This document shows positions 1 through 64,000 of a stretch of DNA of 64,000 bases, in pieces. Under the pieces are notes generated by a model. That model saw only the letters and a list, made by a program, of their open reading frames with translations. It made no database searches and was not told where the DNA came from. A program made the translations under genes and the position numbers. The DNA lies in NCBI RefSeq assembly GCF_023746535.1, contig NZ_CP098747.1, positions 1,122,364 to 1,186,363 of the forward strand. Direction: 5' to 3'. Positions within the stretch are counted from its first letter, which is position 1; every line of letters starts with the position of its first letter. This DNA comes from Sneathiella marina. Its GTDB lineage: Bacteria; Pseudomonadota; Alphaproteobacteria; Sneathiellales; Sneathiellaceae.

Positions 1-1
1 C

Positions 2-409
2 TTGTTGAAGCAATGTATGATCCTGCTCCTGCGCAATCGGCTGGAGTCACAGGACAAAAGATTTGACTGGATGTCCGTATTAACCGATGAAAAACTTTGG
101 ATTGCTTTACGGCTTATGCTCGATATGCCTGGCAATCTCCATTCGGTCGAAAGTCTCGCTGAGGCGGCGGGGATGAGTCGTTCAACCTTCGCCAAACGAT
201 TTTTCACGGCATACGGAAAAGGGCCTATGGAGTTGCTGCGCAATCTTCGTATGCACCGTGCCGCTTCTTTACTAGCAGATTCTGATCTTCCCATAAAACG
301 TATCGCCGAACTGGTCGGCTTTCAAAGTCGGAGTGCTTTCACCAGAAAATTTGAGAAAATTATTGGCACTTCACCGGGCAAGTATCGATCTAAGGTTCGT
401 GGAAATTGA
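2..409 (+). CDS. AraC-family transcriptional regulator, C-terminal part
   Basis: DNA-binding C-terminal part of an AraC/XylS regulator. The frame is open to the window edge and the first codon shown (TTG) is internal, so the N-terminal sensor domain lies outside. Two helix-turn-helix segments are visible: one around SMSRSTFAKRF-like residues 57-68 (reads GMSRSTFAKRF) and a second around residues 105-116 (GFQSRSAFTRKF), followed by the usual GTSPGKYR ending. The N-terminal residues resemble the linker after a cupin-type sensor domain. Its target is not visible in the window. Family assignment is firm; effector and regulon are unknown. Confidence 0.85.
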   Translation: MLKQCMILLLRNRLESQDKRFDWMSVLTDEKLWIALRLMLDMPGNLHSVESLAEAAGMSRSTFAKRFFTAYGKGPMELLRNLRMHRAASLLADSDLPIKRIAELVGFQSRSAFTRKFEKIIGTSPGKYRSKVRGN

Positions 410-781
410 CAGAGGCAAAAAATGTGTCCCGGGGCGGAGTCGAACCACCAGCAGGCTCAAAACGCGTCGGAATATAATGCAAACACGGTCTCTGTGCTCG
501 CCGCAACACCAAGTCAGCTCCGGATCATGAACTGTCCTTTTCAGACACTGAAAATAGAGTCCGCTCTAGCCATCAATAACGGACATTGATTTTGAATTTT
601 CAGATTTCTCAGAAATAACTTCCGCTTTCCGTATAGTAGCGGGCATAAACTCGCCGATCCAAAAGGGTCTGCTTAGTGCCAGAAGCGGACATTGAGGGAA
701 GAGGCCTATTGTCAGCTCCGTGCTCATAATGACAGTTTTTGGCGCTTCACCCTACGTCTGCTTTACGAACCTTTGGGTCAG
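410..781. other. Gene-free stretch
   Basis: No convincing coding frame, RNA gene or mobile-element end is visible here. The motif CGGACATTG recurs near 582 and 686 without further structure. The stretch separates the 3' ends of the convergent AraC fragment and the WYL regulator; I see no strong terminator hairpin. Confidence 0.4.
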
Positions 782-1513
782 TTAAATGACGTCATTGCCC
801 TTCAGAGATTGTTGAAACTTAGACTTAGGCAACAGTCGAAACCGCTCATCTGAGACTTCGGCACTCAAAAGTCGATCACACCGAAACGCACGGGGTGCAT
901 TTCGAAGGTGGTCAAAAGCCAGCACATACCAGACAGGATAATTCAGCAACAGATAGTGCGGCTCCATACTCCTTTTTGATTCTTCACCAGATTCCTTTTT
1001 GTATCGTATGTCCAAGGACCGTTGATCTAAGAATGCCTGATGCAATGCCTGAACAGCACGATCATTGGTGGAAACGATGGTTTTCTGAACGAATGTTGAT
1101 GCGGTTGCACCTATCAATATCCTAGATTTCAAACCGCTTACTTTATAGCGTTTGTCAGAGGAGAATGATGCAATCAACTGACGCCGGATAGATGCCAAAT
1201 TTGCAAGAAACATGGGTGAGTTCATTTGTTCAGCAACGGCGACGCTGATCAGCAGATCAACGGCTTCGGGGTAATTCAGGTTTAGACGCCCCACACCCCA
1301 GTGGCGGTCAAGACGAACGCCACCACCGCGACCGCGATCAGCATCGATCGGCAGCCCTTGATCGCGCATAAGCTGTAAGTCACGCGCAATTGTTCGCTCG
1401 CTGACATTATGCAAATCTGCAAGGTTTTTAATGGTGCACAACCCATCTTGCTTCAGTTGAACCGCCAACAGCTCAAGCCGTCTCAATCTATCGTTCGTAT
1501 TAGTACGGGTCAT
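782..1513 (-). CDS. YafY-type HTH/WYL-domain transcriptional regulator
   Basis: Transcription factor with an N-terminal winged helix-turn-helix (about residues 8-60, ending in the typical RGRGGGVRL wing) and a C-terminal WYL domain (about 150-230) that usually senses a small ligand. In this copy the WYL strand reads WYVLAFD and is followed by FRCDRL, a normal variant. I chose ATG at 1513 over the TTG just before it (1516), because family members begin a few residues before the conserved RLRRLELL. The start lies only 4 bases from a perfect 12-bp palindrome, leaving little room for a ribosome site, so the transcript may be leaderless. It is divergent from the small gene at 1589, its probable target. 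Ligand unknown. Confidence 0.88.
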   Translation of the reverse strand: MTRTNTNDRLRRLELLAVQLKQDGLCTIKNLADLHNVSERTIARDLQLMRDQGLPIDADRGRGGGVRLDRHWGVGRLNLNYPEAVDLLISVAVAEQMNSPMFLANLASIRRQLIASFSSDKRYKVSGLKSRILIGATASTFVQKTIVSTNDRAVQALHQAFLDQRSLDIRYKKESGEESKRSMEPHYLLLNYPVWYVLAFDHLRNAPRAFRCDRLLSAEVSDERFRLLPKSKFQQSLKGNDVI

Positions 1514-1517
1514 CAAA

Positions 1518-1544
1518 CAAATAAGACATAAAATGTCTTATTTG
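1518..1544. promoter_or_regulatory. Perfect palindrome in the divergent promoter region (probable operator)
   Basis: Arms CAAATAAGACAT (1518-1529) and ATGTCTTATTTG (1533-1544) are exact reverse complements with a 3-base AAA spacer. A TTGACA -35-like hexamer (1542-1547) for the rightward gene overlaps the right arm, and the left arm abuts the start of the WYL regulator. A protein bound here could block both directions. The likely ligand is the WYL regulator itself; this is inference. Confidence 0.75.
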
Positions 1545-1588
1545 ACAATATACATATCGTGACACTAACAAATCAAAGGAGATAATCG

Positions 1589-1903
1589 ATGTTACCCGTA
1601 ACCGTTTTAGCCCCCATCAAGCTTGCCGAAGGCAAGACCGAAACCGATCTGCTTGCTGCTTCTAAAGTTTTCCAACGGGACTTCGTCGCACACGAAGTTG
1701 GTGTGTTGCGGCGCGAGCTAGTGCGCAAACCGGATGGGACCTATTTGGACATCGTCCAGTTTCGTAGCCACGAAGACTATTTGGATGTCGTCAAGAAGGA
1801 AATGGAATCACCGATCTGTGCAGCCTTCTTTTCCGTAATGGATCTCAGGGATTTTGACCCTGATGCCGAGATGGAAGTTAATGCCTCGCTCGAAACCCAC
1901 TAG
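1589..1903 (+). CDS. Small ABM-like (dimeric alpha/beta-barrel) protein
   Basis: A 104-residue protein that resembles the antibiotic-biosynthesis-monooxygenase-like ferredoxin fold: an opening strand (VTVLAPIKLAEG), a helix with a VFQRDF core, a strand with the VGVLRRELVRK pattern, then DGTYLDIVQFRSHEDY. Such proteins act as small monooxygenases, heme-degrading enzymes or stress proteins, and the sequence does not say which. The ATG at 1589 follows AAAGGAGAT at a good distance. It is divergently transcribed from the WYL regulator and shares a palindromic promoter region with it, so it is probably controlled by that regulator. A terminator-like hairpin follows at once. Confidence 0.7.
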   Translation: MLPVTVLAPIKLAEGKTETDLLAASKVFQRDFVAHEVGVLRRELVRKPDGTYLDIVQFRSHEDYLDVVKKEMESPICAAFFSVMDLRDFDPDAEMEVNASLETH

Positions 1904-1913
1904 ATGCTCCCTA

Positions 1914-1945
1914 GGGTGGCCTGATAAAACAGGTCACCCGTTTCT
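1914..1945 (+). terminator. Hairpin terminator after the ABM-like gene
   Basis: GGGTGGCCTG (1914-1923), loop ATAAAA, CAGGTCACCC (1930-1939): a 10-bp stem containing one G-U pair, followed by a short T-containing tail. It starts 10 bases after the stop codon at 1903. Confidence 0.6.
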
Positions 1946-2095
1946 CAGGTCACTTTCCAGATAGAGCGGAAATTCGGCTGGCAATGTCCCATGGTTGGTT
2001 TATTCGTATAGTTGTCGTTCCGCAATCTGTACGGTGAGGACCGCTTTGAGTCATAAACCAGACGTTCAATAATGTGTCGCTACAAGTCTGCTTAG

Positions 2096-2901
2096 GGAGT
2101 TGTCACATTAACTTCCAATAGACACAGATATTCCTCGGTTTCAAATTTTCAGGCAGCTTTACTTGCAATTACCCAAACGTCAAACGCTTCCTCGCGGAGC
2201 TGTTTGAAATAACTTCGATTGATTAGATGACGTTGAACATAGAAAGTATTGTAAGTGGCTGAGTGAATATTGAGAAATCTTTGAGCGGAGCCCGGAGACT
2301 TGAACCGTTGCATTTTTCGTTCCCGTCGTCGGTTTGGAAGGTGCGAGTTTTCTGCTCGATTGTTAGAACGTTTGTTGTCAATGTGCACAGCAGTCAAGCC
2401 TAGGGCTCGAAACGCCTTATGATAGGACTTTAGCTTATCTGTGACGATTTGCGTCGGTGCAAAGCCTTGTTTTTTTAATAGTTTACGCATCAACTTCACG
2501 GCAGCTTTGGCGTTTCGTTTTGGTTGCACCAGGAAATCCAGGACTTCTTCCTCGCTATCAACGGCACGCCATAAGAAATATTGCCTTCCTCGAATAACAA
2601 TGACCATTTCATCCAAATGCCAGACATCGTTGGGAGTAGGGCGGGAAGATCTCAGATTTCTGGCGATTGGTTCACCAAACTTTAAAAAACCATCGTCGGG
2701 CAGTCTCGTAGGAAATATCCAGGCATCGTTCAGCCAACAGATCTTCTACGTCTCGAAAGCTTAACGTAAATCGGGCATACAGCCAAACTGCGTGCTGGAT
2801 AATGTAAGGTGGAAACCGGTGCCGGGAATAAGAGAGATTTTGCATCGATGAAGATTAGATCATCATCAATTTCCTAGCCACAAAGTTAATGTGACAATGC
2901 C
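2096..2901 (-). mobile_element. IS6-family insertion sequence, type A copy 1 (inactive)
   Basis: 806-bp element. Its left terminal repeat is GGAGTTGTCACATTAACTT (2096-2114) and its right repeat AAGTTAATGTGACAATGCC (2883-2901), near-perfect reverse complements. It encodes a broken DDE transposase on the minus strand. The 8 bases on either side do not match, so no target duplication survives. The same terminal repeat, consensus GGNNTTGTCACATTAACTT, recurs many times in this window. Confidence 0.9.
2149..2845 (-). pseudogene. IS6-family DDE transposase, frameshifted (type A1)
   Basis: The reading frame starts at ATG 2845, matches the type A transposase for about 50 codons, then hits a stop. A run of six A on the plus strand (in 2671-2685) has one extra base compared with other copies, shifting the frame in the WFLKFG region. 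The rest continues intact in another frame from 2616, with HLDE degraded to LMDE-like at the junction (it reads WHLMDEM after the repair), TDKLKSY and RAENSH catalytic blocks present. No autonomous transposition expected. Confidence 0.85.
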
Positions 2902-2905
2902 CACT

Positions 2906-2924
2906 AAGTTAATGTGACAAAACC
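2906..2924. repeat. Solo IS6 type A terminal repeat
   Basis: AAGTTAATGTGACAAAACC lies 4 bases beyond the right end of copy A1. It has no partner or transposase of its own and is the leftover right end of another, mostly deleted copy. Confidence 0.75.
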
Positions 2925-2981
2925 GAAGTTGAGCTTAGTGGTCACTTTTAGGGGAAAAACCTATCTCGATTTCGTGTCACG

Positions 2982-3917
2982 CTACGAGAACATATCGATA
3001 CGGCGGGCATTCATAAGCCCCAGGATTAATTCATCACGCCGGGCCGCAAGGTCAGACATCGACGAATTTTTCATCGCGCGCGCCATGCCATCCTTCAAAA
3101 CAGCTATGGTATCCACGTCTAGCTCCGGTTTGCCAAGATCGTTCCACCAGCTTTGAAATGGGCCTCCCAAATGTTTGCAAAATCCCTCAATTCCATCCGC
3201 GCCGCCGCCGAGGTGAAATAGGGTATTTGGTCCCATGGCCGCCCACCGCAGGCCGGGTCCATAAACAACTGCTTTATCGATATCTTCAACACTCGCCACG
3301 CCTTCATTGGCGAGGTGAATGACTTCCCGCCATATGGCGGCCTGCAACCGATTGGCAATATGACCGGGAATTTCTTTATTAAGCTGAACAGTAACTTTAC
3401 CGATGCTTTCAAAAAAAGCCTTTGATCTGGGCAGGACATCGGATGCAGTTTTTTCATTTATCATGAGCTCAACCAATGGGATAAGATGGGGTGGATTGAA
3501 AGGATGGGCCAAAATCAGGCGAGCCGGATCAGAAAATCCCTTCTGCAAATCTGATAGTTTTAGGCCTGATGTAGACGTCCCAATAATGGCTGTCGGCGTA
3601 ATCACAGGTTCTATCTGGTTATATAGACGATGTTTGATCTCAAGCCGTTCAGGAATACTTTCCTGAATGAAATCAGCTCCAGTCACGGCTTCAGCGGGAT
3701 CAGTGGTAAAGCTCAACCGGTCCATTATACCGTCCAATTTCCAACCCAGCTCTGGTAGGGCCTCCTGAGATTTATCTATGAATTCTAGCGTTTTTCTCTC
3801 GACGTCTTCTGCTGGATCGAAGATGGTTACTAATCGGCCGGTCGCTAAAAAAAGGGCCGCCCAACTCATGCCGATTGTACCCGCGCCTAAAATGGCTATT
3901 TGCTCAAATTTCCGCAT
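2982..3917 (-). CDS. 3-hydroxyacyl-CoA dehydrogenase family protein (L-carnitine dehydrogenase-like)
   Basis: A 311-residue NAD-dependent dehydrogenase. The Rossmann motif GAGTIG is at residues 11-16, followed by an acidic residue at the second strand (FDP). The core catalytic segment AHPFNPP contains His138, and the C-terminal helical domain starts near GHIANRLQ. Length and layout match single-domain relatives such as carnitine 3-dehydrogenase and lambda-crystallin/L-gulonate dehydrogenase, rather than long fatty-acid oxidation enzymes. It is the last gene of the operon running 8153 to 2982, 3 bases after the serine hydrolase. With an uptake system and a hydrolase beside it, a role in breaking down an imported hydroxy-acid or quaternary-amine ester is plausible. 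The substrate is not proven. Confidence 0.8.
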   Translation of the reverse strand: MRKFEQIAILGAGTIGMSWAALFLATGRLVTIFDPAEDVERKTLEFIDKSQEALPELGWKLDGIMDRLSFTTDPAEAVTGADFIQESIPERLEIKHRLYNQIEPVITPTAIIGTSTSGLKLSDLQKGFSDPARLILAHPFNPPHLIPLVELMINEKTASDVLPRSKAFFESIGKVTVQLNKEIPGHIANRLQAAIWREVIHLANEGVASVEDIDKAVVYGPGLRWAAMGPNTLFHLGGGADGIEGFCKHLGGPFQSWWNDLGKPELDVDTIAVLKDGMARAMKNSSMSDLAARRDELILGLMNARRIDMFS

Positions 3918-3920
3918 TTA

Positions 3921-5096
3921 CTAATCCTGTTGAAAGCTACCATAAACTAGATTGCGCAAATCTATTCTGTGCTGATTGCGGTGCTCGGGTGCGTGGGTCA
4001 TGAAGACAAAAATCAGGTCATTTTCGGGATCGACCCAGAAATTTGTTCCGGACACTCCAGGCCAGAAATATTCGCCCGAGAAACCTTTCGGGTTGCTGCT
4101 GTATCTGGTTCTTACAGCTAAGCCCAATCCAAACCCAAGCCCGGCCTCTGGCACCGGTGCTGTTATTCCAAGAGAGCTAGTATTCGCTCCAAATCTGACT
4201 TCATCAGGAAGATGGTTTTGCAACATGAGCCCAACCGTTTCGGCCTTCAGAATGAGCTGTTCCTCAAAGGCACCGCCTGCGCGGAGCATCTGCGCGAATT
4301 TTATGTAGTCTGCCGCCGTTGACCAAAGGCCGCCACCGCCGGAACACCATTTTTGCCCTGCTGACAGAGGGGGCGTCAAGGAGGCAGGTGTTATCGCCTT
4401 TGGAGGATCGGCAATGTTCTCCGGATTAGGGTGAAAACTGGTGCCTACCATGCCCAATGGACCGATTATCCGTTCTTCAATCACGGTGTTTAACGGTTTA
4501 TCCGTGGCCACCTCGATAACCCGGCCCAGCAGATCCGTGGACATGCCATACTCGAAGACTGTTCCTGGCGGATGTAGCAAGGGCAGACGTGCCAGACGTT
4601 TTGCCATTTCCTGATTATCGCCAGAAAAATCATAAACCATTGCATTTCGGTACAGAGCATGAATGGGATCATCGCCGAACTGACCATAAGTTACGCCCGA
4701 TGTATGACGCATGAGATCCAGAACGGTTGGACCGTGGGAATAGGGGATACCCATTCCGGCATCATTCAGAACATTGATACTTCGCATCTCCGGGATAAAA
4801 TCTGACACAGGGCTATCTAACATCAAGCGCCCTTCTTCCCATAGGCTCATTGCCACCACTGATGTTATCGGTTTTGTCATGGAAGCGATCCAGAACACTG
4901 TATCATCGGTGACCGGTTGCCTTCCTAACATGTCCTTTGTGCCAAAACAGCGATGGAAGACCCGCTGGTCACCTTGAAGAAGGGTGAGAACGCCACCAAA
5001 CAGCCGATTTGCGGCTATTTCCTTTTCAAGCCAGGGATCGATTACTTTACTTAAGCCGGTAGGTGATAAGTTCATTTGTGATGTTGTAATCGTCAT
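3921..5096 (-). CDS. Serine hydrolase of the beta-lactamase / EstB esterase family
   Basis: A 391-residue class C-like serine hydrolase. The nucleophile motif is SMTK (Ser72 to Lys75) and the general-base Tyr is probably Y183 in EYGMST. No signal peptide is visible, so it is probably cytoplasmic, which favours an esterase over a beta-lactamase. The third motif region reads WPGVSGTNF, as in EstB-type esterases. Its ATG overlaps the TGA of the TRAP permease by 4 bases, indicating translational coupling, and it is followed by the dehydrogenase gene. Inferred role: hydrolysis of an ester or lactone brought in by the TRAP system. Confidence 0.85.
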   Translation of the reverse strand: MTITTSQMNLSPTGLSKVIDPWLEKEIAANRLFGGVLTLLQGDQRVFHRCFGTKDMLGRQPVTDDTVFWIASMTKPITSVVAMSLWEEGRLMLDSPVSDFIPEMRSINVLNDAGMGIPYSHGPTVLDLMRHTSGVTYGQFGDDPIHALYRNAMVYDFSGDNQEMAKRLARLPLLHPPGTVFEYGMSTDLLGRVIEVATDKPLNTVIEERIIGPLGMVGTSFHPNPENIADPPKAITPASLTPPLSAGQKWCSGGGGLWSTAADYIKFAQMLRAGGAFEEQLILKAETVGLMLQNHLPDEVRFGANTSSLGITAPVPEAGLGFGLGLAVRTRYSSNPKGFSGEYFWPGVSGTNFWVDPENDLIFVFMTHAPEHRNQHRIDLRNLVYGSFQQD

Positions 5097-7132
5097 TTTG
5101 TCATGTCCGGAATAATCGTAATGAGCTCCGGTAGTGCAAAAAACACGAACACCATTGCCAAGAATGCGCCAACGAATGGTATGGTTCCAATCGAGATTTG
5201 GCCGATCGAAACCTCACCTTCAGTTACACCCGCGAGGACATAGATAATCATACCGACTGGGGGCGTAATAAGCCCAATTTCAACTAACATCACCAGAATG
5301 ACTCCAAACCACAAAGGATCCCAACCCGCTGCGATAATAACCGGCAGGATTACGGGTAGAGTCATTAAGACCATACTGATCGGTTCCACAAACATACCAA
5401 GGATGAGATAAAGAATGACAATAGCGATAAACAAGCCCAAGTCCGGCAATCCGAGTGATTGCACGAATAAGACAAGCTGTTGCGGCATCGATAGATAGTC
5501 CACACCAAAACTCATAATCGCAGCCCCGACAGCAATCATTAATAGCATGGATGTCGCCAATGCAGCGTCTTCTACGGCAGCCAAGAATTCTTTCAAGCTC
5601 AAAGTACGACGGAGAAGGCTGATCAACAGAGCACCAAATACTCCGACGGCACCGGCCTCTGTTGGCGTTGCAATACCGAGATAGAGCGAGCCCAGTACCA
5701 TGGCCATCAACGCCAAAAAGGGCGCAACTCCTTTTAAAGAATAAAGTTTATCAATCCACGAGAAAGCCTTCCCCTCTGGCGCGGCTTTCGGATCGATAGT
5801 TACCCATAGGACAACGACCAGAACAAAGGCGGCAATCATCAGTAATCCAGGCAATATACCTGCCAGAAACAAGTCAGTCACCGGCACGCCGGCCAGCGGT
5901 CCGTAAATTATCATGGCGATGCTTGGCGGGATCAAGATACCCAATGTTCCGCCTGCGGCCAGAACACCGAAAGCAAGTTCGGGGCGGTATCCTTCTTTCA
6001 TCATTTCCGGCCCGGCCACACGACCCATAGTCGCCGCCGTCGCCAAACTGGAGCCTGAAACAGCTGCAAAAATACCTGACGCTGCGATAGAGGCATGAGC
6101 CAGGCCGCCTGCGACTCTTCCCAATCCTTTGCGCGCCGCGGTAAACATTTCGCCGGACGCATTACTTCGAACAAGAATTGCACCCATCAACACAAACATC
6201 GGTATCGCTGTTAGCTCAAACGTATTAACGGCACCCCAAGCCCGTTCGCCGATATAGGTGAGGCTTATGGGGGGTAGCCAAAACCACATGGTGACAATAC
6301 CTATAAAAAATAGTGTGAAAACAACTGGTAGTCCGGCTAATAACAAAAAGAATAAGGCGCCGATAAGAACAGCCGCCTTCAACGTCAGGTCGGAAGAATC
6401 AGAGAGCAAAAAAAGCACTATAAGCGGGAGGACAAGCGCCATCAGGATCATTATCGTATTCGGGCCTGACACAAGAAAACAAGACGCTACGACCAGACCG
6501 GCAATGATATATATTCCGGATATGGACCCCATTGCCCCCGGCATTTGACCGAGACCATCAACGACGGAAAATAGGATTGCGGCCAATATAGGAAAAATGG
6601 CCAATGTCGTCGCTGCGCTATTTTGGTTACTCTCCGTCTTTATTTTAAATACCAAAAAAAGTACCAGGAAGAACATTCCGATACAAATGGTTGATTGTGG
6701 TATCCAAAGAGGTGTGTTCAGCAGACTCCAGCTACGTGATGCGTTTTGAAAGCTCTCTAAAAAGAAGGCTGTTGTCTTCCATAAAACGACAATACAGACG
6801 AAAACAGCCATCCAGTTGGTGGCGACCATCACGTTCTTTCTTAAGGCCGGAGACAAGCGGGCAGGGACAAGATCAACACTGACATGCGCGTTTTTTGACG
6901 CGACATATGCTGCCCCTAGAAAAGTGATCGCCACAATCAGATAGGTAGATACTTCCGTCACCCAAATGGTCGAATAATCAAACAGGGTGCGTCCGAACAC
7001 TTCAATATTCACACTAACCAACATCGTGACGACAGAGAGAATGCCTAAATAGCGTGACAGCTGAGCCAAAATAGTGCCGGGGTGAGACAGCGTATCCGCT
7101 GCCTCAACACCAATTTTTTCCACCTTTTCCAC
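5093..7132 (-). CDS. TRAP transporter fused permease (DctQ-DctM)
   Basis: A 679-residue membrane protein in which the small (DctQ, about residues 25-175) and large (DctM, about 240-670) TRAP subunits are fused. It carries out Na+-driven uptake of organic acids or similar solutes from a periplasmic binding protein. DctM hallmarks include the EGYRPELAFG segment, ILIPPS in the first half and TPTEAGAVG and LITPPVG in the second. The start is a GTG at 7132, one base after the stop of dctP; a second GTG at 7123 is possible. Genes 7134 (binding protein) and 3921 (hydrolase) are tightly packed on either side, so this is one operon. Confidence 0.92.
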   Translation of the reverse strand: MEKVEKIGVEAADTLSHPGTILAQLSRYLGILSVVTMLVSVNIEVFGRTLFDYSTIWVTEVSTYLIVAITFLGAAYVASKNAHVSVDLVPARLSPALRKNVMVATNWMAVFVCIVVLWKTTAFFLESFQNASRSWSLLNTPLWIPQSTICIGMFFLVLFLVFKIKTESNQNSAATTLAIFPILAAILFSVVDGLGQMPGAMGSISGIYIIAGLVVASCFLVSGPNTIMILMALVLPLIVLFLLSDSSDLTLKAAVLIGALFFLLLAGLPVVFTLFFIGIVTMWFWLPPISLTYIGERAWGAVNTFELTAIPMFVLMGAILVRSNASGEMFTAARKGLGRVAGGLAHASIAASGIFAAVSGSSLATAATMGRVAGPEMMKEGYRPELAFGVLAAGGTLGILIPPSIAMIIYGPLAGVPVTDLFLAGILPGLLMIAAFVLVVVLWVTIDPKAAPEGKAFSWIDKLYSLKGVAPFLALMAMVLGSLYLGIATPTEAGAVGVFGALLISLLRRTLSLKEFLAAVEDAALATSMLLMIAVGAAIMSFGVDYLSMPQQLVLFVQSLGLPDLGLFIAIVILYLILGMFVEPISMVLMTLPVILPVIIAAGWDPLWFGVILVMLVEIGLITPPVGMIIYVLAGVTEGEVSIGQISIGTIPFVGAFLAMVFVFFALPELITIIPDMTK

Positions 7133-7133
7133 A

Positions 7134-8153
7134 CTATTTTACCGCATCACGTGCCGTTTTTTCTACGGCATCTGCATCCAGTCCCGCACGTACCATATCT
7201 TTCCGCCACGCGGCCAGAACCGGCTCCTGGATTTTTTCGGCGTAGACACGGGTCATTTCCTCATTTGATACTTCATGGAAATCAACACCTGCTGATTTCC
7301 AAAGCTCTGGCATTTCAGCCGCCCGTTCTTTCCAGCGAATAATGAATTCCTGCTCAAGTTTGTCAAATTCGGCGATAACAATAGTCTTTAGATCTTTCGG
7401 CAACGCCGCCCATGCGTCGTTATTGACCAGCACTGGCGTTGGCAGAACACTTCCGAGTTTCCAACTGGACGCGTTGGAAATAACGGACTGGAAACCCGCA
7501 CCATAAGCCCAGCAGCTATCCGTTATCACACCTTCAATTACACCGCGCTCAAGGGCAGGTAGTACTTCTCCTGCGCTCAATGATACCGTTGTTGCACCGA
7601 GCTCCGATCCAATTAATCCGGTACCACGATTGTTAACCCGCAGTTTTCGGCCAGACCATTCCTCAACCGTCGTAATCGGGACGGTTGAAAACAATGTCTG
7701 CGGGCAAAATGCCGTTTCCAATAATTCAGTAGCATTGTATTTTTCCTGGTAAAGAGCGCGCACCTGATCGCCATATGCTGAAGCTGACAGGGCTTGCATA
7801 TCTTCATAACTCTCAGAAATACCGGGCAGCGATGGCACTGTGAACAACGGTTGCGACCCTGTATAATAGCCCGTCAGCGGCAAGGACATTTCAACCAGCC
7901 CGTCCCGCACACCTTCCAGTAAATAGTTGCCTTTGAGTAGTGACGAATTCGCGGTGATTATCAATCGACCATCCGTCGCCTTTGCAATTCTGTCTGGAAT
8001 TGCCAAAGCTACTTCCTCATAGACAGTCCCTCTTACAGCTAGATACGCGAGCTTCCACTCTGTTTTTTCAGCCGCAATCGATGCCGTCGTTGGAGCGGAA
8101 AGGGCAGTTAGGACACTTGCAATAAGCAAATTGATCTTCTGTATTTTTTTCAT
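7134..8153 (-). CDS. TRAP transporter substrate-binding protein (DctP family)
   Basis: A 339-residue periplasmic binding protein with an N-terminal signal peptide (hydrophobic core about residues 8-27, cleavage near SIAAE). It carries the DctP-family block near residues 168-190 (GRKLRVNNRGTGLIGSELGA), including the arginine that usually binds a substrate carboxylate. The ATG at 8153 follows GGAGGATCC by 9 bases. It is the first gene of the operon continuing to 2982. The ligand is unknown; neighbours suggest a carboxylate, perhaps an ester or carnitine-like compound. Confidence 0.9.
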   Translation of the reverse strand: MKKIQKINLLIASVLTALSAPTTASIAAEKTEWKLAYLAVRGTVYEEVALAIPDRIAKATDGRLIITANSSLLKGNYLLEGVRDGLVEMSLPLTGYYTGSQPLFTVPSLPGISESYEDMQALSASAYGDQVRALYQEKYNATELLETAFCPQTLFSTVPITTVEEWSGRKLRVNNRGTGLIGSELGATTVSLSAGEVLPALERGVIEGVITDSCWAYGAGFQSVISNASSWKLGSVLPTPVLVNNDAWAALPKDLKTIVIAEFDKLEQEFIIRWKERAAEMPELWKSAGVDFHEVSNEEMTRVYAEKIQEPVLAAWRKDMVRAGLDADAVEKTARDAVK

Positions 8154-8287
8154 GGTTAGGATCCTCCGTATGAAATATTTTGATTAGGTCCATCATAAAA
8201 ACTTCTTTGCCGATGGCTTGTTACCTGTGCTATGGGTTTTTGTGACACAGTCTACTCATTTGGCCCGTGGGGATCACACCGACTCGC

Positions 8288-9268
8288 ATGAAACAAGATA
8301 TCTTTTCTCATTTGGCTCGTAATACTCTTCCTCTTATCTGCAATACAAAAGAAACGCCGACGAAAAAGCGAGAAGATCATTGGCGTGAGGTCTTTGGCGG
8401 TCTGTGGGGTCCGTTGGATCTTCAAAATATTGGTGCTCAATCCATGTCCGGCAGTCTCTTCAGTAAAAAGATTGGGCAGCTGACTTTCAGCCGCATTGAG
8501 TTTGAAAATCAGGCCTTTGAACGGACGAAGAGTGATTTACGACGCGTGGAGGAGCCCTTTTATTCGCTGGCTTTTCCAGATTCCGGACAAGCCATTTGCC
8601 AGATCGGGGGCAAAACTGCGCAGCTTATACCACAGCATGTCTTTCTCCTGAACAATGATATGGAGGCCAAACTACGTGTCGAGGATTCCTATACGACTCT
8701 TAATGTGAAGATTCCTACCCGTGCTCTGGAAGACCGGCTGGGTCGGCGCACTGATATTTTTGAGAAAGCAATCGAAAACCCGGATGCGATTTATCATATG
8801 ATGCAACGAATGATAGGCGATTTGTTAGAGCATGTAGAAATTCTGGATGATCGCATGACACATTTTATGACCAATCAGATGTTGGATACTGTGTCCTTCT
8901 TTCTATGTTCCGGCGGAGGTATGTCTGACGACAATATTGCTCAAAAGGCACATCGTGCGCGCATCCTTGCATATCTTGACGAACACTACTGGGATGAAAC
9001 ACTGACGCCGCTGACGATCGCGGCAGCCTGCAATATATCCCGAAGCTATCTATACAAGATATTTTCTGATGGTGAACCTGTAATAGAAAGACTGCGTCGC
9101 CGACGGCTAGAACTTGCACGGCGGTTTATCATGGCCAATTCTGCGGGCCTGACGATGACGCAAATCGCTATGAATTGCGGTTTCAAATCCTCTAGTGAAT
9201 TCTCGAGATTGTTTAAGCTCGAATTTGGTTCATCTCCAAGTAGATATCAGCAGGCGTTGTCATATTAA
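8288..9268 (+). CDS. AraC-family regulator whose stop codon is supplied by an IS end
   Basis: AraC-type activator of about 326 residues, with an AraC_binding_2-like N-terminal domain (about 30-190) and a C-terminal double helix-turn-helix (NISRSYLYKIF and GFKSSSEFSRLF, then GSSPSRYQQ). I prefer ATG 8288 to an upstream in-frame GTG at 8267. It is divergent from the TRAP operon and is its likely regulator. The last four sense codons and the TAA come from an IS6 type A terminal repeat beginning at 9253, so the natural C-terminus has been replaced. The loss is probably small, because RYQQ is already near the usual end. Confidence 0.88.
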   Translation: MKQDIFSHLARNTLPLICNTKETPTKKREDHWREVFGGLWGPLDLQNIGAQSMSGSLFSKKIGQLTFSRIEFENQAFERTKSDLRRVEEPFYSLAFPDSGQAICQIGGKTAQLIPQHVFLLNNDMEAKLRVEDSYTTLNVKIPTRALEDRLGRRTDIFEKAIENPDAIYHMMQRMIGDLLEHVEILDDRMTHFMTNQMLDTVSFFLCSGGGMSDDNIAQKAHRARILAYLDEHYWDETLTPLTIAAACNISRSYLYKIFSDGEPVIERLRRRRLELARRFIMANSAGLTMTQIAMNCGFKSSSEFSRLFKLEFGSSPSRYQQALSY

Positions 9269-9327
9269 CTCGATACTAGGAAATTTTTGTCTTTTTAAAG
9301 AAATTACGAACTTTGTAAGTCTTTGAA
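9253..9327. repeat. Left half of a 140-bp miniature inverted-repeat element
   Basis: Starts with the terminal repeat GGCGTTGTCATATTAACTC and then matches the first half of the element at 39106-39245 (shared landmarks CGATACTAGG and GTAAGTCTTTGAA). The match ends exactly where IS copy B1 begins. The right half is missing on the far side of B1, so the locus was rearranged after insertion. Confidence 0.75.
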
Positions 9328-10137
9328 GGCATTGTCAGAGGAAAATGATCAGACACCAAAAAAGGAATGAGGCGTTGTTTTTCAAGCTACGAGTTGACGC
9401 CACTCGGCAAGAGCAATTTCACGTTTGAGCTCGAAGTTTTTACGGTTATTGAGATGGCGTTCGTGATTAAAGTGGTTTTGGATTGAGGAATGGATGGAGG
9501 CAAATTTCTGTAGTGATTGTAAGCTTCTGAATTTGATCATCGCTCGTTCTCGTCGTCGGAACGGTTGATGAGAATTCTCGGCTCGATTATTTAGCCATCG
9601 CCCAGTTTCCTGACGGGACTGATTGCCGATTGCTTTCATCGCAGCGCCATATGAGCGGAGTTTATCCGATATGATCACTTTTGGACTGCCATATCGCTTC
9701 ATGGCTTTCTTCAGAAACTTCAAGGCAGCCTTACGATCCCGCCTTTTGGTAACAAAGGCCACCAAAACCTCTCCTTCGTGATCGACTGCCCTCCAGAGAT
9801 AATGGATTTCGCCATTGATCCGCACGAAAACTTCATCCAGATGCCATCTCCATTGTGGTGAGACACGCATTGAAGCTGATCTTTTCTTTCTGATTTTTGC
9901 GGAAAATATAGGACCGAACCGGTTCCACCAGGCGCGTACTGTTTCATAACTCACATCAATACCCCGTTCATGCAGGAGATCTTCAACCTGACGCAAAGAC
10001 AATGGATATCGGACATACATCATCACAGCTAGACGAATGATCTCAGGTGAAGTTTTGAAATAACGGAAGGGGTTTTTCATGAGATGACGGTAAATTCCGT
10101 ATCAAATAACCACAAGCACTTTTCCTCTGACAATGTC
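9328..10137 (-). mobile_element. IS6-family insertion sequence, type B copy 1
   Basis: 810-bp element with left end GGCATTGTCAGAGGAAAATG (9328-9347) and right end ending CTTTTCCTCTGACAATGTC at 10137. These terminal repeats share only the outer GGCATTGTCA with type A. It contains one intact transposase on the minus strand. It sits inside a fragment of a type A-related element. No matching 8-bp flanks are visible. Confidence 0.9.
9382..10080 (-). CDS. IS6-family DDE transposase (type B1, intact)
   Basis: A 232-residue transposase that catalyses replicative or conservative IS6-type transposition. An N-terminal helix-turn-helix region (about 20-55) precedes the DDE core: Asp82 in WHLDE, Asp139 in SDKL and Glu168 in RAENSH, all present. 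Length is normal for the family and no frameshift or stop is seen. Its relative at 14244 is clearly similar but not identical, so the two copies are not a very recent duplication. Confidence 0.93.
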   Translation of the reverse strand: MKNPFRYFKTSPEIIRLAVMMYVRYPLSLRQVEDLLHERGIDVSYETVRAWWNRFGPIFSAKIRKKRSASMRVSPQWRWHLDEVFVRINGEIHYLWRAVDHEGEVLVAFVTKRRDRKAALKFLKKAMKRYGSPKVIISDKLRSYGAAMKAIGNQSRQETGRWLNNRAENSHQPFRRRERAMIKFRSLQSLQKFASIHSSIQNHFNHERHLNNRKNFELKREIALAEWRQLVA

Positions 10138-10468
10138 GGATCAGGCGCTATCGGCAGAAAGTAAAAGAATAAAGGGTCAGGCCTTTGATGAAGGCCGCGC
10201 TTTAAACAATGCGGAAATCGAGCGCCGCAAATCAATTGCGGCAACGCGCATGGAGTTGGCGGATGCGCTTGAAGTCCTGGGTATAAGCACAATTGATGCT
10301 TTGGAAAATTCAGACAACATTGACATTCTGATTAAGGAAATTGATGCCACCAACCAACAGCTTGAAGATGATCTCGCTCGTTTGAAAATCATGGTGGAAT
10401 ATGCTGAAATTGCGGCGAAAGTCGCCGAAGGTTTGGCGACAGCCGCAACGAAGATAGCGAGTCTATGA
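10133..10468 (+). CDS. Unknown coiled-coil protein with its start inside an IS end
   Basis: A 111-residue reading frame, rich in Ala, Glu, Asp and Leu, predicted to be largely helical and coiled-coil (residues 20-60 and 70-110). No signal peptide or membrane segment. The ATG at 10133 is part of the IS B1 terminal repeat (CAATGTC), so the native 5' end was probably removed and a new start created; no good ribosome site precedes it. The codons inside look real, and the frame leads into the envelope operon beginning at 11045, although an IS3 relic lies between. I do not recognise the family. It may be a truncated member of that operon. Confidence 0.5.
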   Translation: MSDQALSAESKRIKGQAFDEGRALNNAEIERRKSIAATRMELADALEVLGISTIDALENSDNIDILIKEIDATNQQLEDDLARLKIMVEYAEIAAKVAEGLATAATKIASL

Positions 10469-10533
10469 CAGAGTATGGGGTATCTGTAGACGCGACCCTT
10501 AAAAATGGCTTTGAATGAACTCCTGGTGGTTCA

Positions 10534-10785
10534 AAGCCGTTGTAGTTTCGAAAGTATGGCATTGAGGCCCGCAATTTCCAGCTGTTGGCTTTTTACCTCA
10601 TCCGTTGTGGTGCCCCGCGCCGAATTCCCTGCCAGGAGTTTCTCGTTAGCCTCGAGAAAGTCCTTCGACTATTTATAGTAAATGCCCTGGGGTAGGCCTT
10701 CCTTGCGGCAGAGTTCCGCAATACTTTCTTCACCTCGCAGGCCGTCCAGCACAATGAAGGTCTCCTCTTCGGCAGAATAGGGCGT
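10534..10785 (-). pseudogene. IS3-family transposase OrfA relic
   Basis: On the minus strand the codons read YSAEEETFIVLDGLRGEESI and then AELCRKEGLPQGIYYK, the helix-turn-helix signature of IS3-family OrfA, followed by an in-frame TAG where the family has Trp. The frame then continues through SKDFLEANEKLLAG to a TGA. The rest of the element (OrfB and both ends) is absent. It lies upstream of the envelope operon and is not functional. Confidence 0.8.
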
Positions 10786-11044
10786 CGTGTTTAATGATGA
10801 ATGTCTGTAACAAGGCGTTCTGAAGCTGAATGTCGGGCCTTGAATTGGTTTCATCTTCGCCTTCTTAAAGGCTACGATAAAAAATAAACTCTCTCCTAAG
10901 CCTTTCCGTAATCAAGGTCCATAAGCGTTGACGATTTATAGTACTATTACGGTTTTCACATCTCGTTGGCCGTGTGCCGCCATTATGTGCTAATATAAGC
11001 TGTCTTCTTTATTGGCGATGTAATTCAGCAGTAAGGACGGGAAA

Positions 11045-11584
11045 ATGGCGGCACAGGATGCATCAATTATTGATCAGGCATTGGAGCTTTTTGACGAGGC
11101 GACGACCGTTTTTGCGAAATTTGGGATCGATATAAGCCCATTTGCCTCGCAGATTATTATCACCGCGATCTTGCTGGTCCTGCTGTTCCTTTTCCGGAAA
11201 ACACTTTGGCCACTCACCTTGGCATCTATTGTAGGAATTGTTCCTCTGATCGTTGTAGCGGGTATAGCAATCAGCTGGATTTATCAGCTGGTTCTTCCAC
11301 TTCCAGATCATGTTTTCGGGCGAGTCGCGGACGGGAATCTGTCAGATTTATCCGTGGAACTTGTGGATTTTCATGACCGGGTCCTGCCTCCGGGAAGCGT
11401 TCGCGTCGATACTGTTTCCGGAGACTTCGCCATCCGGTATACTCCCTCCTTCGGCGACCGGCCGCGAGCGGTTGTTATTCATCGCCCAGGATGCGCGCCC
11501 TATCGCCAGACTATCTCCCGTCCCCAAGTCGCGGAGCGGGCGGTCATCGACATACGTTTTAGCTGCACGGAGGAGACATCATGA
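11045..11584 (+). CDS. Two-pass membrane protein with a C-terminal CNA-B/carboxypeptidase-regulatory-like domain
   Basis: A 179-residue protein of unknown function. Two adjacent membrane segments (about 33-52 and 56-82) precede a soluble C-terminal domain (about 92-175) with alternating strands (GNLSDLSVELVDF, SVRVDTVSGDFAIRYTP). This resembles the beta-sandwich carboxypeptidase-D regulatory or CNA-B fold. Two passes would place the domain on the same side as the N-terminus; the side is not certain. The ATG follows GGACGGGAAA. Its TGA overlaps the ATG of the next gene by 4 bases. First complete gene of an envelope operon flanked by two IS6 copies. Confidence 0.6.
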   Translation: MAAQDASIIDQALELFDEATTVFAKFGIDISPFASQIIITAILLVLLFLFRKTLWPLTLASIVGIVPLIVVAGIAISWIYQLVLPLPDHVFGRVADGNLSDLSVELVDFHDRVLPPGSVRVDTVSGDFAIRYTPSFGDRPRAVVIHRPGCAPYRQTISRPQVAERAVIDIRFSCTEETS

Positions 11585-12621
11585 ACAACTGGCTTTATGC
11601 GGGATTGTTCTGTCTTTTCCTCCTGGCGCCATTCCCGGTTGCCGAAGCCTCAACTCTTGAAGGGATAGTTTTGGATTCAAAATCCGGCCAGCCTGTGCAG
11701 GGCGTCACTATCCGCGTCAATGCCAGCGGTCAGGAATTGGAGCTTCTGCATCCGACCGGCGCCGATGGATCCTTTACCATTCGCCTGCCCGAGCTATTCA
11801 GCGACGATCAGCTAGACACCTGGTCATTGGCATTGACCTTTTCCGCACCCAACTATGGGCCGCGCACGCAGGTACGCCGCAGCCAGACCCGAGGCGTTTT
11901 CGAATTTCCGAGGATGAGTATATTGCTAGAGCCGACATCGGGTATTTGGAATCTTCCTGCCGGCCTGAGGCAACAGTTGCAAGCCCTGAAAAGCACAGAC
12001 GGCAATGCTCTTTTTGTTGCTCCCTATATTATTTCCGAAGAGGTCAAGCAACGTCTTCCCGCCAATTTTGCAAAAATTTTGAATTTCAATATCCGGCGCG
12101 GGATTTCAACCCACCTTCAAAGCCTTGACCTGGAAAAAATTCCAGAAGATGTCAGCATCCTGGCCTTGCCGCTTGAACTGGAGCAAAGTAATGCTGCCCA
12201 ACTTCGTGTCATCGGTGCTGAACTGAATGCATTGGCCTTGGTTGGAGGGCTTGGCTCCATCGGTCAGGATACCGGTGGCACTCCGGTAACTGAGCTGTCA
12301 ACCGAGTTTATTATAATCCCCGAGCTCACCGGTTTCAATCCCGGCACAATCTATATCGATGATCAACTCATTGGCATCCCTCTTAACCCGACCACCCTGT
12401 ACAAGGGGATGGACGAGCTTTGGGGTCGCAATACAGTGTTGGCAATAAGTGCTTTGGAAACCAAGCGGGGCCTGAGTAACAATGACAAGGACAAGCTAAT
12501 GCTAGCCCGCAGCTATCTCGTTGCAGAAAGGGCGGAAATTGGCGGCGATAACACTGTTCTGCTGCGACAAATCAATACACTAATCGCCTATATTGATGAA
12601 AATCTTGCGCGATTGAATTAG
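11581..12621 (+). CDS. Exported protein with CarboxypepD_reg-like domain and CsgG/TolB-N-like region
   Basis: A 346-residue exported protein. Signal peptide residues 1-23 (ending VAEAS), then a beta-sandwich starting LEGIVLDSKSGQPVQGVTIR, which is the CarboxypepD_reg pattern, to about residue 110. The middle (about 130-240) alternates strands and helices and includes LRVIGAELNALALVGGLGSI. This looks like the helix-strand turn of CsgG/FlgT/TolB-N domains; that is inference from pattern. The C-terminus (about 285-346) is helical. It is translationally coupled to the upstream membrane protein and 11 bases from the downstream SH3 gene. Function unknown. Confidence 0.6.
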   Translation: MNNWLYAGLFCLFLLAPFPVAEASTLEGIVLDSKSGQPVQGVTIRVNASGQELELLHPTGADGSFTIRLPELFSDDQLDTWSLALTFSAPNYGPRTQVRRSQTRGVFEFPRMSILLEPTSGIWNLPAGLRQQLQALKSTDGNALFVAPYIISEEVKQRLPANFAKILNFNIRRGISTHLQSLDLEKIPEDVSILALPLELEQSNAAQLRVIGAELNALALVGGLGSIGQDTGGTPVTELSTEFIIIPELTGFNPGTIYIDDQLIGIPLNPTTLYKGMDELWGRNTVLAISALETKRGLSNNDKDKLMLARSYLVAERAEIGGDNTVLLRQINTLIAYIDENLARLN

Positions 12622-12632
12622 GGAGGCAGCAT

Positions 12633-14063
12633 ATGAAAAACTGGTTTCAGATAGGTATAGTTTCCCTTTTGGTCGCTGTTTCATATCCTGTTTCGGCCGG
12701 GGAGGTGATTGGTTTTGTAAATAGCACCAAAAGCAGCCATATGGTCATTCCCAATACAAAATTGAGGGCATTGATTGCTGAATTTTTGGATCCCGCCGCG
12801 ACCGGTATTGGTCAGTCCTTGGGCTATCTGGTCTGGCGAGAGACCCTGACGGCGATAAGTGATCAGGCAAAGGCGGGTGTTATCCTCGCCCGGGCACCGG
12901 AAGGTAAAAACCTTACTGAACTGATAGGAGACCGCTACCATCTTGCTGCAACAGAGATCGCGAATTTCCAAAAAGCGGCCATGATACTTTGGGGCGCCGT
13001 CATTGAAAACCCGGATGGGGAACTGGTTATCAATACCCATCTTACCCTGCTGCCAACTGAATTAGCCTCTGGTGATCTTATTTTACGCTTTACAGCCGGG
13101 GACAATTCAAACGCCGGGCTGCAAACTGCCATTTCGCGCAGTAAGTTCAATTTTGCAACGGTGACAAGGAGCCGCAAAGATCTATTCGACAGGCGTCTTG
13201 TCTCCCGGCGTGTCGCTAATCTTCGTGCCGCTCCTTCACGGGAGGCAGAAAAAATTACACAGATTCCTCCAGGGACCGTGATACAGTCTTTAGATATGCA
13301 GGGTGCCTGGTTCAAAGTTGTTCTAAGAGACGGACGAGAGGCGTATATTGAAAATAGCCTCGTAGATGTTCCACCCCGGCAGATTGACGTCTCAAAGACG
13401 GAAATTAATGTAAGGGTCGGTCCAGGAACGGACCACCAGGTAATTGCCACGAGAGATGTCATCGGAACCTTCGAAGTGTTGAACATGACATATCGGGAAG
13501 GACAGGGTCTTTGGTATGAGGTTGATCTGGAAGGAGAACCGGTCTGGATATACGCTGCCCTCACCAGACCTCGTTATTCGCTACCGGCTGTTCATTTTCT
13601 CGCTGGGTTGTATCGCTACTACGCCAGCCGATTTAAGGACGCGTCAAGCGAGTTCACACAATTTCTAACGTCGGGTGTCGAAGGTCGGAATGTCAATCTT
13701 GCAGCCGGTTATCAGCTTTTAGGTGCGAGCCAGGTGATGGGAAAGCAGGCTTATGAATTGGACGAGAATATCGTCAATATCTTCTCAAAGGCGGTCGAAT
13801 TAACACCCTATGATCCTGCGGCCTATAACTTGCGGGCACTGGCCAATATTGCAGTGAACAACAACCTTGATCTTGCGATTAAGGATTTAAAGGTGAGTGC
13901 AGAACTCGACAGTATGAGCGACACAGCGGCCCTGCTGGTGAATGACCTCAATAATGTTGTAAATCAGCGAACGCCCGGCAATCGATTCTTGCTTCAAAAA
14001 CTAAGGCCGGACAGCGATCAGAAATTGGTTATCAACAATATTGCTAAATCGTTTTCTCGCTAG
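12633..14063 (+). CDS. Exported protein with tandem SH3b domains and TPR-like repeats
   Basis: A 476-residue exported protein with signal peptide 1-22 (VSAGEV). The N-terminal domain (about 25-165) ends in FQKAAMILWGAVIENPDGEL, the layout of TolB-N/FlgT-type domains. Two bacterial SH3 modules follow: about 188-248 (RRVANLRAAPSREAEKITQI) and about 252-315 (INVRVGPGTDHQVIATRDV), the type that binds peptidoglycan or peptide ligands. The C-terminal part (about 325-455) is helical and TPR-like (AVELTPYDPAAYNLRALANI). The ATG follows GGGAGG. Last gene of the operon. No enzyme motif is seen; a scaffold or sensor in the periplasm is likely. Precise function unknown. Confidence 0.7.
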   Translation: MKNWFQIGIVSLLVAVSYPVSAGEVIGFVNSTKSSHMVIPNTKLRALIAEFLDPAATGIGQSLGYLVWRETLTAISDQAKAGVILARAPEGKNLTELIGDRYHLAATEIANFQKAAMILWGAVIENPDGELVINTHLTLLPTELASGDLILRFTAGDNSNAGLQTAISRSKFNFATVTRSRKDLFDRRLVSRRVANLRAAPSREAEKITQIPPGTVIQSLDMQGAWFKVVLRDGREAYIENSLVDVPPRQIDVSKTEINVRVGPGTDHQVIATRDVIGTFEVLNMTYREGQGLWYEVDLEGEPVWIYAALTRPRYSLPAVHFLAGLYRYYASRFKDASSEFTQFLTSGVEGRNVNLAAGYQLLGASQVMGKQAYELDENIVNIFSKAVELTPYDPAAYNLRALANIAVNNNLDLAIKDLKVSAELDSMSDTAALLVNDLNNVVNQRTPGNRFLLQKLRPDSDQKLVINNIAKSFSR

Positions 14064-14075
14064 TTGCCGAGCGAT

Positions 14076-14152
14076 AGGGTTGTCACTTTAACTAAGGCGA
14101 TTTGGAAGCGGGCATTGTCATACTAAATTTCGAGGCATTGTCACATTAACTT
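14076..14152. repeat. Three stacked IS6 type A terminal repeats
   Basis: Left-end-type repeats start at 14076 (AGGGTTGTCACTTTAACTA, diverged), 14111 (GGCATTGTCATACTAAATT, diverged) and 14134 (GGCATTGTCACATTAACTT, perfect). None has a matching right end or transposase. They show repeated insertion and deletion at this edge, and IS copy B2 starts 40 bases further on. Confidence 0.75.
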
Positions 14153-14191
14153 GCTAAAAGCGCAGAGAACCGTCAGCGGAATAGTTTAAAC

Positions 14192-14999
14192 GGCATTGTC
14201 AGAGGAAAGTGACTAGGCGCAATAAAGAATAAAGGTGGTATCTTTATACGGCGAGCTGACGCCATTCTATAAGGGCTGCTTCACATTTTAACTGGAAGTT
14301 TTTGCGGCTGTGGAGATGACGTTCGTGATTGAAATGATTATGGACTGACGAGTGAATTGAGATAAATTTCTGTAGCGATTTCGTGCTTCGAAATTTGATC
14401 ATCGCTCGTTCTCGTCGTCGGAACAGTTGATGAGAGTTCTCGGCTCGATTGTTGAGCCAACGTCCAGTTTCTTGACGGGCCTCGTTACTAATCACTTTCA
14501 TCGCAGCTCCATAAGAACAAAGCTTATCCGTCACGATTACTTTCGGATTGCCATATTTCTTCATGGCTTTTTTCAAAAACTTAAGTGCAGCCTTGCGATC
14601 CCGCCTCTTGGTGACAAATGCCTCCAAAACTTCACCCTCATGATCGACGGCTCTCCAGAGATAATGGACTTCACCATTGATCCGAACGAAAACTTCATCC
14701 AGATGCCATCTCCACTGAGGTGAGCTATGGAAGGAAACGGAGCGGGCTTTTCTGATTTCTGCCGCAAACACTGGCCCGAAACGATTCCACCATGTCCGGA
14801 CTGTTTCATAGCTCACGTTTATACCGCGCTCATGCAGGAGATCTTCGATTTGACGCAATGAAAGTGGATATCGAACATACATCAAGACGGCCAGACGGAT
14901 GATTTCAGGTGATGTTTTGTAATAACGGAATGGATTTTTCATGCGCTGACCGTAAATCCAGCCTCAACACGGCTCAAGTGATTTTCCTCTGACAATGCC
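14192..14999 (-). mobile_element. IS6-family insertion sequence, type B copy 2
   Basis: 808-bp element with left end GGCATTGTCAGAGGAAAGTG (14192-14211) and right end GATTTTCCTCTGACAATGCC ending at 14999. It has the same orientation as B1. It lies within the tail of a type A left-end fragment. Flanking bases do not match each other or the outer flank of B1, so no target duplication supports a recent composite transposon. Confidence 0.92.
14244..14942 (-). CDS. IS6-family DDE transposase (type B2, intact)
   Basis: A 232-residue transposase, same layout as the B1 enzyme with numerous substitutions (for example RTWWNRFGPVFAAEIRKARS against RAWWNRFGPIFSAKIRKKRS). The catalytic blocks WHLDE, TDKL and RAENSH are intact. 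No stop or frameshift. The pair could in principle mobilise the DNA between them, or drive deletion by recombination because the copies are direct repeats. Confidence 0.93.
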   Translation of the reverse strand: MKNPFRYYKTSPEIIRLAVLMYVRYPLSLRQIEDLLHERGINVSYETVRTWWNRFGPVFAAEIRKARSVSFHSSPQWRWHLDEVFVRINGEVHYLWRAVDHEGEVLEAFVTKRRDRKAALKFLKKAMKKYGNPKVIVTDKLCSYGAAMKVISNEARQETGRWLNNRAENSHQLFRRRERAMIKFRSTKSLQKFISIHSSVHNHFNHERHLHSRKNFQLKCEAALIEWRQLAV

Positions 15000-15050
15000 G
15001 TTCGCAGGAATTTTGATTGCTCAATGTCATGGTTGTGTTAGCATTGTCCC

Positions 15051-16445
15051 ATGACAAATTGGATACCTGATAGAGATTCTTTGCGCCAACCACTGCATTT
15101 AAGCCTAGCCGCTTCAATCTCTGCGGCAATTGAAGACGGCAGATTGAAAGCCGGGCAACGCCTTCCAACACATCGCAAATTGGCCGAGCAGCTTAATCTA
15201 AGCGTAAATACGGTTAGCAAAGCCTACGATACGGTAAAACGGCAGAACTTGATTGAAGGGCAAATTGGTCGTGGTAGCTATGTAACGGATACCAAGAAGC
15301 CTGAGCGGCAACCCTACATCCTTGAGCCAGAACAAAAAAATATGTTCGACCTGTCGATCTCGAGGCCTGCCTACAGCAAGCTTCATGTCGACAGGATGCA
15401 AAAACTTCTCAGCGAGTTGCCCGGTGATCTCAATTCGCAGATGTTTTTGTCGTGCCGACCTAATATCGGGTTTGAGACACATCGGATTGCCGGAACTAAA
15501 TGGTTGTCATTGTGCGGGCTGAACACCCAACCGGACAATATCATTTTGACCAATGGAGTTACACATGGCATGTCAGCGGCGCTTTCTGCATTGACGCGCC
15601 CAGGTGACATCGTTTTGTCTGATTCCATTACACATCATCTTCTGGTATCGGCATGCGCCTATCTTGGCTTGCAGCTCGTGGGGCTCGATATCGACGAGTA
15701 TGGAGTGGTTCCAGACGCGCTTGAAAAGGCATGCGTAGAGTTGAAGCCCAAAGCGTTGTATTTGCTCCCCTCTCTGGCAGGTCCGAACATTTACATGATG
15801 CCAGAAAGCCGGCGTAGACAGATAGCAGACATAGTCAAAAAATATGAACTGCACTTAGTCGAGAATGACGCTTGTGGCCCTGTTGCGAAAGATCGCCCTC
15901 AGCCGGTTTCAGAAATTATTCCGGAACTTTCGATATATCTGACGACATTCACGAAATGCACGGTGTCAGGCTTGCGAGCAGGTTATCTGGTTGCGCCGGA
16001 ACGCCTTTTCCCGGCTTTGACCGGTCGCCTGATAGTTTTTGGCTGGATGGCGACGCCGTTGATGTGCGAGATTGCTACTCGTTGGGTACTGGATGGCACA
16101 GCGGAGGAGCTTACCCTATGGCAACGCAGCAATTTGCGGACTCGTTACGATATCGCACGTACCGAGCTTGCGGAGTTCGATTGGCATGGACACCCTTCGG
16201 GTTTGCATCTTTGGCTCAAACTGCCAGGTGAATGGGACTCAGCAAGTTTCGTGGCGCATGCACGACAACTAAATATTGCTGTATCTCCTGAAACGCCATT
16301 TATGGCACCGAAATCAATACCACAAAACGCAATTCGAATATCGGTTGCGAGCATTCGAGATGTCGATCGGTTTCAGCAAGCGTTGCGTATGATAGCAGGC
16401 CTTCTTAAGCAGCAGCGAGAGCCTTTGCCCCAACTAGTTTATTGA
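15051..16445 (+). CDS. enuR: MocR/GntR-type PLP-dependent regulator of ectoine catabolism
   Basis: A 464-residue MocR regulator. The N-terminal GntR-type winged helix (about 10-80; RLPTHRKLAEQLNLSVNTVS) is joined to an aminotransferase fold-type I domain. The PLP-binding lysine is Lys302 in TFTKCTVSGLR. EnuR of Ruegeria pomeroyi represses ectoine genes and is released by the catabolic intermediates N-alpha-acetyl-diaminobutyrate and diaminobutyrate (established knowledge). It stands just upstream of uehABC, the same order as in characterised clusters, which fixes the assignment. Alternative start sites were not needed; ATG 15051 immediately follows IS copy B2, so the native upstream region may be lost. 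Confidence 0.9.
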   Translation: MTNWIPDRDSLRQPLHLSLAASISAAIEDGRLKAGQRLPTHRKLAEQLNLSVNTVSKAYDTVKRQNLIEGQIGRGSYVTDTKKPERQPYILEPEQKNMFDLSISRPAYSKLHVDRMQKLLSELPGDLNSQMFLSCRPNIGFETHRIAGTKWLSLCGLNTQPDNIILTNGVTHGMSAALSALTRPGDIVLSDSITHHLLVSACAYLGLQLVGLDIDEYGVVPDALEKACVELKPKALYLLPSLAGPNIYMMPESRRRQIADIVKKYELHLVENDACGPVAKDRPQPVSEIIPELSIYLTTFTKCTVSGLRAGYLVAPERLFPALTGRLIVFGWMATPLMCEIATRWVLDGTAEELTLWQRSNLRTRYDIARTELAEFDWHGHPSGLHLWLKLPGEWDSASFVAHARQLNIAVSPETPFMAPKSIPQNAIRISVASIRDVDRFQQALRMIAGLLKQQREPLPQLVY

Positions 16446-16446
16446 T

Positions 16447-16487
16447 ATTGTCATGCTACAATATAATGATTGACTCACAGTACAATC
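16447..16487 (+). promoter_or_regulatory. Two short dyads upstream of uehA (candidate EnuR operator)
   Basis: ATTGT-6 bases-ACAAT (16447-16462) and GATTG-10 bases-CAATC (16468-16487) lie back to back between enuR and uehA, sharing the core ATTG/CAAT. MocR regulators bind paired repeats of this kind. A TATAAT hexamer (16462-16467) sits between the two dyads. Binding is inferred only. Confidence 0.45.
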
Positions 16488-16541
16488 TTTCACATTCTCT
16501 AATATATCGAACTTTGACATGGTATAAATCTGGAGAAACCG

Positions 16542-17558
16542 ATGACTTTTACACCAAAATTATCCGCATTTTTATGCGCTGCGGCAATCGCCTTAGTATC
16601 AGCGTCTGCTGCACAGGCAGACAACTGGCGCTATGCCATGGAAGAAGGGCTGACTGATCCGCAAGGATTATACGCAACCAAATTTAAGGAAGTAATTGAA
16701 GCAAACTCGGACCACACGGTTCAAATTTACCCAGTCGGATCATTAGGCGAATCGGCAGATGCGATGGAGCAGGCTCAAGCTGGGCTGCTTCAGTTCATTG
16801 ATCAGTCACCAGGATTTACTGGCGCATTGATACCAGAGGCTGAGGCATTTTTGGTGCCTTATATTCAACCTACGGACCCACAGAAAGTGCGTACCTTCTT
16901 TAAAGAAGGCGTTGCCGTGAACAAAATGTTCCACGAAATCTATCGTGAACAGGGTCTGGAATTGCTAGCGATTTTCCCTGAAGGTGAGCAAGTCGTCACT
17001 ACTATGAAGGAATTCCGCGCGCCTGAAGATCTAGAAGGAATCAAAATTCGCACAATGACTTCACCATTGCTGCTAGAAACTTACAAAGCCTTCGGTGCTT
17101 CACCGATTGCAATGTCTTGGGGTGAACTTATTGGCGCGTTGAAAACCAATATGGTCGACGGCCAAGAAAACCCGACTATCTGGATCGAGGCTTATGGTTT
17201 GGATAATCTGACCAAAGTTTTAACCTATACAGGTCATGGTCAATACACCACGGCGGTAATGGCCAATGCCGACTTTTACGACGGCTTGAGCGACGAAGAC
17301 AAAGCCCTCGTCCAGAACGCTTCGCAAACCGCGCTTGACTATATTCTTGATGTTGCCGTGACTTTGGATGCGACTGGGTTGGCAAAAATTCGCGAAACAA
17401 ATCCGGATTACACGATTGTTCGCTTGACCGAAGAAGAGCGCGCTGTGTTCAAAGAACGCGCGAAACAGGTTGAAGCCGCATATATCGAGAGAGCTGGCGA
17501 TCGCGGTGCTGCTATCCTAGAGCAAATGAAGCTAGATCTGGCGGCGGCGCAAAAATAA
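16542..17558 (+). CDS. uehA: TRAP transporter ectoine/hydroxyectoine-binding protein
   Basis: A 338-residue periplasmic binding protein of the DctP family with a clear signal peptide (1-26, ending AAQAD). The family block around residues 160-190 (EDLEGIKIRTMTSP) includes the substrate-gripping arginine. It delivers ectoine and 5-hydroxyectoine to UehBC. Assignment rests on position, between enuR and uehBC-usp-eutABC-doeAB, since the binding site cannot be read reliably by eye. GGAGAAACC precedes the ATG. A strong hairpin separates it from uehB, probably giving more binding protein than permease. Confidence 0.9.
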   Translation: MTFTPKLSAFLCAAAIALVSASAAQADNWRYAMEEGLTDPQGLYATKFKEVIEANSDHTVQIYPVGSLGESADAMEQAQAGLLQFIDQSPGFTGALIPEAEAFLVPYIQPTDPQKVRTFFKEGVAVNKMFHEIYREQGLELLAIFPEGEQVVTTMKEFRAPEDLEGIKIRTMTSPLLLETYKAFGASPIAMSWGELIGALKTNMVDGQENPTIWIEAYGLDNLTKVLTYTGHGQYTTAVMANADFYDGLSDEDKALVQNASQTALDYILDVAVTLDATGLAKIRETNPDYTIVRLTEEERAVFKERAKQVEAAYIERAGDRGAAILEQMKLDLAAAQK

Positions 17559-17610
17559 GCTCCTCGGGGTGGACACTGAAGTTTTGCATAAACACCCTAT
17601 TTAGAGCAAA

Positions 17611-17644
17611 ATTTCGGGCCTGACGACTAAGTCAGGCCCGAAAT
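17611..17644 (+). terminator. Intercistronic hairpin between uehA and uehB
   Basis: ATTTCGGGCCTGAC (17611-17624), loop GACTAA, GTCAGGCCCGAAAT (17631-17644): a perfect 14-bp stem without a following T-run. It lies 52 bases after uehA. It probably acts as a partial terminator or as a 3'-end stabiliser for the uehA message. Confidence 0.75.
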
Positions 17645-17690
17645 GCAATGTTGATTACCCGTCACACCTGCACATTCCGGGGAGAATAAT

Positions 17691-18263
17691 ATGGGCGAAA
17701 GATCCGCAAAAAAATCTAGGTTGGCGGGAGTTATCGAAGCAATCGACGGAGTAATCGCCAAACTGGAACAGTTCATCATGGCAATAGGTGTGATCCTGAT
17801 GGCCATCAACACGATTGCAAACGTTATCAGCCGGTTTATTTTCAACCATTCCATCATCTTTGCAGAAGAGCTGAACAGCATATTTATTTTGTTGGTGACT
17901 TTTGCAGGAATTGGCTTCGCGGCGCGACATGGCCGGCATATCCGAATGTCAGCTATCTCGGACGCATTGCCCAAGCAAGCCAGGAAGATTTTGATGATCG
18001 TGATCGCTGCGATCACGTCGGTTCTGCTATTGGTTTTGGCTTGGTATGCGATCCAGTACATTATCAGTCTACAGGCGAAGGGGCGCGTATATCCTGCTTT
18101 GGGTATTCCTATATATGTCAGCTACCTTTGGGTACCAATCGGACTTGGCGTGACGGGCATTCAATATGGGTTGACGTTCCTAATAAATCTTCGGGAAAAA
18201 GAAATCTACCTATCAACAGATCTGCGTGAAGAAGACGCACAGGAACTGGAATTGGAGCTTTAA
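17691..18263 (+). CDS. uehB: TRAP transporter small permease (ectoine uptake)
   Basis: A 190-residue DctQ-type protein with four predicted membrane helices (about 28-48, 62-80, 98-120, 138-160). Typical features are the FIFNHSIIFAEELNSIFI segment after helix 1 and the GRHIRMSAI block. It pairs with UehC and is needed for uptake from UehA. It starts at ATG 17691 after GGGGAGAATAAT and ends 2 bases before uehC, so the two are co-translated. Confidence 0.9.
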   Translation: MGERSAKKSRLAGVIEAIDGVIAKLEQFIMAIGVILMAINTIANVISRFIFNHSIIFAEELNSIFILLVTFAGIGFAARHGRHIRMSAISDALPKQARKILMIVIAAITSVLLLVLAWYAIQYIISLQAKGRVYPALGIPIYVSYLWVPIGLGVTGIQYGLTFLINLREKEIYLSTDLREEDAQELELEL

Positions 18264-18265
18264 TC

Positions 18266-19552
18266 ATGGCGCTTACGATATTTTCAGTGATGGTTGTACT
18301 GTTGCTTCTTGGGTTTCCTATGATGGTACCTCTGATCGCAGGTGCATTCATCGGCGTCATAGAGTTGTTTGGCTCAATAGATAAAACCGAATTCATGATT
18401 CAGCAAATGCTGGGAGGTATCCGGCCCTCTTCGTTAATCGCGGTTCCGATGTTCATTCTTGCAGCTGACATCATGACGCGTGGCCAATCGGCTGACCGAT
18501 TGATCGATATGGTTATGGCGTTCATACGCCACGTCCGTGGCGGCTTGGCTGTCAGTGCTGCGTCAGCATGCGCGCTGTTTGGTGCAGTATCCGGGTCTAC
18601 ACAGGCTACAGTTGTTGCGGTCGGCACACCGTTGCGACCGCGCATGTTGAAAGGCAGATACAAGGATTCTTTCATTCTAGCACTGATCGTCAATTCAAGT
18701 GACATCGCATTTCTAATACCTCCGAGTATTGGAATGATCATTTACGGAGTAGTTGCGAAAGCATCTATTCCCGAGTTGTTTATTGCAGGTATTGGGCCGG
18801 GATTACTGATACTAGTTATGTTCTCGATTTACAGCATGATCTACGCCAAGATAAACAACGTGCCCACCGAACCACCTGCATCATGGCGAGAGCGCGCTAC
18901 CGCTGTCAAAAGGGCTTTGTGGCCATTGGGATTTCCCGTATTGATCATCGGCGGCATATTCTTTGGCATTTACAGTCCGACAGAAGCCGCTGCTATCAGT
19001 GTGATTTATGCTGTTTTTCTGGAAACCGTCATCTTTCGATCGATGCACATTAAGGATCTTTATTCAGTAGCACTGTCAACCGGCATGGTTACGGCAGTGG
19101 TTTTCATCCTTGTCGGTGCTGGCGCGGCTTTTGCCTGGGTCTTATCCTATGCGCAGATCCCACAACAGATTCTAGGTGCGATTGGCGTGGACGAAATGGG
19201 ACAGATTGGCGTGTTGTTTACGATTTCCATTGCATTCTTTATCGGGTGTATGTTCGTAGATCCGATTGTTGTAATTCTGATCTTTGTTCCGATCTTTGCG
19301 CCGGTGGTTGAGAAAACCGGACTTGACCCAATTCTTGTAGGTACACTAATCACATTGCAAGCTGCCATAGGTTCGGCTACTCCTCCGTTTGGGTGCGATA
19401 TTTTCACGGCAGTCGCGGTGTTTAAACGTCCCTATCTGGAAGTGGTCAGAGGCACGCCGCCTTTTGTAATTATGCTGTTAAGCGTTTCGGTATTGATGAT
19501 CTTCTTCCCACAGGTAGCCCTGTTCTTACGTGATGTCGCCTTTCCAAAATAG
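18266..19552 (+). CDS. uehC: TRAP transporter large permease (ectoine uptake)
   Basis: A 428-residue DctM-type protein with about 12 membrane segments. It carries the conserved LIPPSIGMIIYGVV and YSPTEAAAISVIYA blocks found in all TRAP large subunits, and ATPPFGCDIF near the C-terminus. It forms the Na+-coupled channel with UehB. Stop at 19552, followed 12 bases later by the universal stress gene in the same operon. Confidence 0.92.
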   Translation: MALTIFSVMVVLLLLGFPMMVPLIAGAFIGVIELFGSIDKTEFMIQQMLGGIRPSSLIAVPMFILAADIMTRGQSADRLIDMVMAFIRHVRGGLAVSAASACALFGAVSGSTQATVVAVGTPLRPRMLKGRYKDSFILALIVNSSDIAFLIPPSIGMIIYGVVAKASIPELFIAGIGPGLLILVMFSIYSMIYAKINNVPTEPPASWRERATAVKRALWPLGFPVLIIGGIFFGIYSPTEAAAISVIYAVFLETVIFRSMHIKDLYSVALSTGMVTAVVFILVGAGAAFAWVLSYAQIPQQILGAIGVDEMGQIGVLFTISIAFFIGCMFVDPIVVILIFVPIFAPVVEKTGLDPILVGTLITLQAAIGSATPPFGCDIFTAVAVFKRPYLEVVRGTPPFVIMLLSVSVLMIFFPQVALFLRDVAFPK

Positions 19553-19564
19553 ATGGAGTAGCAA

Positions 19565-20002
19565 ATGTTTACATCTATACTAAGCCCTTTCGATGGGTCT
19601 GTTGGAGCAGAAGCTGCTCTTCAAAAGGCGGTTAAACTCGCTGTTCTTTGTGGTGCAGAATTGACGGTGCTGACTTTGTACCGTCATCATTCTGTGCTCG
19701 AGGGTTCAATGTACGTAACGAGTGCAGATCAACCTGAAAATATTGATGATTTAATGCGAAATCACGCCAAAGATGTTGCAGAACAAGGTGTATCCATAGC
19801 GCGACAAGCTGGCGCCCAGAATGTTAGGGCTTTTGTCAAAGGGGGACCTACGGCGCGAACAATTGTAAGCTTTTCAGAAGAGCACAAGAATGACTTGATC
19901 GTTATTGGGAGTCGTGGACTAGGTTCACTCGAGGGAGTACTACTCGGTAGTGTCTCCCACAAAGTGACAAGCCTGGCAAAATCTCCTGTACTAGTCGTTT
20001 AG
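19565..20002 (+). CDS. usp: Universal stress protein linked to ectoine uptake
   Basis: A 145-residue UspA-family protein with the ATP-binding pattern near the C-terminus (IVIGSRGLGSLEGVLLGSVS then HKV and PVLVV). TeaD in Halomonas, the counterpart next to the TeaABC ectoine transporter, binds ATP and damps uptake (established); the same role is likely here. The ATG follows GGAGTAGCAA. The next gene starts 8 bases after its stop. Confidence 0.9.
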   Translation: MFTSILSPFDGSVGAEAALQKAVKLAVLCGAELTVLTLYRHHSVLEGSMYVTSADQPENIDDLMRNHAKDVAEQGVSIARQAGAQNVRAFVKGGPTARTIVSFSEEHKNDLIVIGSRGLGSLEGVLLGSVSHKVTSLAKSPVLVV

Positions 20003-20010
20003 GAGAACAA

Positions 20011-20775
20011 ATGGATCTCGATACTCAATCCACAACGGCAATGTTACCTGTTCATCTTGATGATCGCCCGGTAGGCAAACGGATCGCGTTCGTAGCGCTA
20101 GCGACAGATCATACTTCCGAGCGTGATTTCGCAAGAATTTGCGATCCCGATCAGGTTGGTGTCTACACGAACCGCATTGCTTTTGAAAACCCGACGACGC
20201 GGGAAACCTTGCTTCAAACCGGTCCGCGATTGACCGAAGCCGCAGCGCAAATACTACCGGCTGAAGATGTAGATGTGATCGCTTATGGCTGCACAGCCGC
20301 TTCAATTGTACTCGGCAATGATGTTGTGACACGTTACCTGAATGCCGCCAAACCCAATGCGCACTGCGTCACTCCGAGTTCCGCTGCATTTGCGGCATTT
20401 GCGGCATTGGATATAGCTTGTGTCAGCGTGCTAACGCCATACAGCCTTGAGGTAACTGATAATTTGGCACACTATTTTGCAACCCATGGACCAGAAGTGG
20501 CCAACGCTTCATGTTTAGGGCTGACGGACGATCGCCAAATGGCGCGGGTATCGCAGGAGAGCATTATCGATGCCGCAATAGCTGCTTGCGATCCCAGAGC
20601 TGACGCACTGTTTATTTCGTGTACCGCGTTGCGTGCTGCCGTTTGTGTCGAGCGGATAGAAGATCGTTTAGGGAAACCAGTGATTACCTCAAATCAGGCC
20701 ATGATATGGCGCTGCTTGCGGCTTGTAGGTCTGAACTATCCGATATCAGGCTACGGTCAGATCTTTAATATATAA
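20011..20775 (+). CDS. eutA: Asp/Glu racemase-superfamily protein EutA
   Basis: A 254-residue member of the maleate isomerase/arylmalonate decarboxylase branch of the Asp/Glu racemase superfamily. The two catalytic cysteines are Cys94 (YGCTAAS) and Cys204 (ISCTALR). In ectoine clusters EutA, EutB and EutC are assigned to conversion of 5-hydroxyectoine to ectoine; the exact step of EutA is less well established. It sits between usp and eutB with short gaps. The order matches the characterised Ruegeria cluster. Confidence 0.88.
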   Translation: MDLDTQSTTAMLPVHLDDRPVGKRIAFVALATDHTSERDFARICDPDQVGVYTNRIAFENPTTRETLLQTGPRLTEAAAQILPAEDVDVIAYGCTAASIVLGNDVVTRYLNAAKPNAHCVTPSSAAFAAFAALDIACVSVLTPYSLEVTDNLAHYFATHGPEVANASCLGLTDDRQMARVSQESIIDAAIAACDPRADALFISCTALRAAVCVERIEDRLGKPVITSNQAMIWRCLRLVGLNYPISGYGQIFNI

Positions 20776-20794
20776 TGTAACTGCGAATTTCCAA

Positions 20795-21826
20795 ATGAAA
20801 CCGAAAATTACACTTCAGGACAGTTTTGCAGCCCGCCAGCGTATTTGTGGCCGCGTCCGCTATACACCTTTGGTCCGCTCGCCATCGCTTAGTGCACATA
20901 CGAGAGGCGATATCTTGCTCAAACTTGAGCAGACGCAGATCACTGGGAGTTTTAAACTGCGCGGCGCGACGAATGCGGTGCTGTCTCTTACTGAAAAGGA
21001 ACGCAAAGCAGGGGTTGTAGGCGTCTCAACTGGCAACCATGGACGCGGGCTGGCTTATGCCGCTGCACAAGCCGGCGTGCGCTGCATTATCTGCATGTCG
21101 GAATTGGTGCCGCAGAACAAGGTCGATGGCATTAAATCCCATGGTGCTGAGGTACGCATTGTAGGTCGCTCGCAGGATGATGCCCAGCTAGAGGTGGACC
21201 GGTTGATAGCCGATGGCATGCTGATGCTGCCCCCCTTTGACAATCGCGACATCATCGCAGGCCAAAGCACCGTTGCGTTGGAAATTCTGGAACAGGCACC
21301 TGATTTGGAGACGCTACTGGTGCCGCTGTCTGGTGGTGGGCTGATCTCAGGCGTTGCAATGGTGATAAAGGCAACGAACCCCTCAATCCGCGTTGTTGGC
21401 ATTTCGATGGAGCGCGGCGCGGCGATGTATGAAAGCCAACAGGCAGGCAGGCCTGTTCTTGTAGATGAACAGCCGACACTGGCGGATTCTCTGGGCGGCG
21501 GCATCGGGTTGGACAATGCCTATACTTTTGAAATGACAAAAAACCTAGTTGACGACATTGTTTTGGTTTCCGAAGCGGAAATCGCCAATGCCATCCGCCA
21601 TGCGTATTGGCAGGAGCAGCAGATCATTGAGGGGTCGGGCAGTGTTGGCATCGCTGCACTTTTGGCAGACAAAATCGATATCCCTGGCCGCTGTGTATCA
21701 CTGGTTACCGGACAGAATATCGATATGGCCCTACATAAGAGACTGATCGACGGTGAAAATGTCGATGTGGGAACGGAAGACCAAGCTAAGGAATACAAAG
21801 ATGCCCGAAATCAAAATCTTTACTGA
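20795..21826 (+). CDS. eutB: Threonine-dehydratase-like PLP enzyme EutB
   Basis: A 343-residue fold-type II PLP enzyme. The Schiff-base lysine is Lys54 in GSFKLRGA, STGNHGRGLA forms the substrate loop and LSGGGLISG binds the PLP phosphate. Serine/threonine dehydratases eliminate water from a beta-hydroxy amino acid, which fits removal of the hydroxyl from a hydroxyectoine-derived compound. Only a weak ribosome site precedes ATG 20795. The 3' end overlaps eutC by 26 bases, indicating coupling. Confidence 0.9.
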   Translation: MKPKITLQDSFAARQRICGRVRYTPLVRSPSLSAHTRGDILLKLEQTQITGSFKLRGATNAVLSLTEKERKAGVVGVSTGNHGRGLAYAAAQAGVRCIICMSELVPQNKVDGIKSHGAEVRIVGRSQDDAQLEVDRLIADGMLMLPPFDNRDIIAGQSTVALEILEQAPDLETLLVPLSGGGLISGVAMVIKATNPSIRVVGISMERGAAMYESQQAGRPVLVDEQPTLADSLGGGIGLDNAYTFEMTKNLVDDIVLVSEAEIANAIRHAYWQEQQIIEGSGSVGIAALLADKIDIPGRCVSLVTGQNIDMALHKRLIDGENVDVGTEDQAKEYKDARNQNLY

Positions 21827-22799
21827 AGCAAACCTACGCAGTGCCGTTCAGCTGGATGGTGATGCGGTAGCCTGCGTAGAAGAGGCATTTCACCTGTTAG
21901 CTACCAAGGATGTGCAGATGCCACCAATCCTGAGCTTTCATGTACCCGATTACAATGGCGAGGTAGATGTGAAAACCGCCTATGTGCCGGGACTGAACGA
22001 ATTTGCCATAAAGATCAGTCCAGGCTTTTTTGACAACCCTAAACTGGGCCTGCCTAGCCTGAACGGATTGAGTGTTCTTTTTGATGCCAAGACCGGCATC
22101 GTGCGTGCTGTCCTTTTGGACAATGGTTATCTGACTGATGTACGTACTGCCGCTGCTGGAGCTGTTACCGCCAAACATCTTTCGCGCGAAGACAGCAAGG
22201 TAGCTGGCATTCTAGGCAGTGGCATTCAGGCGCGCTTACAGCTGGAAGCACTGACGCTTGTCCGCGGGATCGAACACGCAGTAATCTGGGGACGAGATCC
22301 GCAAAAGACATTAACCTGCGCCCTTGAGTGTGCTGAAAAGCTAGGGATTAAAGTAATTACAGTCAGCAGCATTGCCCAAGTGATGGCGGCGGCCGATATT
22401 GTCGTTACGACGACTCCTTCGGACGCGCTATTGATCACCGCAGACATGCTGCACCCGGGCTTGCATGTTACGGCTATGGGCTCGGATGCCGATTACAAGA
22501 TGGAGTTGGCCCCGGATGTAATCCCAGCTGCGTCACTGTTTGTGGCCGACAGTATAGCGCAATCCGTCAAGCAGGGAGAATTACGTCCCGCTATTGCCGC
22601 AGGAAATGTGACGGATCCGTCGCAATTCCCAGAACTGGGCCAAATCATTGCCGGCCAGAAACCGGGCCGGGCTTCGGCGCAGGATATAACTATTTGTGAC
22701 CTTACCGGTACTGGAATTCAGGACACCGCAATTGCAGCCTTTGCTGGTGCTCGGGCAAATGCCGCGGGCACAGGCACTACCATCGATAGCGATCACTAG
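21801..22799 (+). CDS. eutC: Ornithine cyclodeaminase-family enzyme EutC
   Basis: A 332-residue protein of the ornithine cyclodeaminase/mu-crystallin family, with an NAD-binding motif in GILGSGIQARLQL near residue 135 and the family arginine/lysine residues in FAIKISPGFF and VRTAAAGA. I start it at ATG 21801, which follows AAGGAATAC and gives a family-type N-terminus (MPEIKIFTE), although the frame opens further upstream. In the cluster it would return the ring-type product after EutB action. Overlaps eutB by 26 bases. Confidence 0.9.
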   Translation: MPEIKIFTEANLRSAVQLDGDAVACVEEAFHLLATKDVQMPPILSFHVPDYNGEVDVKTAYVPGLNEFAIKISPGFFDNPKLGLPSLNGLSVLFDAKTGIVRAVLLDNGYLTDVRTAAAGAVTAKHLSREDSKVAGILGSGIQARLQLEALTLVRGIEHAVIWGRDPQKTLTCALECAEKLGIKVITVSSIAQVMAAADIVVTTTPSDALLITADMLHPGLHVTAMGSDADYKMELAPDVIPAASLFVADSIAQSVKQGELRPAIAAGNVTDPSQFPELGQIIAGQKPGRASAQDITICDLTGTGIQDTAIAAFAGARANAAGTGTTIDSDH

Positions 22800-22809
22800 G
22801 AACAACCCC

Positions 22810-23997
22810 ATGAAAGAACCCAAACTGAATTTTACCCGCGCCGAATTCCAGCGGCGCGTTGATCAAACCCGATTGGAAATGGCTCGCCGTGAGCTGGACC
22901 TCCTAATCGTTACCGACCCGTCGAACATGAACTGGCTTACCGGTTATGACGGTTGGTCTTTCTATGTACACCAATGTGTGGTGCTGGACATGAAGAGCGA
23001 ACCGATCTGGTATGGTCGCAGTCAAGATGCCAATGGTGCTCTGCGCACCTGTTACATGGGTCCGGCCAATATCATCGGTTACCCGGATGATTACGTGCAA
23101 TCGACCGAACGACATCCTATGGATTACCTCTCAGCGCGGCTCGCGGACAGAGGCTTAGATGGCGGTAATATTGGTGTTGAAATGGACAATTACTATTTCA
23201 CGGCTGCTGCCTTTTCCTCTTTACAAAAGCACTTGCCCAACGCGCGCTTTGGTGACTCCAACGCCCTAGTCAATTGGCAACGTGCAGTGAAATCTGAGGC
23301 CGAACTCAACTATATGCGCCAAGCAGGTAAGATTGTTGAACGGATGCATCAACGCATTTTTGAAAAGGTGGAGCCGGGCATTCGCAAATGCGATCTGGTA
23401 GCTGACATCTATGACGCTGGGCTGCGCTATGATACCGACGCAGGATATGGCGGCGACTATCCTGCGATTGTGCCATTGCTTCCATCAGGGTCAGACGCTG
23501 CGGCGCCGCATCTGACGTGGGATGATTTGCCGATGCAAAGCGGCGAAGGCACTTTTTTTGAAATAGCAGGTGCCTCACATCGGTACCACTGTCCACTATC
23601 GCGCACGGTCTTCTTGGGCAAGCCAACACAGACCTTCCTAGATGCTGAAAAAGCGGTACTGGAAGGCATGGAAGCAGGGCTTGAAAAAGCCCGCGTTGGG
23701 AATACCTGCGCGGATATCGCCGTTGCCTTTATCAATGTGCTCAAAAAATACGATATTGAAAAGAACAACCGGTGTGGTTATCCGATCGGTCTCAGTTATC
23801 CGCCGGATTGGGGTGAACGTTCCATGTCTCTGCGTCGTGGCGACACAACAGTGATGCAGGAAAATATGACCTTCCACTTCATGACTGGCCTGTGGATGGA
23901 GGATTGGGGTTTTGAGATTACCGAAAGCATCCGCATTGGGACACATGGCGCAGAATGTCTGTCAAATGTACCGCGTAAATTATTTGTGAAGGATTAA
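22810..23997 (+). CDS. doeA: Ectoine hydrolase (M24 peptidase-like)
   Basis: A 395-residue member of the M24 aminopeptidase P/creatinase family, also called EutD. It opens the ectoine ring to give N-alpha-acetyl-L-2,4-diaminobutyrate. Features: NMNWLTGYDGWSFYVHQC in the N-terminal domain, a pita-bread C-terminal domain starting near EAELNYMRQAGKIVE, and the late block ENMTFHFMTGLW with a glutamate. I chose ATG 22810 (MKEPKLNFTRAEF) over earlier in-frame codons that overlap eutC. Stop is 3 bases before doeB. Confidence 0.92.
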   Translation: MKEPKLNFTRAEFQRRVDQTRLEMARRELDLLIVTDPSNMNWLTGYDGWSFYVHQCVVLDMKSEPIWYGRSQDANGALRTCYMGPANIIGYPDDYVQSTERHPMDYLSARLADRGLDGGNIGVEMDNYYFTAAAFSSLQKHLPNARFGDSNALVNWQRAVKSEAELNYMRQAGKIVERMHQRIFEKVEPGIRKCDLVADIYDAGLRYDTDAGYGGDYPAIVPLLPSGSDAAAPHLTWDDLPMQSGEGTFFEIAGASHRYHCPLSRTVFLGKPTQTFLDAEKAVLEGMEAGLEKARVGNTCADIAVAFINVLKKYDIEKNNRCGYPIGLSYPPDWGERSMSLRRGDTTVMQENMTFHFMTGLWMEDWGFEITESIRIGTHGAECLSNVPRKLFVKD

Positions 23998-24000
23998 GCC

Positions 24001-24993
24001 ATGAAGGCAAACCCAATATCGCCGACTATACCCCTGAATAAGGATGGCGTACATCATGGTTTTCTGAAGCTGCCCTATAGCCGGGATGACAGTGCTTGGG
24101 GTTCAATCATGATTCCGTTGACAGTGATTCAAAACGGGACGGGAAAAACGGCCCTCCTCACCGGCGCCAATCATGGTGACGAATATGAAGGGCCGATTGC
24201 CCTGCACGAGCTGGCTTCAACCCTGAAAGCTGAAGATGTGGCTGGTCGATTGATTATCGTTCCAGCATTCAACTATCCAGCATTTCGGGCTGGCAGCCGG
24301 ACGTCATCCATCGATAAAGGTAATCTGAACCGCTCCTTCCCGGGTCGGCCAGATGGTACCGTAACAGAAAAGATCGCTGACTATTTTCAGCGTACGTTAC
24401 TCCCTCTTGCCGATGTCGCTGTGGACTTCCATTCCGGCGGCAAGACCCTAAATTTTGTGCCCTTTGCCGCCGCTCATATATTGGATGACAAAGCAACTGA
24501 GGAGGCCTGTTTTGCAGCAATGAAGGCGTTTAATGCGCCTTATTCGGTGCAGCTCATGGAGATTGACAGCGAAGGTATGTATGATACTGCGGTCGAAGAG
24601 ATGGGCAAGGTGCTCGTCACTACTGAGCTGGGCGGTGGTGGTTCATCCACAGCAAGCAGCAATGCGATCGCCAAGAAGGGTTTGCGCAACGTACTGACCC
24701 ACTTTGGCATTCTAAAAGGCGAGATGCAGATTGAGCCAACTGTGAACCTTTCAATGCCGGATAAAGACTGTTTCATTTTTAGCGAAGGCGACGGGCTCTA
24801 TGAAGTAATGGTTGAATTGGGCGATCCCATTACTAAAGGAGATCTGGTGGCACGCGTTTGGCCGATGGACTCTACTGGGTCGCCACCGGTGGAATATCAT
24901 GCGTGTCGTAATGGACTGCTGATCTGCCGCCATTTTCCGGGCCTGATCCAGTCCGGTGACTGCGTCGCGGTTATTGGCGTAGCCGAGGCCTAG
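24001..24993 (+). CDS. doeB: N-alpha-acetyl-L-2,4-diaminobutyrate deacetylase
   Basis: A 330-residue zinc deacylase of the succinylglutamate desuccinylase/aspartoacylase (M14-like) family, also called EutE. Zinc ligands are visible: His58 and Glu61 in GANHGDEYEGP and His144 in VDFHSGG; Arg in NRSFPG is the usual substrate contact. It releases acetate from the DoeA product to give diaminobutyrate. Three bases separate it from doeA. Strong match in size and context. Confidence 0.93.
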   Translation: MKANPISPTIPLNKDGVHHGFLKLPYSRDDSAWGSIMIPLTVIQNGTGKTALLTGANHGDEYEGPIALHELASTLKAEDVAGRLIIVPAFNYPAFRAGSRTSSIDKGNLNRSFPGRPDGTVTEKIADYFQRTLLPLADVAVDFHSGGKTLNFVPFAAAHILDDKATEEACFAAMKAFNAPYSVQLMEIDSEGMYDTAVEEMGKVLVTTELGGGGSSTASSNAIAKKGLRNVLTHFGILKGEMQIEPTVNLSMPDKDCFIFSEGDGLYEVMVELGDPITKGDLVARVWPMDSTGSPPVEYHACRNGLLICRHFPGLIQSGDCVAVIGVAEA

Positions 24994-25007
24994 GGGGAGC
25001 CTTACCT

Positions 25008-25484
25008 ATGCAACTGGACAAACGCGATATTGAAATCCTTGTTGTTCTCTCGACCGAAGGCCGCATTAGCAAGGCTGAGCTAGCTGAGCGAGTTGGGCTT
25101 TCGGCCACACCGTGTTGGAACCGTTTGAAACGGCTTGAAAAGGCAGGGATGATCGAAAGTTACCGAGCCGAGATCAACCTTAAGAAAATTGGACCGCATG
25201 TAGGTGTTTTTGTTGCCGTCGAATTGGCCGATCACACAGCAGCTAGTTTTCGCGCTTTTGAGGCTGCTGTGCAGCATTATGACGAAGTCACCGGTTGCTG
25301 GGCGCTCGGCGGCGGGTACGATTATCTTATGCAGATCGTGACCAAAGATATCGATGCCTATCAACGCCTCATCGATGAAATGCTTGAGGCTCACATAGGC
25401 GTTGCTCGGTACTTCACTTATGTAGTGACAAAGTCGGTGAAGGGCGGAGGTGCGCCTCCACTGGAACTGCTGCTGAACCGTTGA
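25008..25484 (+). CDS. asnC: Lrp/AsnC-family regulator of ectoine catabolism
   Basis: A 158-residue Lrp/AsnC regulator (also called DoeX), with an N-terminal helix-turn-helix (about 5-52, KAELAERVGLSATPCWNRLK) and a C-terminal RAM ligand domain (about 65-150). In characterised clusters it acts together with EnuR, and diaminobutyrate is a reported ligand for the Halomonas homologue. ATG 25008 follows AGGGGGAGCCTTACCT. A 143-base gap follows before the dehydrogenase gene, which may hold a secondary promoter. Confidence 0.9.
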   Translation: MQLDKRDIEILVVLSTEGRISKAELAERVGLSATPCWNRLKRLEKAGMIESYRAEINLKKIGPHVGVFVAVELADHTAASFRAFEAAVQHYDEVTGCWALGGGYDYLMQIVTKDIDAYQRLIDEMLEAHIGVARYFTYVVTKSVKGGGAPPLELLLNR

Positions 25485-25627
25485 TGCGGTGTTCAAATGA
25501 TAGAATAGGTTAAATCTGCTGTCAGATCCGCTGTAGAAGAAGATTCCTCTGATAATCTAGCGAATTTCGGTCTCACTCCACGCAGAATATGTGTGACATT
25601 GACTGTGAACCATTGGGGGAATAAACC

Positions 25628-27103
25628 ATGCTCGATACCGCACTTTCTAATCAAAAAGACATCATGGATAAACGCTTAATCCGTGAGTTTTCCTATGTCG
25701 GTGGTAAATGGCGTGCCGCTTCAAACGGCGCGACGCTTTCTGTGGCAAACCCAGCCGATGGCACAATATTGGGCGACGTGTCCTCCCTGACAGCAAAGGA
25801 TTCAATGGCGGCCGTAGATGCCGCCCAACAGGCTTTTCCTGGTTGGGCTGGTCTCTTGCCACAGGAACGGTCAGTTATTTTGCGCCGCTGGTTCGATCTC
25901 TTGAAAAAACATAAAGAAGATCTGGCACTGATCATGGTTGCCGAACAAGGAAAGCCCCTGTCTGAAGCGCGTGGTGAGATTGATTATGGTGCGGCTTTTG
26001 TCGAGTTTTACGCGGAAGAAGCAAAACGTCCAAATATCGAAGGGGTTACTAGTCATTTACCCGATGCTGAGGTCGAGTTATGGTTGGAGCCTATGGGTGT
26101 TATCGCTCTAATCACGCCATGGAATTTCCCCAACGCTATGCTCACACGTAAAGCAGCGGCAGCCCTGGCAGCTGGTTGTACAATTATAGCGCACCCCTCT
26201 GGCGAAACCCCGTATTCGGCACTTGCATTGGCTGAACTCGCCGAACGAGCTGGCATCCCGGCCGGAGTTTTCAACGTAGTTATTGGACGTGCTGCCACAG
26301 TTGTGGAGCCATGGACTAAGGACACGCGTGTGCGAGCGCTATCCTTCACCGGATCGACCGTCATAGGCAAACTTCTCTACCGTCAGTCTGCCGAAACAAT
26401 TAAGCATTTAGTGATGGAGCTGGGTGGCCATGCACCGCTAATCGTCTTCAAAGACGCTGATATTGAAAATGCTGTTTCCGAAGCAATTAAGGCAAAATTT
26501 GCTACTACCGGACAGGACTGCCTAGGAGCCAATCGAATTTTTGTTGAACGCCCAATTTATGATAAGTTTTGCTCAAAATTTACCTTGGCTACCAAGGCGT
26601 TAACGATCGGTAAGGGCATGGACGATTGTGACCTCGGCCCACTGATGAACGAAAAAGCGATTCACAAGCAAGAAGAGCATGTCGCTGATGCGCTAGCCAA
26701 GGGCGCCAAACTGGCATGTGGTGGAAAACGACATAAATTGGGCAAGCTATTTTACGAAGCGACTGTTCTGACGGATGTGCCAAATGACGCTTTGATTATG
26801 TCGGATGAAACCTTCGGCCCTGTGGCCGCAATTGCCCCGTTCGATACGGAAGAAGGGGTAGTCGCTTTGGCCAACGATACTGAATATGGGCTTATTGCTT
26901 ATGTTCATTCCAATGACCCAAAGTGTATTTATCGAGTCAGCCGTGCATTGCAGTTCGGCATGGTAGCTGTCAACCGCACAAAGGTCACTGGCGCACCTAT
27001 ACCTTTCGGCGGTACCAAGCAGTCCGGGCTGGGGCGCGAAGGGGCACGATGCGGAATGCAAGAATTCATGGAAATAAAATACGTCTGCCGCGACTGGACG
27101 TAG
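25628..27103 (+). CDS. ssd: NAD(P)-dependent semialdehyde dehydrogenase of the ectoine cluster
   Basis: A 491-residue aldehyde dehydrogenase. Catalytic residues are visible: Asn166 in TPWNFPNA, Glu264 in MELGGHAP and Cys298 in TTGQDCLGA. It is annotated as succinate-semialdehyde dehydrogenase by similarity. In ectoine clusters this position (DoeC) is assigned to oxidation of aspartate semialdehyde to aspartate, the last step. GGGGGAATAAACC precedes ATG 25628; an internal ATG at residue 13 is possible. The aminotransferase gene follows 26 bases later. Confidence 0.9.
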   Translation: MLDTALSNQKDIMDKRLIREFSYVGGKWRAASNGATLSVANPADGTILGDVSSLTAKDSMAAVDAAQQAFPGWAGLLPQERSVILRRWFDLLKKHKEDLALIMVAEQGKPLSEARGEIDYGAAFVEFYAEEAKRPNIEGVTSHLPDAEVELWLEPMGVIALITPWNFPNAMLTRKAAAALAAGCTIIAHPSGETPYSALALAELAERAGIPAGVFNVVIGRAATVVEPWTKDTRVRALSFTGSTVIGKLLYRQSAETIKHLVMELGGHAPLIVFKDADIENAVSEAIKAKFATTGQDCLGANRIFVERPIYDKFCSKFTLATKALTIGKGMDDCDLGPLMNEKAIHKQEEHVADALAKGAKLACGGKRHKLGKLFYEATVLTDVPNDALIMSDETFGPVAAIAPFDTEEGVVALANDTEYGLIAYVHSNDPKCIYRVSRALQFGMVAVNRTKVTGAPIPFGGTKQSGLGREGARCGMQEFMEIKYVCRDWT

Positions 27104-27129
27104 CACACAACTAATCAAAGGATAATGAA

Positions 27130-28500
27130 ATGCTTAAAAACGATCATCTTGACGAATGGGATCGCGAAAACTTCTTCCACCCATCAACTCATCTGGCAGA
27201 GTTCGCCCGTGGGAATATACCGCAACGCGTGGTCACAGGCGGAAAAAACTGCCATATTGAGGACCGGGACGGCAATCGTTTTCTAGATGCGTTTTCCGGG
27301 CTTTACTGTGTAAATGTCGGTTATGGTCGTCAGGAAATTGCCGATGCAATTGCGACCCAAGCCCACCAGCTAGCCTATTATCATTCCTATGTTGGCCACG
27401 GCACCGAAGCTTCCATCACGCTTGCCAAAATGATTCTGGATCGTGCGCCCGATCACATGTCGAAGGTTTATTTCGGCCTCAGCGGTTCGGACGCCAATGA
27501 AACCAATATCAAGCTGGTCTGGTATTATAATAATGTTCTGGATCGTCCCAAGAAAAAGAAAATCATCTCGCGTTGGCGCGGATATCATGGTTCGGGCCTG
27601 ATGACGGGTTCATTGACGGGTCTGAAACTTTTTCACAACAAATTTGATTTGCCGCTGTCACAAGTAATCCATACGGAAGCGCCTTACTATTATCGACGTG
27701 ATAATCTTGATCAGTCTGAAGCAGAATTCGTGGCGCATTGTGTTAATGCGTTGGAAGAGTTGATCGACCGCGAAGGGGCTGACACCATTGCCGCCTTCAT
27801 CGGAGAACCTGCACTTGGAACCGGTGGCTTGGTCCCACCACCCGAAGGTTATTGGCCCGCCATTCAGGCAGTGCTGGACAAAAACGATATCCTGCTGATT
27901 GCTGATGAAGTTGTCACCGGTTTTGGCCGTTTGGGCACGATGTTCGGATCCGAGCATTACGGCATGAAGCCCGACATCATCACTATCGCCAAAGGTCTGA
28001 CTTCAGCCTATGCGCCGCTGTCTGGCTCGATTGTCAGCGAAAAGTTCTGGAAAGTGTTGGAAGAGGGAACCGACAAGATTGGTCCAATTGGTCACGGTTG
28101 GACTTACTCCGCGCACCCGATTGCCGCCGCCGCCGGTGTCGCCAATCTCAAGCTAATTGATGAGTTGAAGCTTGTTCAGAACGCCAGCGAAATCGGTGCC
28201 TATTTCAAGAAAGCCCTCAACGAAGCCATAGGTGAGCATATCAATGTGGGCGACGTCCGCGGCGACGGACTGCTGTGCGCCGTTGAATTCGTTCAAGACC
28301 GAGACAGCCGCACTTATTTCGAGGCTGATAAAAAAGTTAGCTATGCGCTGAACGCTGCCTTACTGAACCGTGGCGTGATCAGCCGCGCCATGCCTGAGGG
28401 CGACATACTGGGCTTCGCTCCACCTTTCTGTCTGACGCAAAAAGAAGCAGACGAAATTGCTGCAAAGCTTCAAGACTCAATCGCCGAAGTTCTCGGTTGA
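27130..28500 (+). CDS. doeD: Class III aminotransferase, diaminobutyrate to aspartate semialdehyde
   Basis: A 456-residue PLP aminotransferase (also called atf). The PLP lysine is Lys288 in ITIAKGLTSAYAP and the cofactor Asp is Asp259 in IADEVVTGFG. It removes the gamma-amino group of L-2,4-diaminobutyrate to give aspartate semialdehyde, the substrate of the dehydrogenase encoded just upstream. Last gene of the ectoine cluster; the next 976 bases hold no complete gene. Confidence 0.92.
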   Translation: MLKNDHLDEWDRENFFHPSTHLAEFARGNIPQRVVTGGKNCHIEDRDGNRFLDAFSGLYCVNVGYGRQEIADAIATQAHQLAYYHSYVGHGTEASITLAKMILDRAPDHMSKVYFGLSGSDANETNIKLVWYYNNVLDRPKKKKIISRWRGYHGSGLMTGSLTGLKLFHNKFDLPLSQVIHTEAPYYYRRDNLDQSEAEFVAHCVNALEELIDREGADTIAAFIGEPALGTGGLVPPPEGYWPAIQAVLDKNDILLIADEVVTGFGRLGTMFGSEHYGMKPDIITIAKGLTSAYAPLSGSIVSEKFWKVLEEGTDKIGPIGHGWTYSAHPIAAAAGVANLKLIDELKLVQNASEIGAYFKKALNEAIGEHINVGDVRGDGLLCAVEFVQDRDSRTYFEADKKVSYALNAALLNRGVISRAMPEGDILGFAPPFCLTQKEADEIAAKLQDSIAEVLG

Positions 28501-28623
28501 CCAAACATACGACAAAGGAACGAATTAAAAATCGATGTCCTAAAAGGGTATTGTGTGTTGCTGAGGGTGTTGCCATATCCGCAGCAATAATTGAGAAATT
28601 CGGCCGGTTCGCAATATTCGAAG

Positions 28624-28654
28624 ACCAGACTGGCGTTGTGTCTGGTATCCTTTT
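28624..28654 (+). terminator. Possible terminator downstream of the ectoine cluster
   Basis: ACCAGAC (28624-28630), 9-base loop, GTCTGGT (28640-28646), then ATCCTTTT. A 7-bp stem with a short T-run, 124 bases past the aminotransferase stop. A degenerate IS6-like end (ACATTGTCAGATTAAAA) follows near 28660. Confidence 0.4.
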
Positions 28655-28710
28655 ACCGACATTGTCAGATTAAAATTGATAAGAATAAATACCCTATTTT
28701 CAATAATTAT

Positions 28711-29043
28711 TTCCCTGTTTTTTAATATATTTTCCCTGTTGTTTTTACGGGCGAAAATAGATAAAACACAATGAAAATAGGAAGCTAGGGCTTATTTTGC
28801 GCTTAAGTTGGGCAATAATCGCTTAAATTCCCTGTTTTTTCCCTGTTTAGCAGGGAAAATGGCAGAGACGGGTTCGCTTCAGACTGCTAACTCCACCACT
28901 TAATCTGAGGCGAACCTGGATCCAACCCAGGTTCGCCCCTGAACCCCGCAGAACCGGGGCCTTTGGGGTTATCCGATCAAAACAGAGACGCTCTCATCAG
29001 CGCATATAAGCCTGATTTGCGCATTCGTCTCTATTACCCTGTT
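28711..29043. repeat. Conserved noncoding block, copy 1: CCCTGTT iterons and hairpins
   Basis: Holds repeated TTCCCTGTT at 28711, 28732, 28828 and 28839, an inverted unit AGCAGGGAA at 28849, and ACCCTGTT at 29036. Between them lies a hairpin GCGAACCTGG/CCAGGTTCGC (28910-28919/28927-28936) and CCCCG-CAGAAC-CGGGG just after it. A matching block with the same spacing of units lies at 54802-55155. Together with the recombinase 3' end at 28997 it appears to be the downstream region of a serine-recombinase element. No protein is encoded. Confidence 0.75.
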
Positions 29044-29290
29044 TCAGGTTCCAGTTTATGAAGATATTTGGGAGATTAAGTTGGTACCCAAGCCGCTTTT
29101 TCTGCTCAATCCAGTCTGTAGGTAACGGATTAAGTCTCGAAAGTCTTTTGACGGTCAGGCTTTCGGGCTGCCGTCCAGTAAGAATGTCCTCAACAGTTTC
29201 TGGTGCTAAAAAAGCGAGAGGCAGCACCTGACCCTCTCCCCAACTTCGCACCACATTGAAGTTAGTGATTACTGCATGACAGTGCCTCTT
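28997..29290 (-). pseudogene. C-terminal relic of a large serine recombinase
   Basis: The last 97 codons read VLPLAFLAPETVEDILTGRQ, then LPTDWIEQKKRLGYQ, the characteristic C-terminal tail of site-specific serine recombinases carried by alphaproteobacterial integrative elements. The resolvase catalytic domain and recombinase domain are missing; the frame begins without a proper start near a large palindrome at 29328. The TGA is at 28997-28999. A shorter piece of a related gene lies at 55188-55248. Confidence 0.8.
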
Positions 29291-29327
29291 CAACTAAATA
29301 GAAACCAATGACAAAACTGTTTGTTGA

Positions 29328-29376
29328 CTCTACAACATTTCATGTAATATTGAATGTTACATGAAATGTTGTAGAG
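29328..29376. promoter_or_regulatory. Perfect 20-bp inverted repeat
   Basis: Arms CTCTACAACATTTCATGTAA (29328-29347) and its exact reverse complement (29357-29376) are separated by 9 bases. The left arm follows a TTGA sequence and could overlap promoter elements of the AraC gene at 29477. It may be an operator for a dimeric regulator, a recombination site next to the recombinase relic, or a very stable RNA hairpin. There is no T-run on either side, so it is not a clear terminator. Confidence 0.7.
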
Positions 29377-29476
29377 GTTTTTGCGGTGTGTTCCATGTCC
29401 TACTCCATATGGTCTATTCACAAAGACCAATGAAGTCGGAGTTTCTGGCCACGGCAATTGTCAGTGATGTTAAGTT

Positions 29477-30391
29477 ATGAAGAAACCAAAAAAATTAGAA
29501 GCCGAAAAATTTCTTGAATCACTGCCATTTGATCCGGACTTATCAAGTGTTGGTTTGTTTTGGGACGGAATATTCTTAGAGCAGTACTTCGCTCTTGAAT
29601 CGAACGAAGTTCTCATGCCGCCGATGAAGGACCATCGGCTCACCCTTAACTTGCCTTTTGAGAAAAAGGGGACGACTGGCGTCAAAGCCAATTGGGCGTG
29701 GGGGGATGAAAAACATTCCGGCCTGTGTCACCAGGGTGAAGTAACAGTAGCAGGGCGCGACAAGCCTGCCTATTGGCAATGGACGGGACGGTCCAATTCA
29801 ATTCATGTGAGCTTATCCCATAAATTTTTGACGACCGCAGCAGACTGTGCCGGCGTTTCTTCCGTAGGTCTTGAGGTCATCGATCAGATGTCTACTCGCA
29901 GTGACGAGTTGTATCGGTTGATGGTTATGCTGTCACTAGAGGCGAAAAATAAGGGTTTCTTTGGACGCATGTTTGCGGATGTGATCACACAGGCAATGGC
30001 CGGCACCATATTACGGAATCACACTAATCGACAGGCGATCATTAACGCCCGCAGCAAAACACTGTCACCTGCGATACTTTCACGGGTACTTGAATATTTT
30101 CATGCAAATTATTGTCATAATATCGGCCTGACAAACCTAGCTGCTATCGCCGAAGTTAGTCAGTTTCATTTTGCAAGAATGTTTAAATGCTCGACCGGTT
30201 ACGCCCCTTACCAATTTCTGACGCAGCTCCGGATTCGCCGGGCACAGGATTACCTCTTAACGATCTCGAATGCGACACTGAGCGAAACGGCACTCGTCGT
30301 CGGCTTCAGCGATCAATCGCACTTCAATCGCCACTTCAAGGCTATCGTGGGAGTAACCCCGCTGAAATGGCTGCGCGAAGTGATGCAATAA
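29477..30391 (+). CDS. AraC-family transcriptional regulator
   Basis: A 304-residue AraC/XylS regulator. The N-terminal part (1-190) is a sensor domain without a recognisable ligand motif. The C-terminal part has the double helix-turn-helix, AEVSQFHFARMFKCSTGYAP and GFSDQSHFNRHFKAI, with the closing GVTPLKWLR. Its start at ATG 29477 lacks a strong ribosome site. A perfect palindrome lies 100 bases upstream. Possible targets include the pirin gene region, which carries tandem 23-bp repeats typical of AraC binding; this is inference. Confidence 0.88.
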   Translation: MKKPKKLEAEKFLESLPFDPDLSSVGLFWDGIFLEQYFALESNEVLMPPMKDHRLTLNLPFEKKGTTGVKANWAWGDEKHSGLCHQGEVTVAGRDKPAYWQWTGRSNSIHVSLSHKFLTTAADCAGVSSVGLEVIDQMSTRSDELYRLMVMLSLEAKNKGFFGRMFADVITQAMAGTILRNHTNRQAIINARSKTLSPAILSRVLEYFHANYCHNIGLTNLAAIAEVSQFHFARMFKCSTGYAPYQFLTQLRIRRAQDYLLTISNATLSETALVVGFSDQSHFNRHFKAIVGVTPLKWLREVMQ

Positions 30392-30407
30392 TTAAATTGG
30401 AATTTTG

Positions 30408-30875
30408 ATGAGACGAGATGGCAAATTATCCGGAGTACTTCATGTCCTCCTCCATATGGCCGCGTCTGAATACCCAGTGAAGTCGGAGATTTTGGCAAGA
30501 GTCATGCAAACTAACCCGGTAGTCATTCGCAGAATTTTGGGAAGACTGCGCGACTGTGATTTGGTTCGGTCTGAGAAGGGGCACGGCGGGGGCTGGACCC
30601 TCGCCTGCAATTTGGAGGTGGTGACATTACGCGATATCCACGTTGCCCTCGGTGCGCCAGGTTTGATCGCTATCGGCAATCGTAACGAAACGCCCAGCTG
30701 CCTAGTAGAGAAGGCAGTAAACGCCGCTCTAAACGATACCTTTAAGGAAGCGGAAGCGTTGCTGCTTGATCGGTTCGGGCGCGTGACTCTTGCGACGCTC
30801 AGCACCGAATTCCATGCCGGTATGCTAAGGCATCGTGGCAGAAATAGACAGGAGCACGCACATGAGGAACGATGA
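30408..30875 (+). CDS. Rrf2-family transcriptional regulator with an altered C-terminus
   Basis: A 155-residue Rrf2 regulator with a winged helix (about 1-75: LARVMQTNPVVIRRILGRLR, then SEKGHGGGWTLA). Of the iron-sulfur cysteines usual in the family only one is seen (SCLVEK), so it is probably of the cluster-free type. The start is ATG 30408, one codon after an in-frame TTG. The last 15 or so residues (RHRGRNRQEHAHEER) are read from DNA that encodes a methyltransferase in another frame, so the natural C-terminus was lost at a deletion junction near 30829. Confidence 0.82.
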   Translation: MRRDGKLSGVLHVLLHMAASEYPVKSEILARVMQTNPVVIRRILGRLRDCDLVRSEKGHGGGWTLACNLEVVTLRDIHVALGAPGLIAIGNRNETPSCLVEKAVNAALNDTFKEAEALLLDRFGRVTLATLSTEFHAGMLRHRGRNRQEHAHEER

Positions 30876-31329
30876 GATTTGTAAACAGAAGGCAGAGCGA
30901 CTGGGGATAGCGTCGCGCTGCACGTTCCACGAGGGATTTCTGAATTCACTCTGTCAATCGACTGGTTTCAACGCGGCAACGTGCTTTCTAGTGTCACATT
31001 TTTTGACTAAGGCTGATAAACGCCGGGCGTTATTCACCGAAATTGCCACGCGACTGCTTCCAAACGGCATTTTGGTGAACGCAGATATCTCGGGTGACAT
31101 GGCAGCACCTAACTTCAAGAGTTTGTTGTCGGTTTGGCTGCGCATGTTGCGCTATGCTGGTTTGCCTGCCTATGAAATAGAGAAAATGCGCGGATCTTTA
31201 GGTGTCGAAGTTGCTGTGCTACCACCCAAAGAAGTCGAGGAATTGATCAAAACGAGTGGCTTCAATGGGCCAACACTGATCTCTCAATCCTTATTAATTC
31301 ATACATGGTATTCACGGCTCAGTACTTAA
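30829..31329 (+). pseudogene. Class I methyltransferase lacking its N-terminal SAM-binding loop
   Basis: The frame begins GIVAEIDRSTHM and continues KQKAERLGIASRCTFHEGF, matching methyltransferase motifs I-post and II, and then SHFLTKADKRRALFTEIATR and LLPNGILVNADIS. The glycine-rich SAM loop and about 50-60 preceding residues are missing, and a stop lies just upstream in frame at 30826. GTG 30835 or ATG 30862 could start translation but the product could not bind SAM normally. It is out of frame with the Rrf2 gene, which it overlaps. Confidence 0.75.
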
Positions 31330-31359
31330 ACGCCGGCTGATAGAAGAAGGGTTGCAGAT

Positions 31360-32376
31360 ATGAGCATGTCTTTACTCGCTGATCGGTTGGCTGAGTTCCC
31401 AACTGTTGGCCTTTGTACACTTCCAACTCCATTAAAACCGTTGAAAAACCTCTCTTGCCACTTGGGTGGGCCGATGATCTGGGAAAAACGAGAAGACATG
31501 ACCGGTCACGGTATGGGAGGTAACAAGCTTCGTAAGCTTGACCGTGTACTGTATCAAGCGTTAGAGCAAGGAGCCGACACACTGGTTTCTGGCGGTGTTG
31601 TCCAATCCAACAGTCAAAGACAAGTTGCGGCCGCGGCCGCCATACTAGGCCTGGAATGTCACCTTGTTGTCTTTCATGGACGGGTAGCGCCACCAACCGC
31701 ACAATACGAAACCTCTGGTAACGCCTTCTTGAATCGTCTTTATGGCGCTTTACTACACGACAGGCCTTGGTCTGGAGACAGAAACGGTCCACTGGCAACT
31801 CTGGCAAACGAACTAAGGGCAAAAGGAAAGTGCCCATTTATCGTACCATACGGCGTCTCCGATCCGCTTGGAGCAGTGGGATATGCGAGTGCAATCACCG
31901 AAATTGCTGAACAAAGCAACAGGTTACAATTCGAACCAACAGCGATCATTCATTGTTCTGGCAGCGGTGCAACGCAAGCAGGCCTCTCAGTTGGAGCGCA
32001 AACAGCCTTGCCCAACTGCCAGGTGGTTGGCATAGACATTGACGCAGAACCCGAGCGAGTTCGAGCTGATGTCGTTACCTATGCGACGGGCGCCGCCGAA
32101 CTTCTGCGGCTGCCTTTCGACGCTCACCTTGTAGAAGTCGTTGCTGGTCATGCTGGTCCTGCCTATGGCGTTCCACATGACGCAACTCTTGATGCCCTTC
32201 GTCTTTCCGGGCGGCTGGAGGCTATGACATTAGACCCGGTCTATTCGGCAAAAGGGTTGGCGGGATTGATTGCACTCATTAAATCAGGTCGCTGGTCCAA
32301 AGCCGACAACCTGGTGTTTTTAAACACTGGTGGCGTACCATCGCTGTTTGCTTACGTCGACGCACTTGGCATTTAA
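31360..32376 (+). CDS. PLP-dependent D-cysteine desulfhydrase / ACC deaminase-family enzyme
   Basis: A 338-residue fold-type II PLP enzyme. The PLP lysine is Lys56 in GGNKLRKL, and the substrate loop is VVQSNSQRQVAAAAA, a variant of the usual SNHxRQ. Later HCSGSGATQAGL binds the cofactor phosphate. Family members include D-cysteine desulfhydrase, 1-aminocyclopropane-1-carboxylate deaminase and L-cysteate sulfo-lyase (CuyA); the sequence alone does not choose between them. It stands alone, 31 bases after the methyltransferase relic. Confidence 0.82.
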   Translation: MSMSLLADRLAEFPTVGLCTLPTPLKPLKNLSCHLGGPMIWEKREDMTGHGMGGNKLRKLDRVLYQALEQGADTLVSGGVVQSNSQRQVAAAAAILGLECHLVVFHGRVAPPTAQYETSGNAFLNRLYGALLHDRPWSGDRNGPLATLANELRAKGKCPFIVPYGVSDPLGAVGYASAITEIAEQSNRLQFEPTAIIHCSGSGATQAGLSVGAQTALPNCQVVGIDIDAEPERVRADVVTYATGAAELLRLPFDAHLVEVVAGHAGPAYGVPHDATLDALRLSGRLEAMTLDPVYSAKGLAGLIALIKSGRWSKADNLVFLNTGGVPSLFAYVDALGI

Positions 32377-32515
32377 AAAAAATCAAGTCAGAGCCAACAT
32401 TCTCTTGCAAATGACACCTCAATGGCTGAACAGCGTATTGGCTATGTCACAATCGTCGAGCACATAAGCCGGCCTAGCCACTGGTTTGCACATTATTATT
32501 GAATCTATTTTTTCC

Positions 32516-32561
32516 GAGCAAGAAGGTCCAATATTTCTGAGCAAGATCGTACAATATTTTC
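32516..32561 (+). promoter_or_regulatory. Tandem 23-bp direct repeat upstream of pirin (candidate AraC-type operator)
   Basis: Two adjacent units begin GAGCAAGA and end CAATATTT (32516-32538 and 32539-32561), 18 of 23 positions identical. This layout, two direct half-sites two helical turns apart just before a promoter, is usual for AraC-family activators. A TATATT hexamer (about 32576-32581) follows at a plausible -10 distance. The rest of the 32377-32707 gap shows nothing else. Confidence 0.6.
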
Positions 32562-32707
32562 TAAAACGACCTGCCTATATTACCTGAGTAATTGATTGAA
32601 ATTGTAGGCTTAATTCCTCCTTTGTTTTCTGGCTTTTCGTGCATCACCTATGAAAATCAGAACCACCTTTCGAGCGGAGGGCAGTACTACAAAATAGAGG
32701 AACTAAA

Positions 32708-33406
32708 ATGCAAACTATCAGACGCGCCAATGATCGCGGCCTTGGTGACCATGGTTGGTTAAGAAGTCGGCACACTTTTTCATTTGCAAGTTATTATGAT
32801 CCCGGACACATGGGTTTCGGCACACTCCGCGTTATCAATGAAGACGTGGTTGAGCCAGGTAAAGGGTTTGGTACCCACGGCCATCAGGACATGGAAATCA
32901 TCTCCTATGTGCTCGAAGGCGCTCTGGCACACAAAGACAGTATGGGTACGGGTACTGTAATTCGGCCCGGCGACGTCCAGCGAATGTCAGCCGGCACCGG
33001 TGTTTAGCATAGTGAGTACAATCATTCACAAATTAATCTCGTTCATTTCCTTCAAATCTGGATTTTGCCGGAGAGAACTGGTCAGGAACCCAGCTATGAG
33101 CAGAAAGCCTTTTCCGAAGAAGAAAAGCGTGGACAGCTGAGACTTATTGGGTCCCGAAACGGTCGCGATGGCTCAATCACCATCCATCAGGATGTAGATC
33201 TATATGCCACGGTCCTGAAAGAAGATGACACTGTATCCCATGAGCTGGCGGCCGGTCGAAAAGCTTGGCTGCATGTTGTCGACGGCGCGCTCAAAATTGG
33301 CGATGAGACACTCAATCACGGTGATGGCGTCGCCATTGAGGGGCCGCAGACAATCACATTGACCGGCACATTGAGCGCAGAAGTGCTGTTGTTCGATATG
33401 GATTAA
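32708..33406 (+). pseudogene. Pirin-family protein interrupted by an amber codon
   Basis: One continuous frame encodes a pirin (bicupin, often with quercetinase activity or a redox-regulatory role), broken by TAG at 33005-33007 inside the family motif MSAGTGV-stop-HSEYNH. Relatives have Gln, Thr or Arg there, and CAG to TAG is a single change. The first half holds the metal-binding [20 protein letters not shown] and HKDS blocks; the second half has the rest of the fold to GYAMNI-like FDMD end. GAGGAACTAAA precedes ATG 32708. It is probably non-functional. Confidence 0.85.
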
Positions 33407-33424
33407 ACCGAACGGGAGGGCTGC

Positions 33425-35392
33425 ATGACGAAGAAAATAAAAAACACCAATCAACTCGAACGACGTCGCTTTGTTAAGAATGTGGCGGCGGGTGGGCTAG
33501 CAGCGTCATTGGCACTTCGTTTGCCCTCTGCGTTCGCGCAAGTCGACAAGACAGGAGGAGTTAGCATGTCAGATACGATCTTGATGAATGGCAAGTTCAG
33601 AACACTTGATCCTAAGCGACATTCTGCTTCGGCAGTGATGATCAAGGACGGCGTGTTTAAAGCTGTCGGCAGTGATGATGAAATCATGAAGCTGCGAACT
33701 TCTTCCACTCAGGTAATCGACCTCAAACAACATACGGTCATCCCGGGCATAAATGATTCACATACTCATGTGATCCGTGGCGGTTTGCATTACAACATGG
33801 AGCTCCGCTGGGAAGGCGTACCATCGGTTGCTGACGCGCTCCGGATGTTAAAAGAACAGGCACGGCGCACGCCCGCTCCCCAATGGGTGCGGGTTGTGGG
33901 TGGATGGTCAGAATTTCAATTTGCTGAACGACGCATGCCGACCTTGGAGGAAATCAACGCTGCATCACCCGATACGCCGGTCTTCATCTTGCATTTATAT
34001 GACCGGGCTTTGTTGAACGCGGCGGCGCTGAAGGCGACCGGGATCACCAAAGACACGCCGGACCCACCAGGCGGGGTGCTATATAGAGACCGTAAAGGCA
34101 ATCCCTCCGGAATGTTAATTGCCGAACCCAGTGCGCTCATTCTCTATTCCACCTTAGCCAAAGGGCCGTCCCTGCCTTTCGAAGACCAGCTCAATTCTTC
34201 CCGCCATTTTCAACGCGAGCTGAACCGGCTTGGTGTGACAAGCGCCATCGATGCCGGCGGTGGCGGTCAGAATTATCCCGATGACTACAAGGTTATTGAA
34301 GAGTTGCATAAGCGCGGCGAGATGACCATGCGCATTGCCTACAACCTGTTCGCGCAAAATAAAGGGTCAGAATTTGAAGACTACAAACACTGGACCACAA
34401 TGATCAAACCGGGTGACGGTGATGCGATGCTACGTATGAACGGCGCCGGTGAAAATCTCGTATGGTCCGCTGCCGACTTTGAAAACTTCCTGCAACCAAG
34501 ACCTCACCTGCCAGACCATATGGATAGAGAGTTGGAAAGAGTAACCCGTCTCCTAGTCGAGCACCGTTGGCCGTTTCGTATTCATGCAACGTATGATGAA
34601 TCAATTGCTAAATTTCTCAATGTATTCGAGAAGGTCAACAAAGACATTCCGTTTGATGGGCTGCGCTTTATCATCGATCACGCCGAAACCATTCGGCCGG
34701 ATAGCATTGATCGTATCAACGCGCTTGGCGGCGGCATTGCGATCCAACATCGCATGGCGTTCCAAGGCGAATATTTTGTTGAGCGATACGGAGCCACGGA
34801 AGCAGAACAAACGCCGCCTATTACTGACATGCTTGCCGCAGGTTTGCCCGTCGGGGCCGGTACGGACGCGACGCGCGTCGCGAGCTTTAACCCTTGGGTT
34901 GGGCTCTATTGGCTTTCCACGGGCAAGACCTTGGGCGGTTTGACTTTGTATCCCGAAGAACGTCGGCTTGAGCGCGAAAAGGCACTCCATCTCTATACCA
35001 AGGGCAGTGCCTGGTTCTCCGGCGAGCAAGAGGTGAAAGGCGCGATCGTTGCGGGCGAATATGCCGACCTTGCGGTGTTGTCGGCTGACTATTTTTCTGT
35101 TCCGGATGAAGAGATTAAAGAAATTGTCTCTGTGCTGACCATTGTTGACGGTACCGTGGTGCATGGCAATGGTGAATTCAAAGACCTGAACCCGCCGTTG
35201 CCTCCGGCAAGTCCGGATTGGTCGCCAGTGCGAACCTTTGCAAATCACAAACAAGCATCCGATATCGCCCTGGCTATGGCCGGGCATCAGTGCCTTGAAC
35301 ATGGTCACGGGCGTCAACCTCAATCAGGTATCGTGAAAGCATCCCGCGACCCGTTTTGGGGACCGCTCGGGTGCAGTTGCTTTGCGTTCTAG
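33425..35392 (+). CDS. YtcJ-type amidohydrolase with a Tat signal and an internal second start
   Basis: A 655-residue metal-dependent hydrolase (Amidohydro_3). N-terminal twin-arginine signal RRRFVKN followed by a hydrophobic stretch to SAFAQ. The core has the metal-binding HTH in GINDSHTHVIRGG, a His in FRIHATYDE, DHAE and an Asp in GAGTDATRV. An AGGAGG (33553-33558) stands 7 bases before an in-frame ATG at 33566 (MSDTILMNG), which would give a cytoplasmic form starting exactly at the family's first strand. So two forms, exported and cytosolic, are possible. The MFS gene follows 6 bases after the stop, suggesting an operon. Confidence 0.88.
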   Translation: MTKKIKNTNQLERRRFVKNVAAGGLAASLALRLPSAFAQVDKTGGVSMSDTILMNGKFRTLDPKRHSASAVMIKDGVFKAVGSDDEIMKLRTSSTQVIDLKQHTVIPGINDSHTHVIRGGLHYNMELRWEGVPSVADALRMLKEQARRTPAPQWVRVVGGWSEFQFAERRMPTLEEINAASPDTPVFILHLYDRALLNAAALKATGITKDTPDPPGGVLYRDRKGNPSGMLIAEPSALILYSTLAKGPSLPFEDQLNSSRHFQRELNRLGVTSAIDAGGGGQNYPDDYKVIEELHKRGEMTMRIAYNLFAQNKGSEFEDYKHWTTMIKPGDGDAMLRMNGAGENLVWSAADFENFLQPRPHLPDHMDRELERVTRLLVEHRWPFRIHATYDESIAKFLNVFEKVNKDIPFDGLRFIIDHAETIRPDSIDRINALGGGIAIQHRMAFQGEYFVERYGATEAEQTPPITDMLAAGLPVGAGTDATRVASFNPWVGLYWLSTGKTLGGLTLYPEERRLEREKALHLYTKGSAWFSGEQEVKGAIVAGEYADLAVLSADYFSVPDEEIKEIVSVLTIVDGTVVHGNGEFKDLNPPLPPASPDWSPVRTFANHKQASDIALAMAGHQCLEHGHGRQPQSGIVKASRDPFWGPLGCSCFAF

Positions 35393-35398
35393 GAAAGA

Positions 35399-37042
35399 AT
35401 GATTTCAATAATGCAATCAACGCCCCCAGAAACCTCAGCGAGTGCGCAACAATCTAGCGCATGGTCTCCGCTCAAAATCAAAGTGTTTCGCACTCTTTGG
35501 ATAGCGACACTGGTGTCGAATATCGGCACCTGGATGCATGATGTGGGCGCTGGCTGGATGATGACGTCCTTGTCCCCGTCGCCGGTGATGGTTGCTCTGG
35601 TACAAACAGCGACAACCCTGCCAATCTTTCTGTTAGCGTTCCCAGCCGGTGCACTTGCCGATATTATCGACCGGCGCCGCTATCTTCTTATTGTACAAGT
35701 TTGGATGGGTCTGGTTGCGGCGCTTTTGGCCTTCTTCGCCCTGACGGGCATCATGACAATCTGGAGTCTGGTGGCTTTAACGTTTGCCATGGGTATCGGA
35801 GCCGCGATGATGATGCCGGCTTGGGCTGCTATAACGCCTGAAGTTGTATCGAAGCAAGAGCTCCAACCGGCCATAGCGATAAACAGCATGGGTATTAATG
35901 TCGCCCGGGCAATAGGCCCGGCGCTTGGCGGCATCATTGTATCCTATGCCGGCTCCGGCGCCGTGTTTGCACTCAACGCTGCATCGTATTTTTGTGTCTT
36001 CGTCGTTCTGTTGACCTGGCGGCGAGATGCTCTTCCAAGTGACTTACCCGCCGAACGCTTTTTCGGTGCCATGCGCATCGGATTTAGGTTTGCCCGAAAT
36101 GCGCCCGCATTGCATGCCGCCACTATCCGGGGCGCCGGCTTTTTTCTTTTCGCAAGCGCCTCTTGGGCGTTGCTGCCGCTCATCGCCAAGGATTTGGTGG
36201 ACGGTGGACCGCAGGCGTTCGGTATTTTGGTTGCTTCTGTCGGTGTTGGCGCAGTTGTTGGTGCATTTGTCTTGCCCAGAATCAGGGGGAAAATCTCGCG
36301 AGATGCGATGGTTGCGGCCGCGACAGTGATTTACGCCGGCGCTTTATTGGCATTGGCCACTTTCAATCAGCTCCTCCCTTTATGTTTTGCCATGGCCCTC
36401 AGCGGCCTTGCCTGGATAGCCGTTTTGTCATCGCTGCAAGTCGCTGCGCAAATGGCGTTGCCAAATTGGGTACGCTCACGAGGTCTGGCGGTCTTTATGA
36501 CTGTCTTCATGGGGTCAATGGCGCTTGGCAGTCTGCTTTGGGGCAAAGTCGCGGAACTTACCTCCATCAGTCAATCACTGACTTATGCCTCCATCGGCGC
36601 GTTAGTGGCAATAGCGCTGACCTGGAGTTGGAAAATCAGCGGTGTTGACACCGTCGACCTGACGCCGTCAATGCATTGGCCAACACCTTCCACGCGCGAC
36701 GAGGTAACCCCGGATCGTGGGCCAGTGTTGGTGACAATCGAATACCAGGTTGAGCCAGGCAAGGGCCCTGACTTCATGAACGGCATACATGAACTTGGCA
36801 GTCATCGACGGCGTGATGGGGCTTTCTTCTGGTGCGTATTCGAACATGCCGAGCATGCCAGTCACTACATAGAGACTTTCTGTGTTGAATCCTGGTTGGA
36901 ACATTTACGACAACATGAACGGGTCACGGATGCCGACCGAGTGCTGCAAGAGGGCATCCTATCGTTGTTGATCAAGGGAACAGAACCGATCGTCACACAT
37001 TATGTAGCACCTGCCAAAGACCGATGGCGAAGAAAACTATGA
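35399..37042 (+). CDS. MFS transporter (EntS/MFS_3 type) with C-terminal ABM-like domain
   Basis: A 547-residue membrane protein of the MFS_3 family: 10-12 helices from about residue 25 to 415, with the VSNIGTWMHDVGAGWMMTSL opening and ADIIDRRRYLL loop typical of this group. After residue 440 it has a soluble domain (VLVTIEYQVEPGKGPDFMNG and FFWCVFEHAEHASHYIETF) resembling a dimeric alpha/beta-barrel monooxygenase fold. This extension is common in the family and its role is unclear. Start ATG 35399 after AGGAAAGA. Probably exports the product of, or imports the substrate for, the amidohydrolase. Confidence 0.88.
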   Translation: MISIMQSTPPETSASAQQSSAWSPLKIKVFRTLWIATLVSNIGTWMHDVGAGWMMTSLSPSPVMVALVQTATTLPIFLLAFPAGALADIIDRRRYLLIVQVWMGLVAALLAFFALTGIMTIWSLVALTFAMGIGAAMMMPAWAAITPEVVSKQELQPAIAINSMGINVARAIGPALGGIIVSYAGSGAVFALNAASYFCVFVVLLTWRRDALPSDLPAERFFGAMRIGFRFARNAPALHAATIRGAGFFLFASASWALLPLIAKDLVDGGPQAFGILVASVGVGAVVGAFVLPRIRGKISRDAMVAAATVIYAGALLALATFNQLLPLCFAMALSGLAWIAVLSSLQVAAQMALPNWVRSRGLAVFMTVFMGSMALGSLLWGKVAELTSISQSLTYASIGALVAIALTWSWKISGVDTVDLTPSMHWPTPSTRDEVTPDRGPVLVTIEYQVEPGKGPDFMNGIHELGSHRRRDGAFFWCVFEHAEHASHYIETFCVESWLEHLRQHERVTDADRVLQEGILSLLIKGTEPIVTHYVAPAKDRWRRKL

Positions 37043-37118
37043 AGATCCTTGTAGGCTTTATTTTGGCATTTTGCAGAACCAAATTTTTTTAATAATCAAA
37101 ACTTTCTAGGAGAGACAA

Positions 37119-37802
37119 ATGAACAACAACAAACTTGAAGTGCTTACCCCTTATAACAGCCAAGTGATCTTTATTGATCAGCAGCCTCAAATGGCCTTTG
37201 GAGTGCAAAGCATCGACCGCCAGACGCTGAAAAACAACGTGGTTGGTTTGGCAAAAGCCGCTAAGATTTTTAACATCCCGACCACTATCACAACTGTGGA
37301 AACGGAGAGTTTTTCAGGACATACCTATCCTGAATTGCTAAACGTATTTCCTGAAGCGCCGCTCCTCGAACGCACCTCCATGAATTCCTGGGACGACCAA
37401 AAAGTCCGTGACGCACTGGCCGCTAACGGTCAAAAGAAAATCATCGTCTCAGGGCTTTGGACCGAAGTGTGCAATTGCACTTTCTCGCTTTGTGCGATGC
37501 ATGACGCCGACTATGAAATTTACATGGTAGCGGATGCATCAGGCGGCACGTCACTGGATGCCCATAATTACGCCATGGATCGCATGGTGCAGGCGGGTGT
37601 GGTTCCAGTGACTTGGCAGCAAGTCTTGCTTGAATGGCAACGCGATTGGGCCCACCGAGACACTTACGATGCTGTGATGGAGCTCGTCAAAGAACATTCA
37701 GGCGCTTACGGGATGGGTGTCGATTACGCCTATACCATGGTGCATAATGCAGATGAACGCGTGAAGCACGGCAAGACCCTTACGCCCGTTGCAGCCAAGT
37801 AA
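37119..37802 (+). CDS. Isochorismatase-family cysteine hydrolase (YcaC-like)
   Basis: A 227-residue hydrolase. The catalytic cysteine is Cys118 in GLWTEVCNCTF and the first Asp is Asp20 in VIFIDQQPQ. The block RTSMNSWDD near residue 86 is typical of the YcaC-like branch, whose natural substrates are mostly unknown. The usual catalytic lysine is not evident, as in several YcaC-like proteins. AGGAGAGACAA precedes ATG 37119. It lies 76 bases after the MFS gene and 22 bases before a lipoprotein gene. Confidence 0.85.
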   Translation: MNNNKLEVLTPYNSQVIFIDQQPQMAFGVQSIDRQTLKNNVVGLAKAAKIFNIPTTITTVETESFSGHTYPELLNVFPEAPLLERTSMNSWDDQKVRDALAANGQKKIIVSGLWTEVCNCTFSLCAMHDADYEIYMVADASGGTSLDAHNYAMDRMVQAGVVPVTWQQVLLEWQRDWAHRDTYDAVMELVKEHSGAYGMGVDYAYTMVHNADERVKHGKTLTPVAAK

Positions 37803-37824
37803 CATTAATAGGACACAGAGCTTG

Positions 37825-39021
37825 ATGCGGTGGAAGTCCTTGCCCCTAGTATGTCTTGCGATTCTGCAGCTGAACGCTTGCACTATGATTGGACCTGACG
37901 CGATGAAGGTATCGCGTCTGGAATACAATCAAGCCGTAGGGGAGAGTGAACAGCGCGAGCTCCTGCTGAACCTTGTGCGGCTGCGCTATACAGATACTCC
38001 CGAGTTTCTGTCGATCAATGGTATTTCCACCCAGATGAATTTCGAGATCGGGGCTTCTGTCGGCGGGGATTTTGGCAAGATCGAGAATGCCAACAGCTCT
38101 TTTTTGTCGCCCGGTGCTTCTGTCGGATATTCCGAAACACCAACCATCACTTTCATGCCACGACGGGACAAAGAATTCACCCGCCAGCTCGTCGCGCCTG
38201 TCGAATTGGACAGTGTGTATCTGTTGACGCAATACGGCTGGGGACTCGACCGCGTTTTGCGACTGGTCGCACGGGATTTGAACGGTTTCAAAAACGATGT
38301 CTCTAGGGAAGAAGTCGCTACTCAAAATTCAGGCGCATTGGCGGTATTTGCTGAATTAACCGCCCGTTTTAGGCGGCTTGAAGCGGCACAACTGATTAAT
38401 ATCGGTGTTGAGCACCGCCGAGAAATTCTCTCTGCACCAATCGTGGAAAGCCGCGTCTCTCCGGACGATATTTTGAAGGCAAAAAGGGCTGGCTATCAGT
38501 GGGAATTTCAGAAAAGCCCGCCAAGCTATGTCTTAACGGGTAGCCGCGCACATTATGTATTGCGGGTTAGCCCGGCCGCCTGGAACAGCGCTGAATTCGC
38601 TGAGGTAGCACGGCTGCTTGGTTTACCAGGTCGGAAAACAACCTATGAAATTGATCCGGGCAGTGGTTTTTTCAGCAATGCTGATGGCAGCTTGCGCGTG
38701 GCAACGCGATCGGTGCTGGGAACGATGGCGTATTTATCTAATGCGGTATCAATACCTGAAATACATGAAAATCGTGGCATGGCGCGATCTCTGAAGAAAG
38801 TGGATACGACTCTCAGCGATGTCCTGAATGTCCATGTCTCGGCAATTCGGGACGATGGGGCTTATTTGTCGGTCCCATACCGTGGATTTTGGTTTTATAT
38901 CGATGATAGCGACTTGGCGACCAAGCAAACGTTTGGGTTGCTCACATCGCTCATTCGCCTGACCATCAACGTCGGCGGGGCACAAAATGTTCCCGTTCTC
39001 ACATTGCCGGTGTCGCGATGA
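37825..39021 (+). CDS. Unknown lipoprotein
   Basis: A 398-residue protein with a lipoprotein signal: MRWKSLPLVCLAILQLNAC, lipobox LNAC with the modified Cys at residue 19. I start it at ATG 37825, because the upstream in-frame codons overlap the hydrolase gene and spoil the signal. The mature part has ELLLNLVRLRYTDTPEFLSI near residue 45, a long central region with alternating strands, and SVLGTMAYLSNAVSIPE near 290. I do not recognise the family with certainty; related proteins are annotated only as hypothetical. It is probably attached to a membrane facing the periplasm. It ends 84 bases before a miniature IS element. Confidence 0.65.
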   Translation: MRWKSLPLVCLAILQLNACTMIGPDAMKVSRLEYNQAVGESEQRELLLNLVRLRYTDTPEFLSINGISTQMNFEIGASVGGDFGKIENANSSFLSPGASVGYSETPTITFMPRRDKEFTRQLVAPVELDSVYLLTQYGWGLDRVLRLVARDLNGFKNDVSREEVATQNSGALAVFAELTARFRRLEAAQLINIGVEHRREILSAPIVESRVSPDDILKAKRAGYQWEFQKSPPSYVLTGSRAHYVLRVSPAAWNSAEFAEVARLLGLPGRKTTYEIDPGSGFFSNADGSLRVATRSVLGTMAYLSNAVSIPEIHENRGMARSLKKVDTTLSDVLNVHVSAIRDDGAYLSVPYRGFWFYIDDSDLATKQTFGLLTSLIRLTINVGGAQNVPVLTLPVSR

Positions 39022-39105
39022 TGAGCAACTCGACGCAGCGACGCAGCAGGAGATCACGACAATGAGCTATCAATCCACAACGAAGCCTGTATGTTTTGCC
39101 AAGTG

Positions 39106-39245
39106 GGCATTGTCACATTAACTCGATACTAGGCCCTTTTTGCTTTTTTGAAGGAATTTCGAACCTCGTAAGTCTTTGAAATATAACAAACCACGTTTCG
39201 AAAATTATCAAGGTTTTATGTTTAATAATTTAATGTGACAACGCC
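39106..39245. mobile_element. 140-bp miniature inverted-repeat element related to IS6 type A
   Basis: Left end GGCATTGTCACATTAACTC (39106-39124) and right end AATTTAATGTGACAACGCC (39227-39245) are near-inverted copies of the type A terminal repeat. The 100-odd bases between encode nothing. A half copy lies at 9253-9327, so it is a repeated unit rather than a chance pair of ends. It abuts the decayed IS copy A2, whose own left terminal repeat is absent. Confidence 0.75.
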
Positions 39246-40034
39246 CTTCCATTAGGCGCGAAGAAACCGAAGTCGTAATTTTTAGGCGGCAGTGCATGCA
39301 GTAGCCCAAACGCCGAATGCATCAGCGCGATATTGCTTGAGGTGAGATCGATTGATTAGGTGGCGTTGAACGTAAAAGTTATTGTAGGCTGCAGAGTGAA
39401 TATTGAGGAATTTCTGAGCAGATCCCGGTGACTTAAATTTCTGCATTTTTCGCTCTCTTCGTCGGAAAGGTAGATGAGAATTCTCGGCACGATTATTAGA
39501 TCTTTTGTTGTCAATATGTTCGGCATTCAAGCCTAGAATTCGAAATGCCTTGTGATAAGATTTCAGTTTATCGGTAACTACCTAGCATTGGCGCAAATCC
39601 TTGCTTCTTGAGTAATTTCCGCATCAATTTCAAGGCGGCATTTGTGTTTCGCTTTGATTGTACGAGGAAATCCAGGACTTCGCCTTCACTATCAACAGCC
39701 CGCCATAGCCAATGCCGTTTTCCACGAATTACGATGACCATTTCATCCAGATGCCAGATATCATTGGGAGTAGGGCGGGAAGACCTCAGATTTCTGGCGA
39801 TTGGTTTACCAAACTTTAGAAACCATCGTCGGGCAGTCTCGTAGGAAATATCCAGGCCTCGTTCCGCGAGCAGATCTTCTACGTCTCAATAGCTCAGCGT
39901 GAATCGCGCATAAAGTCAAACTGCATGCTGGATAATGTAAGGTGGAAAGCGATGCCGGGAATAGGAGATCTTTTGCATCGGCAGAGATTAGATCATCACA
40001 AATTTTCTCGCTACAAAGTTAAAGTGACAGCATC
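39246..40034 (-). mobile_element. IS6-family insertion sequence, type A copy 2 (decayed)
   Basis: Contains the body of a type A element on the minus strand. The left terminal repeat is missing and replaced by the right end of the miniature element. The right repeat is diverged (AAGTTAAAGTGACAGCATC, 40016-40034). Together with the mutations in its transposase this is the oldest-looking copy. Confidence 0.8.
39282..39978 (-). pseudogene. IS6-family transposase, multiply broken (type A2)
   Basis: Starting at ATG 39978 the reading frame has TGA at the Trp of QHAVWLYARF and TGA at the Arg of LSYRD, and one base is inserted before the TDKLKSY region (near 39585-39590). The last 82 codons (from 39530) are intact and carry RAENSH. 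Non-functional. Confidence 0.85.
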
Positions 40035-40100
40035 TATTTTTCATCGATGAAGATTAGATCATCATCAATTTCCTTGCCACAAAGTTAATGTGACAACACC
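40035..40100. repeat. Detached right end of an IS6 type A element
   Basis: About 65 bases matching the right end of copy A1, including CATCGATGAAGATTAGATC and the terminal repeat AAGTTAATGTGACAACACC ending at 40100. No transposase remains. The next 234 bases before the binding-protein gene are AT-rich and contain a TTGACA hexamer at 40259 but no firm promoter. Confidence 0.75.
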
Positions 40101-40334
40101 GTAAAAAGGTCAAATTACCAATACCCCTAATAAAATAGATTCTGAAGTATTCTTTACAATGAAGAACCAGAAAATAGCAGATAATTTAAATGTGTTTCAA
40201 ATTAAGTGTTAAATATCAATTGGATGGAACAGTCGTATTTTACCTACTAAAAAATTAGTTGACAAAATACGTTAACTGCCAAAACCTTAGTAGGCCGACA
40301 AATTCGGCGCATTGAAACCTAGGGAGGAAGAACG

Positions 40335-42068
40335 ATGCGTAAATATCTTCTCTCTGCTGTAGCAGCCTGTGCTGTCATGGCGGGAACAGCAGTGGCACAT
40401 GCAGATGGAGCCGCCGCGAAAAAATGGATCGATAATGAATTTCAACCATCGACACTCAGTAAAGAACAACAAATGTCTGAGATGCAGTGGTTTATTGATG
40501 CTTCAAAACCCTATTCCGGCATGGAAATCAACGTTTTGTCTGAAGGTATTCCAACACATGGATATGAATCAGAAGTACTGACAAAAGCGTTTGAAGAAAT
40601 TACTGGTATTAAGGTCAATCACCAAATATTGGGTGAGGGTGAAGTTGTGCAAGCTGTGCAAACACAGATGCAAACACAAAGAAATCTTTATGACGCGTAT
40701 GTAAATGACTCCGACTTGATTGGTACACATTCGCGTCTGCAGCTTGCCTATAACCTAACTGATTTCATGGCAGGCGAGGGGAGCGATGTAACAAATCCAA
40801 TGCTGGACTTGGATGATTTCATGGGCACACAGTTTACAACTGGTCCAGACGGAGATTTATACCAGCTCCCTGATCAACAATTTGCCAACCTGTACTGGTT
40901 CCGGAAGGATTGGTTCGATCGCGAAGATTTAAAAACCGCATTCAAAGCAAAATATGGTTATGACCTTGGCGTGCCAGTAAACTGGTCGGCTTATGAGGAT
41001 ATTGCTGAATTTTTCTCAAAAGATGTCAAAGAAATTGACGGAACAACAATCTATGGTCACATGGATTACGGTAAGCGCGCTCCCGATCTTGGATGGCGTA
41101 TGACAGATGCATGGTTATCAATGGCTGGCGCCGGTTCAAAAGGTGAACCAAATGGTGTGCCAATTGATGAATGGGGCATCCGTATGGAAGCTGGGACATG
41201 TAACCCAACCGGTGCTTCTGTATCACGTGGTGGCGCAGCAAATGGTCCAGCTGCAGTTTACGCAATTCGTAAGTGGGATGAATGGTTGCGGTCTTATGCA
41301 CCTCCAGGTGCTGCCTCATATGATTTCTACCAGTCATTGCCTGCACTGGCCCAAGGAAATGTCGCACAGCAGATTTTCTGGTATACAGCCTTTACAGCTG
41401 ACATGGTAAAACCCCAGTCTGAAGGGAATAACACTGTTGATAGCAATGGCATACCGTTATGGCGCATGGCCCCATCACCACACGGTCCATATTGGGAAAA
41501 AGGGCAAAAAGTTGGTTATCAAGACGTGGGCTCATGGACAATCTTGAAATCAACACCTCTTGATCGAGCAAAAGCAGCTTGGCTTTATGCACAATTCGTC
41601 GTGTCTAAAACTGTGGACGTGAAGAAATCTCATGTTGGTTTAACATTTATCCGTGATAGTTCCGTCAATCATGAATCATTTACAGAACGTGCTGGAAAAC
41701 TTGGCGGCCTGGTAGAATTTTACCGTTCGCCAGATCGTGTTGCCTGGTCTCCAACAGGTGTCAACGTTCCTGATTACCCAAAACTCGCTCAAATTTGGTG
41801 GCAACAAATCGGTGACGTAAACTCTGGTGCTTTTACACCACAACAAGCAATGGATCGTTTGGCTGAAGAGATGGATATTACAATGGCCCGTATGCAACGC
41901 GCTGATGAAACTGCAAACGTATACGGCGGTTGTGGCCCTCGTTTGAACGAGCCTAAAGACGTATCCGAATGGCTGGGTAAAGGTGGAGCAAAGGCTAAGC
42001 TTGCCAATGAAAAGCCTGCAGGTGAAACAGTTAATTACGATGCTCTTGTTTCACGTTGGCAGAAGTAA
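40335..42068 (+). CDS. glpV: Glycerol ABC transporter substrate-binding protein
   Basis: A 577-residue periplasmic solute-binding protein with a signal peptide (1-23, ending AVAHAD). It belongs to the long glycerol/sugar-type binding proteins; blocks such as DLYQLPDQQFANLYWFRKDW and SWTILKSTPLDRAKAAWLYA are visible. In Rhizobium leguminosarum the GlpSTPQUV system imports glycerol (established), and the following five genes match that set here, though with the binding protein first. GGGAGGAAGAACG precedes ATG 40335. Upstream is IS debris, so glpR, glpD or glpK may have been separated from it. Confidence 0.85.
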   Translation: MRKYLLSAVAACAVMAGTAVAHADGAAAKKWIDNEFQPSTLSKEQQMSEMQWFIDASKPYSGMEINVLSEGIPTHGYESEVLTKAFEEITGIKVNHQILGEGEVVQAVQTQMQTQRNLYDAYVNDSDLIGTHSRLQLAYNLTDFMAGEGSDVTNPMLDLDDFMGTQFTTGPDGDLYQLPDQQFANLYWFRKDWFDREDLKTAFKAKYGYDLGVPVNWSAYEDIAEFFSKDVKEIDGTTIYGHMDYGKRAPDLGWRMTDAWLSMAGAGSKGEPNGVPIDEWGIRMEAGTCNPTGASVSRGGAANGPAAVYAIRKWDEWLRSYAPPGAASYDFYQSLPALAQGNVAQQIFWYTAFTADMVKPQSEGNNTVDSNGIPLWRMAPSPHGPYWEKGQKVGYQDVGSWTILKSTPLDRAKAAWLYAQFVVSKTVDVKKSHVGLTFIRDSSVNHESFTERAGKLGGLVEFYRSPDRVAWSPTGVNVPDYPKLAQIWWQQIGDVNSGAFTPQQAMDRLAEEMDITMARMQRADETANVYGGCGPRLNEPKDVSEWLGKGGAKAKLANEKPAGETVNYDALVSRWQK

Positions 42069-42109
42069 TTTGACTTAACGCATAGGCGTTGCAAAATTAC
42101 TCTACTTAA

Positions 42110-42133
42110 GCTGAGGTTCTGCGGGACCTCAGC
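42110..42133 (+). terminator. Intercistronic hairpin after the glycerol-binding protein
   Basis: GCTGAGGT (42110-42117) pairs perfectly with ACCTCAGC (42126-42133), and the stem can be extended inward by a U-G and a C-G pair to a 4-base loop. A weak T-run (AATTTT) follows some bases later. It probably limits read-through into the ATPase genes, giving excess binding protein. Confidence 0.65.
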
Positions 42134-42196
42134 ACTTCAATTTTGATTAATATGTAAGTTAATTATTACGCTTGATATTTTAGGGCTAATTGTCTC

Positions 42197-43264
42197 ATGA
42201 CACTTGAGTTAATCGAAGTTACCAAGAAAGTTGGTATTCATACGCATATCAAGCCGACAAGCCTAATGCTTGAGCCCGGTCATTTTAATGTTCTGCTAGG
42301 TAAGACCGGTTCTGGAAAAACTTCTCTTATCAAATTGATGGCCGGACTTGACCCCTTGGCTGCTGGCAAGATTATTATGAACGGTAAGGATATCTCTTCG
42401 GTAAACACCAAAAAAAGAAATATTAGCCTTGTACATCAGTTTTTCGTTAATTATCCGCATATGACAGTGTTCGATAACATCGCTTCGCCATTGCGCGTGG
42501 CCGGTATGGCACGATCTGAAATAGAAGGCAGGGTAGAAGAAGCAGCGGATATTCTGCAACTTCGTCCATTTCTCAACCGACGCCCGCACCAACTTTCAGG
42601 CGGGCAACAGCAACGTTGCGCGTTAGCCCGCGCGATTGCCAAGAAAAGCGACGCAGTTTTTTTGGATGAGCCATTGGCAAATCTTGATTATAAATTACGC
42701 GAAGAACTTCGTGAGCAACTGCCGGAGCTTTTTGCGGGCCGTGGCGCAGTTGTTGTCTACGCGACATCTGAACCGGAGGAAGCCCTGTTGCTTGGCGGTA
42801 AAACTGCCCTTATTGACGATGGTCAGATGACTCAGTTTGGTTCAACCGCTGAAATTTATCGAACACCCTTAAACTTGGCTTCTGCACGCGTCTTTTCCGA
42901 TCCTCCTATTAACTGCGCCAAAGTCAAGAAGACGAAGGGTCTGATTAATATGGGGAATGTCGCAAAATGGGCCGTGGACGAGCAGACGAAAAACCTAGCG
43001 GATGGTGACTACCTAATCGCCATCAGGCCATATAATGTACTGCCAGAAAAGTCTAATCAGACAAATGTTGCTCTGGAGGGAATTGTAAAGATCACTGAAT
43101 TAAGCGGTTCTGAAAGTAGTGCCCATTTTGAAATGGAGGATGAAACATGGGTCTCGCTTGCACATGGAGTACATTATTTTGAAATCGGCTCTGAGCATCA
43201 ATTTTATATGGATGTATCGAAATGTTTCTATTTTGATTTGAATGGCCGGGTTGTGGGTGGATAA
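42197..43264 (+). CDS. glpS: Glycerol ABC transporter ATPase GlpS (H-loop His replaced)
   Basis: A 355-residue ABC ATPase. Walker A GKTGSGKTS (35-43), Q-loop Gln81, signature LSGGQ (133-137), Walker B FLDE ending at Glu158. At the H-loop it reads YATSEPEEA, so Ser191 stands where the catalytic histidine normally is. A regulatory OB-type domain follows (about 240-355). It forms a heterodimer with GlpT. With a good signature but no H-loop His, its own ATP site may be weak. ATG 42197 follows TCTC rather than a strong ribosome site. Ends 1 base before the GlpT start. Confidence 0.87.
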   Translation: MTLELIEVTKKVGIHTHIKPTSLMLEPGHFNVLLGKTGSGKTSLIKLMAGLDPLAAGKIIMNGKDISSVNTKKRNISLVHQFFVNYPHMTVFDNIASPLRVAGMARSEIEGRVEEAADILQLRPFLNRRPHQLSGGQQQRCALARAIAKKSDAVFLDEPLANLDYKLREELREQLPELFAGRGAVVVYATSEPEEALLLGGKTALIDDGQMTQFGSTAEIYRTPLNLASARVFSDPPINCAKVKKTKGLINMGNVAKWAVDEQTKNLADGDYLIAIRPYNVLPEKSNQTNVALEGIVKITELSGSESSAHFEMEDETWVSLAHGVHYFEIGSEHQFYMDVSKCFYFDLNGRVVGG

Positions 43265-43265
43265 T

Positions 43266-44342
43266 ATGGCAAAAATTACGCTCTCACATCTCAAGCATAG
43301 CTATGAACCTCAGCCGAAAGGCCCGGAAGATTATGCGTTGCAGGAAATTGACCTGGATTGGCAAGATGGCGGTGCCTATGCCTTGCTAGGGCCATCGGGC
43401 TGTGGAAAATCGACCCTTCTAAATATTATTTCAGGCCTACTGATCCCATCTGAAGGAAAGATACTGTTTGACGATCGAGATGTGACAGCGATGTCGCCTG
43501 ATCAACGCAATATAGCGCAAGTGTTCCAATTTCCCGTTATTTACGACACGATGACAGTCTATGATAATTTAGCGTTTCCTCTTAGAAACCGCGGCGTTGA
43601 GGAAACGGCAGTAAATAAACGCGTTTCTGAGATAGCGGCGATGCTTGAAGTCGAAGACATTCTTAACCGCCGTGCCTCGGGATTGTCTCCTGACAACAAG
43701 CAGAAAATTTCAATGGGACGCGGGTTAGTACGAGACGATGTGAATGTTGTGATGTTCGATGAGCCACTAACCGTAATTGATCCACATCTTAAATGGAAAC
43801 TCCGATCCAAGCTGAAAGAACTACATCATCGTGTAAACGCGACAATGATCTATGTCACCCACGATCAGACTGAAGCCTTGACGTTTGCTGATCGTGTTGT
43901 TGTCATGGATGAAGGTCAGGTTGTTCAAATTGGTACTCCTGTTGAGTTGTTTGAACGTCCGGAACATACGTTCGTTGGCCATTTTATCGGATCTCCCGGA
44001 ATGAATATTATTCCTTGTATGATTGAAGGGGGTGCTGCGAAATTTATGGGTCAAATTATAGATTTAGAAGGACCAATTAAGTCTGGTGTTTCTACAAATT
44101 GTGAAATCGGTATAAGGCCGGAATTTATTTCCTTTGGAGAATCTAGCTTGCGAGGGACGGTCAAGAAGGTTTCCGATATTGGCCGCCATAAAGTAGTTGA
44201 GGTTATGTTAGGTGATCATAAAGTTGCTGGCATTATTGAAGATATTGCTCCAGAGAAGGGAGACAACATAGGTGTCATTTTTCAGAAAAATCAAACACGT
44301 GTTTATCGCGATGGCTGGTTAGTAACAGAAAAGGCGGACTGA
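43266..44342 (+). CDS. glpT: Glycerol ABC transporter ATPase GlpT (degenerate signature)
   Basis: A 358-residue ABC ATPase. Walker A GPSGCGKST (42-50), Q-loop Gln88, Walker B MFDE ending at Glu166, and an intact H-loop His199 (YVTHDQTEA). The signature is LSPDN (140-144) instead of LSGGQ. It therefore complements GlpS, which has the opposite defects. I chose ATG 43266 (MAKITLSHL), since the upstream in-frame GTG region overlaps glpS. The C-terminal domain (about 245-358) is MalK-like. Four bases separate it from glpP. Confidence 0.87.
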   Translation: MAKITLSHLKHSYEPQPKGPEDYALQEIDLDWQDGGAYALLGPSGCGKSTLLNIISGLLIPSEGKILFDDRDVTAMSPDQRNIAQVFQFPVIYDTMTVYDNLAFPLRNRGVEETAVNKRVSEIAAMLEVEDILNRRASGLSPDNKQKISMGRGLVRDDVNVVMFDEPLTVIDPHLKWKLRSKLKELHHRVNATMIYVTHDQTEALTFADRVVVMDEGQVVQIGTPVELFERPEHTFVGHFIGSPGMNIIPCMIEGGAAKFMGQIIDLEGPIKSGVSTNCEIGIRPEFISFGESSLRGTVKKVSDIGRHKVVEVMLGDHKVAGIIEDIAPEKGDNIGVIFQKNQTRVYRDGWLVTEKAD

Positions 44343-44346
44343 GGTC

Positions 44347-45216
44347 ATGAGAGCGTATAATCAAAAAGCTTGGATCTTTGTTTTACCGGTTCTATTGCTT
44401 GTTGCCTTCAATGCATTGATTCCGATTATGACGGTGGTAAATTACTCTGTTCAGGAAACATTTGGAGACAATGTATTTTTCTGGCAAGGGTTAGATTGGT
44501 TCGAACAACTTTTGCGTTCTGACAGGTTTCATGCGGCGCTCGGGCGCCAATTCCTGTTTACAGGGTTGATATTGTTGATCGAGATACCTTTGGGTGTGGC
44601 TGTGGCCCTTTCCATGCCACGAAAAGGAATTTGGGTTCCCGTATGTCTTGTTACCATGGCGTTGCCAATGCTAATTCCATGGAACGTTGTCGGTGCCATG
44701 TGGAATATATTTACCTTGCCTGATATTGGTCTTCTTGGATATTTCTTCAATAATGTACTGGGTGTTTCCTACGACATGACGCAGGATCCGCTTGCCGCCT
44801 GGATCACGATCGTAACAATGGATGTCTGGCATTGGACTTCACTGGTGGTATTGCTTAGCTATGCCGGATTGGTTTCAATCCCCGACGATTATTATCGTGC
44901 GGCCCGAATTGATGGAGCCTCCAATTTTGCAGTATTCAGATATATTCAATTACCGAAAATGAAGACTGTTTTGACGATCGCGATATTACTTCGCTTTATG
45001 GACAGCTTCAATATCTACACGGAACCTTTCGTCTTAACGGGTGGTGGGCCGGGCAATTCAACAACATTACTATCAATCGATCTGGTGAAAATAGCGCTCG
45101 GCCAATTTGATTTGGGGCCTGCTGCTGCCATGTCCCTTATCTATTTTGCGATCACCTTGTTGGTGAGCTGGGTATTCTATTCTGTGATGAATAATCAATC
45201 GGACGAGGCGGGGTAG
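44347..45216 (+). CDS. glpP: Glycerol ABC transporter permease GlpP
   Basis: A 289-residue MalF-type inner-membrane permease with six predicted helices. The EAA loop that docks on the ATPase is DDYYRAARIDGASNFAVFRY near residue 178-200, followed by ILLRFMDSF. It starts 4 bases after glpT (ATG 44347) and ends 5 bases before glpQ, in one operon. Confidence 0.9.
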   Translation: MRAYNQKAWIFVLPVLLLVAFNALIPIMTVVNYSVQETFGDNVFFWQGLDWFEQLLRSDRFHAALGRQFLFTGLILLIEIPLGVAVALSMPRKGIWVPVCLVTMALPMLIPWNVVGAMWNIFTLPDIGLLGYFFNNVLGVSYDMTQDPLAAWITIVTMDVWHWTSLVVLLSYAGLVSIPDDYYRAARIDGASNFAVFRYIQLPKMKTVLTIAILLRFMDSFNIYTEPFVLTGGGPGNSTTLLSIDLVKIALGQFDLGPAAAMSLIYFAITLLVSWVFYSVMNNQSDEAG

Positions 45217-45221
45217 AAAAA

Positions 45222-46019
45222 ATGCAAAAGCGAAATATTGTTTCGATTCTCTATATTCTGTTCCTCCTGCTGCCAATTTATTGGCTTGTGGCAATGAGTT
45301 TCAAGACAACCAACGAAATTCTTGCCGGTTTTTCCCTTTTCCCACAAACTTGGACCATTGAAAACTATAAGACAATTTTCACTGACCCAACCTGGTACTG
45401 GGGATACATAAATTCAATTATCTATGTATCACTTAACACCGTGATTTCAGTTTGCGTCGCGCTTCCAGCAGCCTATGCTTTTTCACGCTACCGTTTCTTG
45501 GGTGATAGAACTTTATTCTTTTGGCTCCTAACAAACAGAATGGCGCCTGCTGCAGTATTTGCCCTGCCATTTTTCCAGCTTTATTCATCTGTTAGCTTGT
45601 TCGATACTCATCTTGCTGTCGCTTTGGCGCATTGTTTATTTAACATTCCGTTAGCGGTCTGGATTTTGGAAGGTTTCATGGCCAGTGTCCCCAAAGAGCT
45701 GGACGAGACAGCCTATGTTGATGGCTATTCCTTCCTGCGTTTTTTCACGACAATTTTTATTCCGACTATTAAGGCTGGTGTAGGTGTTGCCGCATTTTTT
45801 TGCTTCATGTTCTCATGGGTAGAATTATTGCTAGCAAAAACACTAACTGCTGTTGCCGCGAAACCAATTGCGGCTATCATGACCAAAACCGCATCTTCGG
45901 CGGGATATGAACTTGGCTTGCTCGCCGCTGCAGGGACGCTGACTATTATTCCTGGCGCGATCGTCATCTATTTCGTTCGCAATTATATTGCCAAGGGCTT
46001 CGCGATGGGCAGGGTTTGA
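45222..46019 (+). CDS. glpQ: Glycerol ABC transporter permease GlpQ
   Basis: A 265-residue MalG-type permease with six helices. The EAA loop is PKELDETAYVDGYSFLRFFT near residue 152. It forms the channel with GlpP. The gene name glpQ here is the transporter gene of Rhizobium, not the periplasmic glycerophosphodiester phosphodiesterase of the same name. The small GlpU gene follows 46 bases downstream. Confidence 0.9.
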   Translation: MQKRNIVSILYILFLLLPIYWLVAMSFKTTNEILAGFSLFPQTWTIENYKTIFTDPTWYWGYINSIIYVSLNTVISVCVALPAAYAFSRYRFLGDRTLFFWLLTNRMAPAAVFALPFFQLYSSVSLFDTHLAVALAHCLFNIPLAVWILEGFMASVPKELDETAYVDGYSFLRFFTTIFIPTIKAGVGVAAFFCFMFSWVELLLAKTLTAVAAKPIAAIMTKTASSAGYELGLLAAAGTLTIIPGAIVIYFVRNYIAKGFAMGRV

Positions 46020-46065
46020 TGCGCAGCGCTACTAATCACGTAATTAGGGAAGTGGAGTGCCGAAA

Positions 46066-46344
46066 ATGTTAAGCTGGATGGCGTGGACCTGGCCCACAGC
46101 CATAGCCTTTATCGCCTTGTTTTCGGCAATGGGTTTATTGACTGTGCAGGAAATTAGATCTCCGGGTCAAAGTGAGCGGCGAGGGGTCCTTGGGCTTAAA
46201 ACCACTCGTGGTGATCGATTGTTTTTAACGCTCTTGGGATCGGCTTATATATTCCTTGCTTGGCTTGGTTTCTTTGGGCAACCACTTTGGTGGCCTACTG
46301 GTATTGCTATTCTTTGGGGAATTTTTTGCTTTCGTAAAGTGTGA
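46066..46344 (+). CDS. glpU: Small membrane protein of the glycerol transporter (DUF2160)
   Basis: A 92-residue protein with two membrane segments (about 6-24 and 50-90) joined by a basic loop (IRSPGQSERRGVLGLKTTRG). This matches the small DUF2160-type GlpU subunit, whose role in the glycerol transporter is not known. Start ATG 46066; an in-frame GTG at 46057 adds three residues and cannot be excluded. It closes the glp operon. Confidence 0.78.
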   Translation: MLSWMAWTWPTAIAFIALFSAMGLLTVQEIRSPGQSERRGVLGLKTTRGDRLFLTLLGSAYIFLAWLGFFGQPLWWPTGIAILWGIFCFRKV

Positions 46345-46457
46345 GAAGTTGCCTATCAACTAAAATATTAGTATATATATAATATAAGTATTCTGAATGG
46401 TTTGGAGAGACCGCTCAAATCACGAAATTCTCTTTTTTAGTAATGGACATATTTTAG

Positions 46458-46853
46458 ATGCGGCAAAAGAAAGACAACTCCCTCCTAACTGAAGTAGAGT
46501 TAGAATTTATGAACGCAGTGTGGGCAATTGGTGAAGGCACCGTCCGGGAAGTGATGAATAATCTTTCGCCACCCCGTGAGCTTGCCTACACTTCTGCATC
46601 GACAATTATGCGTATTCTGGAACAGAAAAAATTTCTGGTTAGTGCCAAAACAGAAAAATCGTTTGTTTATTCTCCAACCATTGATAAGGCTGACTATCAG
46701 TCGAAAACCTTGCAGCATCTATCAGCAAAATTGTTCAATAATACGCCTTCTTCACTCGTGGCGAGATTGGTTGACGATGAAAACTTATCTGATGATGCCC
46801 TGCAGGAGATAAGGGATTTACTAGACATAAGGCTGAGGACAAATGACACCTGA
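46458..46853 (+). CDS. BlaI/MecI/CopY-family repressor
   Basis: A 131-residue winged-helix repressor. N-terminal HTH about 8-75 (LTEVELEFMNAVWAIGEGTV then TSASTIMRILEQKKFLVS). The C-terminal dimerisation part ends LLDIRLRTNDT. Such repressors are cleaved when a BlaR1-type membrane protease is activated. The gene overlaps the peptidase gene by 11 bases, which is the typical arrangement. No beta-lactamase, penicillin-binding protein or copper gene follows, so the target is unknown. Confidence 0.88.
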   Translation: MRQKKDNSLLTEVELEFMNAVWAIGEGTVREVMNNLSPPRELAYTSASTIMRILEQKKFLVSAKTEKSFVYSPTIDKADYQSKTLQHLSAKLFNNTPSSLVARLVDDENLSDDALQEIRDLLDIRLRTNDT

Positions 46854-47946
46854 TACCGTTCTTAATGTATTCATTGACGTCAATATACTTCTATTGGTGG
46901 CCTGTTTAGTATGGACTACAGCATTGGTAATATTTCCACTCATTGGATTGAAAAGTACTTTTAGAACGCAGCTGTTTCTTCTTAATGGTAGCATTGGCGC
47001 CATCATTTTATGCCCGATTTTCGTCTATTTGTTTAGCGAATGGACATCGCAAAATTCACTGAACTTATCTGATCTTGTTGTAGCAAATTACCTTAACGGA
47101 AATTTTCAGGTGGATGCTGAACAATTGGAATCAGCGCTTGGATTTCGGGAAGAAATGGTGAGAGAGGTAGTAAGTCTAAAATCTTTCGCCGCACAAATTC
47201 TGGTCGGAACATTTTCTATCATTTCGGCAGTGTTATTTTCGCGACTGCTATATCAAGGTTATCGACTTTGGACGCAGCTTAAAGATAGCTATTTATTAAA
47301 ACGTATAGGCAATATTTATATTTTAGTGAGTGATGAGATATCTATTCCTTACTCTACACGTGATTTGACACGCCGTTATATTGTAATTCCTGAGGAAATG
47401 TTGACGCGTCAGCTTGACCTCAAAATTGCCATCACACACGAATTACAGCATTTTCGACAAAAAGATATCGAATGGGAATTTTTCCTGGAAGTATTGAAAC
47501 CGCTGTTATTTTGGAATCCCGTTTATTATGTATGGTGCGCCCAAGTGCGGCGATTGCGTGAATATGCATGCGACCAGATTATAGTCAATCGCTCGCCTTA
47601 TGGCATTAGGGCCTATTGTGAATGCCTTTTGAGAACAAGCCGTTCACAATCCAAATCAAAACGTAGCAATCGTATTCGATTGCCGTCTGTTGCGCTTGTC
47701 GATAAGTGTGATTCAGATAAATCGAAAAGAAGCCTTTTGCGCAAACGTATTTTGATGATGACGAATGCGCACGAAAATAAAGGTTCAAATTTAGTATCCG
47801 TGTTTGCTTCAATATCAGTTTTCGGAATTGTATTCACGACATCCGTTCTAATGCAAAACCCGAAGGACTGGTCTCATGATCGATTAATGCTGTCGACTAT
47901 CATTAATCTGGAGCGTATGAATACAATAAATAATGTTGCGAGGTAA
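46843..47946 (+). CDS. M56-family membrane metallopeptidase (BlaR1-like) without a penicillin sensor
   Basis: A 367-residue integral membrane zinc protease. Segments at about 10-34, 48-66, 115-137 and a last one at about 313-332. The zinc motif is HELQH (199-203) with a third ligand Glu240 in REYACD. Compared with BlaR1 it lacks the long C-terminal penicillin-binding sensor domain, ending about 35 residues after the last helix. It pairs with the BlaI-type repressor upstream, so signal sensing must come from elsewhere or a short periplasmic tail. The gene is followed by IS debris, and a downstream target may have been lost. Confidence 0.85.
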   Translation: MTPDTVLNVFIDVNILLLVACLVWTTALVIFPLIGLKSTFRTQLFLLNGSIGAIILCPIFVYLFSEWTSQNSLNLSDLVVANYLNGNFQVDAEQLESALGFREEMVREVVSLKSFAAQILVGTFSIISAVLFSRLLYQGYRLWTQLKDSYLLKRIGNIYILVSDEISIPYSTRDLTRRYIVIPEEMLTRQLDLKIAITHELQHFRQKDIEWEFFLEVLKPLLFWNPVYYVWCAQVRRLREYACDQIIVNRSPYGIRAYCECLLRTSRSQSKSKRSNRIRLPSVALVDKCDSDKSKRSLLRKRILMMTNAHENKGSNLVSVFASISVFGIVFTTSVLMQNPKDWSHDRLMLSTIINLERMNTINNVAR

Positions 47947-47978
47947 ATCGATCCTGCAACACCAACACTGCTAAAAAT

Positions 47979-47997
47979 TGGGTTGTCACGTTAATTT
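47979..47997. repeat. Diverged IS6 type A terminal repeat
   Basis: TGGGTTGTCACGTTAATTT lies 23 bases left of IS copy A3 and differs from the consensus at several places. It is the remains of an earlier insertion. Confidence 0.55.
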
Positions 47998-48019
47998 ATA
48001 GCAGACGCAGAATTTCTTG

Positions 48020-48823
48020 GGCATTGTCACATTAACTAACTGCAGGTGCTGAGAATTCTCAGTGAAATTATTTAGGCTGTGGCACTTGCAGATTCCCAAA
48101 CGCGGAATGCTTCAACTCGGCATTCCTTGAAGTATTTTCGCGTAACTAAGTGACGTTGTAGATAAAAGTTATTGTGAGAGGCTGATTGGATTTTGAGAAA
48201 TCTCTGGGCGGACCCTGGTGATTTAAACCTTTGCATTTTTCGTTCCCGTCGCCTGACGGGTAGATGTGAGTTTTCTGCCCGATTGTTAGATCGTTTGTTG
48301 TCAATATGTTCAGCGGCTAAGCCTAAAGCTCGAAATACTTTGTGAAATGATTTCAATTTATCTGTTATTATTTGAATAGGCGCAAAGCCTTGTTTTTTGA
48401 GTAGTTTACGCAACAGTTTCAAGGCTGCTTTGGTGTTTCGTTTTGGCTGTACAAGGAAGTCCAGGACCTCGCCTTCACTATCTACGGCACGCTAAAGGAA
48501 ATACCGCTTGCCTCTAATAACAATGACCATTTCATCCAGATGCCAGACTTCAGTGGGAGTAGGGCGCGTCAATCTAAGATTTCTGGCTATTGGTTTGCCA
48601 AATTTACGAAACCATCGTCGGGCAGTCTCGTAGGAAATATCCATACCGCGCTCTGCAAGTAGATCCTCGATGTCTCGATAACTAAGTGTAAACCGAGCGT
48701 ACAGCCAAACTGCATGCTGAATGATAAAAGGTGGGAAACGATGCCGGGAATATGAGATCTTTTTCATCGAAGAAGACTAATTCAACACCAGATCCTTTTT
48801 CACGAAGTTAATGTGACAACACC
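48020..48823 (-). mobile_element. IS6-family insertion sequence, type A copy 3
   Basis: 804-bp element with left end GGCATTGTCACATTAACTA (48020-48038) and right end AAGTTAATGTGACAACACC (48805-48823). One transposase frame on the minus strand, interrupted by a single stop. Flanks do not match. Confidence 0.92.
48072..48767 (-). pseudogene. IS6-family transposase with a single amber codon (type A3)
   Basis: The frame of 231 codons is continuous from ATG 48767 except for TAG at 48489-48491, where relatives have Trp (FLWRAVDSEGE reads FL-stop-RAVDSEGE). The catalytic blocks WHLDE, TDKLKSF and RAENSH are all present. Trp TGG to TAG is a one-base change. It is inactive unless suppressed. Confidence 0.9.
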
Positions 48824-48879
48824 CCCCAAACAGCCATATGTTACTCCTCTATTTGATTCTTTTAATCGTAAATGAATGT

Positions 48880-50106
48880 TTATACGGTCAAAGCTTTGAG
48901 ATAGAAGGTCTTCATTTTACCTTTACCTTTGATGTCAACAGATCCTCGCGGTTCAAAAATGAATTGATCTTTCAGGGATGAGGCAAATTCGTCTGTGACC
49001 TGGATGTGTCCAACTTCGCTGGTCGCTTCCATTCGGGCGGCGATGTTGACTGCATCTCCCCACAGGTCATACGCGAACTTTTTGTTACCGATCACGCCGG
49101 CGACGACGGATCCCGTATTTATCCCGATCCGCAGTTGAAGCGCATCTCCCGTTACGGGGTCTTTGAATTGAGAGACAACATTTTTCATTTCCAGGGCAAG
49201 CTCTGCCATGGTTTTTTCCGGATTGGGATCAGGGTTTGGAACGCCGGCGACAATCATATAGGCATCTCCAATGGTTTTAATTTTTTCAACGCCGTATTTA
49301 ACAACCAGTTTGTCAATCTGGTTAAAGACCTTGTTCAAGAGTTTCACGAGTTCTGCCGGCGCCAAGCGGTCGGACATTTGTGTAAAGCCGACAATATCGG
49401 CGAAGAGTACGGCCACTTTATCGTGGTCATCCGCAATCATGTCATCAGAAAACTTCAAACGTTCAGCAATAGGGGCGGGTAGAATGTTGAGCAGCAAGCG
49501 CTCGCTTTCCCCGTAGGCTGTCGCAATTTCTTCTTCGGCTCGGGCCGATGCGCGAATAAAAGGAAGTACCATTATCATAACATATATTGGCCAGGAAAAC
49601 ATCGAGCTGATGACCATGGTGTCCGCCCATTCTGGCGGCACCGTATAAATGGGAGGATTATGGACGGAATAAAACATGACGGATGCCGCCGTTGTCAGAA
49701 CAATGGACGCAAAAAAGATCGATATTCGCAATTTGTAGAAAGGTTGAACAAAGAGCAAAACGACGACAAGGAAAGCGAAATTCTGAAACCCGTAATCGTT
49801 GCCGACGCAAATGGTTGCCGCAATGCCATGAGCGACAAGCTCTATAATTGCTCCCCAGAATGCGGTTCGATAGAACCCCTTATTCAATAGGAGAAGCGCC
49901 ACCACAAAAATGAAAATACTGGCGATATTGAACACCGCCATAAAATAAACACCCGTCTGGTAAAACATCTGCAGCGTCATGGCATGGCCCAGAGCAGCGA
50001 TCAGGTAAAAGATTTTCCAGTAGACATGATAACGAACCATATCTTTAGGCACATTGGAGGGGGCTGTCGTCAACCAGATCATTGCACGATTTATGTAAGA
50101 GTGCAT
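48880..50106 (-). CDS. Membrane-bound class III adenylate cyclase
   Basis: A 408-residue protein with six membrane helices (about 28-185) and a C-terminal class III cyclase domain (about 215-400). Catalytic features: VLFADIVGFTQMSDR with the first metal Asp, KTIGDAYMIVAG with the substrate Lys, and DLWGDAVNIAARM with Asp and Asn-Arg. The Lys-Asp pair indicates ATP, thus cAMP, rather than GTP. I chose ATG 50106, which has GGAG 7 bases upstream; ATG 50112 is possible. It overlaps the SRPBCC gene by 62 bases, so it is translationally coupled to it. Confidence 0.88.
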   Translation of the reverse strand: MHSYINRAMIWLTTAPSNVPKDMVRYHVYWKIFYLIAALGHAMTLQMFYQTGVYFMAVFNIASIFIFVVALLLLNKGFYRTAFWGAIIELVAHGIAATICVGNDYGFQNFAFLVVVLLFVQPFYKLRISIFFASIVLTTAASVMFYSVHNPPIYTVPPEWADTMVISSMFSWPIYVMIMVLPFIRASARAEEEIATAYGESERLLLNILPAPIAERLKFSDDMIADDHDKVAVLFADIVGFTQMSDRLAPAELVKLLNKVFNQIDKLVVKYGVEKIKTIGDAYMIVAGVPNPDPNPEKTMAELALEMKNVVSQFKDPVTGDALQLRIGINTGSVVAGVIGNKKFAYDLWGDAVNIAARMEATSEVGHIQVTDEFASSLKDQFIFEPRGSVDIKGKGKMKTFYLKALTV

Positions 50107-50623
50107 TGTCATGCTCCTTCATCGCTTTGATATCTGCAACGCGTTTCTTCAGCGCCTTATGCATTCTGTCATAGGCGTCGGATACCCAGCTTGCGTCCCA
50201 GAAGGGGATGAACAGGCCGTGAAATTCTTCATGTGTGGAAATTCTGGTCCCCCCGTTCTCAGGTTTGAAGGTATGTGTCAGGTCAAATGTCATAATCCAC
50301 GGAATCCCGCCGTAAAGATTAATTTCGCTGTTTTTGACCAATTCCTTCACAGTTAGAGAGATGGTCATAGGGTCGGAATTTGGCGATTGCATTTGAATGT
50401 TCAGTTTGTCTCCGGCCTGAAAGTTTCCGTCAACATGTGTGAAAAAGGGGTTCCAGTCCCCGTAACTTTCTGCATCCATTAAGACGGACCAGACAGCCTG
50501 CGGGCTGGCCGGGATAAATAACTCGGCGTCAGCTGTTTTTTTGAAGGAACATCCGCTCATCAGCGCCATGATGAGTGCCACCCCAAGTAGTTCTGGAAAA
50601 TACTTGAATTTCGTGGGGATCAT
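50045..50623 (-). CDS. SRPBCC-fold lipoprotein
   Basis: A 192-residue lipoprotein: signal with lipobox MSGC, modified Cys about residue 25. The mature part is an SRPBCC/START-like hydrophobic-pocket domain ([20 protein letters not shown], then DWNPFF and [12 protein letters not shown]). Such proteins often accompany molybdenum hydroxylases (as CoxG does), although those are cytoplasmic and this one is exported. It lies 15 bases after the molybdopterin subunit gene and its 3' end overlaps the adenylate cyclase gene. Confidence 0.8.
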
Positions 50624-50638
50624 TTACGGCCGATCCCT

Positions 50639-52876
50639 TCACACGAACTCTATGTGGTTTGACAGGGGAAGTTCCCTGATGCGGAGGCCCGTCGCGGTAA
50701 AAATGGCATTGCCAAGAGCGGGGGCGATGGGCGGCAAGCCCGGCTCCCCGACACCTGTTGGATCGGACTTGCTGGGGACAATATGAACTTCTATTTCAGG
50801 CGCCTTGTCCATTCTCAGCATTTCATAATCGTGGAAATTACTTTGCTCGACCTCTCCCTTATCAAGGGTGATCTCGCCGTAAAGGGCTGCAGTCATCCCG
50901 TATATGATGCCGCTTTCCATTTGCTGGCGGACAATATCCGGTGTTACGGCAACGCCGCAATCAACCGCGCAAGTGACTTTGTGGACCTTGATCGCGTCAC
51001 CATCAGTAACGGAAAGCTCGACTATTTGGGCGACGGCTGTTTCAAAGGAATTATGGGCGGCAATACCCTGAAAACGACCCTCTGGCGCCTCTCCCCATCC
51101 GGCTTTTTGGGCCAGCAGCTTCAAGACACCTTGCATGCGTGGGTCATGATTGTTATGGGCGAGACGAAATTCTAGCGGATCCCGGTTTGCCTCATGCGCT
51201 AACTCATCCATAAAACTTTCCGCAAAAAAAGCACTGAAGGAGTGACCCACAGAGCGCCAGTAGCCAATGGGAAGACCGGGATCGACAGTTACATGCCGAA
51301 TATCCTGATTGGGAATATCATAATCACCAAAGAGACCATGGACGCTGGCAGGATTGACAATCAGATTTTCAAACAGCCAGTAGCTGCGTTTGCTTGCCCA
51401 GTCACTTAGACCCCAGGGCAGAAATTCCGGGGCAATGGTTTCCAGATTATCATCGGCGAAATGCGCGGCAACGTTGGCGCCGACACGTGTGGCTGTCCAG
51501 GAGTTGATATTTCCCTGATCATCCAACCCTGCTTTCAATTTGACGAGTGATGCGGGGCGAAAGCGATCATTTTGCATATCTTCCTCGCGGCTCCAGATTA
51601 ATTGGATGGCAACACCGCTTTTCGCGGCGATTGCCGTCGCTTCAGCCACAAAATCCGATGATAGACGACGGCCAAATCCGCCTCCCAGAAATGTCGGATG
51701 GAGCTTTACTTTATCCCGCGGTAATCCGCTATGATGCGCGGCCATGCCCAAGGCCCCATCGGGCATCTGGCTACCCACCCATATATCGCACTGACCGTTT
51801 TCAATACGGGCAGTGCAGTTCATTGGCTCCATGGTGGCGTGAGCCAGATAAGGGGCCCAGTATTTACTTTCGATAATAGCTTCAGACATTTTGAAAGCAG
51901 CGTTCGTATCACCCTGAGAGTGAGCGTTTAGATCATCCTCACTCGTTAAAGCCTCTTCCATCGTCGCCCGAAGTTCGGGGCTTGAAATCGTCGCGAGTTC
52001 CGGTAACTCCCATTCAATCTTTAATAGTTCGGCGGCCTGCTTGGCCTGCCAATGATGTGTCGCCACAACTGCCACGCCGTTAAAAATTTCGACGACTTTG
52101 TGAACTCCCTGTGCCTTCAGTGTTTCAGCGTCACTGAAAGATTTTACCTTACCGCCAGTTACGGGTGCACGGCGTAACGATGCGCGATATAAACCCGGAA
52201 AATCAACATCCAGGGAAAATTGGGCGTTACCAGTAACCTTATCCCAGCCATCCATACGCGCTTGTGTTTGACCGATGACTTTAAATTCACTTTCAGGTTT
52301 GAGGGGCGTTTCTTCCCGAAAAGGTAACTCCGCCGCGGCATTCGCAAACATACCATAGGCGTATACATGTGGACCTGATAGCACGTTGCCATTTTCCATA
52401 CGCAGCTTACTTGCGGACACATCGAGTGTTTTTGCAGCGGCTTGCCGGATACTTTCACGCACATTGGCTGCGACCTGCCTTAGATGAACAAAATGGGCGC
52501 TGAGACTGGTGCTTCCGCCTGTATATTGCAGGCTGGAACTGGGCTTGGCATATGCTTCATGCACGGGGGCGTGGTGGACAATAATCTCATTGGGGCTGAC
52601 TTCCAGCTCTTCAGCGATAAGCGACGTGAGCCCCATATAAACTCCTTGTCCCATTTCAGCGCGCGGCAGATAGAAGTGGATTTCATTCTTCGGTGTGATC
52701 TGAATAAAGGCGTTGTCTGTCATGCCTTCGGATTTTCCAACACGAAGCGGAGCTGCCCTTGCAGAACAACCGCCAAGATGGACGGACGCAATAAGTCCCC
52801 CGCCAGCAATGCCGAATATTTTCAATGCCTGTCGACGCGAAAAATCCAGCTTGGTCTTCGGGTCAGGTCTGCTCAT
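50639..52876 (-). CDS. Molybdopterin-binding subunit of a xanthine dehydrogenase-family hydroxylase (IorB-like)
   Basis: A 745-residue molybdenum hydroxylase large subunit with a twin-arginine signal ([15 protein letters not shown]) at residues 14-28. This is the type found in isoquinoline 1-oxidoreductase and membrane-associated aldehyde oxidases, where electrons go from the Mo site through the [2Fe-2S] subunit to a cytochrome. Molybdopterin-contact blocks include [34 protein letters not shown] and late [18 protein letters not shown] with the catalytic Glu. The start is ATG 52876, overlapping the TGA of the [2Fe-2S] gene by 4 bases. No cytochrome subunit is encoded alongside. Substrate not known. 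Confidence 0.9.
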
Positions 52877-53337
52877 GATTTTTCTCCAGCATTTGCTGTC
52901 GCATGGATAGCTTGCCGGATCCGGCCATAGGTGCCGCATCGACAGATATTACCCTTCATTGCCGCATCAATATCCGTGTCCGTTGGTTTTGGGTTTTGGG
53001 ACAGGAGGGCGGCCGCCGACATGATCTGTCCTGACTGGCAATATCCGCATTGAGGAACACTTTGCGCTACCCAGGATTCCTGTAGCGGATGCGGATCTTC
53101 GCGCGTTCCCAGCCCTTCAATTGTCGTTACGTTTTTATCGGCAACATCTTCTATCGCTAGAATGCAGGTTCGAACCGCTTCTCCCTCTACATGCATGGTG
53201 CAAGCGCCACATAATCCCACGCCACAGCCAAATTTTGATCCTTTTAGCTGAAAAACATCGCGTACAACCCATAGAAGGGGCGTTTCCGATGGAACGTCCG
53301 TTGTGACTGTTTTGCCGTTCAATGAGAAGCTGATCAT
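52873..53337 (-). CDS. [2Fe-2S] subunit of the molybdenum hydroxylase (IorA-like)
   Basis: A 154-residue iron-sulfur protein with two clusters. The first binds the plant-ferredoxin-type motif [14 protein letters not shown] plus Cys further on (RTC); the second is the helical [12 protein letters not shown] and [10 protein letters not shown]. It carries electrons out of the molybdopterin subunit. It is the first gene of the leftward operon, whose promoter region is shared with the divergent TetR gene. Confidence 0.93.
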
Positions 53338-53355
53338 GAGGGCGGCCCTTTCAAT

Positions 53356-53408
53356 ATCTGATATCTGTATATTCAGATGACAATATTTACATAATAGATA
53401 AATATTGT
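53356..53408. promoter_or_regulatory. Two dyads in the divergent TetR/hydroxylase promoter
   Basis: ATCTGA-11 bases-TCAGAT (53356-53378) and ACAATATTT-11 bases-AAATATTGT (53380-53408, perfect 9-bp arms) lie between the [2Fe-2S] gene and the TetR gene. They are the natural candidates for the TetR operator. The region is AT-rich. Confidence 0.6.
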
Positions 53409-53462
53409 AAAATTCGTATTCAATCTATTTACATTCTTTGCAATAAATGTCAAGTATGTTCC

Positions 53463-54005
53463 ATGGAAAAAGAAATTACGCATAAAGAATTATTGGTGGC
53501 CTTTGCGAATTATGGATTTCGCAAAGCGTCAATGGAAGACTTGTCACGCGTTGCCGGGGTTTCCAGACAGACGCTCTATAAAAGATTCAAGTCAAAGCAG
53601 GCGGTCCTGGATTGGGCGGTCACCGGATTTGTCGAAGCGCGGGGCGTTAGGGTGCAAGCCTGCCTGCAGAATCCAGATGCTGGCAATAATGAAGCACTTC
53701 TGATGTTCTATAGGGTTTGGATGGGAGAACTCGCCCCTCTCTTGAACACGACGCCTCACGGCATGGAGATTATGGGGCTTAGTACAGATTCACTCAAAAA
53801 ATCGGGAGTAAACACACATGACGACTATGAAACTATGATCTCGGAATTCCTGATTAGTCGCGGGTTATGCAAAGATCAGAATTCGGCATCTGAAACCTAC
53901 TATCTGCTGACCATGGCAGCCAAAGGGATACTTTTTAAAGAGAGTTCTGAAGATGATTTCGCGAGTGGAATGAAACGGGTATTAGAAACGGTATTTCCCA
54001 CCTGA
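53463..54005 (+). CDS. TetR-family transcriptional regulator
   Basis: A 180-residue TetR regulator: N-terminal HTH (about 8-48, MEDLSRVAGVSRQTLYKRFK), C-terminal ligand domain of unknown specificity. It is divergent from the molybdenum hydroxylase operon and probably represses it, and is followed 11 bases later by an NAD-binding gene likely in the same transcript. Dyads in the gap (53356-53408) are candidate binding sites. Confidence 0.88.
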   Translation: MEKEITHKELLVAFANYGFRKASMEDLSRVAGVSRQTLYKRFKSKQAVLDWAVTGFVEARGVRVQACLQNPDAGNNEALLMFYRVWMGELAPLLNTTPHGMEIMGLSTDSLKKSGVNTHDDYETMISEFLISRGLCKDQNSASETYYLLTMAAKGILFKESSEDDFASGMKRVLETVFPT

Positions 54006-54016
54006 AAGTATCTTTG

Positions 54017-54688
54017 ATGGCCAAGGCTGAGAATATTCTGATAACCGGTGCCACAGGTATGGTTGGTCATCAGGTTCTAAAGCTCCTCTTGCAAAAAGAT
54101 GGGGTTAAAAAAGTCGTGTCGATCAGCCGAAACCCGACAGGATTAAATGACCCGCGGTTGACCGAGATTTTTCATGATAATTTTATGGACTTCAGAAGTG
54201 TAGCCAATGATCTAAAAGAAATCGATATTTGTTTCTATTGTTTGGGCGTATATCAGGGCGGCGTTCAAAAAGACAAATTTTTCGAAATAACCTGTGACTA
54301 TCAAAGAGCCTTAACAGATGTTCTTGCCGATGAGAGTCCAGAGGCAACTTTCGTTTTGTTTGGAGCGCAAGGGGCTGATCCAACAGAAAAGAACCTGGCG
54401 ACCTTTGCAAAGGCGAAGGGCCGGGCTGAAAACCTGCTTTCGGAAACTGCTTTTCCAAGAAAGTTTATCTTCAGACCGGGCTATATTTTCCCCACTGGAA
54501 TCCGCCAGCCCAAGAACCTTCTGTATAAGATATTTGGTGGGATCGTAGGGTTACTTCGAAGATTTGATTTGTCTTCCGCGCATAGCGATCAGGATTTGGC
54601 CAAGGCTATGGTTATAGCGGCCTTTAATGATGAACGGGCCTTCAATATTTTTGAAGAGCCTGACATCAAGCGCATTGCTAGATCATAA
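54017..54688 (+). CDS. NAD(P)-binding atypical short-chain dehydrogenase-like protein
   Basis: A 223-residue Rossmann protein with GATGMVG near residue 11, of the atypical extended SDR (NmrA/HTATIP2-like) type. No clear catalytic Tyr-x-x-x-Lys is seen; AKAKGRAENLL occupies the relevant region. Such proteins are redox sensors, reductases or scaffolds. I start it at ATG 54017, after TATCTTTG, one codon after an in-frame TTG. It probably belongs with TetR and the hydroxylase functionally. Confidence 0.78.
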   Translation: MAKAENILITGATGMVGHQVLKLLLQKDGVKKVVSISRNPTGLNDPRLTEIFHDNFMDFRSVANDLKEIDICFYCLGVYQGGVQKDKFFEITCDYQRALTDVLADESPEATFVLFGAQGADPTEKNLATFAKAKGRAENLLSETAFPRKFIFRPGYIFPTGIRQPKNLLYKIFGGIVGLLRRFDLSSAHSDQDLAKAMVIAAFNDERAFNIFEEPDIKRIARS

Positions 54689-54801
54689 ATGATTAAGGGC
54701 AAGTTTTGCCCACCCTTACGCAGGCGTGCTCGTGTATCAATCTAACTGATATAGGTAGTGCCTGTCCGCTGGGATCGTTCAGAGAAAAACGATTTATTGT
54801 T

Positions 54802-55155
54802 ACCCTGTTCTCCAAATTGTTTTCCCTGAATTCTAAATAAATTTCCCTGTTATGGAAGTTGTGAGTTAATGCTAAAAGTATAATAGAAATAGTGGGTTAT
54901 GGTGTCTCCGGCTTGTAAACCGGGCCAAAATTGTCAAAAATCCCTGTTTTTTCCCTGTTTAACAGGGAAAATTGCAGAGACATGTTTGTATGAGACTGCT
55001 ACCTCCGCCACTTACTCTGAGGCGAACCTGGTTCTAGTCCAGGTTCGTCCCTGAACCCCGCAGAACAGGGGTCTTTGGCCGCATCCGCAGTAAACAAAGA
55101 CGCCTCGATCAGAGCAAGTAAGCCGCAATTCGGCATTCGTCTCTGTCGCCCTGTT
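54802..55155. repeat. Conserved noncoding block, copy 2: CCCTGTT iterons and hairpins
   Basis: Units at 54802 (ACCCTGTT), 54822 (TTCCCTG), 54843, 54940 and 54951 (TTCCCTGTT-like), inverted AACAGGGAA at 54961 and GCCCTGTT at 55148, with the spacing of copy 1. The hairpin GCGAACCTGG/CCAGGTTCGT (55022-55031/55039-55048) keeps its stem while its loop differs from copy 1, which suggests selection on structure. No protein is encoded in 54689-55187. Confidence 0.75.
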
Positions 55156-55187
55156 TCAGCGTCCAGTCCATGGATTTATTGTGGGGA

Positions 55188-55248
55188 TTAAATGGAGTAG
55201 CCGAGCCGCTTTTTCTGGGCTTGCCAGTCAGTTGGCAGCGGATTTATT
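55188..55248 (-). pseudogene. Short C-terminal piece of a serine recombinase
   Basis: On the minus strand the codons read INPLPTDWQAQKKRLGYSI and stop, matching the C-terminal tail LPTDWIEQKKRLGY of the relic at 28997. IS copy A4 begins directly after it and has cut off the rest of the gene. Confidence 0.7.
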
Positions 55249-56052
55249 GGCATTGCCACATTAACTTCGAACAGGCGCAATATTCCCTGGTTACTTTTGC
55301 TTAGGCTGTAGCACCTGCGCGCTCCCAGACGCCAAATGCTTCAGCGCGACATTTCCTAAGACGAGCTCGGTCAATTAAGTAACGTTGAAAGTAAAAGCTA
55401 TTGTAGGTGATTGAGCGGATATTCAGGAATTTCTGGGCAGATCCTGGTGATTTAAACCGTTGCATTTTTCGCTCCCTTCGCCTTACCGGAAGATGTGAGT
55501 TTTCCGCTCGATTGTTCGACTGTTTGTTATCAATATGCCCGGCAGTTAAGCCCAATATTCGGAATGCCTTGTGATATGATTTCAATTTATTTGTTACTAT
55601 TTGTGCAGGCGCAAAGCCTTGTTTCTTGAGTAGTTTGCGCATCAGTTTCAAGGCAGCTTTCATGTTTCGCTTAGATTGTACAAAGAAATCTAGGACTTCT
55701 CCCTCACTATCAACAGCCCGCCAAAGCCAATATCGTTTTCCTCGAATAACGACGACCATTTCATCTAAGTGCCAGATATCATTAGGAGTAGGGCGGGATG
55801 ATTTCAGATTATTGGCAATAGGCTCACCAAACTTCAGAAACCAGCTACGAACTGTCTCATAGGAAATATCCAGGCCACGTTCGGCCAAAAGATCTTCGAT
55901 ATCTCGATAGCTCAGCGTAAATCGAGCGTACAGCCTGACTGCATGCTGAATGATAAGAGGTGAAAGACGATGGCGGGAATAAGAGATCTTTTGCATCGGC
56001 CGAGATTAGATCACCGTCATTTTTCTCGCCACTAAGTTAATGTGACAACACC
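55249..56052 (-). mobile_element. IS6-family insertion sequence, type A copy 4
   Basis: 804-bp element with left end GGCATTGCCACATTAACTT (55249-55267) and right end AAGTTAATGTGACAACACC (56034-56052). It has inserted between a recombinase relic and a LysR gene, providing part of the LysR stop codon. Its transposase frame is complete but carries a catalytic substitution. Confidence 0.92.
55301..55996 (-). CDS. IS6-family transposase with catalytic Asp to Asn change (type A4)
   Basis: A 231-residue transposase, the only full-length type A frame here. The first Asp is Asp78 in WHLDE and the Glu in RAENSH is present. The second catalytic Asp is replaced: the block reads VTNKLKSY (Asn136) where the other copies have TDKL, a GAT to AAT change. 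Full length but very probably catalytically dead. Confidence 0.9.
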   Translation of the reverse strand: MQKISYSRHRLSPLIIQHAVRLYARFTLSYRDIEDLLAERGLDISYETVRSWFLKFGEPIANNLKSSRPTPNDIWHLDEMVVVIRGKRYWLWRAVDSEGEVLDFFVQSKRNMKAALKLMRKLLKKQGFAPAQIVTNKLKSYHKAFRILGLTAGHIDNKQSNNRAENSHLPVRRRERKMQRFKSPGSAQKFLNIRSITYNSFYFQRYLIDRARLRKCRAEAFGVWERAGATA

Positions 56053-56954
56053 TATTGGGAGTATGTGCTTGCCTGAGGAAGCTGTTCAATGAATATTGGG
56101 AGGGTCGGATTTGTATTGTCGGTTTTCCAAAGAGCGAATGTATTAATAACTTTAGGGACATCATTTATCGGGACAAAAGAGAGACCTGGTCGGGGAGCAT
56201 TTGTGATGCACTGCGGATAGACGGTAATTCCAATACCAGCTAAAACGAAGCCTATGATGCCGTCTCGCATATCCGCAGTCTGTGTAATTTCCGGCGAGAA
56301 ACCATGTTGCCGACATATATCAATCAATTTGTCAGTGTAGTAATACCAATGGGACCCGCCGGTAACAAAAGGCTCGTTTGCAAGTTCCCTCATTTTAAGA
56401 GATTTCCTATTTGCCAAATGATGGTCGCTGGGGAGTACAGCGACAAGACTTTCACAATCCACTAATTTTCTTGAAAATCCAGATAAAATTGTCTTTTCCG
56501 TTATTCCACTGACTAATCCTACATCAAGTTTGTCCTGCTTCAGTAATTCTATTTGGACTTGCGTTACTAAGAGCCTGACATCAAGCTGAACCTTTGGTTG
56601 GGCATTTCGAATTCTTTTAAGAATTTCAGGTAACTTTCCAACAATGGCAAAATCCATGTAGGAAACTACCAGTCTGCCTTTCCTGCCATCAGCTACATCC
56701 CGCGTAACTGTTACTGCCTCACTTAGGTCATCCAATATCCGTACAGCTCGAGCATAAAACTCCTTTCCGGCTTCAGTTGGCTTGACGGATCGAGTGGTGC
56801 GAATCAGAAGAGGTCTACTTAATACGGCTTCTAAATCTTTGATTGCTCTGCTGAGTGCCGGCTGAGATGTGTTCAGAATTTTGGCGCTTTTACCAAAGCT
56901 ACGTTGCTCTACGATAGTTTTAAAAACCAGGAGCTGTCTAAGAGTTGGCTGCAT
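56052..56954 (-). CDS. LysR-family regulator
   Basis: A 300-residue LysR regulator with an N-terminal winged helix (about 1-60, FGKSAKILNTSQPALSRAIK) and a C-terminal periplasmic-binding-like effector domain (about 90-295). It is divergent from the hyuA operon and is its probable regulator. The TAG stop (56052-56054) uses the last base of IS copy A4, so the original C-terminus may have been a few residues different. Length is usual for the family, so little has been lost. Confidence 0.88.
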   Translation of the reverse strand: MQPTLRQLLVFKTIVEQRSFGKSAKILNTSQPALSRAIKDLEAVLSRPLLIRTTRSVKPTEAGKEFYARAVRILDDLSEAVTVTRDVADGRKGRLVVSYMDFAIVGKLPEILKRIRNAQPKVQLDVRLLVTQVQIELLKQDKLDVGLVSGITEKTILSGFSRKLVDCESLVAVLPSDHHLANRKSLKMRELANEPFVTGGSHWYYYTDKLIDICRQHGFSPEITQTADMRDGIIGFVLAGIGITVYPQCITNAPRPGLSFVPINDVPKVINTFALWKTDNTNPTLPIFIEQLPQASTYSQ

Positions 56955-56959
56955 AATAC

Positions 56960-56975
56960 ATATCCAAAATGATAT
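56960..56975. promoter_or_regulatory. Dyad upstream of the LysR gene
   Basis: ATATC-6 bases-GATAT, 6 bases from the LysR start codon, in the divergent region. LysR proteins usually bind an imperfect dyad near their own promoter. A second similar sequence (TTGATATTGG) follows at 56990. Confidence 0.45.
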
Positions 56976-57335
56976 TAGTTTATGTTAAATTGATATTGGA
57001 AAAGGCATGAAATTACCAGTTATAATTCAATGAGGCCCATCACGATAAACTGCAACTAATGACGGCAATACGGCAATTTAGAAAAAAGGATCAATATACA
57101 TGGCCGGCGTAAAATCAATTTAGCGACAATCGCTTTAGAGAAGTTCAGCGTAAGTGCTGCAGTTGTTCCGATATCACAAGCCACTTTTGACGCCGCCGGC
57201 CGGGCCGCAATAAGGAATTGGAGATAGTGCGAAGGATATTGGGTAGCATGCCGGTACTTACACTCGTTCTGATCTTCCTGAATTCTGTGAAAACAGGTGA
57301 TCGTTTTAATCGAGACAGTTAGAAGAGTTAGCAAG
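56976..57335. other. Divergent LysR/hyuA intergenic region
   Basis: About 360 bases without a gene. A short open frame on the plus strand around 57115-57230 reads SVSAAVVPISQATFDAAGRA and further, with protein-like composition, but it has no start and ends before hyuA. It may be a remnant of an older gene. I see no clear promoter. Confidence 0.35.
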
Positions 57336-59372
57336 ATGAAAAGTGGAATGCGCGTAGGTATCGAGGTCGGGGGAACTTTTACCGACTTAATTGAAATTCG
57401 CGAAGGTATTGCCCACATTGCCAAAGTGCCGAGCACTCCTGATCAGCCGGATGTCGGAGCAATTAACGCAATCGAGACCGCTGGTGTCGATTTAGAAAAT
57501 GTTGTTGATCTTGTACATGGCTCTACTGTAGCGACCAATGCCGTGTTGGAACGCAAAGGGGGTCGAGTCTGTGTAATCGTAACAAAAGGAATGCGTGATA
57601 TTTTCAATCTTCAGCGACATGATCGAACGTCGATTTATGACCTGAAATATAAAAAGCCACAGCCGATCATCAATCGACAGGATGTATGGGAACTCAATGA
57701 GCGAATTGATGCTGATGGGCAGGTTGTTCAAATACTCGATAAACGCGAACTTGAAAAATTGGCGGATAAAATTACAGCACATGAGGAATATGATGCGATC
57801 GCAATTTGTCTTCTGAACAGCTATGTGAATCCAGATCACGAACGACAGGTAGCTAACATTATTAAGACTATCTCTCCTCAGATGCCAGTTACTTGCTCAT
57901 GTGATGTCTCTCCTGAATTCAGGGAATATGAACGAGCATCCACCACAGCGCTTTCTGCATATGTACAGCCTAATATTGAAGGTTACTTAAATAGATTTTT
58001 GGAGAAGTTAAAAGTTAAGGATTTTGCCGGCCGTTTCAGCATTATGCAGTCGAACGGTGGCAGGATGCCAGCCCAGGCGATGTCTAAAAATGCGATTACT
58101 GCTCTATATTCAGGCCCGGCAGCAGGTGTTGTAGGAGCAACGGGGATTGCCGAAAAAATTGGCTATAAGAACATTATAACGCTTGATATGGGTGGGACGA
58201 GTACAGATGTTGCCTTGATCGTAAACGGAACACCAGATCTTACTCCGCAAACTAAAATTGATGGGCTGCCAGTTCGGACCCCGGTTATTGATATTGCTAC
58301 TGTTGGCGCCGGAGGGGGATCTATCGCCTGGATTGACGATGGAAACTTGTTACGGGTCGGACCTGAATCAGCTGGCGCAAATCCCGGGCCTGCGAGTTAT
58401 GGGCGGGGTGGCGAACTGCCAACAATAACGGACGCGCATTTAATACGCGGAACGTTGCAAGCGAATTCATTTCTTGGAGGCACCATGGAAGTTGATTTGG
58501 AGGCTGCAAGATCATCTTTCAAGTCAATGTCCCGCAAACTGTCGATGCCGATTGAAGAGCTAGCGGATAGTTCAATTCGTATTGCCGAAGCTAATATCGT
58601 TCGTGCAATTCAACAGGTATCTACTGAGCGTGGGCGTGATCCTCGTGATTTTGTCATCGTCGCATTTGGCGGGGCGGGACCTTTACATGCGGCCAGGGTT
58701 GCGGAAGATCTTGATATCGGTACCGTGGTCATTCCTCCGCATGCTGGTGTTCTTTCTGCAATTGGTCTTTTGATGTCAGATTACGTTCATTTCCGAGCTC
58801 GGACTGAGCGTACTCAATTGGTCGACAGCTCACTTGCTAGCATCATCGACACATTGTCAGATTTAAGAATCCAAACGGAAAATTACTTGAAATCAGAAGG
58901 AATTTCTGAGGGGCTGATTTTTGAATATATTCTTGAAATGCGATATGTGGGTCAGGCGTTTGAAGTGTCAGTGATTTTAGAGGGGGGTATGAAAAATTTA
59001 ACAATTAACATGATCTTGAAGGCATTTTCTGAAGCACATCATCGGATTTTTGAATTTTCTAAACCACCTGAAAACCCTGTCGAGATTGTTTCATACCGTG
59101 TTGGGGCGAGGACTAAATCATCGGAGCTTTCCGCTTTCACTGATGGGATAAGCGGTAGGGAAAAATCAAGGGCTGAAGCAAAGAGTATTGAAATTACTGA
59201 AGGTGGGTTGCAGGCACAATGCCAACTCACGACCCGTCAATTTATAACAGCGGGGAGTTCGTTCGGCCCAATTCTGATTGAAGATGGGACATCGACGATA
59301 TACGTGCCGCCCAAATGGTCTGCATTACGTGACGAGGCGAATAATATTATTCTGAAGCAGAAGGGAGAATGA
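57336..59372 (+). CDS. hyuA: Hydantoinase/oxoprolinase A-type subunit
   Basis: A 678-residue protein of the N-methylhydantoinase A/acetone carboxylase beta-type family, with an actin-like ATPase fold. Motifs: IEVGGTFTDLIEI at the N-terminus, LVHGSTVATNAVLERKGG, TLDMGGTSTDVALI and VAFGGAGPLHAARVAEDL. With HyuB it hydrolyses ATP to open an amide ring, such as a hydantoin or oxoproline. The substrate is not visible. I chose ATG 57336 over an upstream in-frame start, because it fits the family N-terminus. Its TGA abuts the HyuB start. Confidence 0.9.
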   Translation: MKSGMRVGIEVGGTFTDLIEIREGIAHIAKVPSTPDQPDVGAINAIETAGVDLENVVDLVHGSTVATNAVLERKGGRVCVIVTKGMRDIFNLQRHDRTSIYDLKYKKPQPIINRQDVWELNERIDADGQVVQILDKRELEKLADKITAHEEYDAIAICLLNSYVNPDHERQVANIIKTISPQMPVTCSCDVSPEFREYERASTTALSAYVQPNIEGYLNRFLEKLKVKDFAGRFSIMQSNGGRMPAQAMSKNAITALYSGPAAGVVGATGIAEKIGYKNIITLDMGGTSTDVALIVNGTPDLTPQTKIDGLPVRTPVIDIATVGAGGGSIAWIDDGNLLRVGPESAGANPGPASYGRGGELPTITDAHLIRGTLQANSFLGGTMEVDLEAARSSFKSMSRKLSMPIEELADSSIRIAEANIVRAIQQVSTERGRDPRDFVIVAFGGAGPLHAARVAEDLDIGTVVIPPHAGVLSAIGLLMSDYVHFRARTERTQLVDSSLASIIDTLSDLRIQTENYLKSEGISEGLIFEYILEMRYVGQAFEVSVILEGGMKNLTINMILKAFSEAHHRIFEFSKPPENPVEIVSYRVGARTKSSELSAFTDGISGREKSRAEAKSIEITEGGLQAQCQLTTRQFITAGSSFGPILIEDGTSTIYVPPKWSALRDEANNIILKQKGE

Positions 59373-59374
59373 AA

Positions 59375-61012
59375 ATGGCGCTATCCAGCGTTGATCACGC
59401 AATCATTAATAGGGCATTGATTGCTGCTTCTCATGAAATGGGAAGTAAGTTAATTCGATCGGCGCATTCTCCAATCGTTCGGGAAGCACAGGACTGCTCG
59501 GCAGCAATTATTAATCGCCAGGGCAAGGTTGTAGCGCAGGCCGAACTGACGGCAATTCAGCTTGGGTCAATTGCACAAACATTAGCGCCTTGCCTTGCGC
59601 TGTTTCCGGTGGAGACTATCCGGGAAGGCGATTTCTTTATTAATAATGACCCCTATCATGGCGGGCAGCATATTCAGGACATATTCATTTTTACGCCCAT
59701 ATTCTATGATGCTGTGTTGATAGGCTTCAGCGCCTCGGTTGTTCATCATATTGATTTGGGTGGTGGTGCGCCGGGCTTAAATCCCTATGCAGATGATGTT
59801 CATCAGGAAGGTCTTATTTTCCCGCCAACATTATATAATTTGGAACATGATTGGAACGGCGGGCCACTAGAACGGTTTATCACGGCTAACGTTCGAATGC
59901 CTGATGCAACAATTGGGGATATTAATGCTCAATTTGCAGCTAACCTGATAGGGGCAAAGAGGCTAATTGCTCTGGTTGAACGCTATAATGTTGAGCAATT
60001 GTCGGAGGCTATGGACGCCATGCTTGATTATTCGGAACGGCGGGTTCGCAATGCAGTTCGTAAACTTCCAAACGGTACTTACTATGCAGATGCTGCCGTG
60101 GACGATGACGGCGTTAACAAAACGCCTCTAGTTATTAGAACCCAGCTGACTGTCGAAGATGAAAGCCTGAAAATCTCTTTTGAGGGTACGAATTCACAGG
60201 TGGCGACAAATTTAAATTGTCCGTTGGCCTCAACGGTTGCTGCGGTGGTCGCCTGTGCAAAATCAGTGCTTACGGATTCTGATATTCCGTTTAACGATGG
60301 TGTAGGTCGCGTAATAGAGGTAAGTGCCCCATTTGGATCATTGTTGAATCCCTCACCTCCCGCGCCGGTTAGGGCTCGATTATTAGCCAGCCACAGGGTC
60401 TTTAACGCTGTAATGAAGGCTCTGGTACAAGTCGCGCCGGATAAAGTAATTGCTGAGGGGTTTGATACGACCACGCCAGTTTGTCTAAGCCGCATCGAAG
60501 GCAACGACTACAACATTTACCTTGAGATACTCGGTGGTGGTTATGGCGCAGGTGAAAACAATGACGGTTGTGACGGTGTTGATTCCCCTTTGTCAAATTG
60601 TGCAAACATTCCAATTGAATCGCTGGAAATGGATTACCGATTTTTACGCATTGAAAATTATTCACTGATCCCGGATTCTGGCGGAGATGGGAAGCACCGG
60701 GGAGGATTGGGTTTTGAGAGATCTTATCGAGTGCTTCAGGAAGGTGTCAGCTTTGCGACTTATAGCGACCGCTTTGAAATTGGACCCGAAGGACTTTTTG
60801 GCGGAAAACCGGGAGGATTGGCGAGCATGTTCATAGATCGGAACGGCGAAAAGATTGATCTTACATCAAAGATGGGATGCGATCTGCAAAAAGGAGATTT
60901 ATTGGTTATCCGGACAGGCGGTGGTGCTGGATATGGTGAACCTGAGAAACGGAGCGCCGATCGCATAGAGCATGATGTTTCAGAAGGGCTGACCCGCCTT
61001 CAAAATCGTTAA
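59375..61012 (+). CDS. hyuB: Hydantoinase/oxoprolinase B-type subunit
   Basis: A 545-residue partner of HyuA (N-methylhydantoinase B family). Conserved blocks: SPIVREAQDCSAAIINRQGK, NDPYHGGQHIQDI, HHIDLGGGAPG, NLNCPLAS and RTGGGAGYGEP at the end. GGGAG stands 7 bases before ATG 59375, which I prefer to ATG 59369 inside the overlap. Genes 57336-61012 and the GYD gene form one operon. Confidence 0.9.
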   Translation: MALSSVDHAIINRALIAASHEMGSKLIRSAHSPIVREAQDCSAAIINRQGKVVAQAELTAIQLGSIAQTLAPCLALFPVETIREGDFFINNDPYHGGQHIQDIFIFTPIFYDAVLIGFSASVVHHIDLGGGAPGLNPYADDVHQEGLIFPPTLYNLEHDWNGGPLERFITANVRMPDATIGDINAQFAANLIGAKRLIALVERYNVEQLSEAMDAMLDYSERRVRNAVRKLPNGTYYADAAVDDDGVNKTPLVIRTQLTVEDESLKISFEGTNSQVATNLNCPLASTVAAVVACAKSVLTDSDIPFNDGVGRVIEVSAPFGSLLNPSPPAPVRARLLASHRVFNAVMKALVQVAPDKVIAEGFDTTTPVCLSRIEGNDYNIYLEILGGGYGAGENNDGCDGVDSPLSNCANIPIESLEMDYRFLRIENYSLIPDSGGDGKHRGGLGFERSYRVLQEGVSFATYSDRFEIGPEGLFGGKPGGLASMFIDRNGEKIDLTSKMGCDLQKGDLLVIRTGGGAGYGEPEKRSADRIEHDVSEGLTRLQNR

Positions 61013-61044
61013 AATGATAAATCTAGAATCGAAAGGTCTTCGAA

Positions 61045-61383
61045 ATGGCTTCATTAGTTCTCTATTTGGTTAAGTATGAAAATGATCAAAAGGCCGCTAT
61101 GCTTTCAACACCTGAAATGCGTGATCGTGCAGCAATTCATCGCGCAGCAATTACTGATTTCGGCGGCACTCCGATTGCGCAATACGGCACCTACGGTGAA
61201 TATGACATGGTGTATATTTATGAGATGCCATCGGATAAGGCGCTAGCAGCAAATCTACATTTGACGGATTCATTTGGCTTGGCTAAGAACAGCAAAGCAA
61301 TACCATTAATGAATAGCGAGGATTTTGTTGAATCGATGAAAATTGCGGATGGAATAGTGACAAGTTATTCTTCCGCAAAATAG
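61045..61383 (+). CDS. GYD-domain protein
   Basis: A 112-residue protein of the GYD family (a small ferredoxin-like alpha/beta fold), with the characteristic FGGTPIAQYGTYGEYDMVYI block around residues 46-66. Function unknown; members are often found next to metabolic enzymes. It lies 32 bases after HyuB, likely in the same transcript. ATG 61045 follows CGAAAGGTCTTCGAA. Confidence 0.8.
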   Translation: MASLVLYLVKYENDQKAAMLSTPEMRDRAAIHRAAITDFGGTPIAQYGTYGEYDMVYIYEMPSDKALAANLHLTDSFGLAKNSKAIPLMNSEDFVESMKIADGIVTSYSSAK

Positions 61384-61402
61384 ATTATTCGACATTAATA
61401 CC

Positions 61403-62206
61403 GGCGTTGTCACATAAACTTCCCTTGGACATGAAGAAACCTTAGTGCCATTTTTTAGGCAGCGATGCTTGCGGTTGCCCAAACGAAAAATGCTTCAGCG
61501 CGACATTGCTTGAGATTAGGCCGATCGACTAAGTGACGTTGTAGAGAGAAGCTATTGTAAGTAGCTGAGTAAATATTGAGAAACCTCTGAGCAGATCCTG
61601 GTGATTTAAATTTCTGCATTTTTTGTTCTCTTTGTCGTACTGGGAGATGAGAGTTCTCGGCAAGATTAATTAATCGTTTATTGTCAATGTGTTCAGCTTC
61701 TAAGCTCAAAGTTCGGAACGCTTTGTGATAAGATTTCAGTTTATCTGTCACAATTCGCGGCGGTATAAAGCCTTGCTTCTTCAATAATTTTCTTATCAGT
61801 TTCAAGGCAGCTTTGGCGTTTCGTCTCGGTTGTACTAGGAAATCCAGCACTTCTCCTTCGCTATCAACGGCACGCCACAGAAAATGGCGCCTTCTTCGTA
61901 TAACTATGACCATTTCGTCCAGATGCCAGATATCGTTGGGAGTAGGGTGAGAGGATCTCAGATTTTGAGCAATGGGCGCTCCAAATTTCAGAAACCAACG
62001 TCGAACCGTTTCATTGGAAATATCCTGGCCTCGTTCGGCCAGAAGATCTTCAACATCTCGATAGCTCAGCGTAAATCGAGCAAACAGCGATACGGCTTGC
62101 TGAATAATATGAGGCGAGAAACGATGGCGCTGATAGGAGATCTTTTACATCGACAAAGATTAGTACGTCATCGATTTTCTCGCCGATAAGTCAATGTGAC
62201 AATACC
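61403..62206 (-). mobile_element. IS6-family insertion sequence, type A copy 5
   Basis: 804-bp element with left end GGCGTTGTCACATAAACTT (61403-61421) and right end AAGTCAATGTGACAATACC (62188-62206). It separates the hyu operon from the biotin carboxylase gene, whose stop codon lies 2 bases outside the right end. Confidence 0.9.
61455..62150 (-). pseudogene. IS6-family transposase with a stop at codon 2 (type A5)
   Basis: The frame starts ATG at 62150 but codon 2 is TAA where other copies have CAA (Gln), so translation ends at once. From codon 3 the frame is intact and reads through the WHLDE, TDKLKSY and AENSH blocks to the normal end. The next in-frame ATG, at 61913, lies after the WHLDE Asp codon and would give only the C-terminal 152 residues. 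Confidence 0.88.
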
Positions 62207-62207
62207 C

Positions 62208-64000
62208 CTACTCTTCAGCTATAGGTCCTATTTCCAATAGAAGTTCGTCTGCGGCTATCTGATTGCCAGCGATGGCTGATATTTCAGCAACAACACCGTC
62301 GATATTCGCAATAATTTCATGTTGCATTTTCATTGCTTCTAGCACGGCAAGCTTATCGCCCTTGGAAACGCTCTCCCCGGACTTTACGGCAATCTCCAAC
62401 AGTAACCCATGCATTGGAGATTTTACGGAACCGCTATTATTGCCTTCATCAGTTCTGGAGTTTCTTGACGCGTTCGTCAGCAGGAGAGAGGTGTTGCCAA
62501 TGGCAACATTAAGATTACCATCTGACTCCTCGTGAATTACGGCGTCAAAGCCGTGTCCTTTAACATTTAGTGTCGCGCAATTACCATCCACATTCACATC
62601 ATCAACATCAATCAATTCATCTGCGATCTCGACTTGATATGACTGGCTGCCCAATGCCGTCACAGTGGATTGAACGGTTTCATCTCCGCGCATAAATGAA
62701 AATACGCTCTGTAGTTTGCCTGTGCTTGACCAGTTGAGCAATTCCTGATTGAGGTCGATTGTTTCGGCTAGAGCGCGATTACGTTCGAGAGTAAATTTCA
62801 AAACAGCGACAGCGGCCAGGATTTCGATTTCCTGTTGCGCCGCTTTGTAACCGCCTTCACCATAAACATCGTCAATGAAGGCTGTTGTTGCTTCGCCATT
62901 CGCAAATTTCTGCTGAGACAATGTATCAATAAGGAAATCCCGGTTCGACTTTAGGCCGAATAGCGCAGAGGATTTCATCGCCTTAATCAAACGCAGCCGA
63001 GCCTGGTTACGGGTTTCTCCATGGGCGATAATTTTCGCGACCATTGGATCATAAAAAGGTGAGACGTTGCTGCCTGTCTGAATACCGCTATCCACCCGGA
63101 TATCTTTTCCTTGCGGCTCATGCCACAAGGTTACAGGACCGGTACTCGGCAGGAAGTCATTTTCTGGATCCTCCGCATACAATCGAACTTCAATGGCATG
63201 ACCATTTAGCGTTACTTCTTCCTGGGTTATGCCAAGAGGCTCTCCCGCTGCAACATTTAATTGCAACGTGACAAGATCTAGTCCGGTCACAAGCTCCGTT
63301 ACCGGATGCTCGACTTGTAAGCGGGTATTCATCTCCAGGAAATAGAAATTCCCCAATGAATCGAGCAAAAACTCAACGGTTCCAGCACCCACATAATCTA
63401 CTGCCTTTGCCGCGTCGACAGCCGCCTTTCCCATTCTCGCCCGTAGTTCCTCCGTCATCACGGGGCAGGGTGATTCTTCTACTATCTTTTGATGGCGTCG
63501 TTGCACTGAGCAATCCCGCTCGCCAAGGTGAATTGTATTACCAAAGGTGTCGGCGAAAATTTGTATTTCTACATGACGTGGTTGTTGTACGGCTTTTTCA
63601 ATTATTAGTTCACTGGATCCGAACGCATTTTGCGCTTCAGATCGAGCTAGTTGTATCGCTCCAGGCAGGTCATTATCGTTGAACACCAATCGCATACCAC
63701 GGCCCCCGCCGCCCGCTGCGGCCTTAACCATTATTGGAAAACCGATGGCCATACTCTCATCGATTAGGCGCTCGTCACTTTGGTCCTCTCCCTGGTACCC
63801 CGGAACACATGGTATATTTGCCTTAATCATTGCTCGTTTTGACCGCGCTTTGTCACCCATTACATCAATCGCGTGTTCAGGTGGGCCGACAAATACCAGG
63901 CCAGCTTCATTTACTGCTTTCGAGAAAGCCGAATTTTCGGACAGGAAACCGTATCCAGGGTGAATGGCTTCAGCGCCGGATATTTTTGCGGCATCGATAA
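62208..64000 (-). CDS. Biotin-dependent acyl-CoA carboxylase alpha subunit, C-terminal part
   Basis: Runs off the right edge, so the start is outside the window; at least 596 codons are visible. It is an acetyl/propionyl/methylcrotonyl-CoA carboxylase alpha subunit: biotin carboxylase ATP-grasp blocks GYGFLSENSAFSKA, KAAAGGGGRGMRLVF and EMNTRLQVEHPVTE, then a linker, then the biotinyl domain with LEAMKMQHEI, the biotinylated Lys in AMKM. It supplies carboxybiotin for the paired carboxyltransferase, not seen here. The TAG stop is 2 bases from IS copy A5. Which acyl-CoA is used cannot be told. Confidence 0.9.
   Translation of the reverse strand, partial: IDAAKISGAEAIHPGYGFLSENSAFSKAVNEAGLVFVGPPEHAIDVMGDKARSKRAMIKANIPCVPGYQGEDQSDERLIDESMAIGFPIMVKAAAGGGGRGMRLVFNDNDLPGAIQLARSEAQNAFGSSELIIEKAVQQPRHVEIQIFADTFGNTIHLGERDCSVQRRHQKIVEESPCPVMTEELRARMGKAAVDAAKAVDYVGAGTVEFLLDSLGNFYFLEMNTRLQVEHPVTELVTGLDLVTLQLNVAAGEPLGITQEEVTLNGHAIEVRLYAEDPENDFLPSTGPVTLWHEPQGKDIRVDSGIQTGSNVSPFYDPMVAKIIAHGETRNQARLRLIKAMKSSALFGLKSNRDFLIDTLSQQKFANGEATTAFIDDVYGEGGYKAAQQEIEILAAVAVLKFTLERNRALAETIDLNQELLNWSSTGKLQSVFSFMRGDETVQSTVTALGSQSYQVEIADELIDVDDVNVDGNCATLNVKGHGFDAVIHEESDGNLNVAIGNTSLLLTNASRNSRTDEGNNSGSVKSPMHGLLLEIAVKSGESVSKGDKLAVLEAMKMQHEIIANIDGVVAEISAIAGNQIAADELLLEIGPIAEE

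Follow-up and report, generated by a model that had tools for sequence, protein, structure and literature searches.

A rare three-gene operon that probably encodes an undescribed cell-envelope complex, with an optional TIR module in one clade

Introduction

Between two insertion sequences in the genome of Sneathiella marina stand three closely spaced genes that a first-pass annotation had called an unrecognised cell-envelope operon. Do these genes belong together, and if so, what could they do for the cell? We studied them in a window of 64,000 nucleotides (the whole stretch of DNA that was analysed) and in related genomes. From the sequences, the three-gene set probably encodes a cell-envelope complex that is so far undescribed and could be connected to an alarm inside the cell.

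The locus

The features of the locus are as follows (window positions).

9382..10080, minus strand: upstream IS6-family transposase (DDE_Tnp_IS240, E 1.3e-42), flanking and outside the system
10133..10468, plus strand: coiled-coil-like ORF of 111 aa, start codon within an IS terminal repeat, excluded
11045..11584, plus strand: OrfA, 179 aa, predicted two-TM inner-membrane hairpin, TIR-less form
11581..12621, plus strand: OrfB, 346 aa, signal-peptide-like start, CarboxypepD_reg domain, alpha/beta middle, helical C-terminus
12633..14063, plus strand: OrfC, 476 aa, signal-peptide-like start, FlgO-like N-domain, two SH3b domains, TPR region
14244..14942, minus strand: second IS6-family transposase (DDE_Tnp_IS240), a different element, flanking and outside the system

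OrfA, OrfB and OrfC (11045-14063) are intact and tightly coupled, with a 4-base ATGA overlap at the first junction and an 11-base gap at the second, and IS6-family elements flank them on both sides. Open reading frames and spacing are just as first annotated, and both transposases (DDE_Tnp_IS240) are intact. Since the two IS6 copies are only 80% identical at the DNA level, they are different elements. An IS6 composite transposon needs two near-identical copies bounding its cargo, and we rejected this arrangement on the same figure. Searches of plasmids and of viruses returned no copy of the operon. OrfC is single-copy in the window genome. An Rfam scan of the locus gave no match, and a promoter and terminator scan found no more signals than in shuffled sequence.

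Two further traces of insertion lie close by. A 61-aa ORF upstream of OrfA (10669-10854, minus strand) looks by eye like a remnant of the OrfA of an IS3-type element, with no match in Pfam. IS-end-like repeats occur again at 14080-14200, and together with the 61-aa ORF they suggest an insertion hot spot.

Is there a fourth gene? The first-pass annotation placed a truncated coiled-coil gene in front of the operon and proposed looking for a fourth gene upstream in intact loci. The 111-aa ORF in question starts inside the IS terminal repeat, has no relative that we could find (a plasmid search included), and no coiled-coil-like ORF was seen beside the operons of other genomes. We therefore rejected it as a member of the system. 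The search upstream of the other loci found differing neighbours, none of them conserved. The conserved set is three genes; a fourth was not found.

Conservation of the gene set

The first relative, from a scan of GTDB genomes, was a metagenome-assembled genome of the Gammaproteobacteria (L002) in which the whole set is present and ordered as in the window. Profile searches added five more genomes from the order to which this genome belongs, and a fuller search of that order gave 6 of 210. The same gene order is found in seven genomes of two classes (the window genome and six gammaproteobacterial genomes of one order), and in the six gammaproteobacterial operons the gene starts mostly overlap. 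Because all three window proteins align end to end with the proteins of the relatives, in the same order, the gene set goes beyond chance. Concatenated identity between lineages is 27-42%, except for two pairs (L059/L062, 52%; L060/L061, 97%); evolutionary inference is limited by there being only seven loci, two of which are nearly identical. The earlier idea of a co-conserved, unrecognised envelope operon held up when co-occurrence was checked. The three-gene set is a real conserved operon, inherited together in rare, distantly related bacteria.

How rare is indicated by the searches around both finds. There were no further full-length copies in samples of the class (369 genomes) and phylum (399) of the first relative, or of the window's own class (289). 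Matches to OrfA and to OrfC fell in exactly the same six genomes of the one order (204 and 210 genomes searched), a figure that is inflated by the adjacency of the genes. The OrfA domain alone matched the same six genomes in the order search (n = 204) and L002 alone in a class search (210 genomes). No fusion of this domain to other effectors was seen in the 204 genomes of the order or the 210 of the class.

The operon is also absent from 95 sampled relatives of the window genome, 24 of which belong to the same genus. This absence and the IS6 elements on both sides would fit a stranded, decaying passenger that was brought in by IS elements and has no current function in the window genome. Against this, all three ORFs are full length compared with their relatives (roughly 30-40% identity), stops and frameshifts are missing, and the junctions are intact. 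We regard this explanation as very unlikely.

Domains of OrfB and OrfC

The exported nature of OrfB and OrfC, claimed at first pass, agrees with the signal-peptide-like starts that are seen on every OrfB and OrfC across the loci; both are predicted to leave the cytoplasm. The CarboxypepD_reg domain claimed for OrfB (about residues 25-97) is likewise supported: the Pfam match (E 1.3e-6) lies just below the curated cut-off of 32.3 bits, and the best PDB fold matches are transthyretin-like and carboxypeptidase D domains (Foldseek E 8.7e-5), so that OrfB is assigned to this family through its fold. Its C-terminus is helical, with a conserved LWGRNTVLAI-type motif around W281.

In OrfC, the two SH3b domains and the TPR-like repeats are where they had been suspected. 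The SH3b pair (about 194-312) matches SH3_3 in two stretches with E 8.7e-19 (67.9 bits against a Pfam cut-off of 27), and TPRs occupy about 317-445. The N-terminal domain (about 40-140) has no match in Pfam. A profile of 11 sequences found as its best PDB match an FlgO-domain protein over the full domain, with a weak E-value of 0.013. FlgT and CsgG are members of the wider fold group to which FlgO belongs. The first-pass annotation had seen a CsgG/FlgT/TolB-N pattern in both exported proteins; for OrfC this is modestly borne out by the FlgO match, for OrfB profile comparison gives no support. A domain common to OrfB and OrfC was rejected on the same comparison. With no more than two usable sequences, structure prediction gave a poor model for OrfC (pLDDT 41) and a modest one for OrfB (56); in these models only the transthyretin-like and TPR parts can be interpreted.

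An OrfC-like protein with an FlgO-like N-domain and an SH3-like stretch is encoded in another genome of the order that holds the six operons (L055, L090:5403-6746, minus strand). No recognised partner gene accompanies it before the contig ends.

Topology of OrfA

Hydropathy places two transmembrane helices in the window OrfA, at about residues 32-50 and 58-76, in line with the two-pass membrane protein originally described. The CNA-B-like label that went with it found no match in Pfam. From hydropathy and flanking charges, this short OrfA is predicted to have both ends outside (in L002 another stretch, adjoining the first helix, is flagged as a borderline third). The C-terminal domain is thus predicted to be periplasmic, and every OrfA carries in it two cysteines exactly 24 residues apart (C150 and C174 in the window), as expected of a periplasmic disulfide.

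By this predicted topology, the cytoplasmic part of the window OrfA is a short loop only. A self-contained trans-membrane sensor is therefore less likely here than a pure scaffold or a sensor that depends on a partner. Of the "periplasmic sensor or assembly scaffold" proposed at first pass, either half still fits, with trans-membrane signalling less likely for the window form.

A TIR module in one clade

The relatives show something that the first-pass annotation missed and that is visible only in them: the membrane protein can also carry a TIR domain, predicted to lie in the cytoplasm. In L058, L060 and L061, OrfA has about 340 aa and begins with a TIR_2 domain and an extra transmembrane helix, followed by the part that is common to the window. 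The Pfam match to TIR_2 has an E-value of 2e-24 in L058 and L060. Glu73 aligns with the glutamate that is conserved in TIR domains of known structure from bacteria and plants (AbTIR/PdTIR-type structures). With a TIR domain and an aligned catalytic glutamate, the long OrfA can be assigned, as far as its sequence goes, to the TIR NADase superfamily. Hydropathy and flanking charges predict three transmembrane helices for it, with the TIR inside and the C-terminus outside. The window OrfA begins after this module and does not qualify for the superfamily, and a search of the whole window genome found no separate TIR_2 protein.

In a concatenated tree, the operons with a TIR form one clade with 100% support; three of the six gammaproteobacterial operons, and four of all seven, are TIR-less. 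When the tree is rooted by the sister gene pair described below, supports are near 50%, and gain and loss of the TIR are both compatible with it.

Possible function

We tentatively prefer a reading that we consider possible rather than probable: OrfA, OrfB and OrfC would form an inner-membrane-anchored periplasmic scaffold, to which the TIR clade adds an output fired by clustering. The two-helix hairpin of OrfA would sit in the inner membrane, with its C-domain in the periplasm and probably disulfide-bonded. The exported OrfB and OrfC would dock on it. OrfC would probably touch the cell wall through its SH3b pair and partners through its TPRs, and oligomerise through its FlgO-like domain. In the TIR clade, periplasmic assembly would cluster OrfA and so bring the cytoplasmic TIRs together, which might switch on NAD+ cleavage. 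The window form would be the scaffold without the TIR output. Several points count against this reading: having SH3b domains does not necessarily mean binding to the cell wall, the match to FlgO is weak, and most of the operons (four of seven) have no TIR.

One could also argue that the operon is a defence or cell-suicide system triggered at the envelope. OrfB and OrfC would then sense damage such as phage entry or an attack on the wall, and the TIR would deplete NAD+, leading to death or arrest; in the window this output would have been lost or never gained. The TIR_2 domain with its conserved glutamate, linked across the membrane to exported partners in one clade, speaks for this, as do the sparse, patchy distribution of the operon and a second small TIR ORF beside one locus (L058). 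A comparable layout is found in Zorya, whose activity against phages depends on a periplasmic domain that binds peptidoglycan (PMC11890865). However, PADLOC found no defence genes around the TIR forms, apart from an HDOD gene that weakly matched Cas3-HD, our searches of plasmids and viruses returned no copies, the majority of operons are TIR-less, and TIR_2 is absent from the entire window genome. We consider defence somewhat unlikely.

The scaffold and the alarm can be joined in a more far-reaching proposal, which we hold to be doubtful. The operon would encode the central part of an outside-in receptor, so far undescribed and laid out like a Toll receptor, in which the periplasmic FlgO-like/SH3b/TPR assembly clusters OrfA upon envelope damage and the optional TIR then destroys NAD+. 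The window would then hold a TIR-less form that is ancestral, regulatory or without output. The bacterial TIR systems that we met in our search (Thoeris, CBASS TIR-STING and short-Argonaute) answer to intracellular cues. A membrane-spanning TIR protein inherited together with two exported ones would amount to a TIR pathway that runs from the outside in, and the operons that naturally lack a TIR offer a ready comparison for separating scaffold from output.

Relation to known systems

The modules of the operon are of known kinds, and the set that they form we did not find described. Neither the PADLOC, Pfam and NCBIfam collections nor open-access papers gave a description of it or a matching system, as the first-pass annotation had supposed.

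Compared with FlgO-type flagellar outer-ring proteins, OrfC is alike in its N-domain, which aligns with the solved FlgO-domain protein (E 0.013), but it differs by the added SH3b and TPR regions, by having no lipobox, and by the company of OrfA and OrfB instead of flagellar genes.

Also related to the operon is an undescribed gene pair in four gammaproteobacterial loci (L004, L007, L017 and L054) that encodes a two-TM membrane protein and an exported FlgO-like/TPR protein, neither with a Pfam or NCBIfam family. Along most of its length, the second gene shows homology to OrfC (hhalign 99%, E 2.5e-18), and the first likewise starts with a two-TM hairpin. The pair differs in that no SH3b, no OrfB and no TIR were seen, and no homology between its first gene and OrfA or OrfB could be detected. 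The operon thus joins several proteins without a family model in one set, with this pair as a sister two-gene family. In L007 and L017 the pair adjoins a KefB-like antiporter-type gene.

With Zorya (ZorAB) the likeness is one of functional style only: both could be membrane complexes in which a periplasmic, wall-contacting part controls a cytoplasmic effector (PMC11890865). The operon differs in that it has no match to the ZorA, B, C, D or E families and no motor-type proteins. Zorya is recognised by ZorA and ZorB with ZorC and ZorD or with ZorE, and PADLOC matches none of the window proteins and, in the relatives, only the TIR part.

The TIR effectors of Thoeris and of CBASS TIR-STING belong to the same superfamily as the OrfA of the TIR clade, with the catalytic glutamate aligned. 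TIRs of this type are activated by assembly (PMC9402430), and in other systems bringing TIR domains close together suffices to switch them on (PMC7414095, PMC9402430). These systems differ from the operon, which has no ThsA, cyclase or STING and carries its TIR, missing in the window, on a membrane-spanning protein whose partners are exported. Thoeris combines ThsB with ThsA; there was a weak ThsB match over the TIR stretch and no ThsA-like gene among the scanned neighbours. CBASS TIR-STING is recognised by a cyclase gene together with a STING domain on the TIR protein. In the TIR-OrfA, a transmembrane segment and a periplasmic-type domain make up the C-terminal part, with no Pfam STING match, and no cyclase gene was found among the neighbours scanned with PADLOC.

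Neighbouring genes in the relatives

Neighbours differ from locus to locus.

L002: mobB-like remnant, mod genes
L059: leuS and an EAL-HDOD gene (12501-13499)
L060 and L061: HDOD gene (L060:8643-9518)
L058: GGDEF-EAL gene (11264-13336)

Cyclic-di-GMP or HDOD genes adjoin the operon in three lineages, on differing sides, which may be due to chance as such genes are common.

These neighbours bear on one more explanation, in which the operon would sense for, or regulate, an envelope machine whose genes lie elsewhere (a flagellar, secretion or wall-synthesis machine, for instance), with OrfC as its FlgO/FlgT-like accessory. The FlgO-like domain of OrfC and the c-di-GMP or HDOD genes speak for a link to such a machine. 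But the neighbours vary between loci, none of them is a conserved machine gene, and HDOD and EAL genes are frequent in genomes of this kind. We find this explanation unlikely.

Two other genes beside the TIR forms deserve mention. In L058, a small second TIR_2 ORF of 113 aa (L058:7156-7497, plus strand, E 1.5e-17) precedes the TIR-OrfA by 94 bases and resembles a TIR protein that is short or truncated. In L060, a gene with an eCIS core domain (L060:13851-14477, plus strand, E 3e-31) lies divergently upstream of the TIR operon and probably encodes a contractile-injection cargo protein.
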